This document shows, in pieces, positions 1 through 38,983 of a stretch of 38,983 nt of DNA; position 1 is the first letter of the stretch; each line of letters starts with the position of its first letter. The DNA comes from Marivirga sp. (GTDB taxonomy: Bacteria; Bacteroidota; Bacteroidia; Cytophagales; Cyclobacteriaceae): assembly GCF_024636815.1 (NCBI RefSeq), contig NZ_JAGXGF010000130.1, positions 1-38,983 on the forward strand. Reading direction: 5' to 3'. The notes under the pieces were generated by a model, which ran no database searches, had not been told where the DNA came from, and was given only the letters and a program-made list of their open reading frames with translations. The position numbers and the translations under genes are program-made.

Positions 1-654
1 AAACTCAGGTTTGTATGTTCCGCCTAATTGTATATCAAAAGGTAAATTTCTATCCTCCACTGAAAACCTGGAGGTGAAAAATCCTAAATTTTTGATTACT
101 AAGCCTAAGCTTAAATCTTCATCAGGATGGACAAATGCACCTCCTAAATCAGTCAAAATTGCAGATTGATTAAAACCACTGATTTGATTGGCTACAAATT
201 TTAAACTTGCGCCATATCGAAATACTCCATCTTCTCTGGAATGACTCACTTGAATGGCATAATCAGAAGCACTAAAATCTTCTGTAGCACCACCCGTATT
301 ATCAAATCCTTCAAACTGTCCGTAATGGAAATAGCTGATTCCAAAGCTGAAAATACCTAATTTTTCAAAATCCTGAGCATAGGTGATTTGACTGTTGTAA
401 ATATCAGCTAAATAGGGATTTAGACTAAATGAAATTTGTCCTGCCATATCCGAATTCAATAATGCAGGGTTTTGCCAGGTCATATTAACATCGCCCACAT
501 TGGAACTCACGTTTACTGTTCCCAAGCCGGCTATTCTAGCATGATTGGGTGTTTCTAAAAATTCAAAGGCACGCAGCCCACCTATTTGACCATAAGCTGT
601 TGTAATGGTCAAACAGATGGTGAAAAGGCTTGCTATGACCTTTTGCCAAATCAT
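1..654 (-). CDS. porQ: PorQ-like type IX secretion outer-membrane protein (3' part outside window)
   Basis: The minus-strand frame opens with ATG and stays open to the window edge, so only about 218 N-terminal residues are present. A signal peptide (MIWQKVIASLFTICLTITTAYG) is followed by a mature start QIGGLRAFEFLETPNHARI and then NVGDVNMTWQNPALLN. This is the pattern of the PorV/FadL-like barrel family and best fits PorQ, which with PorU/PorV/PorZ belongs to the type IX secretion attachment machinery at the outer membrane. Its ATG overlaps the lon stop codon as ATGA, so the two are probably translationally coupled. PorQ is recognised from memory of the family; another PorV-type barrel is possible. 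Confidence 0.72.
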   Translation of the reverse strand, partial: MIWQKVIASLFTICLTITTAYGQIGGLRAFEFLETPNHARIAGLGTVNVSSNVGDVNMTWQNPALLNSDMAGQISFSLNPYLADIYNSQITYAQDFEKLGIFSFGISYFHYGQFEGFDNTGGATEDFSASDYAIQVSHSREDGVFRYGASLKFVANQISGFNQSAILTDLGGAFVHPDEDLSLGLVIKNLGFFTSRFSVEDRNLPFDIQLGGTYKPEF

Positions 655-3146
655 ATAAGAGTGGCAGATACTGTTTTTTTGTTGTCATCTTCAGGAATCA
701 CAAAATTTATTGGATTCTTGATTTTTTCATTCAATAAAGCAATTTCTAATACTTCATTTACCTGATCTACAAAATGAATATTTAAGCCTTTGATGTATCT
801 TGAATCTATTTCATCTATGTCTTTCTTATTTCGCTGACATAAAATCACATCTTTGATCCCAGCTCTTCTTGCAGCTAATATTTTCTCTTTCAATCCGCCA
901 ATTGGTAAAACTTTTCCTCTCAAGGTAATTTCACCTGTCATGGCTAATCTGGATTTTACTTTTCTTTGCGTAAAAATAGAAGCCAAAGAAGTGATCATCG
1001 CTATACCAGCTGAAGGACCATCCTTTGGAACTGCTCCTGCCGGCACGTGAATATGTAAATCATAATGATCAAATACCTTATGATGAATTCCTAATTCTTC
1101 TGCATGAGAACGTAAATAGGAGAGGGCAGTCATAGCAGATTCTTTCATTACATCTCCCAGCTGACCGGAAAGTGTCAATTTGCCTTTTCCTCTGCTTAAA
1201 CTAGATTCAATGAATAAAATTTCACCACCAACTGAGGTCCAGGCTAATCCAGTTACCAAACCAGCGGTTTCATTATCCTGATATATTTCTTTTTCAAAAG
1301 CCTCGGCCCCTAAAATTCTTATAACATCTTCCGTTTCAATTTTGCTATTGAACTCTTCCTCCATCGCAATGGATTTGGCAATATTTCTCACGACTTTTCC
1401 AATCGTTCTTTCCAATCCTCTTACACCTGATTCTCTGGTGTAATCCTCAATGATTTTAGCAACTGCTTTTTTACTGATCGTAACATCCTTTGCTTTTAAA
1501 CCATGTTCCTTTTTTTGCTTAGGAATCAAGTGTTTTTTAGCGATTTCTACTTTTTCTTCTAAAGTATAACCGGTTACCTCAATTATCTCCATTCTATCTC
1601 TTAATGCAGGATGGATAGTATCTAAGGAATTGGCAGTAGCGATAAATAATACGTTTGATAAATCATATTCTACTTCCAGATAGTTATCCTGGAAGGTTTC
1701 ATTCTGCTCAGGATCTAGAACCTCTAGCAAAGCAGAAGAAGGGTCACCTCTGAAATCAGAATTCACTTTATCAATTTCATCCAAAATATAAACAGGATTG
1801 GATGATCCTGCTTTTTTCATATTCTGAACAATTTTCCCCGGCATAGCACCTACATAGGTTTTTCTATGTCCACGAATTTCTGCTTCATCATGAACACCAC
1901 CTAATGACATGCGCACATATTTTCTACCTAAGGCATCAGATATAGATTTCCCTAAAGAGGTTTTACCTACTCCCGGAGGTCCATAAAGACATAAAATAGG
2001 CGCTTTCATATCCTGCTTAAGTTTTAATACCGCAAGATATTCTATAATTCTTTCTTTTACTTTCTCTAGTCCGTAGTGGTCGCGATCTAATATTTTCTTA
2101 GCCCTTTTCAGGTCGAAATTATCTTTAGTCAATTCACCCCAAGGTAATTCTAACAACAATTCCACATAATTCATGGCGACTGGATATTCAGCCGCCTGTG
2201 GATTGATACGGGAAAGTTTGTCTATTTCCTTATCAAAATGTTTTTGTACAGTTTTTGACCAGTTTTTATCTTCAGCTTTTAATCTCAAGTTATCCAGTTC
2301 TTGATCAGGGCTATCTTGTCCCAACTCATCTTGTAAAACTCTGATTTGCTGTCTTAAGAAATAATCTCTTTGTTGCTGATCAATATCCGTATGAACCTTT
2401 TTATGAATTTCATTTTTCAGTTCCAACATCTGGATATCCTTCAGCATGAATTCCAATAGTAAAGTAGCGCGTTCTTTAGCATTGGTTTTTTCCAATAGCT
2501 TTTGTTTTTCTGCAACCTCAGAATTGATGTTGGAGGAAAGAAAATGAGTCAGAAAATTAGGGTTTTCTATATTGTCCAAGGCTACCTGAGCTTCTTGAGG
2601 AATTTCAGGATTGAGTTTTAAGATCTTACTGGCAGCATCTTTTAATGACTGAATTACCGCCTTGTTAGATTTTAGTTTAGGATCTAGTTCCTCATCATCT
2701 AATTCCTGATAAGTGGAAACTAAGAATGGATCTTCCTGAACAATCTCTTTTACTTCAAATTTTTGCTTTCCTTGAATAATGATGGTGGTATTACCATCCG
2801 GTAATACGATCATTTTCAGGATACGAGCTACAGTTCCAATGTTGTAAATATCATCCTTTCCTGGATCTTCAACCTTACTATTGGATTGTGCTACTACCCC
2901 TATTATTCTATCTCCTTTATAAGCTTTTTTTACCAGTTTAATAGATTTTTGACGACCTACAGTTATGGGGATAACAACCCCGGGGAAAAGCACAGTATTT
3001 CTGATGGGTAGGATTGGAAGCTGATCAGGTAACTCTTCCTCTCGCATACTATTTTCTTCATCTGTAGATATGAGTTGTATTAACTCACCAGTCTCATCAT
3101 CATTTATATCTGAAAAAACTTGTTGATGCTTAAATATTGAATCCAT
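651..3146 (-). CDS. lon: Lon ATP-dependent protease
   Basis: Cytosolic AAA+ serine protease that degrades misfolded and regulatory proteins. With the ATG start the protein has 831 residues, typical for bacterial Lon. The N-terminal LAN domain starts at about 42 (LPILPIRNTVLFPGVVIP). The central coiled segment has QQRDYFLRQQIRVLQDELG. The AAA+ module carries Walker A GPPGVGKT (389-396) and Walker B YILDEID (453-459). The protease domain has the catalytic dyad Ser712 (PKDGPSAG) and Lys753 (GGLKEK). The reading frame extends 8 codons upstream to a GTG (3170); the ATG is preferred because it is the usual start type and the extra residues add no family sequence. The last base pairs overlap porQ. 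All catalytic motifs are intact. Confidence 0.97.
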   Translation of the reverse strand: MDSIFKHQQVFSDINDDETGELIQLISTDEENSMREEELPDQLPILPIRNTVLFPGVVIPITVGRQKSIKLVKKAYKGDRIIGVVAQSNSKVEDPGKDDIYNIGTVARILKMIVLPDGNTTIIIQGKQKFEVKEIVQEDPFLVSTYQELDDEELDPKLKSNKAVIQSLKDAASKILKLNPEIPQEAQVALDNIENPNFLTHFLSSNINSEVAEKQKLLEKTNAKERATLLLEFMLKDIQMLELKNEIHKKVHTDIDQQQRDYFLRQQIRVLQDELGQDSPDQELDNLRLKAEDKNWSKTVQKHFDKEIDKLSRINPQAAEYPVAMNYVELLLELPWGELTKDNFDLKRAKKILDRDHYGLEKVKERIIEYLAVLKLKQDMKAPILCLYGPPGVGKTSLGKSISDALGRKYVRMSLGGVHDEAEIRGHRKTYVGAMPGKIVQNMKKAGSSNPVYILDEIDKVNSDFRGDPSSALLEVLDPEQNETFQDNYLEVEYDLSNVLFIATANSLDTIHPALRDRMEIIEVTGYTLEEKVEIAKKHLIPKQKKEHGLKAKDVTISKKAVAKIIEDYTRESGVRGLERTIGKVVRNIAKSIAMEEEFNSKIETEDVIRILGAEAFEKEIYQDNETAGLVTGLAWTSVGGEILFIESSLSRGKGKLTLSGQLGDVMKESAMTALSYLRSHAEELGIHHKVFDHYDLHIHVPAGAVPKDGPSAGIAMITSLASIFTQRKVKSRLAMTGEITLRGKVLPIGGLKEKILAARRAGIKDVILCQRNKKDIDEIDSRYIKGLNIHFVDQVNEVLEIALLNEKIKNPINFVIPEDDNKKTVSATLI

Positions 3147-3343
3147 ATATATTTTTAATATTTCAGCCACTTTGGCATTTGAAATCTCTTTTTCGTCCCA
3201 TATAATTGGGTGCTTGCCTAATTCAATTGTTATGCCAATAAAATATTGCCTAATTTTAGATTTAAATTAGATACAATTCCGACATTTTTCGGATATTAAA
3301 GTTTAATATACTGACATATTTACCGTAAAACTATCAAATTGTC

Positions 3344-5296
3344 TTGAAGCACCCTTTAAAATATTGCTTTTTAATATTGTCCCTATGTTTTTCTGTTAAT
3401 CTTTTAGGACAATATAATCCTCAGGTTGACCTTTCTAAAAACGAGATAGATCAATTATTTCCTTTTTATTTTCCTAACGTAAATCAAATCAATTTTTATG
3501 AAGATGAAAACGCGCTGACTAAAATTAATAGAGCTCAAGAAAATGAAAATTGGGAGCGCTTTAAAGATTTGTTAGAGGATTATGTGAAAAAGTTTGCCAC
3601 AGAAAATTTTTATAAAGACACTCGTTTTATCTGGCAATTAGCTAAAATGGAAGAACTCTATGGTGATTTCGAAAAAGCTAAAAGTTTATATAGACTAGCC
3701 TTAAAACACCATCAAAGTAAAATTGATCTAAGGCAGATGGAGATTTTCATGGATTCTGTTCAGCTAGAACAAACGGACGATTATGTGCCCATTGATTATT
3801 ATTATGAGTTAGTTGATTTTAGAAAATCAATCGATACTTTGGTGCCGCCAAGAGGGATATTGCTTAGCATGGGGAAACAAATAAATTCCAATATGGCAGA
3901 TTATGCCCCGGCTCTCACATTGGACAATAAAACAATGATTTTCACTTCAAAGCGAAGTTTGAGTGGTAATATATTATCCAATAATTCAAATGAGGATTTA
4001 TATATAGCGGTTCAAGAGGAAGGGATGTGGCAGGATGCTGTGCAATTGAGAGATATCAATAGTCGACATAATGAAGGTTCTGCAACTTTAAACTCAGAAG
4101 GTAATCAGATAATCTTTGCAAGATGCGGGGCTCCTGATGGCTTTGGAAATTGTGATTTATATGAAACGCATCTTCAGGAAGATAGCACGTGGAGTAAAGC
4201 GGTTAATTTAGGTGCAAATTTGAATTCTAAAGCCTGGGATTCTCATCCGACCTTATCTGTAACAGGAGATTCTCTTTTCTTTGCCTCTGATCGAATTGGT
4301 GGGTTTGGTTTATCGGACATATATTTTTCTGTAAAGGATAAAAATGGTGAATGGACAAGAGCAAGAAATCTTGGACCCGTTGTCAATACGCGGGGTAATG
4401 AAGTGAGTCCTTTTATTCATCCTCGTTTTAAAATTTTATACTTCAGTTCGAATGGCCATTTATTGAATTTCGGAGGATTTGACATTTATAAGTCCAATTC
4501 TAAATCATTTTTGTGGGATGAGCCTCAGAATATTGGACCTTTGATTAATACAGAAGGAGATGAGTATTATTTTACGATAGATTCCGAATCAGAAGATTTG
4601 TTTTATGCCGGTTCATCTTCCATGCGAAGTTATAATCTGGACCTATTTTCATTTCCACTGCCTATGGAAGCAATGCCTGGAGCAGATACAAAAGTTTCAG
4701 GGGTGGTGATTGATACAGTAAAAGGGCAGCCATTTAGGGGGATAGTATCGATTGTGGATATTGAAAACGGAATAGAAATCGCCCCAAAATTTACCCGAGA
4801 AGACGGTAGCTTTGAATTTAACCTCATTAATAATGCTAATTATGTAATGGTAGTACAATCTGATAAGCTTTTCAGAATAGAAGAAATGTTTTTTCGTTCA
4901 GGAGATACTGTTATGAATAGAAATATAGATCCTATATCCAGTAAGATTAGATTTAAATCTATTGAGTTTGAAGAAAACTCTGCAAAGCTCAGGCCCGATA
5001 TGTATAGTGATTTGGATAAAGTAGTAGATTTTCTACTTGATTACCCAGAGTTTAAGTTGAAAATATCAGGCCATACCGACTCTTCTGGTGATGAGCTACG
5101 AAATAAATCGCTATCTCAGGAAAGGGCGGATGCAATTCGAGATTACATTATTATACTGCATCCAATTGATGATGACAGAGTAGTGGCGGAAGGCTTCGGA
5201 AATAATCAACCTGTGGTTGTAGATGAAAAGACAGATGACGATAGAAGGTTGAATAGGAGAGTAGAATTTGAAATCTATCGTTCTAAGAATGAGTGA
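3344..5296 (+). CDS. PorE-like OmpA-family protein (TPR, PD40 propeller, CRD, OmpA)
   Basis: A 650-residue exported protein starting at TTG (no nearby ATG in frame), with a signal peptide ending near SVNLLG-QYNP. Domain order: TPR-like helices at about 65-125 (GDFEKAKSLYRLALKHH); a WD40-like PD40 beta-propeller at about 185-440 with repeats such as LFFASDRIGGFGLSDIYFS and ILYFSSNGHLLNFGGFDIY; a carboxypeptidase-regulatory-like sandwich at about 450-530 (VSGVVIDTVKGQPFRG); and an OmpA peptidoglycan-binding domain at 535-647 (ISGHTDSSGDE, NRRVEFEI). This order matches PorE (PG1058) of type IX secretion, thought to tie the machinery to peptidoglycan. Bacteroidetes carry several paralogues of this architecture, so the PorE name is not secure. 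It is divergent from lon-porQ, which supports a secretion role. Confidence 0.75.
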   Translation: MKHPLKYCFLILSLCFSVNLLGQYNPQVDLSKNEIDQLFPFYFPNVNQINFYEDENALTKINRAQENENWERFKDLLEDYVKKFATENFYKDTRFIWQLAKMEELYGDFEKAKSLYRLALKHHQSKIDLRQMEIFMDSVQLEQTDDYVPIDYYYELVDFRKSIDTLVPPRGILLSMGKQINSNMADYAPALTLDNKTMIFTSKRSLSGNILSNNSNEDLYIAVQEEGMWQDAVQLRDINSRHNEGSATLNSEGNQIIFARCGAPDGFGNCDLYETHLQEDSTWSKAVNLGANLNSKAWDSHPTLSVTGDSLFFASDRIGGFGLSDIYFSVKDKNGEWTRARNLGPVVNTRGNEVSPFIHPRFKILYFSSNGHLLNFGGFDIYKSNSKSFLWDEPQNIGPLINTEGDEYYFTIDSESEDLFYAGSSSMRSYNLDLFSFPLPMEAMPGADTKVSGVVIDTVKGQPFRGIVSIVDIENGIEIAPKFTREDGSFEFNLINNANYVMVVQSDKLFRIEEMFFRSGDTVMNRNIDPISSKIRFKSIEFEENSAKLRPDMYSDLDKVVDFLLDYPEFKLKISGHTDSSGDELRNKSLSQERADAIRDYIIILHPIDDDRVVAEGFGNNQPVVVDEKTDDDRRLNRRVEFEIYRSKNE

Positions 5297-5589
5297 TAGA
5301 TTAATAAAAAAATTTTACAGGAATAAAATGGTCGTTTGAACCTTTTCTTTATTTAAAAAGAAGATTTGAAATTCAAAGTATTTATATTTAATGGCAAATC
5401 AAAGATAGAAAGGCTTTAAATAGTTCGTAATGAGCTTTTCCAACTCGATTTTCTTCACTACTTTGAGTATATTAGTAAATAAACTGTTAAGGTAAGATAA
5501 TTACGAAATCGGTTGGTAAAATCATTTAGCTTTTAGCCTTAATAATTCATTTTAACTTTAAGAGTTAAAATTTTTGGATTTAATGATAT
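5297..5589. other. Intergenic stretch, no gene seen
   Basis: AT-rich spacer between the OmpA-family gene and the RsbQ-like gene. I found no reading frame with family resemblance, no strong terminator hairpin and no clear TAnnTTTG box. The promoter of the rsbQ-kinase pair must lie here, but I cannot place it. Confidence 0.4.
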
Positions 5590-6399
5590 ATGGAAAAGGA
5601 TATAATATCGAGAAATTATATTAACAGGCTTGGCAATGGTAATGAACCTATGATGTTTTCCCATGGTTACGGTTGCGATCAAAATATGTGGCGTTTTATT
5701 ACCCCAGCTTTCGAAAAAGATTATGACATTATACTTTTTGATCATGTAGGTTCAGGGAATTCTGATGAACAGGCATATAATGTTGAAAAGTACAATGACC
5801 TAAATGGTTATGCAGATGACATTATTGAAATCTGTGAAGTGCTAAAATTGGAAAAAGTTACTTATGTGGGGCATTCAGTTAGTAGCATAATTGGAATTCT
5901 GGCGGCTGCTAAACGCCCGGAATTATTCAAAAAGCTAATATTAATTGGACCATCACCCTGCTATATTAATAATGATGAATACTATGGTGGCTTTTCAAAG
6001 ATGGATATTGATGAGCTTATTGAAACGCTTGAAAGCAATTATCTTGGATGGTCGAGTTCGATAACGCCTGTAATAGCAGGAACTCCTGGTAAACCGGAAT
6101 TTTCAGAAGAATTGCATAATAGTTTTTGCAGAATGAACCCCAAGATTGCCAAACATTTCGCAAGAGTAACCTTTCTAGGGGATAATCGTGAAGATTTATC
6201 AAAGGTAACTGTACCGGCATTGATTATTCAATCCCACCCAGATATAATAGCTCCTGTAGAAGTGGGCAAATTTGTATATAAAGAGATGCCAAAAAGCAGT
6301 TATACACAACTTGAATCACCTGGACATTGTCCACATTTGACTGAACCTGAACAAACTATAAGGGCAATGAAATCTTATCTAAAAAAATTAAAAATTTGA
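5590..6399 (+). CDS. RsbQ-type alpha/beta hydrolase, probable signal receptor
   Basis: A 269-residue alpha/beta hydrolase that follows Bacillus RsbQ closely along its whole length: SHGYGCDQNMWR, ILFDHVGSGNSD, YVGHSVSSIIG, LIGPSPCYINN, EYYGGF and GHCPHL. The catalytic triad is Ser96, Asp218 and His246, all present; the oxyanion and lid regions also align. RsbQ is the bacterial relative of the plant receptors D14 and KAI2 and in Bacillus works with the PAS phosphatase RsbP in the energy-stress response, where the triad is needed. There is no signal peptide, so it acts in the cytosol. Its TGA overlaps the TTG start of the following PAS histidine kinase (TTGA). The ligand or substrate is unknown. 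Confidence 0.9.
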   Translation: MEKDIISRNYINRLGNGNEPMMFSHGYGCDQNMWRFITPAFEKDYDIILFDHVGSGNSDEQAYNVEKYNDLNGYADDIIEICEVLKLEKVTYVGHSVSSIIGILAAAKRPELFKKLILIGPSPCYINNDEYYGGFSKMDIDELIETLESNYLGWSSSITPVIAGTPGKPEFSEELHNSFCRMNPKIAKHFARVTFLGDNREDLSKVTVPALIIQSHPDIIAPVEVGKFVYKEMPKSSYTQLESPGHCPHLTEPEQTIRAMKSYLKKLKI

Positions 6400-7514
6400 A
6401 AACAGAAGATGCAATAGATCTTTATGAGAATGCCCCTTGTGGCTATTTAACGATGCAGTCGGATGGTAATATCATTAAGATTAACAGCACCTTACTTAAC
6501 TGGTTGAATTTTGAAAGAAGCGAAATTGTAAACAAGAAAGCATTCCGCGATTTTTTAAGTATGGGGGATAAAATTTACCTCGAAACGCATTTTATGTCTT
6601 TACTACAGATGCAGGGCGATGTTACTGAAATTAGTTTGGAATTAATTGGGAAAGGCACGATTAGGATTCCGACATTGATCAATGCAAAACAAATTCAACA
6701 GGATTTTAATAAGCAGCCTGTATATCTAATATCTGTTCTCGGCATTACGCATCGAAAAATGTATGAAGAGGAGTTACTAATAGCACAAAAAAAAGCTGAA
6801 GAAACTACGCATAGATTAAAAGAAATGAATAAAGTACTTGAACGTTTTGCTTATACTGCTTCACATGATTTACAAGCCCCGTTAAATGCTATTTCCGGCA
6901 TGGTACACATCCTTGAGAAAAAAAACGTTATTCAAGCCGGATCAGAAGAGGAACTTATTTTTTCAAAAATCGCAAGCAATGCCGAATTGATGAAAATGAT
7001 GATTCGTGATTTGCTGGAATATTCCAAAATAGATGAAAAATCCTCAGGTTTTGAAGCGGTTTCCCTGAATGAAGCATGCAACCTGGCCTTGGAGATTCTT
7101 GATGGTGAAGTACAAAAAAATGAAGCCATTATAAACATACCTGATTTGCCTGAAGTAATGGGTGTAAAAATCCAATTTGTTCGACTTTTCCAAAATTTAT
7201 TTTCAAATGCAATCAAATACCGGTCAGAAAAAAATCCTGTGATTACCCTTTCGTGGGAAAAGAAGGATGATTTCCACACTATCTATGTTCAAGATAATGG
7301 AATGGGATTTGAACAAGTAGACGAAAGTAAAATATTTGGTTTTATGGAACGCTTACACAGCCATGATTCCATTGCAGGAACTGGAATAGGGTTGTCTGCC
7401 TGTAAACGAATTGTGGAAAAGCACGGAGGGAGAATAGGGGTAAAATCAAATCCAAATAAAGGAAGTACATTTTATTTTACAATTTCTGTTATAGATGAAA
7501 GTAAGCATCACTAA
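6396..7514 (+). CDS. PAS-domain sensor histidine kinase paired with the RsbQ-like hydrolase
   Basis: A soluble 372-residue kinase. The N-terminal PAS domain (about 8-118) begins ENAPCGYL and carries KIYLETHFMSLLQMQGDVTE, the signature of PAS domains found beside RsbQ proteins. A short coiled coil (about 122-150) follows. The HisKA domain has the phospho-acceptor His157 (SHDLQAPL). The HATPase domain has an N box (FQNLFSNAIKY, 264-274), G1 (VQDNGMGF, 298-305) and G2 (GTGIGL, 328-333). No membrane segment is seen, so the signal is cytosolic. The TTG start overlaps the hydrolase stop, implying coupled translation. No response regulator lies next to it. In Bacillus the corresponding partner is a PP2C phosphatase rather than a kinase. 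Confidence 0.92.
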   Translation: MKTEDAIDLYENAPCGYLTMQSDGNIIKINSTLLNWLNFERSEIVNKKAFRDFLSMGDKIYLETHFMSLLQMQGDVTEISLELIGKGTIRIPTLINAKQIQQDFNKQPVYLISVLGITHRKMYEEELLIAQKKAEETTHRLKEMNKVLERFAYTASHDLQAPLNAISGMVHILEKKNVIQAGSEEELIFSKIASNAELMKMMIRDLLEYSKIDEKSSGFEAVSLNEACNLALEILDGEVQKNEAIINIPDLPEVMGVKIQFVRLFQNLFSNAIKYRSEKNPVITLSWEKKDDFHTIYVQDNGMGFEQVDESKIFGFMERLHSHDSIAGTGIGLSACKRIVEKHGGRIGVKSNPNKGSTFYFTISVIDESKHH

Positions 7515-8007
7515 GCTCATAGCAGTTAAGCCTAATTAAGGAAGCTTTCATTTTCAAATCTTTTTTTTACAAAAAAAAAAATCACCACTGCAATTTGTAG
7601 TTGAAGAAGTATAAACCTGCAAGGTGTTCAGTCTCACGATTATATTTGAATTTGTAAGTATTCTGATATTTGAAGAGTACAAGCTCAGTTTTCTCTTCAG
7701 TTTGTGATTTTGTAATAATATAATCTTCATTAAACTGAAACAACTTCTTTTGTATTACATGAGCTGTTCAGCTTATTTATGAGATTTTAACTCAAGTCGG
7801 ATAGGTGTTTAGGTTCGAAATAACCTGTGTTTTCATCAATTTATCATTATTGTTTTAGTGAGGATTTTTGCTTTTGAGCGAAGTTATGGTGTAAAAATAA
7901 ATGCTTTTCTTACATCATTCAGCTACTCCCAGCCTAAATATCTATCCAATGTTTTCCAACTATTTTGAGAACTTATCAGTCTATAGGAAAATTAACAAAA
8001 CATAAAA
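7515..8007. other. Gene-free stretch with one probable gene remnant
   Basis: About 490 AT-rich bases between the histidine kinase and the first lipoprotein gene. It holds poly-T/poly-A runs near 7560-7580 and a minus-strand open stretch that resembles the tail of an outer-membrane protein (listed separately). I see no intact gene. Near 7962-7970 there is an imperfect TA-n-n-TTG-like box that could serve the downstream gene, too weak to annotate. Confidence 0.4.
7582..7767 (-). pseudogene. Possible C-terminal remnant of an outer-membrane or secreted protein
   Basis: About 61 codons open on the minus strand with no start codon, bounded upstream by an in-frame TGA. The translation ends NRETEHLAGLYFFNYKLQW, an alternating aromatic tail like the last strands of a beta-barrel, and stops just before a poly-T tract. 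Composition looks coding, with charged and aromatic residues in a strand-like pattern. I cannot name the parent family. It may be a chance open frame. Confidence 0.28.
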
Positions 8008-8688
8008 ATGATGAAAATTAAATCTTTATTGGTAATGACTGCAATAGCTTTCGGAATGTTTGCTTGCAGCGAAGATGAAACAAATGGTGCTAGATTAAAT
8101 CTAGACTTCAATACAGTGACTACTGTAGATAATACTAGTCAAAGAGCTTTGACAAATGGTCTGATATTTACAGATGGCTTCATAACTTTAAGTGAGATAA
8201 GATTTGAAGCAGAAGCAGATGTGGATTCTTTAGAAATAGAATTTGAATTGGAGCAACAAACTGTATTAGATTTTGCAACTGGAACTACTAATCCAGATAT
8301 AAGCGGAATTTCTATTCCTGCTGGAACTTATGAAGAAGTAGAAATTGAAATTGAGCTTTTTGACGAAGGCGATGAGCCTGGAGTAGTATTGAATGGTACG
8401 TTTACTTACAATGGTGAGTCTCACCCTGTTCGTTTCGAGTTTAATTCAGGAGAAACTTTTGAAGTAGAGATGGAAGGAAATGTTGTTTTATCTGATGGTA
8501 TTAATGCTCTTGCAGAAATAACACTTGATCCTCATGTGTGGTTTGCTACTGTAACTGCCAGCCAACTTGCTGCTGCAGAAAGAGATGCAAATGGAGTTAT
8601 CGTGATTAGCGAATCCATAAATGCAGATATTTTTGATATAGCAGCTGATGGTTTAGATCTTGCAACAGATGTGGAGTTTGAGTATTAG
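8008..8688 (+). CDS. Acidic lipoprotein, DUF4382-like
   Basis: A 226-residue protein with a lipoprotein signal peptide (MMKIKSLLVMTAIAFGMFAC; the second ATG may be the real start). The residues after the lipid cysteine (SEDE) resemble the acidic export signal that sends Bacteroidetes lipoproteins to the cell surface. The mature part is strongly acidic and beta-rich, with TLSEIRFEAEADVDSLEIEF and ISIPAGTYEEVEIEIELFD. The IPAGTY step and surrounding pattern resemble DUF4382 proteins, but I am not certain of the family. No catalytic residues are evident. The downstream PepSY lipoprotein gene lies in the same direction, with a hairpin between them. Confidence 0.75.
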   Translation: MMKIKSLLVMTAIAFGMFACSEDETNGARLNLDFNTVTTVDNTSQRALTNGLIFTDGFITLSEIRFEAEADVDSLEIEFELEQQTVLDFATGTTNPDISGISIPAGTYEEVEIEIELFDEGDEPGVVLNGTFTYNGESHPVRFEFNSGETFEVEMEGNVVLSDGINALAEITLDPHVWFATVTASQLAAAERDANGVIVISESINADIFDIAADGLDLATDVEFEY

Positions 8689-8721
8689 TATTTATTTACA
8701 AATCTGATAAAGAAATTCAAG

Positions 8722-8744
8722 GGAGTGGGCTCATAGCTCACTCC
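8722..8744 (+). terminator. Hairpin after the first lipoprotein gene
   Basis: A 9-bp stem with one G.T pair (GGAGTGGGC / GCTCACTCC) and loop TCATA lies shortly after the stop codon. It is not followed by a clean T run, so it may be a weak terminator or an mRNA stabiliser. Confidence 0.4.
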
Positions 8745-8787
8745 AATTATTAGCAGTTAAATTATTTTTAAAACTTATTTATTAATT

Positions 8788-9282
8788 ATGAAAAAAGTAT
8801 CACTATATTTTTTAGCCGTATTATTTGCAGGAGTTTTTGCTTCTTGTAGCGATGATGAGGATGAAGTTTTACCGATAACAATGGAGCAAGCAACTTCAAA
8901 GGCTATGGCCGCAACATCCGGAACAGTAATTGCATCTACAACCACTACAACTGCTGCAGGGGTAACTTATTTCGAAATAGATGTAAAAACTAGCTCAGGG
9001 GCAATTATAGAGTTTGAATATTATCAAGAAGATGGATCTTTGAAAGGAATTGAAGGAGATCAGGGCCCGTTTGATTATGAAGTGGATCCGGGAATGGGTT
9101 TGATAAAATTTTCTGCAGCAAAAGATGCTGCCCTGAATGCGCAGCCTGGAGAGGTTTTGAGATGGAGTCTTAAAGAAGAGTTTCCTGATGTGTGGATCTA
9201 TACATTTGAGGTTTTGGCCAGTAACGGTGAAGAATTTGAAGTTGGCGTTAACGCCCAAACGGGAGCCGCAGAAGTAAAGTAA
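8788..9282 (+). CDS. PepSY-like surface lipoprotein
   Basis: A 164-residue lipoprotein: signal peptide MKKVSLYFLAVLFAGVFASC, then SDDEDE, which resembles the Flavobacteria-type lipoprotein export signal. After a threonine-rich linker (TTTTTAAG) come two PepSY-like units: YFEIDVKTSSGAIIEFEYYQEDGSLKGIEG, then a second unit with AAKDAALNAQPGEVLRWSL and WIYTFEVLASNGEEFEVGVNAQTG. PepSY domains are often inhibitory or binding modules. The target is unknown. A strong terminator follows, so it ends its transcription unit. Confidence 0.72.
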   Translation: MKKVSLYFLAVLFAGVFASCSDDEDEVLPITMEQATSKAMAATSGTVIASTTTTTAAGVTYFEIDVKTSSGAIIEFEYYQEDGSLKGIEGDQGPFDYEVDPGMGLIKFSAAKDAALNAQPGEVLRWSLKEEFPDVWIYTFEVLASNGEEFEVGVNAQTGAAEVK

Positions 9283-9413
9283 TGGGATTGGAAATTCTAT
9301 TGTTTAAATAACTCAATGATACATTCTAACACTAAAAGTGTTAGTGTCTCATAAAATTGATTTTGCGAAGGATTTTCAAAACTTGACAAATTTGGATTAA
9401 TTATAATCAAACT

Positions 9414-9447
9414 AAAGGCGATAATGAGTAGTTATCGCCTTTTTTTT
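9414..9447 (+). terminator. Rho-independent terminator
   Basis: A perfect 11-bp stem (AAAGGCGATAA / TTATCGCCTTT), 7-base loop, then a T run. It ends the lipoprotein unit ahead of the next gene on the same strand. Confidence 0.85.
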
Positions 9448-9461
9448 AATAAAACTCGCTT

Positions 9462-10313
9462 ATGAAAATTTTAAAAACATCATTAATTACCCTAATCTTT
9501 TTCATGATCTCAGACTTTGCTTTTGGGCAGGTGAGATTTGGAGGAAAAGTTAATGTCGGCAGTTCGTGGATCAGCTCAGGAAATTTAAAAAACAATCTGG
9601 AATTCCAAATGAATAGAGATATTGATATAAAGGATTGGGATGTTAGTTACAGACCTGGAACAATGGTTGGCGTTGGCGCTGTCGCTAACTATTTATTGAC
9701 CGATAAATTGTCATTGCAAGGAGAGTTGTCTTTCAATTATCAGAAATCTAATATAAAGATCAGTTATTTAGAGGATACTAGAGATCAAGCAGGTACTGGT
9801 ACTATTGAAACGATCGATTCCGAAGCTAAGATAATATCTACGCGTTTATCTGTACCGGTTACATTGCATTATTCTCTCGGATTGGATAAGCCGGTACTTT
9901 TAGCTGGACTTGAGGCCAACTTTTTAAATACTCCTCAGATAGAATCTATTGAATCTGAAGTAGTGAGAGATTTTGATAATGGTACTTTAATTGCAGAACA
10001 AAAAGACGCAGAAGCCATCACTGGAGATTTGGACATCTTCAATACCGTACGGTTTAATTTTTTTTTGGGAGCTGCAAAATCGGTAGAATTGGCCGGTAAA
10101 GAAATATCAATACAACTAACTTATCATTTGCCGCTAAGCGCATCAGAAATGTATAGTTTTAGTAATAGGGCAGCATTTGATAATAATACCTTTAAAAACA
10201 ATGAGATCTTTGGTGCTTTAGGAAAAATAGATGCAGAATTAGATGCTCCTGCTTATCCTCTAAATGATTTTAGAATGCACTATCTTGATTTTTCTATCAC
10301 ATATTTGTTTTAG
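9462..10313 (+). CDS. Outer-membrane beta-barrel protein (PorT-like fold family)
   Basis: A 283-residue exported protein. The signal peptide ends near SDFAFG-QVRFGGKVNVG. The mature part consists of alternating strands typical of the outer-membrane beta-barrel family PF13568: FGGKVNVGSSWIS, LSLQGELSFNYQKS, LSVPVTLHYSLG and a last strand YLDFSITYLF that ends in phenylalanine. Length and layout suit an 8-10 strand barrel. The specific function is unknown. Its start lies only 14 bases after the preceding T run, so its promoter must overlap the terminator region. It is convergent with rlmD across a shared hairpin. Confidence 0.72.
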   Translation: MKILKTSLITLIFFMISDFAFGQVRFGGKVNVGSSWISSGNLKNNLEFQMNRDIDIKDWDVSYRPGTMVGVGAVANYLLTDKLSLQGELSFNYQKSNIKISYLEDTRDQAGTGTIETIDSEAKIISTRLSVPVTLHYSLGLDKPVLLAGLEANFLNTPQIESIESEVVRDFDNGTLIAEQKDAEAITGDLDIFNTVRFNFFLGAAKSVELAGKEISIQLTYHLPLSASEMYSFSNRAAFDNNTFKNNEIFGALGKIDAELDAPAYPLNDFRMHYLDFSITYLF

Positions 10314-10356
10314 GGGCAAAAAATGATTTGCATCTTCTAAGAAGATTTAACTTTAT

Positions 10357-10402
10357 AAAAAAAAGGACTGGAAACATATACTTATGTATCAGTCCTTTTT
10401 TT
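10357..10402. terminator. Bidirectional terminator between convergent genes
   Basis: A long hairpin: GGACTG / CAGTCC continued inward by an 8-bp arm with one mismatch around a TACT loop. It has an A run on the left and a T run on the right, so it can serve both the barrel gene (+) and rlmD (-). Confidence 0.82.
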
Positions 10403-10442
10403 ATTATAACCTAGCTAAATTTTAATTTATACTTCTTTATTT

Positions 10443-11843
10443 TTATTTCAACTCTAGTAACACCACATTTTCCACATGATGTGTTTGCGGAAACATATCA
10501 ACCGGTTGAACGGATGTAACTTTATATTTCTCATCCAATAAAGCCAAATCTCTTGCTTGTGTGGCTGGATTACAGCTTACATATACTATTTTATTTGCAC
10601 TTATATTCAGAAGAGTTTTAATCACATCAGGATGCATTCCTGCTCTTGGCGGATCGGTGATGATAACATCTGCTTTGCCATGCTGAGCTAAAAACTCATC
10701 ATTAAAGACATCCTTCATATCTCCTGCAAAGAAATCGGTATTCTCTATCTTATTGAGTTGAGAATTGACTTTGGCATCCTCAATGGCTTCAGGAACATAC
10801 TCCACACCAATCACTTTTTTGGCACTTTTAGCAATGAAATTGGCAATAGTTCCTGTTCCGGTATAGAGATCGTACACAATTTCATCTCCTTTCAAATCAG
10901 CAAAATTTCTGGCTACTTTATACAATTCATAAGCTTGATCTGAATTGGTTTGATAAAAAGATTTTGGGCCAATCTTAAATTGTAAACCTTCCATTTCCTC
11001 TATAATGTGATCTTTTCCATAGAATACCTGCACATCCAAATCATGGAAAGTTTCATTCCCTTTTTGATTTAAAATGTAAAGCAAGGAAGTAAGTTCAGGG
11101 AAGTTCTCTTTTATATGATTTAGCATCATGCTCAACCATTCTTCGTTTTCTTCTGCAACCTGCAGGATGACCATAGTCTGACCAGTGGTTGAAGTCCGGA
11201 TGATTAAGTTTCGTAGAAAGCCAACTTGCTTAATTAAATTGAAGTAGGTAATCTTATTGTCTTTTGCAAAGCGATCAACTGAATTACGAATAGCATTGGA
11301 AGGATCTGCTTGCAAATAGCATTTCTCAATTTGAACAATCTTATCAAATCTTTTAGGAATATGAAAACCTAAAGCATCTGATTCAAATTCTTTACCTGAT
11401 TCTATTTCTTCTGTGGTCAACCATCTGTTATTAGAGAAGGTGTACTCCATTTTATTCCTGTAGAAAGTAGTGTTTTTAGAGCCGAGAATAGGTTTGATTT
11501 CAGGTAAGTCAACTTTCGCAATTCGCTCTAAAGAATCTTTCACTTGCTCGCTTTTAAAGCCCAGTTGGTCTTCATAGCTTAAATGCTGCCATTTGCATCC
11601 GCCACAAACACCGTAATGACTGCAGAAAGGCTCTATTCTAAGATCTGATTTTTTATGAAATTTAATAGCACTTCCTTCCAGGAAGCTTTTCTTTTTTTTA
11701 TGTACTCTAACGTCAATGATGTCACCGGGAGCAGTTCCCGCAACAAATACTACTTTATCGTTGTAATAGCCTAAAGCTTTACCTTCTGAAGCTATTTTTT
11801 CAATCTCTAATTCCTTTATAATAGGGTGTGGTTTTCTTGCCAT
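10443..11843 (-). CDS. rlmD: 23S rRNA (uracil-C5)-methyltransferase, RlmD/TrmA family
   Basis: SAM-dependent RNA uracil-C5 methyltransferase, most likely for U1939 of 23S rRNA. From the ATG it has 466 residues. A TRAM domain (about 8-65, IASEGKALGYYNDKVVFV) precedes the iron-sulfur cysteines C74, C80, C83 (CSHYGVCGGC) and C175. The Rossmann domain has the SAM loop DLYTGTGT (325-332), TDPPRAGMHP, and the catalytic cysteine C424 in VYVSCNPATQ. The frame also has a TTG three codons upstream, but that TTG lies inside a TAATTTTG promoter box, so the ATG is chosen. Family membership is sure; the exact uridine modified is not visible from sequence. Confidence 0.92.
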   Translation of the reverse strand: MARKPHPIIKELEIEKIASEGKALGYYNDKVVFVAGTAPGDIIDVRVHKKKKSFLEGSAIKFHKKSDLRIEPFCSHYGVCGGCKWQHLSYEDQLGFKSEQVKDSLERIAKVDLPEIKPILGSKNTTFYRNKMEYTFSNNRWLTTEEIESGKEFESDALGFHIPKRFDKIVQIEKCYLQADPSNAIRNSVDRFAKDNKITYFNLIKQVGFLRNLIIRTSTTGQTMVILQVAEENEEWLSMMLNHIKENFPELTSLLYILNQKGNETFHDLDVQVFYGKDHIIEEMEGLQFKIGPKSFYQTNSDQAYELYKVARNFADLKGDEIVYDLYTGTGTIANFIAKSAKKVIGVEYVPEAIEDAKVNSQLNKIENTDFFAGDMKDVFNDEFLAQHGKADVIITDPPRAGMHPDVIKTLLNISANKIVYVSCNPATQARDLALLDEKYKVTSVQPVDMFPQTHHVENVVLLELK

Positions 11844-11849
11844 AGCCTG

Positions 11850-11857
11850 CAAAATTA
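11850..11857 (-). promoter_or_regulatory. Probable -7 box of rlmD
   Basis: TAATTTTG on the minus strand fits the Bacteroidetes TAnnTTTG box and stands 6 bases before the ATG, implying a leaderless or nearly leaderless mRNA. No good -33 TTTG is seen. Confidence 0.4.
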
Positions 11858-11963
11858 GCCTAATATTTTTGAAGGGAAAAGCTTGAATACAGAATTAATG
11901 ATAGATGCTCATGTCAGACATTGAGAATGTTTGACATTTTTGCAGTGCGGTTTGACAGTTGCA

Positions 11964-12028
11964 ACCGTCTAATCGCTAATCTACAAAAATAGCGGTTTAG
12001 TTTACCGGTCAGACGGTTCTAACCGTCT
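11964..12028. repeat. Intergenic palindromic repeat, left copy
   Basis: Contains ACCGTCTAATCGCTAAT (11964-11980), TACCGGTCAGACG (12004-12016) and the hairpin AGACGGTT / AACCGTCT (12011-12028). The first two words recur in the same relative order, inverted, at 14260-14304. It lies in the 270-base gap between rlmD and the TPR gene, where I see no coding sequence. Confidence 0.7.
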
Positions 12029-12125
12029 TACCGCGGGAGAGTTTGTGCTCACGTAATTTAAGCCTGTCACATCAGCAAGTTGTTAAGCTTTTTGGGGTGC
12101 ATTTGTCTACAAATGCTAGCAAAAA

Positions 12126-12851
12126 TCAAAGCTTTTTAATCTGAGAAGTTTTAATATAAGCCTCTTTATCTTCAAAAATCACTTTACTCCATACATCAAC
12201 CTGATCTTTGACTTGAATTTTTGCAGGGGCATTTACTTTCTCAACCAAATTAGCTCCAGATGAAGGTCCTTCCAATAAATAACTTGGAGTGTTTGTAATG
12301 ATGGCTTCAGATTTCCCGCTATAATTATTTAAGAAAGCTACAATTAGAAGTGGAATTAAGGCAATAGTGAAATAGCTTTTCTTTTTTTGAGTAGAATTCT
12401 GATGCTTTATCATCATTCCAATTCCCAAGAAGATAATTATAGAAAAGAATAATTGGAAGTATATTTTCCACTCTTTATAAAATAAATCAGCTTGATAGCC
12501 TAACCCATAGTCAAAACCAACAGCATTTTTACTTTCTGAAGTTTCTTTTAAATAATCAATGACTTTTTCGTCTTTAGTGAATTGATAATATTTTTCTAAG
12601 TAATACATAGAATGACCAAGATTTCCCATTCCTTCTTCAATTCTAGCTAACTTTAAGAGCATAGCAGGACTAGAATTCCCTTCATTATAAATTTTCTCGT
12701 AAATTTTTATTGCACTTATATATTGCTTTTTTTCATAGAGTGAATCAGCCTTAACTAATTCCTTTTCAAGGGACTGCGTATATCCAACAGTAGTGATAAC
12801 TATAAGAAGAATAAGTAAAGAAAATAGAAATTTGAACTTTAGCATTTGCAT
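12126..12851 (-). CDS. TPR and SH3-like membrane protein, BatE-like layout
   Basis: A 241-residue protein with an N-terminal signal sequence (MQMLKFKFLFSLLILLIVITTVGYTQ), TPR-like helices at about 30-110 (ADSLYEKKQYISAIKIYEKIY, LLKLARIEEGMGNLGHSMYYL), two membrane segments at about 130-147 and 160-173, and a C-terminal SH3-like part (GANLVEKVNAPAKIQVKDQVDVWSKVIFEDKEAYIKTSQI). This TPR-membrane-SH3 layout is that of BatE proteins of the Bacteroides aerotolerance (Bat) operon, but none of BatA-BatD is next to it. It stands alone between the repeat region and the tRNA array. Two ATGs compete at the start (M1 and M3). Confidence 0.7.
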   Translation of the reverse strand: MQMLKFKFLFSLLILLIVITTVGYTQSLEKELVKADSLYEKKQYISAIKIYEKIYNEGNSSPAMLLKLARIEEGMGNLGHSMYYLEKYYQFTKDEKVIDYLKETSESKNAVGFDYGLGYQADLFYKEWKIYFQLFFSIIIFLGIGMMIKHQNSTQKKKSYFTIALIPLLIVAFLNNYSGKSEAIITNTPSYLLEGPSSGANLVEKVNAPAKIQVKDQVDVWSKVIFEDKEAYIKTSQIKKL

Positions 12852-12875
12852 TTTATTAATTAGTACTTACCTTTG
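12845..12875 (+). promoter_or_regulatory. Promoter reading toward the tRNA-Lys array
   Basis: TTTG at 12845-12848, a 19-base spacer, then TACCTTTG at 12868-12875 match the Bacteroidetes -33/-7 consensus (TTTG, TAnnTTTG). It points to the plus strand, away from the TPR gene whose start codon it overlaps. A hairpin TTAAGGA / TCCTTAA (12884-12904) follows within the expected leader. Confidence 0.6.
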
Positions 12876-12983
12876 CAACGCAATTAAGGAAAACGACTCC
12901 TTAAAAGCAATAAAAACTCTCCATACTCATGAAAATTGAGTTTGTTAATTAAACGGATTGACAGGAGATTAATTTTAATTCCT

Positions 12984-13058
12984 GACTCGCTAGCTCAGCT
13001 GGTAGAGTATCCCGATTAAAAGAATCGGGAGGGTCTTGGGTTCCGAACCCAAGCTGAA
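12984..13058 (+). pseudogene. Degenerate tRNA-Lys-like sequence 1
   Basis: The 5' part (acceptor strand GACTCGC, D arm and GAG) matches the intact tRNA-Lys genes nearby. The anticodon arm is a 7-bp stem TCCCGAT / ATCGGGA around TAAAAGA, which lacks the invariant U33. The T loop reads TTCCGAA, with the conserved motif disturbed, and the 3' acceptor strand no longer pairs. Not expected to make a working tRNA. Confidence 0.75.
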
Positions 13059-13082
13059 GCATTTACTTAATACAATTAAAAT

Positions 13083-13155
13083 GACTCGCTAGCTCAGCTG
13101 GTAGAGCACATCCCTTTTAAGGATGGGGTCTTGGGTTCGAACCCCAAGCGGGTCA
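13083..13155 (+). tRNA. tRNA-Lys (anticodon TTT), copy 1
   Basis: A complete 73-base cloverleaf: acceptor GACTCGC / GCGGGTC (one T.G pair), D arm GCTC / GAGC, anticodon arm CATCC-CTTTTAA-GGATG with TTT at 13116-13118, T arm TTGGG-TTCGAAC-CCCAA, discriminator A. CCA is not encoded. Identical to the copy at 13605. Confidence 0.96.
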
Positions 13156-13333
13156 CATATAATAAAATTGTATTCACAATTTTAAATTCTTCAATTAAAT
13201 GAATTGAAGAATAGTTTTTTTTAATATTTGATTTGCTATTAGACTTATTTAGGGAGTAGTTTTTCCGATTAAGCAAATAGAGATGCTTCTGGTTTTTAAC
13301 CCAAAGCTGTAAATCAATTAGCAAAATAAATAT

Positions 13334-13410
13334 GACTCGTTAGTTCAACTGGTAGAGCATCCCGACTTTAGAAGTCGGGAGGGTCCTGAGTTCGAACCCC
13401 AAGCGGGTCA
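13334..13410 (+). pseudogene. Degenerate or unusual tRNA-Lys-like sequence 2 (loop TTTAGAA)
   Basis: Both acceptor strands (GACTCGT / GCGGGTC) and the TTCGAAC T loop are kept. The anticodon arm is a 7-bp palindrome TCCCGAC / GTCGGGA instead of the normal 5 bp, making the unit 77 bases. Its loop TTTAGAA has U33 and would read TAG as anticodon (Leu codon CTA). The T stem CTGAG / CCCAA has two mismatches. The best preserved of the three odd copies; probably a pseudogene, but expression is not excluded. Confidence 0.6.
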
Positions 13411-13460
13411 CATAATTTTTAAATTGTGAAAACAATTTTGTCTAACAAATTATTTAAGAA

Positions 13461-13490
13461 GCTCTGATAAAATGATCAGAGCATTTTTTT
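13461..13490 (+). terminator. Rho-independent terminator inside the tRNA array
   Basis: Perfect 8-bp stem GCTCTGAT / ATCAGAGC, 6-base loop, then A and a run of T. It follows tRNA-like sequence 2 and separates it from the next unit. Confidence 0.8.
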
Positions 13491-13502
13491 TCTTTAAGAT
13501 TT

Positions 13503-13576
13503 GACTCGCTAGCTCAGCTGGTAGAGCATCCCGATTGAATGGATCGGGAGGGTCTTGGGTTCGACCCAAGCTATAT
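13503..13576 (+). pseudogene. Degenerate tRNA-Lys-like sequence 3
   Basis: The 5' half is identical to tRNA-Lys through the D arm. The anticodon arm is TCCCGAT / ATCGGGA around TGAATGG (no U33). The T loop is shortened to TTCGA, two bases fewer than normal, and the 3' acceptor strand is replaced by unrelated sequence. A decayed copy. Confidence 0.75.
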
Positions 13577-13604
13577 AGCATTACATTACTTATACAAAAA
13601 ATAT

Positions 13605-13677
13605 GACTCGCTAGCTCAGCTGGTAGAGCACATCCCTTTTAAGGATGGGGTCTTGGGTTCGAACCCCAAGCGGGTCA
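13605..13677 (+). tRNA. tRNA-Lys (anticodon TTT), copy 2
   Basis: Base-for-base the same as the copy at 13083: 73 bases, loop CTTTTAA with anticodon TTT at 13638-13640, all stems paired, CCA not encoded. Confidence 0.96.
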
Positions 13678-13684
13678 CTATCAT

Positions 13685-13718
13685 AAAACCTATCTGTTTA
13701 AAAATGGATAGGTTTTTT
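13685..13718 (+). terminator. Rho-independent terminator after tRNA-Lys copy 2
   Basis: Stem AAAACCTATC / GATAGGTTTT with a 12-base loop and a T run, directly behind the tRNA. Confidence 0.78.
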
Positions 13719-13751
13719 AGTTTTAGCATGTATATTTGCTATAAGTATTTA

Positions 13752-13835
13752 GCGCACGTGGTGAAATTGGTAGACACGCCACCTTGAGGGGGTGGTGCCT
13801 TAACTGGTGTGGAAGTTCGAATCTTCTCGTGCGCA
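13752..13835 (+). tRNA. tRNA-Leu (anticodon GAG)
   Basis: A class II tRNA of 84 bases: acceptor GCGCACG / CGTGCGC, anticodon arm CCACC-TTGAGGG-GGTGG with GAG at 13786-13788, a long variable arm, a TTCGAAT T loop and discriminator A. CCA is not encoded. A strong terminator follows. Confidence 0.95.
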
Positions 13836-13841
13836 CAAATG

Positions 13842-13878
13842 AAAAAGGCTGTGAAATTCAAATTTCACAGCCTTTTTT
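13842..13878 (+). terminator. Rho-independent terminator after tRNA-Leu
   Basis: A perfect 17-base inverted repeat (AAAAAGGCTGTGAAATT and its complement, two bases apart) ending in a T run. Confidence 0.88.
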
Positions 13879-13921
13879 GGTTTCTATTGAATGAGGTACT
13901 GTTCACTCTCAATAAAATCTG

Positions 13922-14006
13922 AAACCTGTCAGGTTTTAAGTTTCAATTTAGATTTAATGTTAATTTTATTTTAGTTAATAAACTTAGATGTAAACCTGAC
14001 AGGTTT
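13922..14006. repeat. Inverted pair of 15-base palindromic words
   Basis: AAACCTGTCAGGTTT (13922-13936) and its exact reverse complement AAACCTGACAGGTTT (13992-14006). Each is itself a near-perfect palindrome. Such words are common intergenic repeats in Bacteroidetes as I recall; role unknown. Confidence 0.7.
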
Positions 14007-14013
14007 TTAAACC

Positions 14014-14036
14014 CCGGTCGGTGGCACACCGACCGG
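14014..14036. repeat. GC-rich perfect hairpin
   Basis: CCGGTCGGTG / CACCGACCGG, 10 bp with a GCA loop, much richer in GC than its surroundings and without a T run. Probably an intergenic repeat element rather than a terminator. Confidence 0.6.
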
Positions 14037-14050
14037 AACCCACGATTGTA

Positions 14051-14112
14051 TTAATCCGCAAAAGCCATCAATAAATCTTGTTTAGTGATGATATGTCTCA
14101 CTAGTTTTTTAC
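14051..14112 (-). pseudogene. 3' remnant of a second cystathionine beta-synthase-type gene
   Basis: On the minus strand the last codons read HIITKQDLLMAFAD and stop, the same 14 residues that end the intact gene 305 bases away. The 45 bases compared differ at five positions, all third-codon positions and all synonymous. Similarity fades beyond the histidine codon. The remainder of the copy has been lost or replaced by repeat sequence. Confidence 0.82.
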
Positions 14113-14259
14113 GGTGACTAAGTTGATTAATGTGCCGACTTTTTAAAAGTCTGACATAAGCACAAAAATTGAGTCGGTCTGACGCTTACATAATTAAATC
14201 TTTGATAGTATCTTCTGCCGACTGCTGAAAAAGTACTATTTTAAACAAGATTAAGCAAG

Positions 14260-14322
14260 CGTCTGACCGGTATTCTATTGTGCTGCCATTAGCGATTAGA
14301 CGGTGGGAAACCGTCTAACCGC
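14260..14322. repeat. Intergenic palindromic repeat, right copy (inverted)
   Basis: CGTCTGACCGGTA (14260-14272) and ATTAGCGATTAGACGGT (14288-14304) are exact reverse complements of words in the left copy at 11964-12016, in mirrored order. The segment 14292-14322 folds into a 13-bp hairpin with one mismatch and a GGGAA loop. Confidence 0.7.
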
Positions 14323-14355
14323 TCCTTAAAATCTGACAGATTTAGGATTTCTCGA

Positions 14356-15726
14356 TTAATCAGCAAATGCCATTAACAAATCTTGTTTAGTGATAATATG
14401 TGCTTCATTTTTATCATCTAATACCATTAATGCTTTATCCCCATGATTCATCATAGAAGAAATAGTATCAACTGTGGTATTCAAAGCAATAAATTTGAAT
14501 GGGTCATCCATAATCTCTGATATTGGCTTAGATTTTAGTTCAGGATTCTCCACTAACTTATTCAATAATTTAGTATCAGAAATACTTCCAACAAATTCAC
14601 CTGATTTGGTTACCGGTAATTGAGAAATTGATAATTCATCTAATAACTTCACAACCTCTCCAATCTTTTGATCGCTGTCAATGCTGATCAATTTATAACT
14701 ACTGCTTCTTTTCTTAACAATATTTTTAGCAGTTGCGTAATCGGTGTTTTCGATGAATCCATGGTCTTTCATCCAATCATCATTGTAGATTTTACCTAAA
14801 TAACGAGTTCCGTGGTCAGGTAGAATAATCACCATTACATCATCTTCCTTTAGGTGTTCTTCGGCATATTCCAGTGCTCCATGAACAGCAGAACCACAAG
14901 ACCATCCGCAGAATAAGCCTTCTTCTCTAGCTAATCTTCTAGTCATGATGGCACCATCTTTATCAGTTACTTTCACAAAGTGATCAATCATGGCGAAATC
15001 AACATTCTTAGGTAAAATGTCTTCTCCGATTCCTTCGGTTAGATAAGGATAGATTTCCTTCTCGTCAAATTTACCAGTCTCTTTATATTTCTTGAAGACA
15101 GAACCATAAGAATCAATTCCTACACTTACTATTTTATGGTTTTGTTCTTTCAAATATCTTGAAGTACCGCACATAGAACCACCGGTTCCAACTCCCGCAG
15201 CCCAATGCGTTATTTTTCCTTCTGTTTGCTCCCAAATTTCAGGTCCAGTCGTTTCATAATGTGCCCTTGAGTTAGACATATTATCATATTGATTAGGATA
15301 GATAGAGTTAGGAGTTTCTTCATGTATCTTTTTAGCTACCGAATAATAGGAGCGAGGGTCGTCTGGACTAACATTCGTAGGACAAACAATTACTTCTGCA
15401 CCCATGGCACGAAGAATATCCATTTTTTCCTTTGATTGTTTATCCGCTAAGGTGAATACACACTTATATCCCTTTGAAATAGCAGCTAAAGCAAGCCCCA
15501 TTCCTGTATTTCCAGACGTTCCTTCAATTATGGTTCCGCCTGGCTTAAGCTTGCCTTCTTTTTCAGCATCTTCAACCATTTTGATCGCCATTCGATCTTT
15601 CATGGAGTTTCCGGGATTGAAATATTCAACTTTTACCAGTATAGTGCCTGGTATTCCTTTGTTGACTTTGTTTAATTTTACCAAAGGTGTATTTCCAATG
15701 GTCTCTATAATAGAGTTGTAGTACAT
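14356..15726 (-). CDS. Cystathionine beta-synthase (PLP enzyme with CBS-domain pair)
   Basis: A PLP-dependent beta-replacing enzyme of 456 residues. The catalytic part (about 1-325) has SIIETIGNTPLVKLNKV, the PLP lysine K43 (NPGNSMKDRMA), the substrate loop SGNTGMG (71-77) and the phosphate loop GVGTGGSMCG (178-187). A linker leads to two CBS domains (about 340-456), the layout of eukaryotic-type cystathionine beta-synthases, which combine serine (or O-acetylserine) and homocysteine in transsulfuration. A cysteine synthase activity cannot be excluded from sequence. The CBS pair probably binds an adenosyl ligand for control. A promoter box lies just upstream. Confidence 0.9.
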   Translation of the reverse strand: MYYNSIIETIGNTPLVKLNKVNKGIPGTILVKVEYFNPGNSMKDRMAIKMVEDAEKEGKLKPGGTIIEGTSGNTGMGLALAAISKGYKCVFTLADKQSKEKMDILRAMGAEVIVCPTNVSPDDPRSYYSVAKKIHEETPNSIYPNQYDNMSNSRAHYETTGPEIWEQTEGKITHWAAGVGTGGSMCGTSRYLKEQNHKIVSVGIDSYGSVFKKYKETGKFDEKEIYPYLTEGIGEDILPKNVDFAMIDHFVKVTDKDGAIMTRRLAREEGLFCGWSCGSAVHGALEYAEEHLKEDDVMVIILPDHGTRYLGKIYNDDWMKDHGFIENTDYATAKNIVKKRSSSYKLISIDSDQKIGEVVKLLDELSISQLPVTKSGEFVGSISDTKLLNKLVENPELKSKPISEIMDDPFKFIALNTTVDTISSMMNHGDKALMVLDDKNEAHIITKQDLLMAFAD

Positions 15727-15747
15727 TTTTTATCAGTTTGCTTTCTG

Positions 15748-15778
15748 CAAAGTTAGTTATTTATAATCATCATTGAAA
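15748..15778 (-). promoter_or_regulatory. Probable promoter of the cystathionine beta-synthase gene
   Basis: On the minus strand TTTC (15775-15778), a 19-base spacer and TAACTTTG (15748-15755) match the Bacteroidetes promoter with one change in the -33 element. The ATG is 21 bases downstream. Confidence 0.55.
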
Positions 15779-15866
15779 TGTGACGTATGTAATATTCAGA
15801 TTCTTTTAAGAAGAACACTATGAGTATGAGTGGCGTTCTTTGTATTGTAATTAATATAAGAATGCT

Positions 15867-16169
15867 ATGCAAAACCTTATTCCACAAATCGCATTAAAAG
15901 TAAACGAATTATCTGATTACGGTTATAATAATAATTTTCAATTTGAAAATGGAGAGTTGGTATTGAGAAGAGAAGAGGAAGATCATCAAATTGAAAAACA
16001 TTATGTTGCTGAGCAAATATCAGTAGAAGCGGAGTATTTATACGAAGATAAAGGATCTGCGGTAATTACTTTCATGACTAATGATGGTGAATTAGGATAT
16101 GCTATTGACACCATAGATGCAAGAGGCCAATTCCCATTGATTAATTATTTTGAGGCTATTGAAGATTAA
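15867..16169 (+). CDS. Small cytosolic protein, paralogue of the next gene
   Basis: A 100-residue acidic protein with no signal peptide or membrane segment. Its N-terminal part (KVNELSDYGYNNNFQFENGEL) aligns with the next protein (KIEDLKKEGFTDNFFFEDGKL), and both continue with a strand-rich domain containing a short acidic insertion and a GELGYAID / GKKGTIAD segment. They are tandem duplicates. The family is small Bacteroidetes proteins of unknown function that are sometimes wrongly labelled phosphoribosylpyrophosphate synthetase; no PRPP-binding motif is present. Confidence 0.7.
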   Translation: MQNLIPQIALKVNELSDYGYNNNFQFENGELVLRREEEDHQIEKHYVAEQISVEAEYLYEDKGSAVITFMTNDGELGYAIDTIDARGQFPLINYFEAIED

Positions 16170-16226
16170 TTTAGATCAACAATCTAAAATTATATCCGTT
16201 GATGATTATAAACAAAAAAGAAGTTT

Positions 16227-16517
16227 ATGGATTCAATGAACACAGTAGCAGAAAAGATTGAGGATTTAAAAAAAGAAGGTTTTACCGATAACTTTTTCTT
16301 TGAAGATGGAAAGTTACAGACTGAAAATGATTCTTTTGAAAAAGAAGATATAACCGAAATAAAAGAATATAGATTTGAAGGAAAATCTAATCCTGACGAT
16401 TTATCGATATTATACCAAATCACAACTAAATCAGGTAAAAAAGGAACTATAGCTGATGGATTTGGCCCTAGTGCCAATCAGGAGTTAACAGAATTTATAT
16501 TACAGGCAGAATCTTAA
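16227..16517 (+). CDS. Small protein of the family mislabelled PRPP synthetase
   Basis: A 96-residue soluble protein. The segment EYRFEGKSNPDDLSILYQITTKSGKKGTIADGF is the conserved core I associate with short Bacteroidetes proteins carried in databases as 'phosphoribosylpyrophosphate synthetase'. At this length and without a VLVVDD-type PRPP loop it cannot be that enzyme. The function is unknown. It lies 57 bases after its paralogue in the same direction, probably in one transcript. The second in-frame ATG (M4) is a possible start. Confidence 0.72.
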   Translation: MDSMNTVAEKIEDLKKEGFTDNFFFEDGKLQTENDSFEKEDITEIKEYRFEGKSNPDDLSILYQITTKSGKKGTIADGFGPSANQELTEFILQAES

Positions 16518-16749
16518 CCTTCAATATTCATGTGGAGGTTATGGGAAATGATAATAGTCAATTTAAAGTAACTGATTACCAAGTAATTATCCGAAGGTTA
16601 ACCCCGATAATTTATAAAATCTAATAATCCAAATTTAGGTATTTTTAAAATTCATGGTTTAATGTGAATTTAAAAATGTAATTATATAGTAGCTTGGTTT
16701 TTATAATTTGTCTGTCCTTCAGACGAAAAATTCATATGAATTTTTTGGG

Positions 16750-17679
16750 TTAATTCTGCCTTTTTTGTGCCAATAAGTATAGAACAGCCATTCTTATTGC
16801 TACTCCATTTTCCACTTGATTTAGTATGATGGATTGTTTGGAGTCAGCCACATCACTACTAATCTCTACTCCTCTATTAATTGGTCCGGGGTGCATCACA
16901 ATAATTTCTTTCCCTAAGCTATCCAATAACTTTTTATTGACCCCATAATAAAGTGAATATTCTCGTAATGAAGGAAAATATTTCAGTTGTTGTCTTTCGA
17001 GCTGGATCCTTAGGATATTGGCAACATCACACCATTCTAAAGCCTCTCTTACATCCCAGCTTATTTGAACACCTAATTCTGATATATATTTTGGAAGAAG
17101 GGTAGCCGGTCCGCAAACCATGACTTCTGCACCTAGCTTTTTTAGTGCGTAAATATTTGATAATGCGACTCTTGAGTGTAAGATGTCTCCAATGATGGCA
17201 ACCTTTTTTCCTTTTAGCTCTTGTATTTTCTCCCTTATGGAATAAGTGTCCAATAAAGCTTGAGTTGGGTGCTCATGAGTTCCATCTCCTGCATTCACAA
17301 TATTAGCATCAATATGCCTTGATAAAAAATGAGCAGCTCCAGGGCTTGAGTGTCTCATCACTACCATATCAACTTTCATTGATAAAATATTATTGACAGT
17401 ATCTAAGAGTGTTTCTCCTTTTTTAACAGAACTATTTGAGGAAGAAAAATTAATTACATCAGCTGACAATCTTTTTTCCGCTAATTCAAATGATAATTTT
17501 GTTCTGGTAGAATTTTCAAAAAATATGTTAGCAATGGTAATATCTCTGAGTGAGGGGACTTTTTTAATGGGTCTATTGATAACTTCTTTGAAATGGTCGG
17601 CAGTTTGAAAAATCAATTGAATATCATCTGCTGTTAAGTCTTTGATACCCAATAAATGATTTACACTTAAATTTGTCAT
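16750..17679 (-). CDS. pyrB: Aspartate carbamoyltransferase catalytic subunit
   Basis: Condenses carbamoyl phosphate with aspartate in pyrimidine synthesis. At 309 residues it has the usual catalytic-chain length. The carbamoyl-phosphate loop is FFENSTRTKLSFE (STRT at 57-60), the mobile lysine lies in VKKGET (86-91), HPTQALLD (137-144) and MHPGPINRGVEI are present. Its ATG overlaps the pyrR stop (ATGA), so the pair is translated together. No pyrI regulatory gene is next to it, which suggests a PyrR-controlled, non-allosteric enzyme (inference). Confidence 0.96.
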   Translation of the reverse strand: MTNLSVNHLLGIKDLTADDIQLIFQTADHFKEVINRPIKKVPSLRDITIANIFFENSTRTKLSFELAEKRLSADVINFSSSNSSVKKGETLLDTVNNILSMKVDMVVMRHSSPGAAHFLSRHIDANIVNAGDGTHEHPTQALLDTYSIREKIQELKGKKVAIIGDILHSRVALSNIYALKKLGAEVMVCGPATLLPKYISELGVQISWDVREALEWCDVANILRIQLERQQLKYFPSLREYSLYYGVNKKLLDSLGKEIIVMHPGPINRGVEISSDVADSKQSIILNQVENGVAIRMAVLYLLAQKRQN

Positions 17680-18224
17680 TTTTCTTCGTTTGTCACTAAC
17701 CAGATTTTATCATTTTCTGCACCTTGGTCTGTCCATTCTACTAATACCCGCTGAGTTTTAATAGTATTTACTCTTATACCCACATAATCAGGTTGAATAG
17801 GTAAATCTCTTGTGTATTTTCTATCGATAAAAGTCAAAAGTTCCACTAGTCTGGGTCTCCCAAATGCAATCATTGCATCTAATGCAGCCCTTACAGTTCT
17901 ACCCGTAAAAAGCACATCATCAATCAAAATGACCTTTTTATCTTCAATTATAAATGGAATTTTTGTTGCATTTGCTTTAAGAGGAGTATCTCTTCTTCTA
18001 AAATCATCGCGATAGAAGGTGGTATCTAGTAATCCTAAAGGAAGCTCTTTATTTAATCGCTCATTCAATCTGTTTTGAATTCTCTTTGCTAAGAAAACTC
18101 CTCTAGGCTGAAGCCCAATTAAAACAGTATCTTGAAAGTCTTTGTGGTTTTCAATCAATTCTTCCACTAACCTATTAATGGTAATCTGCAAAAGGTCGGT
18201 ATCTAAAATCAGACGTTTTTCCAT
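17676..18224 (-). CDS. pyrR: PyrR: pyrimidine operon attenuation protein / uracil phosphoribosyltransferase
   Basis: A 182-residue PRTase-fold protein. The PRPP loop VILIDDVLFTGRTVRAALDA (98-117) and the N-terminal LIGLQPRGVFLAKRI are those of PyrR. In Bacillus the protein binds pyr mRNA to cause attenuation and also has uracil phosphoribosyltransferase activity. I see no PyrR-binding leader or anti-terminator in the short 5' region, so in this organism it may act elsewhere or mainly as an enzyme. It is coupled to pyrB by an ATGA overlap. Confidence 0.94.
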   Translation of the reverse strand: MEKRLILDTDLLQITINRLVEELIENHKDFQDTVLIGLQPRGVFLAKRIQNRLNERLNKELPLGLLDTTFYRDDFRRRDTPLKANATKIPFIIEDKKVILIDDVLFTGRTVRAALDAMIAFGRPRLVELLTFIDRKYTRDLPIQPDYVGIRVNTIKTQRVLVEWTDQGAENDKIWLVTNEEK

Positions 18225-18234
18225 GGCGCTGGGG

Positions 18235-18242
18235 CAAAGATA
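18235..18242 (-). promoter_or_regulatory. Probable -7 box of pyrR-pyrB
   Basis: TATCTTTG on the minus strand fits TAnnTTTG and stands 10 bases before the pyrR ATG, giving a very short or absent leader. The -33 element would fall in the end of the upstream gene and is not clear. Confidence 0.45.
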
Positions 18243-18255
18243 GTAAACTGCAGAT

Positions 18256-19782
18256 TTATTCGACCACGATTTTATTGATAAAAAATACTTTTCTGTTCAG
18301 TTTTATATTTTCATCCTTCAAATTTTTCACTTTGTTCACCCCATAGGCGTAAAAATTGTTTCCATACCAGTGTTCTAAGCCTTCCAATTCCTCATCGTTA
18401 CTTTTCATTTCATCGTTTTCATACATTAATTTCAAATCTTCAGTATATTTTCCCTCTACAATTTCATTATTTTTTATCACTTTTATTTTTAACTGCTGAT
18501 CGTACAGATAAAGCATAACGATTTCATTTTTTAAGAAGGCTAATTGAACATGTTCTTCTAACTGGAAACTTTTAAGATCATTTATCTCGAAACTGTTATC
18601 CCATAATAGCTTTCCATTATCATCAAAAGCCATAATAACTGCATGAGTGTATTCATATCCATCAAAAACTTGCCCAGAACCCCTGTATGAAAATGGATCA
18701 TAACTATAGGGTGAAATAAAATTACCAGAAGAACGATTGGAATAAGTAGGGTAATAGGCTTCACCTATTAATATATTTTCATTATTCTGCTTAATAATAT
18801 CTTGAACAAATAAGCGGTAACTAAATCGTAATTTCCGGCCTTTAATTTTTTTTCTGGCAATCTTTTTAAGAATTCTTTCTTTTCTTCTTTCCCGCATGTA
18901 ATTAAAGAAATTTTCTAATTCAGCGTAGTTATAATAATTGATTTGATTTTCATTTAACTTATTGAAATCTGCTACATAAATCCCTCTAGATGTTTCAGTT
19001 CTTTTATTAACAGAATAAGTGCCTGCCAATAAGTTTCCACCTTCACTGCTATTAACGACCCTGCCATCAGTAAGGCTTAAATCACCCTTAGCTAAAAGTT
19101 CATTCGTAAAAATCCTTTCTCCCATGGTATTAAAAGCTCGCACTGTAATCCCAAATCTTCTATTAGGCATTTTGTCAGAAGTTATTATTCTGACCAAATC
19201 ATCATTAGTATCAGTCACAATTTGTAATAAACTGCTTTTATCATTATAAAATCCGGGCAAAACAACGCCTCTTTCAGCATTGAAATTATACATCATCACA
19301 ACTGTTCTCATATTAACATTCCCGCCAAAGACTACAGCATCATTTTTGGCTTCAAATTCAGTTAATTTGATAGGGACTAAATTTTCGTATAAATAAGATT
19401 GAAAGGTGTCGCCATTAATAGAGAAAGTAAGAAATAAAAGATCCTTTGCGAAATCAATACCTTCTTGAAAAAGCATAACGAATTGACTATTGTCATAGCT
19501 ATACCCTCTAAAAGAGAATTTTTTATCGATTATGACTTCTCTTCTGTTGATTTCATTTAAACTCGTGTCTAACCTAATAATTTCCCATAGGAATTCATTA
19601 TGATCTGATTTTTTTTCCAATTCTTTAAATAAAAACAAACCATTTTCCTGCGCAGAAACTACATAATATTCATCATATAAATTTTCAATCTCAATTTCAT
19701 ACCTTAAGGGTTGTGAAATTTGAGCTTGTAAAGAGAAGCTTATTACAAATAAAATGAGGTTTAGTAAAAATTTAATTTTCAT
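18256..19782 (-). CDS. Secreted protein of unknown function, beta-rich
   Basis: 508 residues with a signal peptide (MKIKFLLNLILFVISFSLQA-QIS). The mature protein alternates short strands of the type seen in propeller-like proteins (FNAERGVVLPGFYNDKSSL, YTHAVIMAFDDNGKLLWDNSFEIND), with a basic patch RKERILKKIARKKIKGRKLR near residue 300. No catalytic motif and no type IX C-terminal sorting domain are visible. I do not recognise the family. It lies 31 bases upstream of pyrR on the same strand, but the TAnnTTTG box between them suggests pyrR has its own start. Confidence 0.75.
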   Translation of the reverse strand: MKIKFLLNLILFVISFSLQAQISQPLRYEIEIENLYDEYYVVSAQENGLFLFKELEKKSDHNEFLWEIIRLDTSLNEINRREVIIDKKFSFRGYSYDNSQFVMLFQEGIDFAKDLLFLTFSINGDTFQSYLYENLVPIKLTEFEAKNDAVVFGGNVNMRTVVMMYNFNAERGVVLPGFYNDKSSLLQIVTDTNDDLVRIITSDKMPNRRFGITVRAFNTMGERIFTNELLAKGDLSLTDGRVVNSSEGGNLLAGTYSVNKRTETSRGIYVADFNKLNENQINYYNYAELENFFNYMRERRKERILKKIARKKIKGRKLRFSYRLFVQDIIKQNNENILIGEAYYPTYSNRSSGNFISPYSYDPFSYRGSGQVFDGYEYTHAVIMAFDDNGKLLWDNSFEINDLKSFQLEEHVQLAFLKNEIVMLYLYDQQLKIKVIKNNEIVEGKYTEDLKLMYENDEMKSNDEELEGLEHWYGNNFYAYGVNKVKNLKDENIKLNRKVFFINKIVVE

Positions 19783-19914
19783 ATAAAAAAATCTTGATTG
19801 TTAAATCAGCATTAATAACATATTTAGGACTCTTTTGTTAAACACAAAAAATTACAGAAACTATCCATTATCCTTCTCAATATATCCTTTAATTTTACAA
19901 AAAATCAATAAGCT

Positions 19915-21627
19915 TTGGAAAATAAACAAATTATAAAAATTTTAAAGAATACAGCCAAGCTCATGGAGCTTCATGGCGAAAATGATTTTAAAATAAAAAG
20001 TTATCAGTCTGCAGTGAACAGTCTTGAACGATACCATAAAAGTTTGGCTGTGATGGATACCGATGAGTTGCAAAAGATTGAAGGAGTTGGAAAAAGCTTG
20101 GCTCAGTCAATTTATCAAATAAATGAGCAAGGGTCCTTTGAACTTTTTGATGATTTAAGTGACAAAACACCCGAAGGGATTTTGGAAATGATGCAATTGA
20201 GTGGTTTTGGTCCTAAAAAAATTAAACTCATTTGGGAAAAATTAGAAATTGATAATCTTGAAGATTTATTAATTGCCTGTCAGGAAAATAAAATTGCAGC
20301 TTTAAAAGGGTTTGGAGACAAAACTCAGATTAAATTGCAGGAAGCTGTGGAATTTAAATTGAGCTGGAGAGGATATATTCATTTTAGGGAAGCTACCCAA
20401 TTAGCTGAAAAAGTTATGCAGGATTTAAGCTCCTTAGAGGGAGTGAATAAAGTTTCAGTAACCTCGGACACCAGAAGAAAAATGGAAGTTATTAAGCCTT
20501 TAGAAATTCTAGTGGCTACCGACAATAAGGCTAAAATCATTCAATACGTATCAAAAAATGAAGATTATGTGCTGGATAAGAAAAATTCTGGCCCATTAAG
20601 CTTGAAGTTTACTTATAAACCTTTGAAGGCAGAGGTTAATCTGATTTTCACTAACAAAGAGCAGTTTATTAATGATTTATTTAAAACAACTGCTCACCCT
20701 AAGCATTTAAATGCAGAATTGAAAAAGGGTGAATCTTTCAGTCATATTTTAAAAGATAAACATTTTAGTACGGAGGAGGAGATCTATGAAGCAGCAGGCT
20801 TTCCTTTTATTGAGCCTGAACTACGAGAAGGATTATGGGAATTGGAATGGGTAAAGGATAATAAAATTCCTGAATTAGTAGAAATGAGTGATTTGAAAGG
20901 AATTTTACATAATCATAGCACCTATAGCGATGGTAAAAATTCTTTGGAGGAAATGGCTCAATACTGTAAAGACCTGGGTTATGAATATTTAGGAATAAGT
21001 GATCACAGTAAAACAGCTTCTTATGCCAATGGTCTGCAAGAGTTCAGGGTTAAAAAACAACATGAGGAAATTGATAAGCTGAATGAAAAATTAGCCCCCT
21101 TTAAGATTTTTAAGGGTATTGAATCTGATATTTTGAATGATGGTTCGCTTGATTATGCTAAGGATGTGCTGGAAACCTTTGATTTTGTGGTGGCATCTAT
21201 ACATTCTCCATTAAGCATGGATGAAAAAACGGCTACTAATCGATTATTGAATGCTATAGCAAATCCATTTACCACTATTCTAGGACATCCAACAGGGAGA
21301 TTATTGTTACAAAGAAAGGGTTACCCCATCAATCATAAAATGGTAATTGATGCTTGCGCTGAGTATGGAGTAGTAATTGAAATTAATGCCCACCCTTGGC
21401 GATTAGATTTAGATTGGAGATATGTACGATATGCTTTGGATAAAGGAGTTCAGATTTCAATTAATCCTGATGCCCATGAAACAATTGGCTATCACGATAT
21501 GTATTATGGACTCTGTGTAGGTAGAAAGGCAGGCCTAACCGCTGGTGAAACTTTCAATGCCAAAAGTTTAGAAAAATTATCACAATATTTTAAGGACCGT
21601 AAAAAGTCAGCACTTTCAAAAACATAA
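19915..21627 (+). CDS. polX: Family X DNA polymerase/PHP protein (PolX) with altered polymerase site
   Basis: 570 residues from a TTG start. An N-terminal 8-kDa/helix-hairpin-helix region (LQKIEGVGKSLAQSI, LKGFGDKTQIK) is followed by the polymerase beta-like region (about 155-320, ending FPFIEPELREG) and a C-terminal PHP domain (about 327-560). All nine PHP metal ligands appear present: H332, H334, D339, H364, E403, H430, H458, D519 and H521. The polymerase motif GDIDILV is replaced by KPLEILV (P195, E197), and the third aspartate position reads N242. So the protein probably keeps 3'-5' exonuclease or AP-site activity and lacks polymerase activity. A GT9 gene follows after 3 bases. Confidence 0.9.
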   Translation: MENKQIIKILKNTAKLMELHGENDFKIKSYQSAVNSLERYHKSLAVMDTDELQKIEGVGKSLAQSIYQINEQGSFELFDDLSDKTPEGILEMMQLSGFGPKKIKLIWEKLEIDNLEDLLIACQENKIAALKGFGDKTQIKLQEAVEFKLSWRGYIHFREATQLAEKVMQDLSSLEGVNKVSVTSDTRRKMEVIKPLEILVATDNKAKIIQYVSKNEDYVLDKKNSGPLSLKFTYKPLKAEVNLIFTNKEQFINDLFKTTAHPKHLNAELKKGESFSHILKDKHFSTEEEIYEAAGFPFIEPELREGLWELEWVKDNKIPELVEMSDLKGILHNHSTYSDGKNSLEEMAQYCKDLGYEYLGISDHSKTASYANGLQEFRVKKQHEEIDKLNEKLAPFKIFKGIESDILNDGSLDYAKDVLETFDFVVASIHSPLSMDEKTATNRLLNAIANPFTTILGHPTGRLLLQRKGYPINHKMVIDACAEYGVVIEINAHPWRLDLDWRYVRYALDKGVQISINPDAHETIGYHDMYYGLCVGRKAGLTAGETFNAKSLEKLSQYFKDRKKSALSKT

Positions 21628-21630
21628 AAT

Positions 21631-22650
21631 TTGAAAAAAGTTAAAAAAGTTCTTATCCTAAGGTTTTCCTCTATTGGAGATATCGTTTTGACAACCCCTG
21701 TTATTAGGGCTATCAAATTACAGCTATCGGACGTTGAGGTTCATTATGCCACTAAAAAAGGTTATGTCAATATATTAGAAAACAATCCTTATGTGGATAA
21801 AGTACACCAATTAGAAGATAATTTGAGTGATTTAGTGACTGCTTTGAAAGTCGAAAAATTTGATTACATAGTTGATCTTCATAATAATTTGAGGACTAAA
21901 ATCATCAAATTAAGATTGAATTTGCCTTCAAAATCTTTCGATAAATTGAATTGGGAAAAGTGGCTGATGGTGAATATGAAGGTCAATAAATTACCTAATC
22001 AGCATATAGTAGATCGATATATGGAAGGAGCCTCAGAATTGGGGGTAAAAAAGGATCAATTCGGATTGGACTATTTTATTCCTGAAAAGGATGAGGTAGA
22101 AAAAGAATGGTTGCCAGAAACACATCAAAAGGAATATGTAGCTTATGTTATAGGCGCACAACACAACACTAAAAAGCTTCCGTTTAACCGAATGGTTGAA
22201 TTGTGTGATAAAATCAATAAACCGATCATTTTGTTAGGTGGTCCTGATGATGCGGAAATGGGAGAGAAGGTGGAAAAGTTTTTTGAGCAAACTGAAAATT
22301 CCTCAGCTTACGAGGAAAAGCTAACTGAAATGGGGAAGAAGGCAAAAATTTTCAATGCATGTGGGAAATTTAACCTAAACCAATCTGCATCGCTTGTGAA
22401 AAATGCCACCTATGTTTTTACACATGACACCGGATTGATGCATATCGCAGCAGCTTTTAGGAAGAATATTTTTTGCATTTGGGGCAATACTATTCCTATG
22501 TTTGGCATGTATCCTTATAAAACTAAGTTCACGATTTTAGAAAATACAAAAGTGAATTGCAGGCCGTGTTCAAAAATAGGATTTCAAAAATGTCCTAAAG
22601 GTCATTTTAATTGTATGAATAAAATAATATTTGATTTTTGGTTGCCTTAA
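21631..22650 (+). CDS. Glycosyltransferase family 9 (heptosyltransferase-like)
   Basis: A 339-residue GT-B enzyme of the ADP-heptose:LPS heptosyltransferase family, acting at the inner face of the cytoplasmic membrane in lipopolysaccharide core assembly. The N-terminal half has ILRFSSIGDIVLTTPVIRAIK. The C-terminal half has AYVIGAQHNTKKLPFNRM, PIILLGGPDDAEMGEK and the nucleotide-sugar site FTHDTGLMHIAAAF. The C-terminal cysteines (CRPCSKIGFQKCPKGHFNCM) are typical of Bacteroidetes members. The start is TTG, 3 bases after polX, so the two are cotranscribed. The sugar donor and acceptor cannot be read from sequence. Confidence 0.9.
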   Translation: MKKVKKVLILRFSSIGDIVLTTPVIRAIKLQLSDVEVHYATKKGYVNILENNPYVDKVHQLEDNLSDLVTALKVEKFDYIVDLHNNLRTKIIKLRLNLPSKSFDKLNWEKWLMVNMKVNKLPNQHIVDRYMEGASELGVKKDQFGLDYFIPEKDEVEKEWLPETHQKEYVAYVIGAQHNTKKLPFNRMVELCDKINKPIILLGGPDDAEMGEKVEKFFEQTENSSAYEEKLTEMGKKAKIFNACGKFNLNQSASLVKNATYVFTHDTGLMHIAAAFRKNIFCIWGNTIPMFGMYPYKTKFTILENTKVNCRPCSKIGFQKCPKGHFNCMNKIIFDFWLP

Positions 22651-22812
22651 TTTACGTATTTAAGTGTTGAGGTGAATAGGTGTATAGGTTGGCAAGTATT
22701 CAAGTTAGTACAGTTGTAAAAAGGAGGGGTGGGCGTAGGAAGCGCCATTGGTATCCAGAAGGGGATAGTGTGAGTTAACTGTTTTGTTTTAAAATTGCCT
22801 AATAGGCTCTAT

Positions 22813-23160
22813 TTAATAAAAGGCATCTTCAATGTGAAGATACTCATCCGGCTCATTTAAATTGATGCTAAGAACATCAAATCGGATGTCTTTTTGCCAG
22901 TTAATAGCATAAATATAATTTTCAGCAGCTTCCATCAGTTTATTGATTTTAGTCTGATTCACTCTTTCTTCAGGGTAGCCATGATTAAAAGAATGTAAAG
23001 CTTTAACCTCAACAAAGATTAATACGTTGTGATGTAAAGTAATGATATCAATTTCAGATCTTTTGAACCGATAATTCCGTTCCAAAATCTCATAGCCTTT
23101 AGATTCTAAAATTTTTTTGGCAAAATCTTCTCCTTTGTCACCTATTTTTTTTGTATTCAC
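22813..23160 (-). CDS. YraN family protein (UPF0102, nuclease-like)
   Basis: A small 115-residue protein starting at GTG. MNTKKIGDKGEDFAKKILESKGYEILERNYR is the UPF0102 N-terminus, and SEIDII with FVEVKA gives the PD-(D/E)XK nuclease-like core (E36, D38, E51, K53). The role is uncertain; family members are often near DNA recombination or ribosome genes and are thought to resemble Holliday-junction nucleases. It is divergent from the PGI/PMI gene, with 60 bases between them. Confidence 0.9.
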   Translation of the reverse strand: MNTKKIGDKGEDFAKKILESKGYEILERNYRFKRSEIDIITLHHNVLIFVEVKALHSFNHGYPEERVNQTKINKLMEAAENYIYAINWQKDIRFDVLSINLNEPDEYLHIEDAFY

Positions 23161-23182
23161 GCTAATGGTATCATTCTGATAT

Positions 23183-23190
23183 TATATTTG
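23183..23190 (+). promoter_or_regulatory. Possible -7 box of the PGI/PMI-lipB unit
   Basis: TATATTTG, 30 bases before the GTG start. No TTTG at the right distance upstream is seen, so this is tentative. Confidence 0.3.
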
Positions 23191-23220
23191 TAAATTTAAA
23201 AAACGAACTAAAAACTTACT

Positions 23221-24216
23221 GTGTTAAATTTAATAAAAACTTTTCCGGATCAACTGAAAGAAGCTTTGGAATTAACAAAACAAATCAACTCTTCGGATAT
23301 TTCAAAGGATGAAATTCAGCACATAGCAATCAGCGGAATGGGAGGCTCAGGAATTGGTGCCCATCTCGTTAAAAGTATCGTTGAAGAGCATTGCAAAGTA
23401 CCTATCACTTTACTTCAAGGTTATGTGTTGCCGAAATGGGTAAATAATCATACTTTATTTATCGTTTGTTCTTATAGTGGAAATACTGAAGAAACGCTCA
23501 CCTTATTAAAATCAGCGGAAAAAGAGACTCATCATATATTTTCTGTTACAACAGGTGGGGAACTGAAAGAAATATCAGATAATAAGAAGTATCCTCAATA
23601 CAATTTTTCAGGAGAAGCGGGTTGTCCTCGGGCAGGTCTTGCATATCCTTCTGTGGCTATTTTAATGTTATTGCATGAATTAGGTTATTGCCCTGGCTTG
23701 GATATCGCAGGAGAATTAAGGTCTTGTATAGCTCTTTTGGAAAAAGAACAAGATGATATTCAAAAGCAGGCAAAAAGTATTGCAGAAAACATTCATGAGT
23801 ATTTTACTTTATTATATGCGGATCAAAAATTTTATCCAGCTGTTTTAAGGATTCAGCAACAATTAGCAGAAAACAGTAAGCAATTGTCTCATGCTCATGT
23901 TTTTCCTGAATTAAATCATAATGAATTGGTGGGTTGGGTGTTTCCTAAAGAGCATGTGAAAAAGTCTAAAGCTATTCTATTAAGATCTGATTTTGATCAT
24001 AATCAAAATCAAAAAAGAATGGATATTAGTAAATCAATTATCGAAGAAAAAGCAGAGGTAATTGAACTTAATGGAAAGGGAGAGAGCTTTATACAGCAAT
24101 TATATTATTTTATTCATTTGATAGATTGGATTAGCTTTTATTTGGCAGAGGAAAACCAAATTGATCCATTTCCTGTTAAAAGTATAGATTTTTTAAAGAA
24201 TAAATTAGCAGAATAA
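23221..24216 (+). CDS. Bifunctional phosphoglucose/phosphomannose isomerase
   Basis: A 331-residue SIS-fold isomerase from a GTG start, interconverting glucose-6-P or mannose-6-P with fructose-6-P. The first SIS domain has ISGMGGSGIGAHL (37-49) and CSYSGNTEETL (83-93). The second carries HVFPELNHNELVGW (226-239) with the catalytic-type glutamate E230 that marks the bifunctional family rather than classical Pgi. At 331 residues it has the usual family length. It opens a compact unit with lipB (2-base gap) and a hypothetical gene. Confidence 0.9.
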   Translation: MLNLIKTFPDQLKEALELTKQINSSDISKDEIQHIAISGMGGSGIGAHLVKSIVEEHCKVPITLLQGYVLPKWVNNHTLFIVCSYSGNTEETLTLLKSAEKETHHIFSVTTGGELKEISDNKKYPQYNFSGEAGCPRAGLAYPSVAILMLLHELGYCPGLDIAGELRSCIALLEKEQDDIQKQAKSIAENIHEYFTLLYADQKFYPAVLRIQQQLAENSKQLSHAHVFPELNHNELVGWVFPKEHVKKSKAILLRSDFDHNQNQKRMDISKSIIEEKAEVIELNGKGESFIQQLYYFIHLIDWISFYLAEENQIDPFPVKSIDFLKNKLAE

Positions 24217-24218
24217 AA

Positions 24219-24965
24219 GTGAATTTTAAGTTGAATAAAGACACTCAATTCCTCTCTTTAGGGATGATGGATTATAAGAAAGCCTGGGATTATCAGGAAG
24301 AATTATTTTTGAAAACCATCGAAATTAAAACAGCTAATAGAAAAATTGAGGATAAGGATCATCAAATCACACCTAATTATCTGATTTTCCTGGAGCACCC
24401 GCATGTTTATACATTAGGGAAAAGCGGATCTGAAGAGAATTTATTGCTTGATGATGATGAACTGAAAGAAAAGCAGGCGACTTATTATAAAATCAATAGA
24501 GGAGGAGATATTACTTATCACGGTCCTGGACAAATAGTGGGCTACCCAATAATAGATTTGGATAATTTCTTCACTGATATTCATAAGTATTTGAGATTAT
24601 TAGAGGAAGCTGTCATTCTTACTTTAAAAGAATATGGGATAGAATCGGGAAGGATAAAAGGATTGACGGGTGTATGGATAGATTATGAAGAAGGGGCTAA
24701 AAATCCAAGAAAAATATGTGCGCTTGGCGTGAAATCCAGTAGATGGGTGACTATGCACGGGTTTGCTTTTAATGTGAATACAGACCTTAATTATTTTAAA
24801 AATATCATTCCATGTGGCATAGATGATAAAGCGGTGACTTCTATGGAGGCAGAGTTGGGAGAAAAGCAAGATATGAGGGAAGTCAGCAATAAATTAAAAG
24901 GATATATTGCAGAATTGTTTGAAATGAAATTACTAGAAGAAAAGAAGTATGAAAAAGGATATTGA
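24219..24965 (+). CDS. lipB: Octanoyl-[acyl-carrier-protein] transferase LipB
   Basis: Transfers octanoate from ACP to lipoyl domains, the first step of lipoate synthesis. 248 residues from a GTG start. Motifs: EHPHVYTLG, RGGDITYHGPGQ (94-105), GLTGVWID, the catalytic lysine K165 just before CALGVKSSRWVTMHG, and the catalytic cysteine C199 in PCGI. The insert around 36-52 (KTANRKIEDKDHQITPNY) is a common Bacteroidetes variation. Its last 17 bases overlap the next gene. lipA is not in the window. Confidence 0.95.
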   Translation: MNFKLNKDTQFLSLGMMDYKKAWDYQEELFLKTIEIKTANRKIEDKDHQITPNYLIFLEHPHVYTLGKSGSEENLLLDDDELKEKQATYYKINRGGDITYHGPGQIVGYPIIDLDNFFTDIHKYLRLLEEAVILTLKEYGIESGRIKGLTGVWIDYEEGAKNPRKICALGVKSSRWVTMHGFAFNVNTDLNYFKNIIPCGIDDKAVTSMEAELGEKQDMREVSNKLKGYIAELFEMKLLEEKKYEKGY

Positions 24966-25350
24966 TTTTCCCCCTGTAACAGGAGTAGAATTAGTAGTTA
25001 CTCAATCTGAAAAAGAAGGAGAAGCACAATGGGATGTTTATTTGATCAATAAAAATTTAATTGAGCTGGAAACCGTTATGATTACTTCTAAAGGATATGG
25101 AGAAATTGAGGGTAAAGAAAAAGAAACTTCTGTTTTAAGGCATATGATTGAAAAAGTGGAAGAGCAAAGTTATGCTAGAATTGAGCCCATTCAGCCAGAT
25201 TTATTTCGGCTCAATAATGAATATTGGGTGAGTTATTTTATTCTCAATCAGGTATTTGATAAGAGATTTGTATTTGTTCCCGATTCTATTCAAAAGGAAA
25301 ATCTTCAATATATCCCTGAATTAGATTTAATGGGAGTCAGACATGCTTAA
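24949..25350 (+). CDS. Conserved hypothetical protein overlapping lipB
   Basis: A 133-residue soluble protein whose ATG lies 17 bases before the lipB stop, so translation is probably coupled. It has no signal peptide or membrane segment. Strand-rich N-terminal part (GEAQWDVYLINKNLIELETVMITSKGYGEIEG), a helix (SVLRHMIEKVEEQSY), then NEYWVSYFILNQVFDKRFVFVPDSI. I do not recognise a characterised family. Tight linkage to lipB is the only clue to its role. Confidence 0.8.
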   Translation: MKKDIDFPPVTGVELVVTQSEKEGEAQWDVYLINKNLIELETVMITSKGYGEIEGKEKETSVLRHMIEKVEEQSYARIEPIQPDLFRLNNEYWVSYFILNQVFDKRFVFVPDSIQKENLQYIPELDLMGVRHA

Positions 25351-25370
25351 AATTGAAATTTATAAATAAA

Positions 25371-25769
25371 TTATTCTTTTATTAAAATCAGGGTCTGAAC
25401 GTTCCCCTTTCCATCAGTAGATTTCCATTTTTGAAAATCATTTCTGCTTTCAATTATAATCCAAGATTTAGCTAACTCACTTTCACCATCTGTTTTGATG
25501 GTTATATTTTGATCATTTAAATTATATGTAAAATCTGCTTTTTCTGTCCTCTCATTCCCTAAAATTCTGTACGATAGATCATTAGAACCCACCCCATCTT
25601 TATTAAGTTGGATGGTACCAATATTTTTCGCGTTAGCACTACTTCCATCTCCCGATTCTTCGGAATAGGATTCAATTTGCCAAGTGCCAATAATTTTTCT
25701 TTCTAATGTACATGACAGAACAAATATAAGTGAAGAGCATAATAAGGTGAAGGTAAAAATTGATTTCAT
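25371..25769 (-). CDS. Small lipoprotein, lipocalin-like
   Basis: 132 residues with a lipoprotein signal (MKSIFTFTLLCSSLIFVLSC). The mature part KIIGTWQIESYSEESGDG, DFTYNLNDQNITIKTDGES and KSWIIIESRNDFQKWKSTDG resembles the lipocalin-like GTW... proteins of Bacteroidetes (an 8-strand barrel with a GxW start). Ligand unknown. Convergent with the lipB-linked gene; no strong terminator lies between them. Confidence 0.72.
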   Translation of the reverse strand: MKSIFTFTLLCSSLIFVLSCTLERKIIGTWQIESYSEESGDGSSANAKNIGTIQLNKDGVGSNDLSYRILGNERTEKADFTYNLNDQNITIKTDGESELAKSWIIIESRNDFQKWKSTDGKGNVQTLILIKE

Positions 25770-25836
25770 ATTTTTGATCTTAATGTTTACAATAAAAATA
25801 CGTAATAATTTGGTATATATAACTTGTCAAGATTGC

Positions 25837-26277
25837 TTATTTTATTAATTTAATCGAGGCAGAATTAATACAATATCTCAAACCGGTCGGTTCAGGTCCA
25901 TCTGGGAAAACATGTCCAAGATGCGCATCACAAATATTACAGAGAACTTCTACTCTGACCATGCCAAAGCTTTCATCTTTCTCATATTTTATAACATTGT
26001 TTTCAAAAGGCTCCGTGAAACTTGGCCATCCTGAACTAGACGTAAATTTTAAAGTTGAATCAAATAATGTAGTGCCACAACATCTGCAAGCATATTGACC
26101 TGCTTCATGGGCTTCGCAATATTCTCCTGAAAATGCTCTTTCAGTTCCTTTTTTTCTAGTGACCTGATACTCTTCTGGATTTAAAATAGCTTTCCACTCA
26201 TCATCAGTTTTGTCTACTCTTTTTGGTGGTTCAGGACTTCCATTATTAGCAAACTTGATTACTTCGTTCCAATTCAT
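25837..26277 (-). CDS. msrB: Peptide-methionine (R)-S-oxide reductase
   Basis: Repairs methionine-R-sulfoxide in proteins. 146 residues without a signal peptide, so cytosolic. Zinc-binding pairs C64/C67 (CRCC) and C113/C116 (CNIC), the fold core KFTSSSGWPSF, the substrate segment GHVFPDGPEPTGLRYC, and the catalytic cysteine C136 followed by INSASIKL. No MsrA fusion. Confidence 0.96.
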   Translation of the reverse strand: MNWNEVIKFANNGSPEPPKRVDKTDDEWKAILNPEEYQVTRKKGTERAFSGEYCEAHEAGQYACRCCGTTLFDSTLKFTSSSGWPSFTEPFENNVIKYEKDESFGMVRVEVLCNICDAHLGHVFPDGPEPTGLRYCINSASIKLIK

Positions 26278-26355
26278 AAATCCTATGTTAGTACATTTAC
26301 TTTAACTGAAAAATTTGATCTAAGTTTAGATGAATTGAAATTTTTAATAATTAGA

Positions 26356-26390
26356 CAAAAAAAAAGGTTTCCCAAATCTGAGAAACCTTA
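26356..26390 (-). terminator. Rho-independent terminator of the cold-shock gene
   Basis: Stem AAGGTTTC / GAAACCTT with a 10-base loop. The A run on the plus strand becomes a T run in the minus-strand transcript coming from the cold-shock gene. Confidence 0.8.
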
Positions 26391-26426
26391 ATTCAATTAA
26401 ATGATCTTAAAATGTATATTTATCAA

Positions 26427-26618
26427 TTAAGCTAATTTCACATTCACTGCATTTAAACCTTTTTTTCCGTCTTGAAGTTCATAAACAACTTCATCATTTT
26501 CTCTAATGTCGTCAATTAGACCTGATACATGTACGAAATAATCTTGTTGAGTGCTTTCGTCAATAATAAATCCAAATCCTTTTGAATCATTAAAGAATTT
26601 TACTGTTCCTTTATTCAT
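26427..26618 (-). CDS. Cold-shock protein (CspA family)
   Basis: A 63-residue single cold-shock domain: MNKGTVKFFNDSKGFGFI with RNP1 KGFGFI (13-18), RNP2 YFVHV, and the tail KKGLNAVNVKLA. It binds single-stranded RNA or DNA and melts mRNA structure. The frame extends 20 codons upstream, but these residues (IVIGNKSSNFVKIKIII) are not part of the family and include the promoter region, so the internal ATG is chosen. Confidence 0.93.
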   Translation of the reverse strand: MNKGTVKFFNDSKGFGFIIDESTQQDYFVHVSGLIDDIRENDEVVYELQDGKKGLNAVNVKLA

Positions 26619-26638
26619 TATAATAATTTTAATTTTTA

Positions 26639-26646
26639 CAAAGTTA
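26639..26646 (-). promoter_or_regulatory. Probable -7 box of the cold-shock gene
   Basis: TAACTTTG on the minus strand, 20 bases before the ATG. A TTG-containing word upstream is at too short a spacing, so only the -7 element is called. It supports the shorter protein start. Confidence 0.4.
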
Positions 26647-26803
26647 CTGCTTTTATTTCCAATTACTATGCTTTGCAAATTAAATTTTGCTATCGTTTCG
26701 AGTTAAATATGTGGAATTAATTAAAAAGTGTATTTAAAAAGCCTTAAAGCAGTAAAATTCTATTATTTTTACCTAAATATTTTTTTAAGTGCGATTCAAC
26801 TTT

Positions 26804-27892
26804 ATGTTAAAAATCTTCTTTAATTGTTTATTATCAATAGTGATTTTAAGTTCTTGTTCGAATTCTACTACCAAACAATCCAATTCTAATCACTCAATAC
26901 AGTATATTGATAAAATAGCAATCAAAAAGGATCAACTTATTGATAGCACAATCATAGGAGGTTTTTCCTCTATTGATTATTTAGGTGACAATCAATATGT
27001 GGTGATTTCAGATGACCGTTCTGAGCATTCACCAGCTAGAATGTATGAGCTACAAATCAATTTTGATAGTACAGGTATTCTTAATTATGATTTTAATAAA
27101 ACTATTTTCTTGAAAAATATGGCAGGAGATTTTTTTCAGAAAAATGAATTAGATCCCGAGTCTATTCGCTTCAGAGCTTCTACCGATACCTATTTCTACA
27201 CCAGTGAAGGCGGTAGAACAGAAGAATGGATCAATCCTTTTGTTTGGGAGATGAATAGAGACGGAGATTTTCTTTCAGAGGTTAAAGTTCCGAATATTTT
27301 CTTTTTTAATGGTGATAAAGGTATCAGAGAAAATGGAGGTTTTGAAAGTTTAACTTTTGAAAATGACACTATTATTTGGTATGCCAACGAATTGCCACTA
27401 AAAGAAGATGGAGAAGTGCCTGGTTTTGAAGAAGGACAATTTCCGATTCGGCTGGTTCGACAAGACATTAAAAATAATCTTGTTCTCAACCAATATGCCT
27501 ATAATATCAGTTTTTTGAGTGAAAGACCTGATCCCGAAGATGAATTTTATATTAATTCTGTACCTGAAATACTTTTTATAGATGAAAATAAGCTGTGGGT
27601 GATGGAAAGGTCTTACGCTAAAGGAGTAGGGAATTTTATAAAAGTTTTTGAAATTGAGACTGCAGATGCAACAGATGTGAAAGATATAAATGCTTTAAAT
27701 GGAATTAACTATATGGCCGCCTCTAAAAAGTTAATTCTCGATTTCTCAGATTTTAATCAAAAATTAGATAATATTGAAGGCATAACCTTCGGGCCTGATT
27801 TCCCGGATGGAAGCAAAAGTTTATTGTTCGTGTCAGATGATAATTTTAGTACAGAGCAGGAGACGCAATTGTGGTTGTTTAAAGTTGAATAA
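26804..27892 (+). CDS. Esterase-like phytase-family lipoprotein
   Basis: 362 residues from the ATG; a GTG five codons upstream (26789) is an alternative start. The signal MLKIFFNCLLSIVILSSC ends in a lipobox at Cys18. The mature part matches the 'esterase-like activity of phytase' family (PF13449): GGFSSIDYLGDNQYVVISDDR, ARMYELQINFD, LDPESIRF, TSEGGRTEEWINPFVWEMNRDGDF, NGGFESLTF and a closing LLFVSDDNF. These form a beta-propeller. The substrate is unknown and phytase activity is not established. The next gene follows after 11 bases. Confidence 0.82.
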   Translation: MLKIFFNCLLSIVILSSCSNSTTKQSNSNHSIQYIDKIAIKKDQLIDSTIIGGFSSIDYLGDNQYVVISDDRSEHSPARMYELQINFDSTGILNYDFNKTIFLKNMAGDFFQKNELDPESIRFRASTDTYFYTSEGGRTEEWINPFVWEMNRDGDFLSEVKVPNIFFFNGDKGIRENGGFESLTFENDTIIWYANELPLKEDGEVPGFEEGQFPIRLVRQDIKNNLVLNQYAYNISFLSERPDPEDEFYINSVPEILFIDENKLWVMERSYAKGVGNFIKVFEIETADATDVKDINALNGINYMAASKKLILDFSDFNQKLDNIEGITFGPDFPDGSKSLLFVSDDNFSTEQETQLWLFKVE

Positions 27893-27903
27893 TTTATAAA
27901 GAA

Positions 27904-28554
27904 ATGAAAATAATTAATTTCAAAATTCTATTACTTCTGTCAAGTTTGAGTTTGTATGCTAATTCACTATCTGCCCAAGAAATTGCAATAACAGAAAGAG
28001 GAGATAGTGTCGTTTTATTACCAAATGGAACATGGGATTATTTTGAGAACTATGTGGAGCCCGAAGAAATTGAAATTGGTAGAAATGATTCCAAATTTTT
28101 AAAACCGAAAAATTCAAGCCAAATGCTTAAAGGGCTAAATAATGCTTACCAATTATGGTATAACCCCAGTACCTGGAAGCGTGTTCCTGCAGCAGATTTA
28201 AATCCTGATGCTGATCTAGCATTGAAAATGAAAAGGGGAGATGTTTATGCTATGGTAATATATGAGGAATTAGAAATTGAAGTAGAGAAATTGATGGAAA
28301 TATCCTTTCAAAATGCTAATTCAATGTCTCCTGATTTTAAAATTGTAAGTAGTGAATACAGGTTTGTAAATGATAAGGAGTTAATTTTTATGCAGATGGA
28401 AGGCACTGTTCAAAGTATGAAAATAAGTTATATTTCTTATTATGCTTCAGGTAAAAATGGCTCTTTTCAATTTCATATTTATACGGGGCAAAAATTAGTC
28501 GATAAGTATAAAGAGGAAATATTTAATTTATTAAACGGCCTAATTATAAAATAA
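27904..28554 (+). CDS. Secreted protein of unknown function
   Basis: 216 residues with a signal peptide (MKIINFKILLLLSSLSLYANSLSA-QE). It starts with an EIAITERGDSVVLLPNGTWDYF motif, seen at the start of several Bacteroidetes periplasmic proteins. A separate alpha/beta part follows (NAYQLWYNPSTWKRVPAADL ... YRFVNDKELIFMQMEGTVQSMKISYISYYAS). It ends in an amphipathic helix (KLVDKYKEEIFNLLNGL). No enzyme motif is seen. It lies 11 bases behind the phytase-like gene and is probably cotranscribed. Confidence 0.75.
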   Translation: MKIINFKILLLLSSLSLYANSLSAQEIAITERGDSVVLLPNGTWDYFENYVEPEEIEIGRNDSKFLKPKNSSQMLKGLNNAYQLWYNPSTWKRVPAADLNPDADLALKMKRGDVYAMVIYEELEIEVEKLMEISFQNANSMSPDFKIVSSEYRFVNDKELIFMQMEGTVQSMKISYISYYASGKNGSFQFHIYTGQKLVDKYKEEIFNLLNGLIIK

Positions 28555-28756
28555 TAAAGGTAATTCTACCTTATTGAGAATTGACTAATTATGATTTATA
28601 GTAACATTTTCTAAATAATATCACCTTTTTTAATAGAATCCGTTACCAAACTAATAACTTCTATACGGAGTCTAGGCGAGTGCAAAGCAACGGAGAAACC
28701 TTTAATTATCACCAGTTGAAATTTGAAATTGGTGTCTTATTTTAAATCTTAATGAT

Positions 28757-29137
28757 ATGAACTTCTTTTCCAATTTATTAAATAATTCAGGCATCTTAGA
28801 GAATTCTAATATTGCTGATGAGTATGAACGTTTACTGTTACAAGATGAGCAAATTGAAGTAGGCTTCAAGCTCAACGAGGATACCTTTATTTTTACTAAT
28901 ATGCGGATGGTATTGGTAGATTTAAAAAAAGGAGATGACATTGGAATTGAGTACTTAAGCTTACCTTACTCAAGAATATCCAACTTTTGTGTACAAACTA
29001 AAAAGTCATTTAATTCCAAAGCAACTTTAAAAATTTGGCTTAATGGACAAAATGAGCCTCAACTTGAAAAGGAGTTCAGTAAATCGGTAGATGTTTATGA
29101 AGTTCAGAAGATTTTGGCAGGTCATGTATTAAGATAA
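28757..29137 (+). CDS. PH domain-containing protein (bacterial PH family)
   Basis: A 126-residue soluble protein resembling the bacterial pleckstrin-homology family PF08000: DEYERLLLQDEQIEVGFKLNEDTFIFTNMRMVLVDLKKG, then IEYLSLPYSRISNFCVQTK, a strand KATLKIWLNG and a C-terminal helix. Function unknown; such domains form ring oligomers in known structures. Ends at a bidirectional terminator shared with gldC. Confidence 0.82.
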   Translation: MNFFSNLLNNSGILENSNIADEYERLLLQDEQIEVGFKLNEDTFIFTNMRMVLVDLKKGDDIGIEYLSLPYSRISNFCVQTKKSFNSKATLKIWLNGQNEPQLEKEFSKSVDVYEVQKILAGHVLR

Positions 29138-29162
29138 AAAAGGTGACCATGGCCACCTTTTA
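29138..29162. terminator. Bidirectional terminator between the PH-domain gene and gldC
   Basis: AAAGGTG / CACCTTT with one mismatch inside and an inner CC/GG pair, flanked by A and T runs. Fits both converging genes. Confidence 0.7.
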
Positions 29163-29163
29163 T

Positions 29164-29502
29164 TTATTTTTGTTCTCTCATCTCTTTTTCAAGATGCTTT
29201 ACTAGTTTTTCGCAGAGCATATTCATTTCTTCCGCCATGAACTCATCTCCGGTAGAGTTTAAGACACTTTGTGCCATTCCACCAAGGCAATCTATGTAAA
29301 ATCGTTTCATTTCATCTACAGGCATTTCATTTGTCCATAAGTCAATTCTCATGGAATTTTTCTGTACATGATCCCAAAGTGAAATACTGATGCTTTTGGT
29401 TTCTGTTAATTCTTCACCAGCATCGGTAGCGCTCCAATGGATTTTTTCGGGTACGTTATCTTTATCTAAGTCTATTTCGAAATTGATGTTCGATTTTTTC
29501 AT
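29164..29502 (-). CDS. gldC: Gliding motility protein GldC
   Basis: A 112-residue soluble protein with the GldC pattern: INFEIDLDKDNVPEKIHWSATDAGEE, SISLWDHVQKNSMRIDLWTNEMPVDEMKRFYID, and a helical end (EMNMLCEKLVKHLEKEM). GldC was found in Flavobacterium johnsoniae gliding and helps but is not essential there; its biochemical role is unknown. It closes the scoA-scoB-M48 run, 35 bases after the protease gene. gldB, its usual neighbour in Flavobacteria, is not in the window. Confidence 0.93.
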   Translation of the reverse strand: MKKSNINFEIDLDKDNVPEKIHWSATDAGEELTETKSISISLWDHVQKNSMRIDLWTNEMPVDEMKRFYIDCLGGMAQSVLNSTGDEFMAEEMNMLCEKLVKHLEKEMREQK

Positions 29503-29537
29503 TCTTCCTAATTCAATCTATTTATTAATTATCTATA

Positions 29538-30353
29538 TTATTGAGGTAACATGTTTTTAAAATCCTCATAAGTTGCAGGCGCAAGAGGGGTAGTATCACA
29601 ACCTATCTCGTCTGCTTTTGTGTTGATGTCTTCCACTCTATCTTCCGGATCAGGATGAGTACTTAAGAACTCAGGTGTTCCCCCAGCTTTTCCTTCATCC
29701 AATAATTTTTGGAAAAATGAATAAGCACCATTGCAAGCATAAGGTGTATTGGCTAAATACTCAACTGACCTGGCATCTGCTTCTTCTTCAAATTTTCTTG
29801 AAAAACTCAATCCAGCTGCGGTACCTGCAATTTGCCCAGCAATTTTTTCAAGTTGGCTTGGATTTTCACCGCTAATTAATTCTAAAAGTAATGAGATAGC
29901 ATATAGTTGTTGCAGGTTTTGACTCGTATGTCTTAAATCTGAATGAGCTACTTCATGCCCCAATACACCCATTAAATCATCTTCCTGGTCCAAAAATTTG
30001 ATTAAACCGGTATAAACATATAAATAACCACCAGGTGTCGCAAAAGCATTTAATACGGAATCATTAGCGATGATATGAATATCCCATACGAATTCTTCTT
30101 TGTATTGCACCTCTCCAGAAGACAAAATGTAGTCCAAAAGGTTATTTAAATAGGCATAAGCATTTGAATATTCTGTTTCATCTAAAATCGGAAATTGATC
30201 AGGATCATTTTCAATTTCTTCTGCTACCTGTGCTCCTAATTCGACATCTTGTTCAACGGAAAACAATATGAAATTTTCATTTTTGTCTTTGCAAGAATTG
30301 AAAATTAACAATCCACTTACTAATAGTAAGTTCAATATTTTAAATCTTCTCAT
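29538..30353 (-). CDS. M48-family metalloprotease lipoprotein
   Basis: 271 residues with a lipoprotein signal (MRRFKILNLLLVSGLLIFNSC). The zinc site is HEVAH (133-137) with the third-ligand motif E189-x-x-x-D193 (EEEAD), and ATPGGYLYVYTGLI is the usual M48 strand before it. It probably acts in the periplasm on outer-membrane or misfolded proteins, in the manner of BepA/LoiP (inference). It starts 2 bases after scoB and is followed by gldC. Confidence 0.92.
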   Translation of the reverse strand: MRRFKILNLLLVSGLLIFNSCKDKNENFILFSVEQDVELGAQVAEEIENDPDQFPILDETEYSNAYAYLNNLLDYILSSGEVQYKEEFVWDIHIIANDSVLNAFATPGGYLYVYTGLIKFLDQEDDLMGVLGHEVAHSDLRHTSQNLQQLYAISLLLELISGENPSQLEKIAGQIAGTAAGLSFSRKFEEEADARSVEYLANTPYACNGAYSFFQKLLDEGKAGGTPEFLSTHPDPEDRVEDINTKADEIGCDTTPLAPATYEDFKNMLPQ

Positions 30354-30355
30354 GA

Positions 30356-31018
30356 TTAATCAATTTTCATTTCAGGAATATCACCTTCTACTATCAATTT
30401 CCCTTCAGTAGCTTCTTTAATCTCTTCAACTGTCACGCCAGGGGCTCTTTCTAATAATTTAAATCCGCCACCTTCTTGTACTTCTAAAACGGCTAAATTA
30501 GTGATGATTTTTCTTACACATTTCAAACCAGTAATAGGTAAACTACATTCTTTCAAAAGTTTGGATTCACCGCTTCTGCTGGTGTGTTGCATGGCCACAA
30601 TTATATTTTTAGCAGAAGCAACCAAATCCATTGCACCTCCCATACCTTTCACCATTTTGCCTGGAATTTTCCAATTAGAGATATCACCATTTTCAGAAAC
30701 TTCCATGGCACCCAAAATGGTTAAATCTACATGACCGCCTCTAATCATGGCAAAACTTTCAGATGAGTCAAATAGAACCGAACCATCTCGCATAGTGATG
30801 GTTTGCTTTCCTGCATTTATTAAGTCAGCATCTACTTCCTCTTCTGTAGGGAATTGCCCGATTCCTAAAAGTCCGTTTTCAGATTGTAATACAACATCTA
30901 AGGCATCTGGTATATAATTCGCAACTAGGGTAGGGATACCAATACCTAAATTGATATACATTCCATCTTGAACTTCCTGTGCTATTCTTTTTGCTATTCC
31001 TATTTTATCAAGTGCCAT
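30356..31018 (-). CDS. 3-oxoacid CoA-transferase subunit B
   Basis: 220 residues. The catalytic glutamate is E47 in LQSENGLLGIG; GIPTLVANY, INAGKQTITMRDGSVLFDSSESFAMIRGGHVDLTILGAMEV and GKMVKGMGGAMDL are the standard SCOT B-chain segments. With subunit A it moves CoA from succinyl-CoA to acetoacetate or a related acid in ketone-body or amino-acid catabolism. It lies 3 bases after the A gene and 2 bases before the M48 gene. Confidence 0.94.
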   Translation of the reverse strand: MALDKIGIAKRIAQEVQDGMYINLGIGIPTLVANYIPDALDVVLQSENGLLGIGQFPTEEEVDADLINAGKQTITMRDGSVLFDSSESFAMIRGGHVDLTILGAMEVSENGDISNWKIPGKMVKGMGGAMDLVASAKNIIVAMQHTSRSGESKLLKECSLPITGLKCVRKIITNLAVLEVQEGGGFKLLERAPGVTVEEIKEATEGKLIVEGDIPEMKID

Positions 31019-31021
31019 ATC

Positions 31022-31717
31022 TTAAGATCTTACAGTTCTTTGTTCAATTCTCTTTTCATAATTTTTACCTTCAAAAATACGCTGAACGTAAATTCCAGGA
31101 GTATGAATCTCATTTGGATTGAGCTCTCCGGCAGGTACTAATTCTTCAACCTCAGCTATTGTGATTTTACCTGCAGCTGCCATCATAGGATTGAAATTCC
31201 TTGCAGTTCCTTTGAAAATCAAATTCCCTGCTGTATCACCTTTCCAGGCCTTTACCAATGCGAAATCTGCAACTAAGCCTTTTTCCAACAAATACATTTT
31301 TCCATCAAACTCACGGGTTTCTTTTCCTTCAGCAACTTCAGTTCCAAAACCTGCAGGCGTATAGAATGCAGGTATTCCGGCACCGCCAGCTCTTACTCTT
31401 TCTGCTAATGTTCCCTGTGGAATAAGCTCTACATCCAATTCTCCAGACAAAAGTTGCCTTTCAAACTCAGCATTTTCACCTACATAAGAGGAGATCATTT
31501 TTTTAACCTGATGAGTTTTAAGTAATAAGCCTATACCAAAATCATCTACTCCGGCATTGTTAGAAATGCAGGTAAGACCTTTTACTTTAGTTTCTAAAAG
31601 TGCTTGAATGCTGTTTTCTGGTATTCCGCATAATCCAAAGCCTCCCAACATTAAAACCGCATTTTCCGGTATGTCTTTAACTGCTTCGCTTGCATTTTTT
31701 ACTACTTTATTAATCAT
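31022..31717 (-). CDS. 3-oxoacid CoA-transferase subunit A
   Basis: 231 residues, partner of subunit [24 protein letters not shown] holds the CoA-binding glycine loop, and [44 protein letters not shown] and [13 protein letters not shown] are all family-typical. First gene of the scoA-scoB-M48-gldC run; no clear TAnnTTTG box was found in the 65 bases before it. Confidence 0.94.
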
Positions 31718-31782
31718 ATTTTTATGTTTAATACTAAACTGATTAAATGTAATCTTACTCTAAGTTAACTATTTTAATGAGT

Positions 31783-32718
31783 TCAATGACGTTGATTAAG
31801 GATTTGCATCGCTTTTTCCTTATCATTCTCAAGCTGATTGCTTAATTCTTCTTTTGAATTAAACTTTATTTCATCTCTTAATCTTTTGATAAAGCTTATT
31901 TTAATTTTTTCTCCGTAAATAGTTTCATTGAAATCAAATATATTGGCTTCAATTCTTTTTGATTTACCGTCAACAGTCGGTCTGTAGCCGATATTGAGCA
32001 TGCCTTTATATTGTTTTCCTTTTACTTCTGTTATTACTGCATAGGCTCCATCAGCGGGTACTAATTTGTAAGATTCTTCCACTTTAATATTAGCAGTGGC
32101 GAAACCTAGAGTTTTCCCTATTTTATCTCCACTTACCACTTCGCCATTGATTTCATAAAATCTACCTAAGAAATCATGCGCTAATTCTACTTCACCTGCT
32201 TCTACAGCATTTCTAATTTTGGTAGAACTGATTCCAACATCATCAATAGTTTGCTTTGGAATTTCTTCAACCTCAAAACCATATCTATCTGAATGATTTT
32301 TCAGATGCTCAAAACTGCCTTCTCTGTCTTTTCCAAAGCGGTGATCATACCCAATCACTAATCTTTTGGTATGCAAGGCTGAAATGATTATTCGTTGAAT
32401 AAACTGCTCAGAAGTCCACTGAGAAAACTCTTTAGTGAAATTGACTCTAACGATATGATCCAGCCCTAATTGGTCCAAAATTTCCGCTTTTTCATCAAAA
32501 GTAGTGAGTAGTTTTAAATTATCTTGATTTTTACCCAAAACATATCGAGGATGAGGCCAGAAGGTAACCAATGCAGTTTCACCATTTACTGATTTAGCTA
32601 ATTCTATAATACGGCTAATTATTTCCTGATGCCCAAGGTGAATCCCATCGAAGGTTCCGATGGTTACCACTGCATTTTTGATGCCTTCTAAATTTTCATA
32701 TCCGTCATGGATGATCAT
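31783..32718 (-). CDS. ribF: Bifunctional riboflavin kinase / FMN adenylyltransferase
   Basis: Makes FMN and FAD from riboflavin. 311 residues. The N-terminal adenylyltransferase domain has GTFDGIHLGHQ (21-31) and IGYDHRFGKDREG; ISSTKIR links to the C-terminal kinase domain (about 180-305) with GKTLGFATANI, PADGAYAV and MLNIGYRPTV. Its ATG lies 14 bases inside the truB 3' end. Confidence 0.96.
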   Translation of the reverse strand: MIIHDGYENLEGIKNAVVTIGTFDGIHLGHQEIISRIIELAKSVNGETALVTFWPHPRYVLGKNQDNLKLLTTFDEKAEILDQLGLDHIVRVNFTKEFSQWTSEQFIQRIIISALHTKRLVIGYDHRFGKDREGSFEHLKNHSDRYGFEVEEIPKQTIDDVGISSTKIRNAVEAGEVELAHDFLGRFYEINGEVVSGDKIGKTLGFATANIKVEESYKLVPADGAYAVITEVKGKQYKGMLNIGYRPTVDGKSKRIEANIFDFNETIYGEKIKISFIKRLRDEIKFNSKEELSNQLENDKEKAMQILNQRH

Positions 32719-33400
32719 TTGTGTTGACTTTATTATTATTCACAAATTCATTTAAGTTTTCAGCATCTTCAACGGAAAAATCACCAATTTTTGTTCTTCT
32801 TAATGCTGATAAATAGGCACCTACACCTAATTTCTCTCCAAAATCATGAGCTAAACTCCTTATATAAGTTCCTTTAGAGCATCGAACTCGAAACGAGACC
32901 TTATTTTCCTGAAAATCAGTAATTTCAAATTCATTGATAGTCACGACTCTTGATTTTAATTTAACTTCCTTTCCTTCTCTGGCTAAAGTATAGGCTCTTT
33001 TTCCACCGCTTTTAACTGCTGAGAAAATAGGAGGGGTTTGTTCTATTTCTCCAACGAAATATTGGGTAGTTGTTTTCAAATCATCAATCTTAATATTATT
33101 TGCGTCCTTTTGGAATTCAGGTTCGGTTTCTAAATCGTAGGAAGGAGTGGTGTAACCTAGAGTGAATTCTCCTGTATATTCTTTTTCCTGTGCCTGATAT
33201 TTATCAATAGACTTCGTCATTTTTCCAGTGCACAGAATCAACAAACCCGTAGCTAAAGGATCTAAAGTACCGGCATGACCGATTTTTTTAACCTTTAAAG
33301 CAAATTTCAATTTTTTTACTACATCAAAAGAAGTCCAATTAAGTGGCTTATCAATCAATAAGACCTTTCCCTCATTATAATCATTAACTGTTTCACTCAT
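32705..33400 (-). CDS. truB: tRNA pseudouridine(55) synthase TruB
   Basis: 231 residues from the ATG that overlaps the uppP stop as ATGA. The frame continues upstream by 14 codons into uppP, but that extension (MRYSGKYRYHKPIN) is not family sequence. The catalytic aspartate is D47 in GHAGTLDPLATGLL; KEYTGEFTLGYTTPSYD, PPIFSAVKSGGKRAY and CSKGTYIRSLAHDFG are the other TruB motifs. It makes pseudouridine 55 in the T loop of tRNAs. Confidence 0.96.
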   Translation of the reverse strand: MSETVNDYNEGKVLLIDKPLNWTSFDVVKKLKFALKVKKIGHAGTLDPLATGLLILCTGKMTKSIDKYQAQEKEYTGEFTLGYTTPSYDLETEPEFQKDANNIKIDDLKTTTQYFVGEIEQTPPIFSAVKSGGKRAYTLAREGKEVKLKSRVVTINEFEITDFQENKVSFRVRCSKGTYIRSLAHDFGEKLGVGAYLSALRRTKIGDFSVEDAENLNEFVNNNKVNTNDHP

Positions 33401-34194
33401 ATTAATTGGCTTATGATAGCGATACTTCCCACTATAGCGCAATAGATGGCGAAATAAACTAGTTTTCCTTCTTTTACAATTTTAACCATAGCCTTGCAAG
33501 CAAATAATCCTGCAATAAAAGCCATAAGGAAACCCATAAAAAGTACAAAACTACCCGTTTGATTTGCTACAGCAGGTTCCTCTAAATAATCTAAAACTTT
33601 TAAAAGGGATGCACCCAAAATTGGAATTAACACCATAAGGAATGAAAATCTGGCTGCTTTTTCTTTATTAACTCCAATTAGTAATGCGGTTGCAATTGTT
33701 GCCCCTGAACGAGATATCCCTGGAAGTATAGCAATTGATTGGGCAATACCAATTATGATAGCATGCCAATATTTCACTGGACCACCCTGTTTATCTTTGA
33801 CAGTTTGAGTGAATGCAAGCAAAATAGCAGTTACCAACAACATACAACCAACTAATAATAGATTTCCTGTAAAGAAGCTTTCTACTTCTTTTTCGAAGAA
33901 AACTCCGACTATCGCGATCGGAATCATAGAAAGAATTATTTTTGCAGCAAACTCGTAGGATTCATTCCATTTAAAAATGAAAATCCCTTTGAAAATATTT
34001 ACTATATCTTTTCTGAAAACAATAATAGTAGATAGGGCAGTGGCAGCATGTACCAAAACTGAAAACAGTAAACTTTCAGAAGTATGAGCATTTAATAAAA
34101 CTGCACCAATTTCAAGATGCCCGCTACTACTAACGGGTAAAAACTCTGTTAATCCTTGAATTATTCCAAGGATAATAGCTTCCAGTAATCCCAT
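33397..34194 (-). CDS. uppP: Undecaprenyl-diphosphatase UppP (BacA)
   Basis: 265-residue polytopic inner-membrane enzyme that recycles the lipid carrier of peptidoglycan. GLTEFLPVSSSGHLEI (14-29) and LPGISRSGATIATALLIG (157-174) form the active site. About eight hydrophobic segments are visible. It lies 2 bases after the DUF3098 gene and overlaps truB by 4 bases. It probably also confers some bacitracin tolerance, as in other bacteria. Confidence 0.96.
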   Translation of the reverse strand: MGLLEAIILGIIQGLTEFLPVSSSGHLEIGAVLLNAHTSESLLFSVLVHAATALSTIIVFRKDIVNIFKGIFIFKWNESYEFAAKIILSMIPIAIVGVFFEKEVESFFTGNLLLVGCMLLVTAILLAFTQTVKDKQGGPVKYWHAIIIGIAQSIAILPGISRSGATIATALLIGVNKEKAARFSFLMVLIPILGASLLKVLDYLEEPAVANQTGSFVLFMGFLMAFIAGLFACKAMVKIVKEGKLVYFAIYCAIVGSIAIISQLI

Positions 34195-34196
34195 TT

Positions 34197-34406
34197 TTAT
34201 TGCTTAGGTTTCTTTAGAATAGCAAATATTTCAATGATGAAACCTATAAAGACTATAATAGGTCCAAGAGTTAATCCCAAAAACCCAAAGCCATATTGCT
34301 CGGAATCTAAAGTCATAATGATAAACCCAATGATAAGAGTTAAAATACCAGCAATCATTAATACGTAATTGCTTTTACCGAACGCTAATTTCTTTTTTTC
34401 TGACAT
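34197..34406 (-). CDS. DUF3098 small membrane protein
   Basis: 69 residues with two membrane segments (YVLMIAGILTLIIGFIIMT and FGFLGLTLGPIIVFIGFIIEIFAI) and a charged start MSEKKKLAFGKSNY. This is the DUF3098 pattern found between ftsX and uppP in many Bacteroidetes. Function unknown; position suggests a link to cell-envelope growth or division. Confidence 0.85.
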   Translation of the reverse strand: MSEKKKLAFGKSNYVLMIAGILTLIIGFIIMTLDSEQYGFGFLGLTLGPIIVFIGFIIEIFAILKKPKQ

Positions 34407-34507
34407 AAAGAGTATTTATATGGTTCAAATATTTAATTAAAAAATATTGTCATTTTATTCTGATTATCAGGCAATTAATTTTGTTGTAATTCCCTAATTG
34501 GTTCCAT

Positions 34508-35404
34508 TTAATATAGTTCATCTAAAGACATTGCCATATATTTTTGTATGGCTCTGTAAGTACTAAAACTTGCAATCAAAACACCTGATATTACAAGACC
34601 ACCAAAAATAACCAATAACATTTCCTGGTTTTGTAATTCAGCAAGGCCTTCTAATTTTTGACTACCGTATGTTAATAAACCAAAAAGCAAGCCTCCCGCA
34701 ATAAGTGCAGAAATAATACCATGCAATATAGAACGGTAAATAAATGGTTTTCTGATAAATCCTTTCGTAGCACCTACCAATTGCATACTTCTTATTAAAA
34801 ATCTTTGAGAGAAAAGAGCTAATTTAATGGTATTATTAATAAGAATACCGATTACAATAAAGAGTAAAACGGATATGCTCAACAAAACTATGCTAATTTT
34901 AGTAATGTTTTCATTGATGCTTTGCACCATATTGTTGGTGTATATTACCTCAAATACACCGTTAAGGCTCTCAATGTCTTTTTGTACTTCTTCCATTTTT
35001 TGAGAAGAATGATATTCAGGTGAAATTTTTACTATGTATGCATCCTTCAATGGATTATCACCTAAAAACTGCATAAAATCTTCTCCTGTTTCCTCTATGA
35101 ATTTCTCAGCTGCTTCCTTCTTAGAAATAAATCTTATAGCTTCTATATTTTCTTCATTTAATAAATAATCTTTAGAAGCTAAAGATTTGCTTACCCGTAA
35201 TTGCTGTGGTTCAGAAAGATTTGATTTAAGATAAACCTGCATTTCAACATTCTGCTGAATGACTTTAGTCAAAGAGGTAGTGGTAGTAATTAATAGAGCA
35301 AATAAACCTAATATAAATAGTGCTAATGTCATGCTTAAAATGACACTAATGAAGGGATAATGCCCTAATTTCTTTTTCTTTCGATATTTTTTCTCTTTGC
35401 TCAT
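34508..35404 (-). CDS. ftsX: Cell-division permease-like protein FtsX
   Basis: 298 residues: a basic N-terminus (KEKKYRKKKKLGHYPF), membrane segment 1 (about 20-42), a periplasmic domain with QMQVYLKSNLSEPQQLRVSKSL and FISKKEAAEKFIEETGEDFMQFLGDNPL, then three membrane segments (about 170-190, 222-245, 262-283). With FtsE, not in this window, it transmits a signal to peptidoglycan hydrolases at division. It heads the unit that continues with DUF3098, uppP, truB and ribF, with a 101-base gap before DUF3098. Confidence 0.94.
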   Translation of the reverse strand: MSKEKKYRKKKKLGHYPFISVILSMTLALFILGLFALLITTTTSLTKVIQQNVEMQVYLKSNLSEPQQLRVSKSLASKDYLLNEENIEAIRFISKKEAAEKFIEETGEDFMQFLGDNPLKDAYIVKISPEYHSSQKMEEVQKDIESLNGVFEVIYTNNMVQSINENITKISIVLLSISVLLFIVIGILINNTIKLALFSQRFLIRSMQLVGATKGFIRKPFIYRSILHGIISALIAGGLLFGLLTYGSQKLEGLAELQNQEMLLVIFGGLVISGVLIASFSTYRAIQKYMAMSLDELY

Positions 35405-35465
35405 ATTTGAAAGCTCAAAAATAAGAATTTATTTATGCTTAGCTTAGTTAAATTTATAAAAAACC

Positions 35466-35498
35466 AAAAAAAAGGCTTTCCATTTTCATGAAAAGCCC
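35466..35498 (-). terminator. Rho-independent terminator of the sigma/anti-sigma unit
   Basis: In the minus-strand transcript, GGCTTT / AAAGCC (with one flanking mismatch) is followed by a T run. It ends the ECF sigma-anti-sigma unit before ftsX. Confidence 0.75.
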
Positions 35499-35525
35499 TT
35501 CTAAAAAATCTTTTAGAACTTTATT

Positions 35526-36416
35526 TTAATCTTCTACTATAAGCTGAATTTCCATTTTCAATATTTCATCTTGAAGTTTTCTTAATTCAGTTATTTCTGT
35601 AGTATTATCTTTAATGATGTAAACATCCTCATTATGACTTAAGAATAATTGTTTTTTGCCTTTATCGTTTAATTCAATAATTTGATAAGGCATTTCATTA
35701 AAGTCACCATATAGATACAATTTTGAATTATAGTAACGATAATGGAAGCTATCTTTATCATCTAAAGCATCTAGGAATTCGATTTCCGTTTTATCAGCTC
35801 TATTGTGGGCTATTTCTCGGCTTGCTATATTTTCTAATTCCTCATCATTACTTTGATTTGTGAAGAGCTTATCATCTTCATAGGAAATTAAAGCTTGAGG
35901 TTGAACCTTAGCTGTAGCATCTTTTTCTTCTTTCCTTATCTCATTTCTTTCTTTGGGGGCATTAGTTTCTTGAGGAATTATTTCATTTGATTCTTCCTCT
36001 TCGATTTTATTTTCTTCTTCAACCAATTGTGGAATATAGGATAATGGAGCATGTTTAAAAGCAAGTTCTTGATTCATTTTAATATCAATAGGCTTGATGC
36101 TGTTATCAAATGAAATAAGTGACCAATATAACACACTTCCAAAAAGTGTAACACCTGCAACCGTACCTGCTAGCCATTTAACTCCACTACCTGTTAAAAT
36201 GCCAGTATTTATTGGAAGATCAATAGAAGCTAATCTTGATTTTAATTCTAATTTTCTAGTATTAGAAATACCCTTTACAATATTTTGCTGTAAATCAAAT
36301 TCAGCCTTCACTAAGGGATCTGAATTGATTTTTGCCTCAAGCATAGCTTTATCAGCAGGGGAGATATTCCCCTCAAAAAAAGCTTCGATTAAGCGAAAGT
36401 AATTTGTTTCACTCAT
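35526..36416 (-). CDS. Probable membrane-bound anti-sigma factor
   Basis: 296 residues. The N-terminal part (about 1-65, FRLIEAFFEGNISPADKAMLEAKINSDPLVKAEFDLQQ) is the small helical unit seen at the start of Bacteroidetes anti-sigma factors, without the HxxxCxxC zinc motif. One membrane segment follows at about 80-101, then a charged, glutamate-rich linker and a short outer domain ending TTEITELRKLQDEILKMEIQLIVED. It starts 2 bases after the ECF sigma gene, which supports the role. The outer part has no recognised ligand domain. Confidence 0.78.
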   Translation of the reverse strand: MSETNYFRLIEAFFEGNISPADKAMLEAKINSDPLVKAEFDLQQNIVKGISNTRKLELKSRLASIDLPINTGILTGSGVKWLAGTVAGVTLFGSVLYWSLISFDNSIKPIDIKMNQELAFKHAPLSYIPQLVEEENKIEEEESNEIIPQETNAPKERNEIRKEEKDATAKVQPQALISYEDDKLFTNQSNDEELENIASREIAHNRADKTEIEFLDALDDKDSFHYRYYNSKLYLYGDFNEMPYQIIELNDKGKKQLFLSHNEDVYIIKDNTTEITELRKLQDEILKMEIQLIVED

Positions 36417-36418
36417 AG

Positions 36419-36967
36419 TTATTGGTCTAAAAAGTCACTGGCTTGGTATCTTGAACGAATCAAATCATCCAGCCTTTTTTTACATTTATATCTTTTTGTT
36501 TTAGCCGTATCGCTATTTGCAAGACCCATTTTTTTGGCTATCTGGTCCATTGAAAGACCGTCAAAATAATGATAACTTAAAATTTGCTTGCACGAATCTC
36601 CCAATTCATTAATACAATCATGAATGATTTTCACCATTTCCTGACTTTCTAATTGGTTGTATTCGCTTTCTTCTTTATCACTATCTTCAAATTTCTTTTT
36701 TCTCTCTAATTCTTTCCTCCAAAGGTTTTTACAAACACTGAAGAGATAAGTACTGACTTTTGAAGATAATTCGAAGTTAACATCCATTGCTTTTTGCCAA
36801 AAAACAATCAAAGCATCTTGAAAAATGTCCAAAGCCTCTTGCTCTGTACCATTATTCCTCAAAATCATTCGCAGCATCATTTTATAGTGTTGCTTATAGA
36901 GATAATCTAAAGCAGATTCATCACCTAATTTGATACGTTGTATGACTTGACTGTCTGTTAATTTCAT
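36419..36967 (-). CDS. ECF-type RNA polymerase sigma factor
   Basis: 182 residues with sigma region 2 (about 18-90, ALDYLYKQHYKMMLRMILRN, EQEALDIFQDALIVFWQKA, KVSTYLFSVCKNLWRKELERKKKF) and region 4 (about 118-170, CKQILSYHYFDGLSMDQIAKKMGLANSDTAKTKRYKCKKRLDDLI). Regions 1 and 3 are absent, as in ECF sigma factors. Probably held by the membrane protein encoded 2 bases downstream. The regulon is unknown. Confidence 0.95.
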   Translation of the reverse strand: MKLTDSQVIQRIKLGDESALDYLYKQHYKMMLRMILRNNGTEQEALDIFQDALIVFWQKAMDVNFELSSKVSTYLFSVCKNLWRKELERKKKFEDSDKEESEYNQLESQEMVKIIHDCINELGDSCKQILSYHYFDGLSMDQIAKKMGLANSDTAKTKRYKCKKRLDDLIRSRYQASDFLDQ

Positions 36968-36986
36968 TTGTTAATACTGATAAGTA

Positions 36987-37000
36987 GGGTTTGGTAACCC
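36987..37000. promoter_or_regulatory. Short inverted repeat upstream of the ECF sigma gene
   Basis: GGGTT / AACCC with a 4-base spacer, 20 bases before the sigma ATG. Its place in the leader or promoter suggests an operator or leader hairpin, possibly for autoregulation (inference). Confidence 0.35.
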
Positions 37001-37110
37001 TTCGAACGAAAATAATTATAATAATACGTAATTTTTTATAAATATTCGAATGTAAAAGCCTTGAATTTCTTACAAGCTAGGTTTAGTGTAATGAATTTAA
37101 ATTTATTTTT

Positions 37111-37758
37111 CTATCCGATTTTTTTGACAGAATCGTTCAAAACAATAAAAGTACTACTGTCTTTTTTTGGTTTTATTTTAGCCAATCCTGTAAATCTGCC
37201 GAAAGCCGGTAAAATCATTATGTTTTCGTCCATATAAAAACAAGGTAAACTCAGATAAGATCTGCCTTTTCCTTTAATACTAATACCTGGATGTATATGC
37301 CCGCAAAGATTTAGTTCATTATCATTCACTTTGACCTTTCTAAGGGGATGATGAGTCAAAATAAATGGATAAAGCTGAAAAGGCTCTTTTTTTATTTTAA
37401 GTTGGCTGAGATTATAAATTTTGTCATTTAGAATATCATGGTTCCCTTTAATGAGGATAAATTCAACTGTTGGATGTTGATCTAGGAAGTCATTGAAAAT
37501 ATCCCATTCATGATTTAAATCGCTATGAAATAAATCGCCCAAAAAGAAAATTCTTTTCGGGCGAAATTTTAAAATGATATTTTCAATTCGGTCAATTTCA
37601 GCTTTAATGATTGCTGTTGGGACAGCAATGCCTGCTTTTCTGAAATGAGTAGTTTTACCCAAATGTAAATCAGCAATAAAAACAGTTTGCCATTTTGACC
37701 AATAAATGATTTTATCTTCTGAAAGCAGTAATTTTTCTCCTGCTAATTTAATTTCCAA
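37111..37758 (-). CDS. pdeM: PdeM: ligase-associated DNA-damage metallophosphoesterase
   Basis: 215 residues with the metallophosphoesterase motifs in order: DLHLGK (D30, H32), GDLFHSD (D75), KGNHD (N106, H107), THHP (H136) and GHIHPG (H154, H156). FIADLHLGKTTHFRKAGIAVP is the diagnostic PdeM start. In other bacteria PdeM is encoded with an ATP-dependent DNA ligase, an exonuclease and an Lhr-type helicase, a set linked to DNA-damage response. Here it follows DUF2147 by 4 bases, and the only partner nearby is a broken ligase. Confidence 0.93.
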   Translation of the reverse strand: MEIKLAGEKLLLSEDKIIYWSKWQTVFIADLHLGKTTHFRKAGIAVPTAIIKAEIDRIENIILKFRPKRIFFLGDLFHSDLNHEWDIFNDFLDQHPTVEFILIKGNHDILNDKIYNLSQLKIKKEPFQLYPFILTHHPLRKVKVNDNELNLCGHIHPGISIKGKGRSYLSLPCFYMDENIMILPAFGRFTGLAKIKPKKDSSTFIVLNDSVKKIG

Positions 37759-37762
37759 TTGA

Positions 37763-38194
37763 TTAGTCTACTTTTTTCCAAGTTTGGGTTCTATAGAAAA
37801 AGGCAACATAACCTCTAACTTTTAATTCATCCCCTTCTCTCCAGATTACACAGTCATAAGTTTTACCATCCTTAGGATCCATGATTTCGCCATCATCATA
37901 CTCCTCATCATCTGCATCCCATTCCATTCCACGGATGATTTCCATTCCTATAATTTTTTCATTCTTTCTATCGCCAGGACAAACATCACAAATTGGATCT
38001 TGCTCTTCGTCTGGACCTCGGAAAAGCTTGGTTATTTTGCCATATACCTTTCCGTCTTTTTTATAGATCTCTACTATGCTCTTTTCTTTACCGGTTTCAT
38101 CATCTATGGTTTTCCATTTTCCTGTAACGTCCGACTGTGCAAAAGCACCAAAACTGATTCCTATAAATAGTACTAATAAACTTATTTTTTTCAT
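37763..38194 (-). CDS. DUF2147 secreted protein
   Basis: 143 residues with a signal peptide (MKKISLLVLFIGISFGAFA-QSD). DVTGKWKTIDDETGKEKSIVEIYKKDGKVYGKITKL, DPICDVCPGDRKNEKIIGMEII and YDDGEIMDPKDGKTYDCVIW are typical of DUF2147, a small lipocalin-like beta-barrel family of the periplasm; the two cysteines near DPICDVC are conserved. The function is unknown. It precedes pdeM in the same unit, apparently by chance of rearrangement. Confidence 0.88.
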   Translation of the reverse strand: MKKISLLVLFIGISFGAFAQSDVTGKWKTIDDETGKEKSIVEIYKKDGKVYGKITKLFRGPDEEQDPICDVCPGDRKNEKIIGMEIIRGMEWDADDEEYDDGEIMDPKDGKTYDCVIWREGDELKVRGYVAFFYRTQTWKKVD

Positions 38195-38217
38195 CTGATT
38201 TTAAATATAGTTGCTTC

Positions 38218-38225
38218 CAAATGTA
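38218..38225 (-). promoter_or_regulatory. Probable -7 box of the DUF2147-pdeM unit
   Basis: TACATTTG on the minus strand, 23 bases before the ATG. A weak TTAG stands 20 bases further up. Confidence 0.4.
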
Positions 38226-38363
38226 AAATTAAAATCGTTAACTTTCTAATTGTATCTGTATTTTCGGTGCCCTCTCCTCTATGGTTTCGATGCAATTTTT
38301 CTATCATCTTTTCTAATATAATCAGATAGACAAGCGGAGAGAGGATAACCGTTTTCTTATACA

Positions 38364-38689
38364 TTAATTTCGGCTTCCTGATTTTTTCTTGATTTCACTC
38401 TTCATTCCTTGCAAATAATAGTCCAAAGTCCAATGGTTTCTGCTAAGTCAACTACCACACAGTATGTTTTCTGAGCAAGCCATTCTGGTACTATAGGCCC
38501 CCTCATTTTCCCATTTTTTATCATGACCTATTTATGCTACTTTTTAGGTTTCCGATGCGTGAAAAGTGCCAATGTCCATATTTTATCTTGGTCATCAGCT
38601 AGCCGGAAATAGTTTTTTAAAGCATTGACCTTTTCATTGGTTTTATTGCTTTGGTCAAGTGACGATATGAGTTTTGCAAATTCTTTCAA
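38364..38689 (-). pseudogene. Remnant of the damage-response ATP-dependent DNA ligase
   Basis: From a TTG at 38689 the frame reads KEFAKLISSLDQSNKTNEK, then ALKNYFRLADDQDKIWTLAL and HRKPKK before a stop (38537). Still in the same frame, after a second stop, it reads IVPEWLAQKTYCVVVDLAET to a stop at 38402. A further piece, LDYYLQGMKSEI, lies in another frame. This is the N-terminal domain of the ligase usually encoded with pdeM: the spacing between the two blocks (about 15 codons) agrees with my memory of the family. The adenylation and catalytic domains are missing. The rest of the 540-base gap shows no gene. Confidence 0.8.
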
Positions 38690-38736
38690 GTTGGAAGCTT
38701 TAAGAATTTTATAACTGCTTATATTTTAATAAGTTC

Positions 38737-38983
38737 TTAAAATTTTTCTTTCTTAATGAATATGCAGGCTATTTTCACAGGATTTCCATTTTCATCAGAA
38801 ACTGGCATGCAGTGCGCAATTACTGGGATTTCCTGTCCTTTCTTGTTCAGTAATTCTGCCGATTTACTGATAGACATTTTATCGATAATTTCGTTCCATG
38901 TCTGATTCCAGTCTACGTCTTCCTCATCTAGGAATAATTTTTTTCTATCTAAGCCGATTAAATCATCACTATCCAACCAGTTT
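38737..38983 (-). CDS. C-terminal end of a PAS-domain protein (5' part outside window)
   Basis: The minus-strand frame is open to the window edge and ends at 38737. The visible part, DDLIGLDRKKLFLDEEDVDW ... KMSISKSAELLNKKGQEIPVIAHCMPVSDENGNPVKIACIFIKKEKF, is the second half of a PAS domain (GLDRKKLF, the loop GQEIPV, the strand PVSDENGNPVKIACIF). An internal ATG near the edge is not likely to be the start. Being C-terminal, the PAS domain is not followed by a kinase here, so the parent could be a chemoreceptor-like or sensory protein. Confidence 0.7.
   Translation of the reverse strand, partial: NWLDSDDLIGLDRKKLFLDEEDVDWNQTWNEIIDKMSISKSAELLNKKGQEIPVIAHCMPVSDENGNPVKIACIFIKKEKF

Follow-up and report, generated by a model that had tools for sequence, protein, structure and literature searches.

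A stretch of Marivirga sp. DNA carries the gene for an alpha/beta hydrolase immediately ahead of the gene for a histidine kinase, which raises the question of whether the two products work together as one sensing device or merely lie side by side. The window, by which we mean the whole stretch of DNA analyzed, is 38,983 nucleotides long. From the evidence below we consider it probable (roughly 0.8) that the pair forms a bipartite sensing module of the RsbQ-PAS type, with a histidine kinase as its output, in which RsbQ would dock directly on the PAS domain of the kinase.

Organization of the gene pair

The gene structure and domain anatomy of the pair are given in Table 1. Both ORFs lie on the same strand and overlap by four bases, TTGA at 6396-6399, in which the hydrolase stop codon TGA (6397-6399) is laid over the kinase start codon TTG (6396-6398). 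Of 75 related pairs, which were taken from the best 80 of at least 580 relatives, 18 have a 4-base NTGA overlap as the arrangement given by the nearest start. Promoters of the Bacteroidetes type follow the pattern TTTG-N17-22-TANNTTTG; the whole window has 2 matches to it against 3.15 expected, none of them near the pair. Sigma-70-like sites in the window numbered 24, with 22.4 expected. The genome from which the window comes is 88% complete. Elsewhere in the window, four tRNA genes (Lys, Leu, Lys, Leu) were seen at 13083-13836, with the anticodon TTT common to both Lys genes.

Table 1. Coordinates of the gene pair, its domains and surroundings, and of related loci (window positions unless a locus is named)
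Feature	Position	Strand	Basis or remark
RsbQ-type alpha/beta hydrolase, 269 aa, triad S96/D218/H246	5590..6399	+	phmmer to 1wom, triad alignment, tree
Histidine kinase, PAS - helical linker - HisKA - HATPase_c, 372 aa, soluble, TTG start	6396..7514	+	Pfam, AlphaFold2, nearest structure 8f71
RsbP-type PAS domain (APCGYL ... KIYLETH ... TEI ... IP)	6411..6770	+	published positions, profile A2
Predicted signal helix into DHp helix 1, phospho-acceptor His of ASHDLQAP	6744..6920	+	AlphaFold2 helix, HisKA match 149-214
Accessory segment: RsbQ, PAS kinase and three further genes	5288..10442		absent from same-genus G349
Lipoprotein-like protein, 226 aa	8008-8688
PepSY protein	8788-9282
Outer-membrane barrel-like protein	9462-10313
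Predicted STAS-fold protein after RsbQ	L079:10859-11263, L091:10862-11266, L120:10799-11245
STAS-family paralog, second RsbQ and 213-aa PAS protein in a row	L218:1948-4064 (G552)

Identity of the hydrolase

Judged by sequence, the hydrolase is a true RsbQ. With phmmer it matched B. subtilis RsbQ (1wom) at E=4.2e-94, with 318 bits over 262 residues, and KAI2/D14 structures at 3e-50 to 5e-59 (174-203 bits); among the best 60 of 242 matches, the first alpha/beta hydrolase beyond RsbQ, KAI2 and D14 came at 8e-18. The catalytic triad S96, D218 and H246 is aligned with the same residues of 1wom and is invariant across 16 aligned RsbQs of the phylum sample. The genome has a single RsbQ ortholog, the second-best hydrolase matching an RsbQ query at 6.5e-9.

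A phylogeny of the hydrolase, calculated as a quick tree of 95 rows with two very distant outgroup rows, long-branch warnings and no D14 row, places the window RsbQ among bacterial RsbQs, in a 12-row clade (support 97) made up of seven Cyclobacteriaceae, one Chitinophagaceae bin, one Flavobacteriaceae, one Balneolota, one genome of the window's family and the window itself. B. subtilis RsbQ is placed elsewhere (support 88), and a branch with support 100 parts the window RsbQ from two other hydrolases of the same genome. The three plant KAI2s form a clade of their own (support 100); its branch is long and its position among the bacterial RsbQs uncertain. Membership of the window hydrolase in a plant KAI2/D14 clade was considered and rejected, as it groups with RsbQs of Bacteroidota and Balneolota. 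The sequence-only reading had called the hydrolase an RsbQ with a complete triad whose stop codon overlaps the kinase start, and all of this is borne out. It had also related RsbQ to D14 and KAI2; the homology is real, but the window protein lies outside the clade of the three KAI2s. The plant receptors and the window RsbQ have a homologous fold and the triad in common and differ around the catalytic histidine, where the window has GHCPHL and the three KAI2s GHLPQL. According to one report, KAI2 possibly arose by transfer of a bacterial RsbQ (PMC10504578).

The kinase and its PAS domain

Pfam matches in the kinase were to HATPase_c (9.5e-22), HisKA (5e-12) and, just over the cut-off, PAS_9 (3.4e-6). 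The PAS domain is N-terminal at residues 14-113 and is followed by HisKA at 149-214. An AlphaFold2 model of the monomer (residue numbering starting at 6399; mean pLDDT 85.2, pTM 0.61) predicts the PAS domain, then a single unbroken helix at 116-174 that bears the phospho-acceptor histidine, and then the DHp and ATPase domains. The linker ahead of the output is thus one helix in this model; a coiled-coil of at least 21 residues in this place is a trait of the published module (PMC3183031). No transmembrane segment was found in the kinase, the highest 19-residue Kyte-Doolittle mean being 1.02. In sequence, the closest structure to the kinase domain is 8f71 (E=2.3e-34), which a Foldseek search identified as the RpBphP2 bacteriophytochrome kinase domain, with 33-34% identity to the window kinase.

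Nine residues have been described as marking the RsbP-PAS domains that occur beside RsbQ: C10, L13, L48, Q53, F55, C56, Y59, E72 and P86 (PMC3183031). At these positions, assigned by spacing, the window PAS has C, L, L, K, Y, L, H, E and P. It agrees at 8 or 9 of the 9, depending on the class given to C56, in a scoring in which we assigned the residue classes ourselves, RsbP itself was not in the alignment and the control set of 3 rows is too few. In the published work on B. subtilis, alanine at F55 or Y59 broke the interaction with RsbQ in yeast two-hybrid assays, and F55A did so in pull-downs as well (PMC3183031); the equivalents in the window PAS are Y61 and H65. The window was compared with its relatives in a set of 89 partners (the window, 75 loci from the best 80 of at least 580 relatives and 13 survey loci) in which three genomes are counted twice (L044/SL026, L045/SL027 and L059/SL030). 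The equivalent of P62 is S in the window and P in 85 of the 89, and that of C56 is L in the window and in 3 of the 89 including it, the position being mostly Y, F or H. PMC3183031 states that no RsbP-PAS domain of the 2011 set has a C-terminal DIT motif. However, 18 of the 89 partners (15 distinct genomes), all of Bacteroidota or Balneolota, end in D[IVM]T, so that the missing DIT does not hold as a feature of the clade; the window PAS has GIT. Against profile A2, described below and including the window sequence, the window PAS scored E=2.1e-54, and at E<=1e-3 with a PAS query it is the only RsbP-type PAS domain of its genome. The earlier claims of a soluble histidine kinase in the place of RsbP, and of a PAS domain of the same kind as RsbP's, agree with these results.

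Pairing of RsbQ with the PAS domain

Public genomes were scanned for RsbQ loci, and the best 80 of at least 580 relatives (at least 594 stretches) were taken; these are the closest relatives and not a random sample, and some are from metagenome bins. The search for adjacent RsbQ and PAS genes that the sequence-only reading had proposed found an RsbP-type PAS gene directly downstream of RsbQ in 75 of these 80 loci, in ten phyla by record title. The remaining five comprise three with no PAS and a STAS-fold protein instead (L079, L091, L120), one with no PAS gene found (L093) and one at a contig end (L121).

The two genes also occur together. RsbQ was found at E<=1e-50 in 16 of 296 genomes of the phylum sample. 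A PAS profile, A2, was built from the partners of 12 RsbQ-positive genomes and at E<=2e-41 matched 16 domains in 15 genomes, that is, in 15 of the 16 genomes with RsbQ and in 0 of the 280 without it. Because the profile was built from them, the strong matches in the 12 genomes are partly by construction; the fair test is given by the genomes outside profile building (G130, G166 and G104), all of which were detected and all of which have RsbQ. Weaker matches to the profile, 14 in 13 RsbQ-negative genomes, ranged from 2.6e-25 to 7e-15, and 12 of the 14 lie in ORFs of 726-2544 aa. Seventeen RsbQ matches were found outside the window genome, with the PAS adjacent in 14; in G104 the pair is apparently split across contig ends. 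RsbQ was seen with no RsbP-type PAS gene beside it in L036 (G158), in L041 (a second copy in G166) and in L093. Since these and the Hymenobacteraceae RsbQs described below stand without PAS, RsbQ does not strictly require a PAS partner. Next to the RsbQ pair of G273, a divergent PAS-ATPase protein (L028:10080-11177) has the APCGY motif and no HisKA match.

Evolutionary distances point the same way. Over n=62 pairs, the distance correlation was r=0.587 between RsbQ and the PAS domain and 0.314 between RsbQ and the HATPase domain of the same polypeptides, with partial correlations of 0.54 and 0.15, respectively. Under taxon resampling the difference between the two correlations was 0.17 to 0.36, and only this PAS-versus-ATPase difference is informative, because shared ancestry feeds all distance correlations.

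The adjacency, the co-occurrence and this co-divergence lead us to reject chance adjacency. In the window itself the pairing is not a matter of chance, because the only RsbQ ortholog and the only such PAS domain found in the genome lie side by side. It could be argued that the hydrolase is a metabolic esterase that is co-transcribed with the kinase by accident, given that hydrolases and kinases are both common and that a few RsbQs (L036, L041, L093) stand alone. We consider this very improbable in view of the pairing across ten phyla, the distribution of the PAS domain between genomes with and without RsbQ, the co-divergence of RsbQ with the PAS rather than the ATPase domain, and the published B. 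subtilis genetics (PMC3183031).

Output types and a candidate response regulator

Partner types were listed for the 75 paired loci among the best 80 of at least 580 relatives, with domain classes taken from our own profiles and motifs and Pfam run on 7 of the 75 and 13 survey partners. Kinases make up 63 of the outputs, 39 plain and 24 with a receiver of their own; there are 10 PPM phosphatases, 1 GGDEF protein and 1 unresolved case. Two of the plain kinases (L083, L092) have a DHp match only. The 10 phosphatase partners are all from Actinomycetota, and two Actinomycetota records carry kinases. The partner types follow the published pattern in which Gram-negatives use kinases and Gram-positives phosphatases.

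The sequence-only reading had suggested a search for orphan response regulators. None is encoded adjacent to the pair in the window. The 75 loci, several of which end at contig ends, were scanned with a receiver (REC) profile that derives from three hybrid kinases and could overlook some receivers; seven of them (L047, L052, L056, L072, L094, L096 and L114), all of Bacteroidota, have a stand-alone REC gene of 130-146 aa directly downstream of the kinase and in the same orientation. In L086 and L095 a REC gene is directly upstream of RsbQ. Because of the seven downstream REC genes and the bacteriophytochrome-type kinase domain, we expect the regulator of the window kinase to be of the CheY/Rcp1 type. 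In L047, whose RsbQ is 68% identical to that of the window, the RsbQ pair lies between a multi-PAS kinase (read as two ORFs) and the REC gene. When this receiver was used to search the window genome, the best match was C159:3168-3584 at 52% identity (E=6e-46), the next being at 1.5e-24. Contig C159 has a multi-PAS kinase followed by a receiver, in the same order as in L047, without the RsbQ pair. C159:3168-3584 is our best candidate for the regulator of the window kinase, and a doubtful one, because it already follows a multi-PAS kinase of its own. The same contig encodes a REC-PAS protein (L135:3614-4636), possibly a phosphotransfer protein, whose end on visual inspection looks like a DHp helix (QSHMVRAPL) with no ATPase domain behind it; L047:6132-6788 encodes a shorter protein of similar kind.

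The kinase may instead have no stand-alone regulator as its partner, and act as a phosphatase, be a pseudokinase, or feed the receiver of a hybrid kinase. This would fit the lack of a REC gene next to the pair in the window, the own receivers of the 24 hybrid partners, and a REC scan of the window genome in which some of the 41 matches fall in ORFs of 900-1600 aa. The presence of both HisKA and ATPase domains and the stand-alone REC genes behind the kinase in seven relatives speak against it, and we regard it as rather unlikely.

RsbQ beside a STAS-fold protein in Hymenobacteraceae

Outside the window, the three Hymenobacteraceae loci L079, L091 and L120 have RsbQ without PAS, followed by a protein of 134-143 aa (Table 1). 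Further pairs of this kind were seen in L188-L193, also of Hymenobacteraceae. The L091 protein has matches in 57 of 241 genomes of the order. Its six closest matches (E<=3.5e-44) all adjoin RsbQ, L192 being identical to L120 across the aligned region, whereas 27 of 28 more distant matches examined have no RsbQ in their stretch. The one that does is a 44%-identical STAS-family copy in G552. It precedes a second RsbQ by 204 bases, and behind this RsbQ lies a 213-aa protein in which an RsbP-type PAS but no ATPase domain was matched.

A structure model of the L091 protein (mean pLDDT 96.2) resembled RsbS (6jhk) in a fold search, with Z 14.1 and 2.1 A over 112 residues, and SpoIIAA complexes with Z 12.7-13.4, on a scale on which the presumably unrelated S41 proteases reached up to Z 10. 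Foldseek gave SpoIIAA (1h4y) as best match, at E=3.2e-5. The STAS fold is the fold of RsbV and RsbS. The Pfam SpoIIAA-like family matched 14 of 32 members weakly (best 1.3e-4; L091 only 0.09), and a sequence search of these proteins against the PDB returned antibody chains only, at E>=0.5.

The STAS-paired RsbQs group with that of L055, a Hymenobacteraceae RsbQ paired with a PAS kinase (support 90), which suggests a swap of partners within this lineage. The outputs given for the RsbQ-PAS module in PMC3183031 are PPM, histidine kinase or GGDEF, and going by the modeled fold the RsbQ-STAS pairing looks like an output type beyond these three. It is the most novel thing found in this work. Taken together, the observations may mean that RsbQ is a receptor that can be plugged into unlike effectors and that PAS is not essential to it: the Hymenobacteraceae lineage would have dropped the PAS kinase, with RsbQ gating the STAS protein directly as a fourth output, and the window pair would feed the orphan Rcp1-type regulator C159:3168-3584. 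We put this combined proposal at about even odds.

The gene pair lies in an accessory segment

Window positions 1-5287 and 10443-11899 have aligned counterparts, 81-82% identical, in a same-genus genome, G349 (L185), where these stretches end 9 bases apart. The intervening 5.1-kb segment is thus a clean presence/absence segment; relative to L185:13810-13820 it sits between two convergent genes, and its GC content of 0.32-0.36 is like that of its flanks. Its presence may reflect an insertion in the window genome or a deletion in G349, both of which fit. G349 has no RsbQ, and within the family RsbQ was found in 13 of 98 genomes, the window genome included; the gene pair is accessory, and most of the family lacks it. 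Among the cultivable Cyclobacteriaceae that have the pair are Algoriphagus alkaliphilus and Cyclobacterium jeungdonense. In two family members with the pair (L186, L187), the DNA match to the window covers the pair alone and not the flanks. The three other genes of the segment had no match at E<=1e-4 among the 5291 ORFs of the 80 RsbQ loci (the best 80 of at least 580), so that no link between them and the pair emerges. The PepSY gene had no match in G349 or G339, in a search without a positive control.

Proposed mechanism and relation to known systems

In the proposed mechanism, cytosolic RsbQ would take a small hydrophobic ligand into the triad pocket and perhaps cleave it; a butenolide-like compound is our best guess. 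RsbQ would then dock on the F-alpha helix of the PAS domain in the kinase dimer, and the resulting change would travel down the continuous signal helix and reset autokinase or phosphatase activity. Phosphate would pass to a stand-alone CheY/Rcp1-type response regulator encoded elsewhere, for which C159:3168-3584 is a low-confidence candidate. Docking, taken by analogy from B. subtilis, is common to the published receptor and enzyme models; the ligand and the regulator are less sure than the module itself. A 2024 paper reportedly described butenolide perception by RsbQ.

In Model 1 of Nadezhdin et al., RsbQ acts as an enzyme and passes its product by direct contact to the pocket of the PAS domain, which is then the sensor (PMC3183031). 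This is a version of the same module and competes only with the idea of RsbQ as the receptor. The fully conserved triad favors it, while the kinship with KAI2 and D14 and the Hymenobacteraceae RsbQ-STAS pairs without PAS lean to RsbQ as the sensor; the data fit both models, and we hold the enzyme model to be possible and the less likely of the two.

The RsbQ-PAS module as such is mostly not new. Nadezhdin, Brody and Price (2011, PMC3183031) already define it from 45 RsbQ/RsbP-PAS pairs and name histidine kinases as the Gram-negative output. The window pair shares with their module the gene order (RsbQ immediately upstream), the triad, the N-terminal PAS, the predicted helical linker and the HisKA/HATPase output; it differs in that their RsbP-PAS domains lack the DIT end found among the partners here, the window itself having GIT. 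The sequence-only reading is partly supported: it was right on RsbQ, on the class of PAS and on their pairing, the kinase in RsbP's place, which it had put forward, was already in print, and its phosphorelay in a gliding bacterium would be conjecture. The terms Bacteroidetes, Flavobact-, Cytophag-, Algoriphagus, Marivirga and Microscilla are absent from the main text of that paper, the species names in its Figure 2 being unreadable. We found no other work on the RsbQ-histidine-kinase form, judging by titles and the beginnings of abstracts in lists that were in some cases partial. With the RsbQ-RsbP pair of the B. subtilis sigma-B energy-stress pathway, the window pair has the PAS class and the operon order in common; its output is a histidine kinase, in contrast to the PPM phosphatase of RsbP.

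RsbQ is the bacterial kin of the receptors for strigolactones and karrikins. A soluble pair of RsbQ and kinase lends itself to testing, since autophosphorylation can be followed in vitro in the presence or absence of RsbQ and with candidate ligands added; the phosphatase-sigma-B route is less direct. The regulator candidate and the STAS-paired variant each offer a concrete test of RsbQ itself as a receptor.
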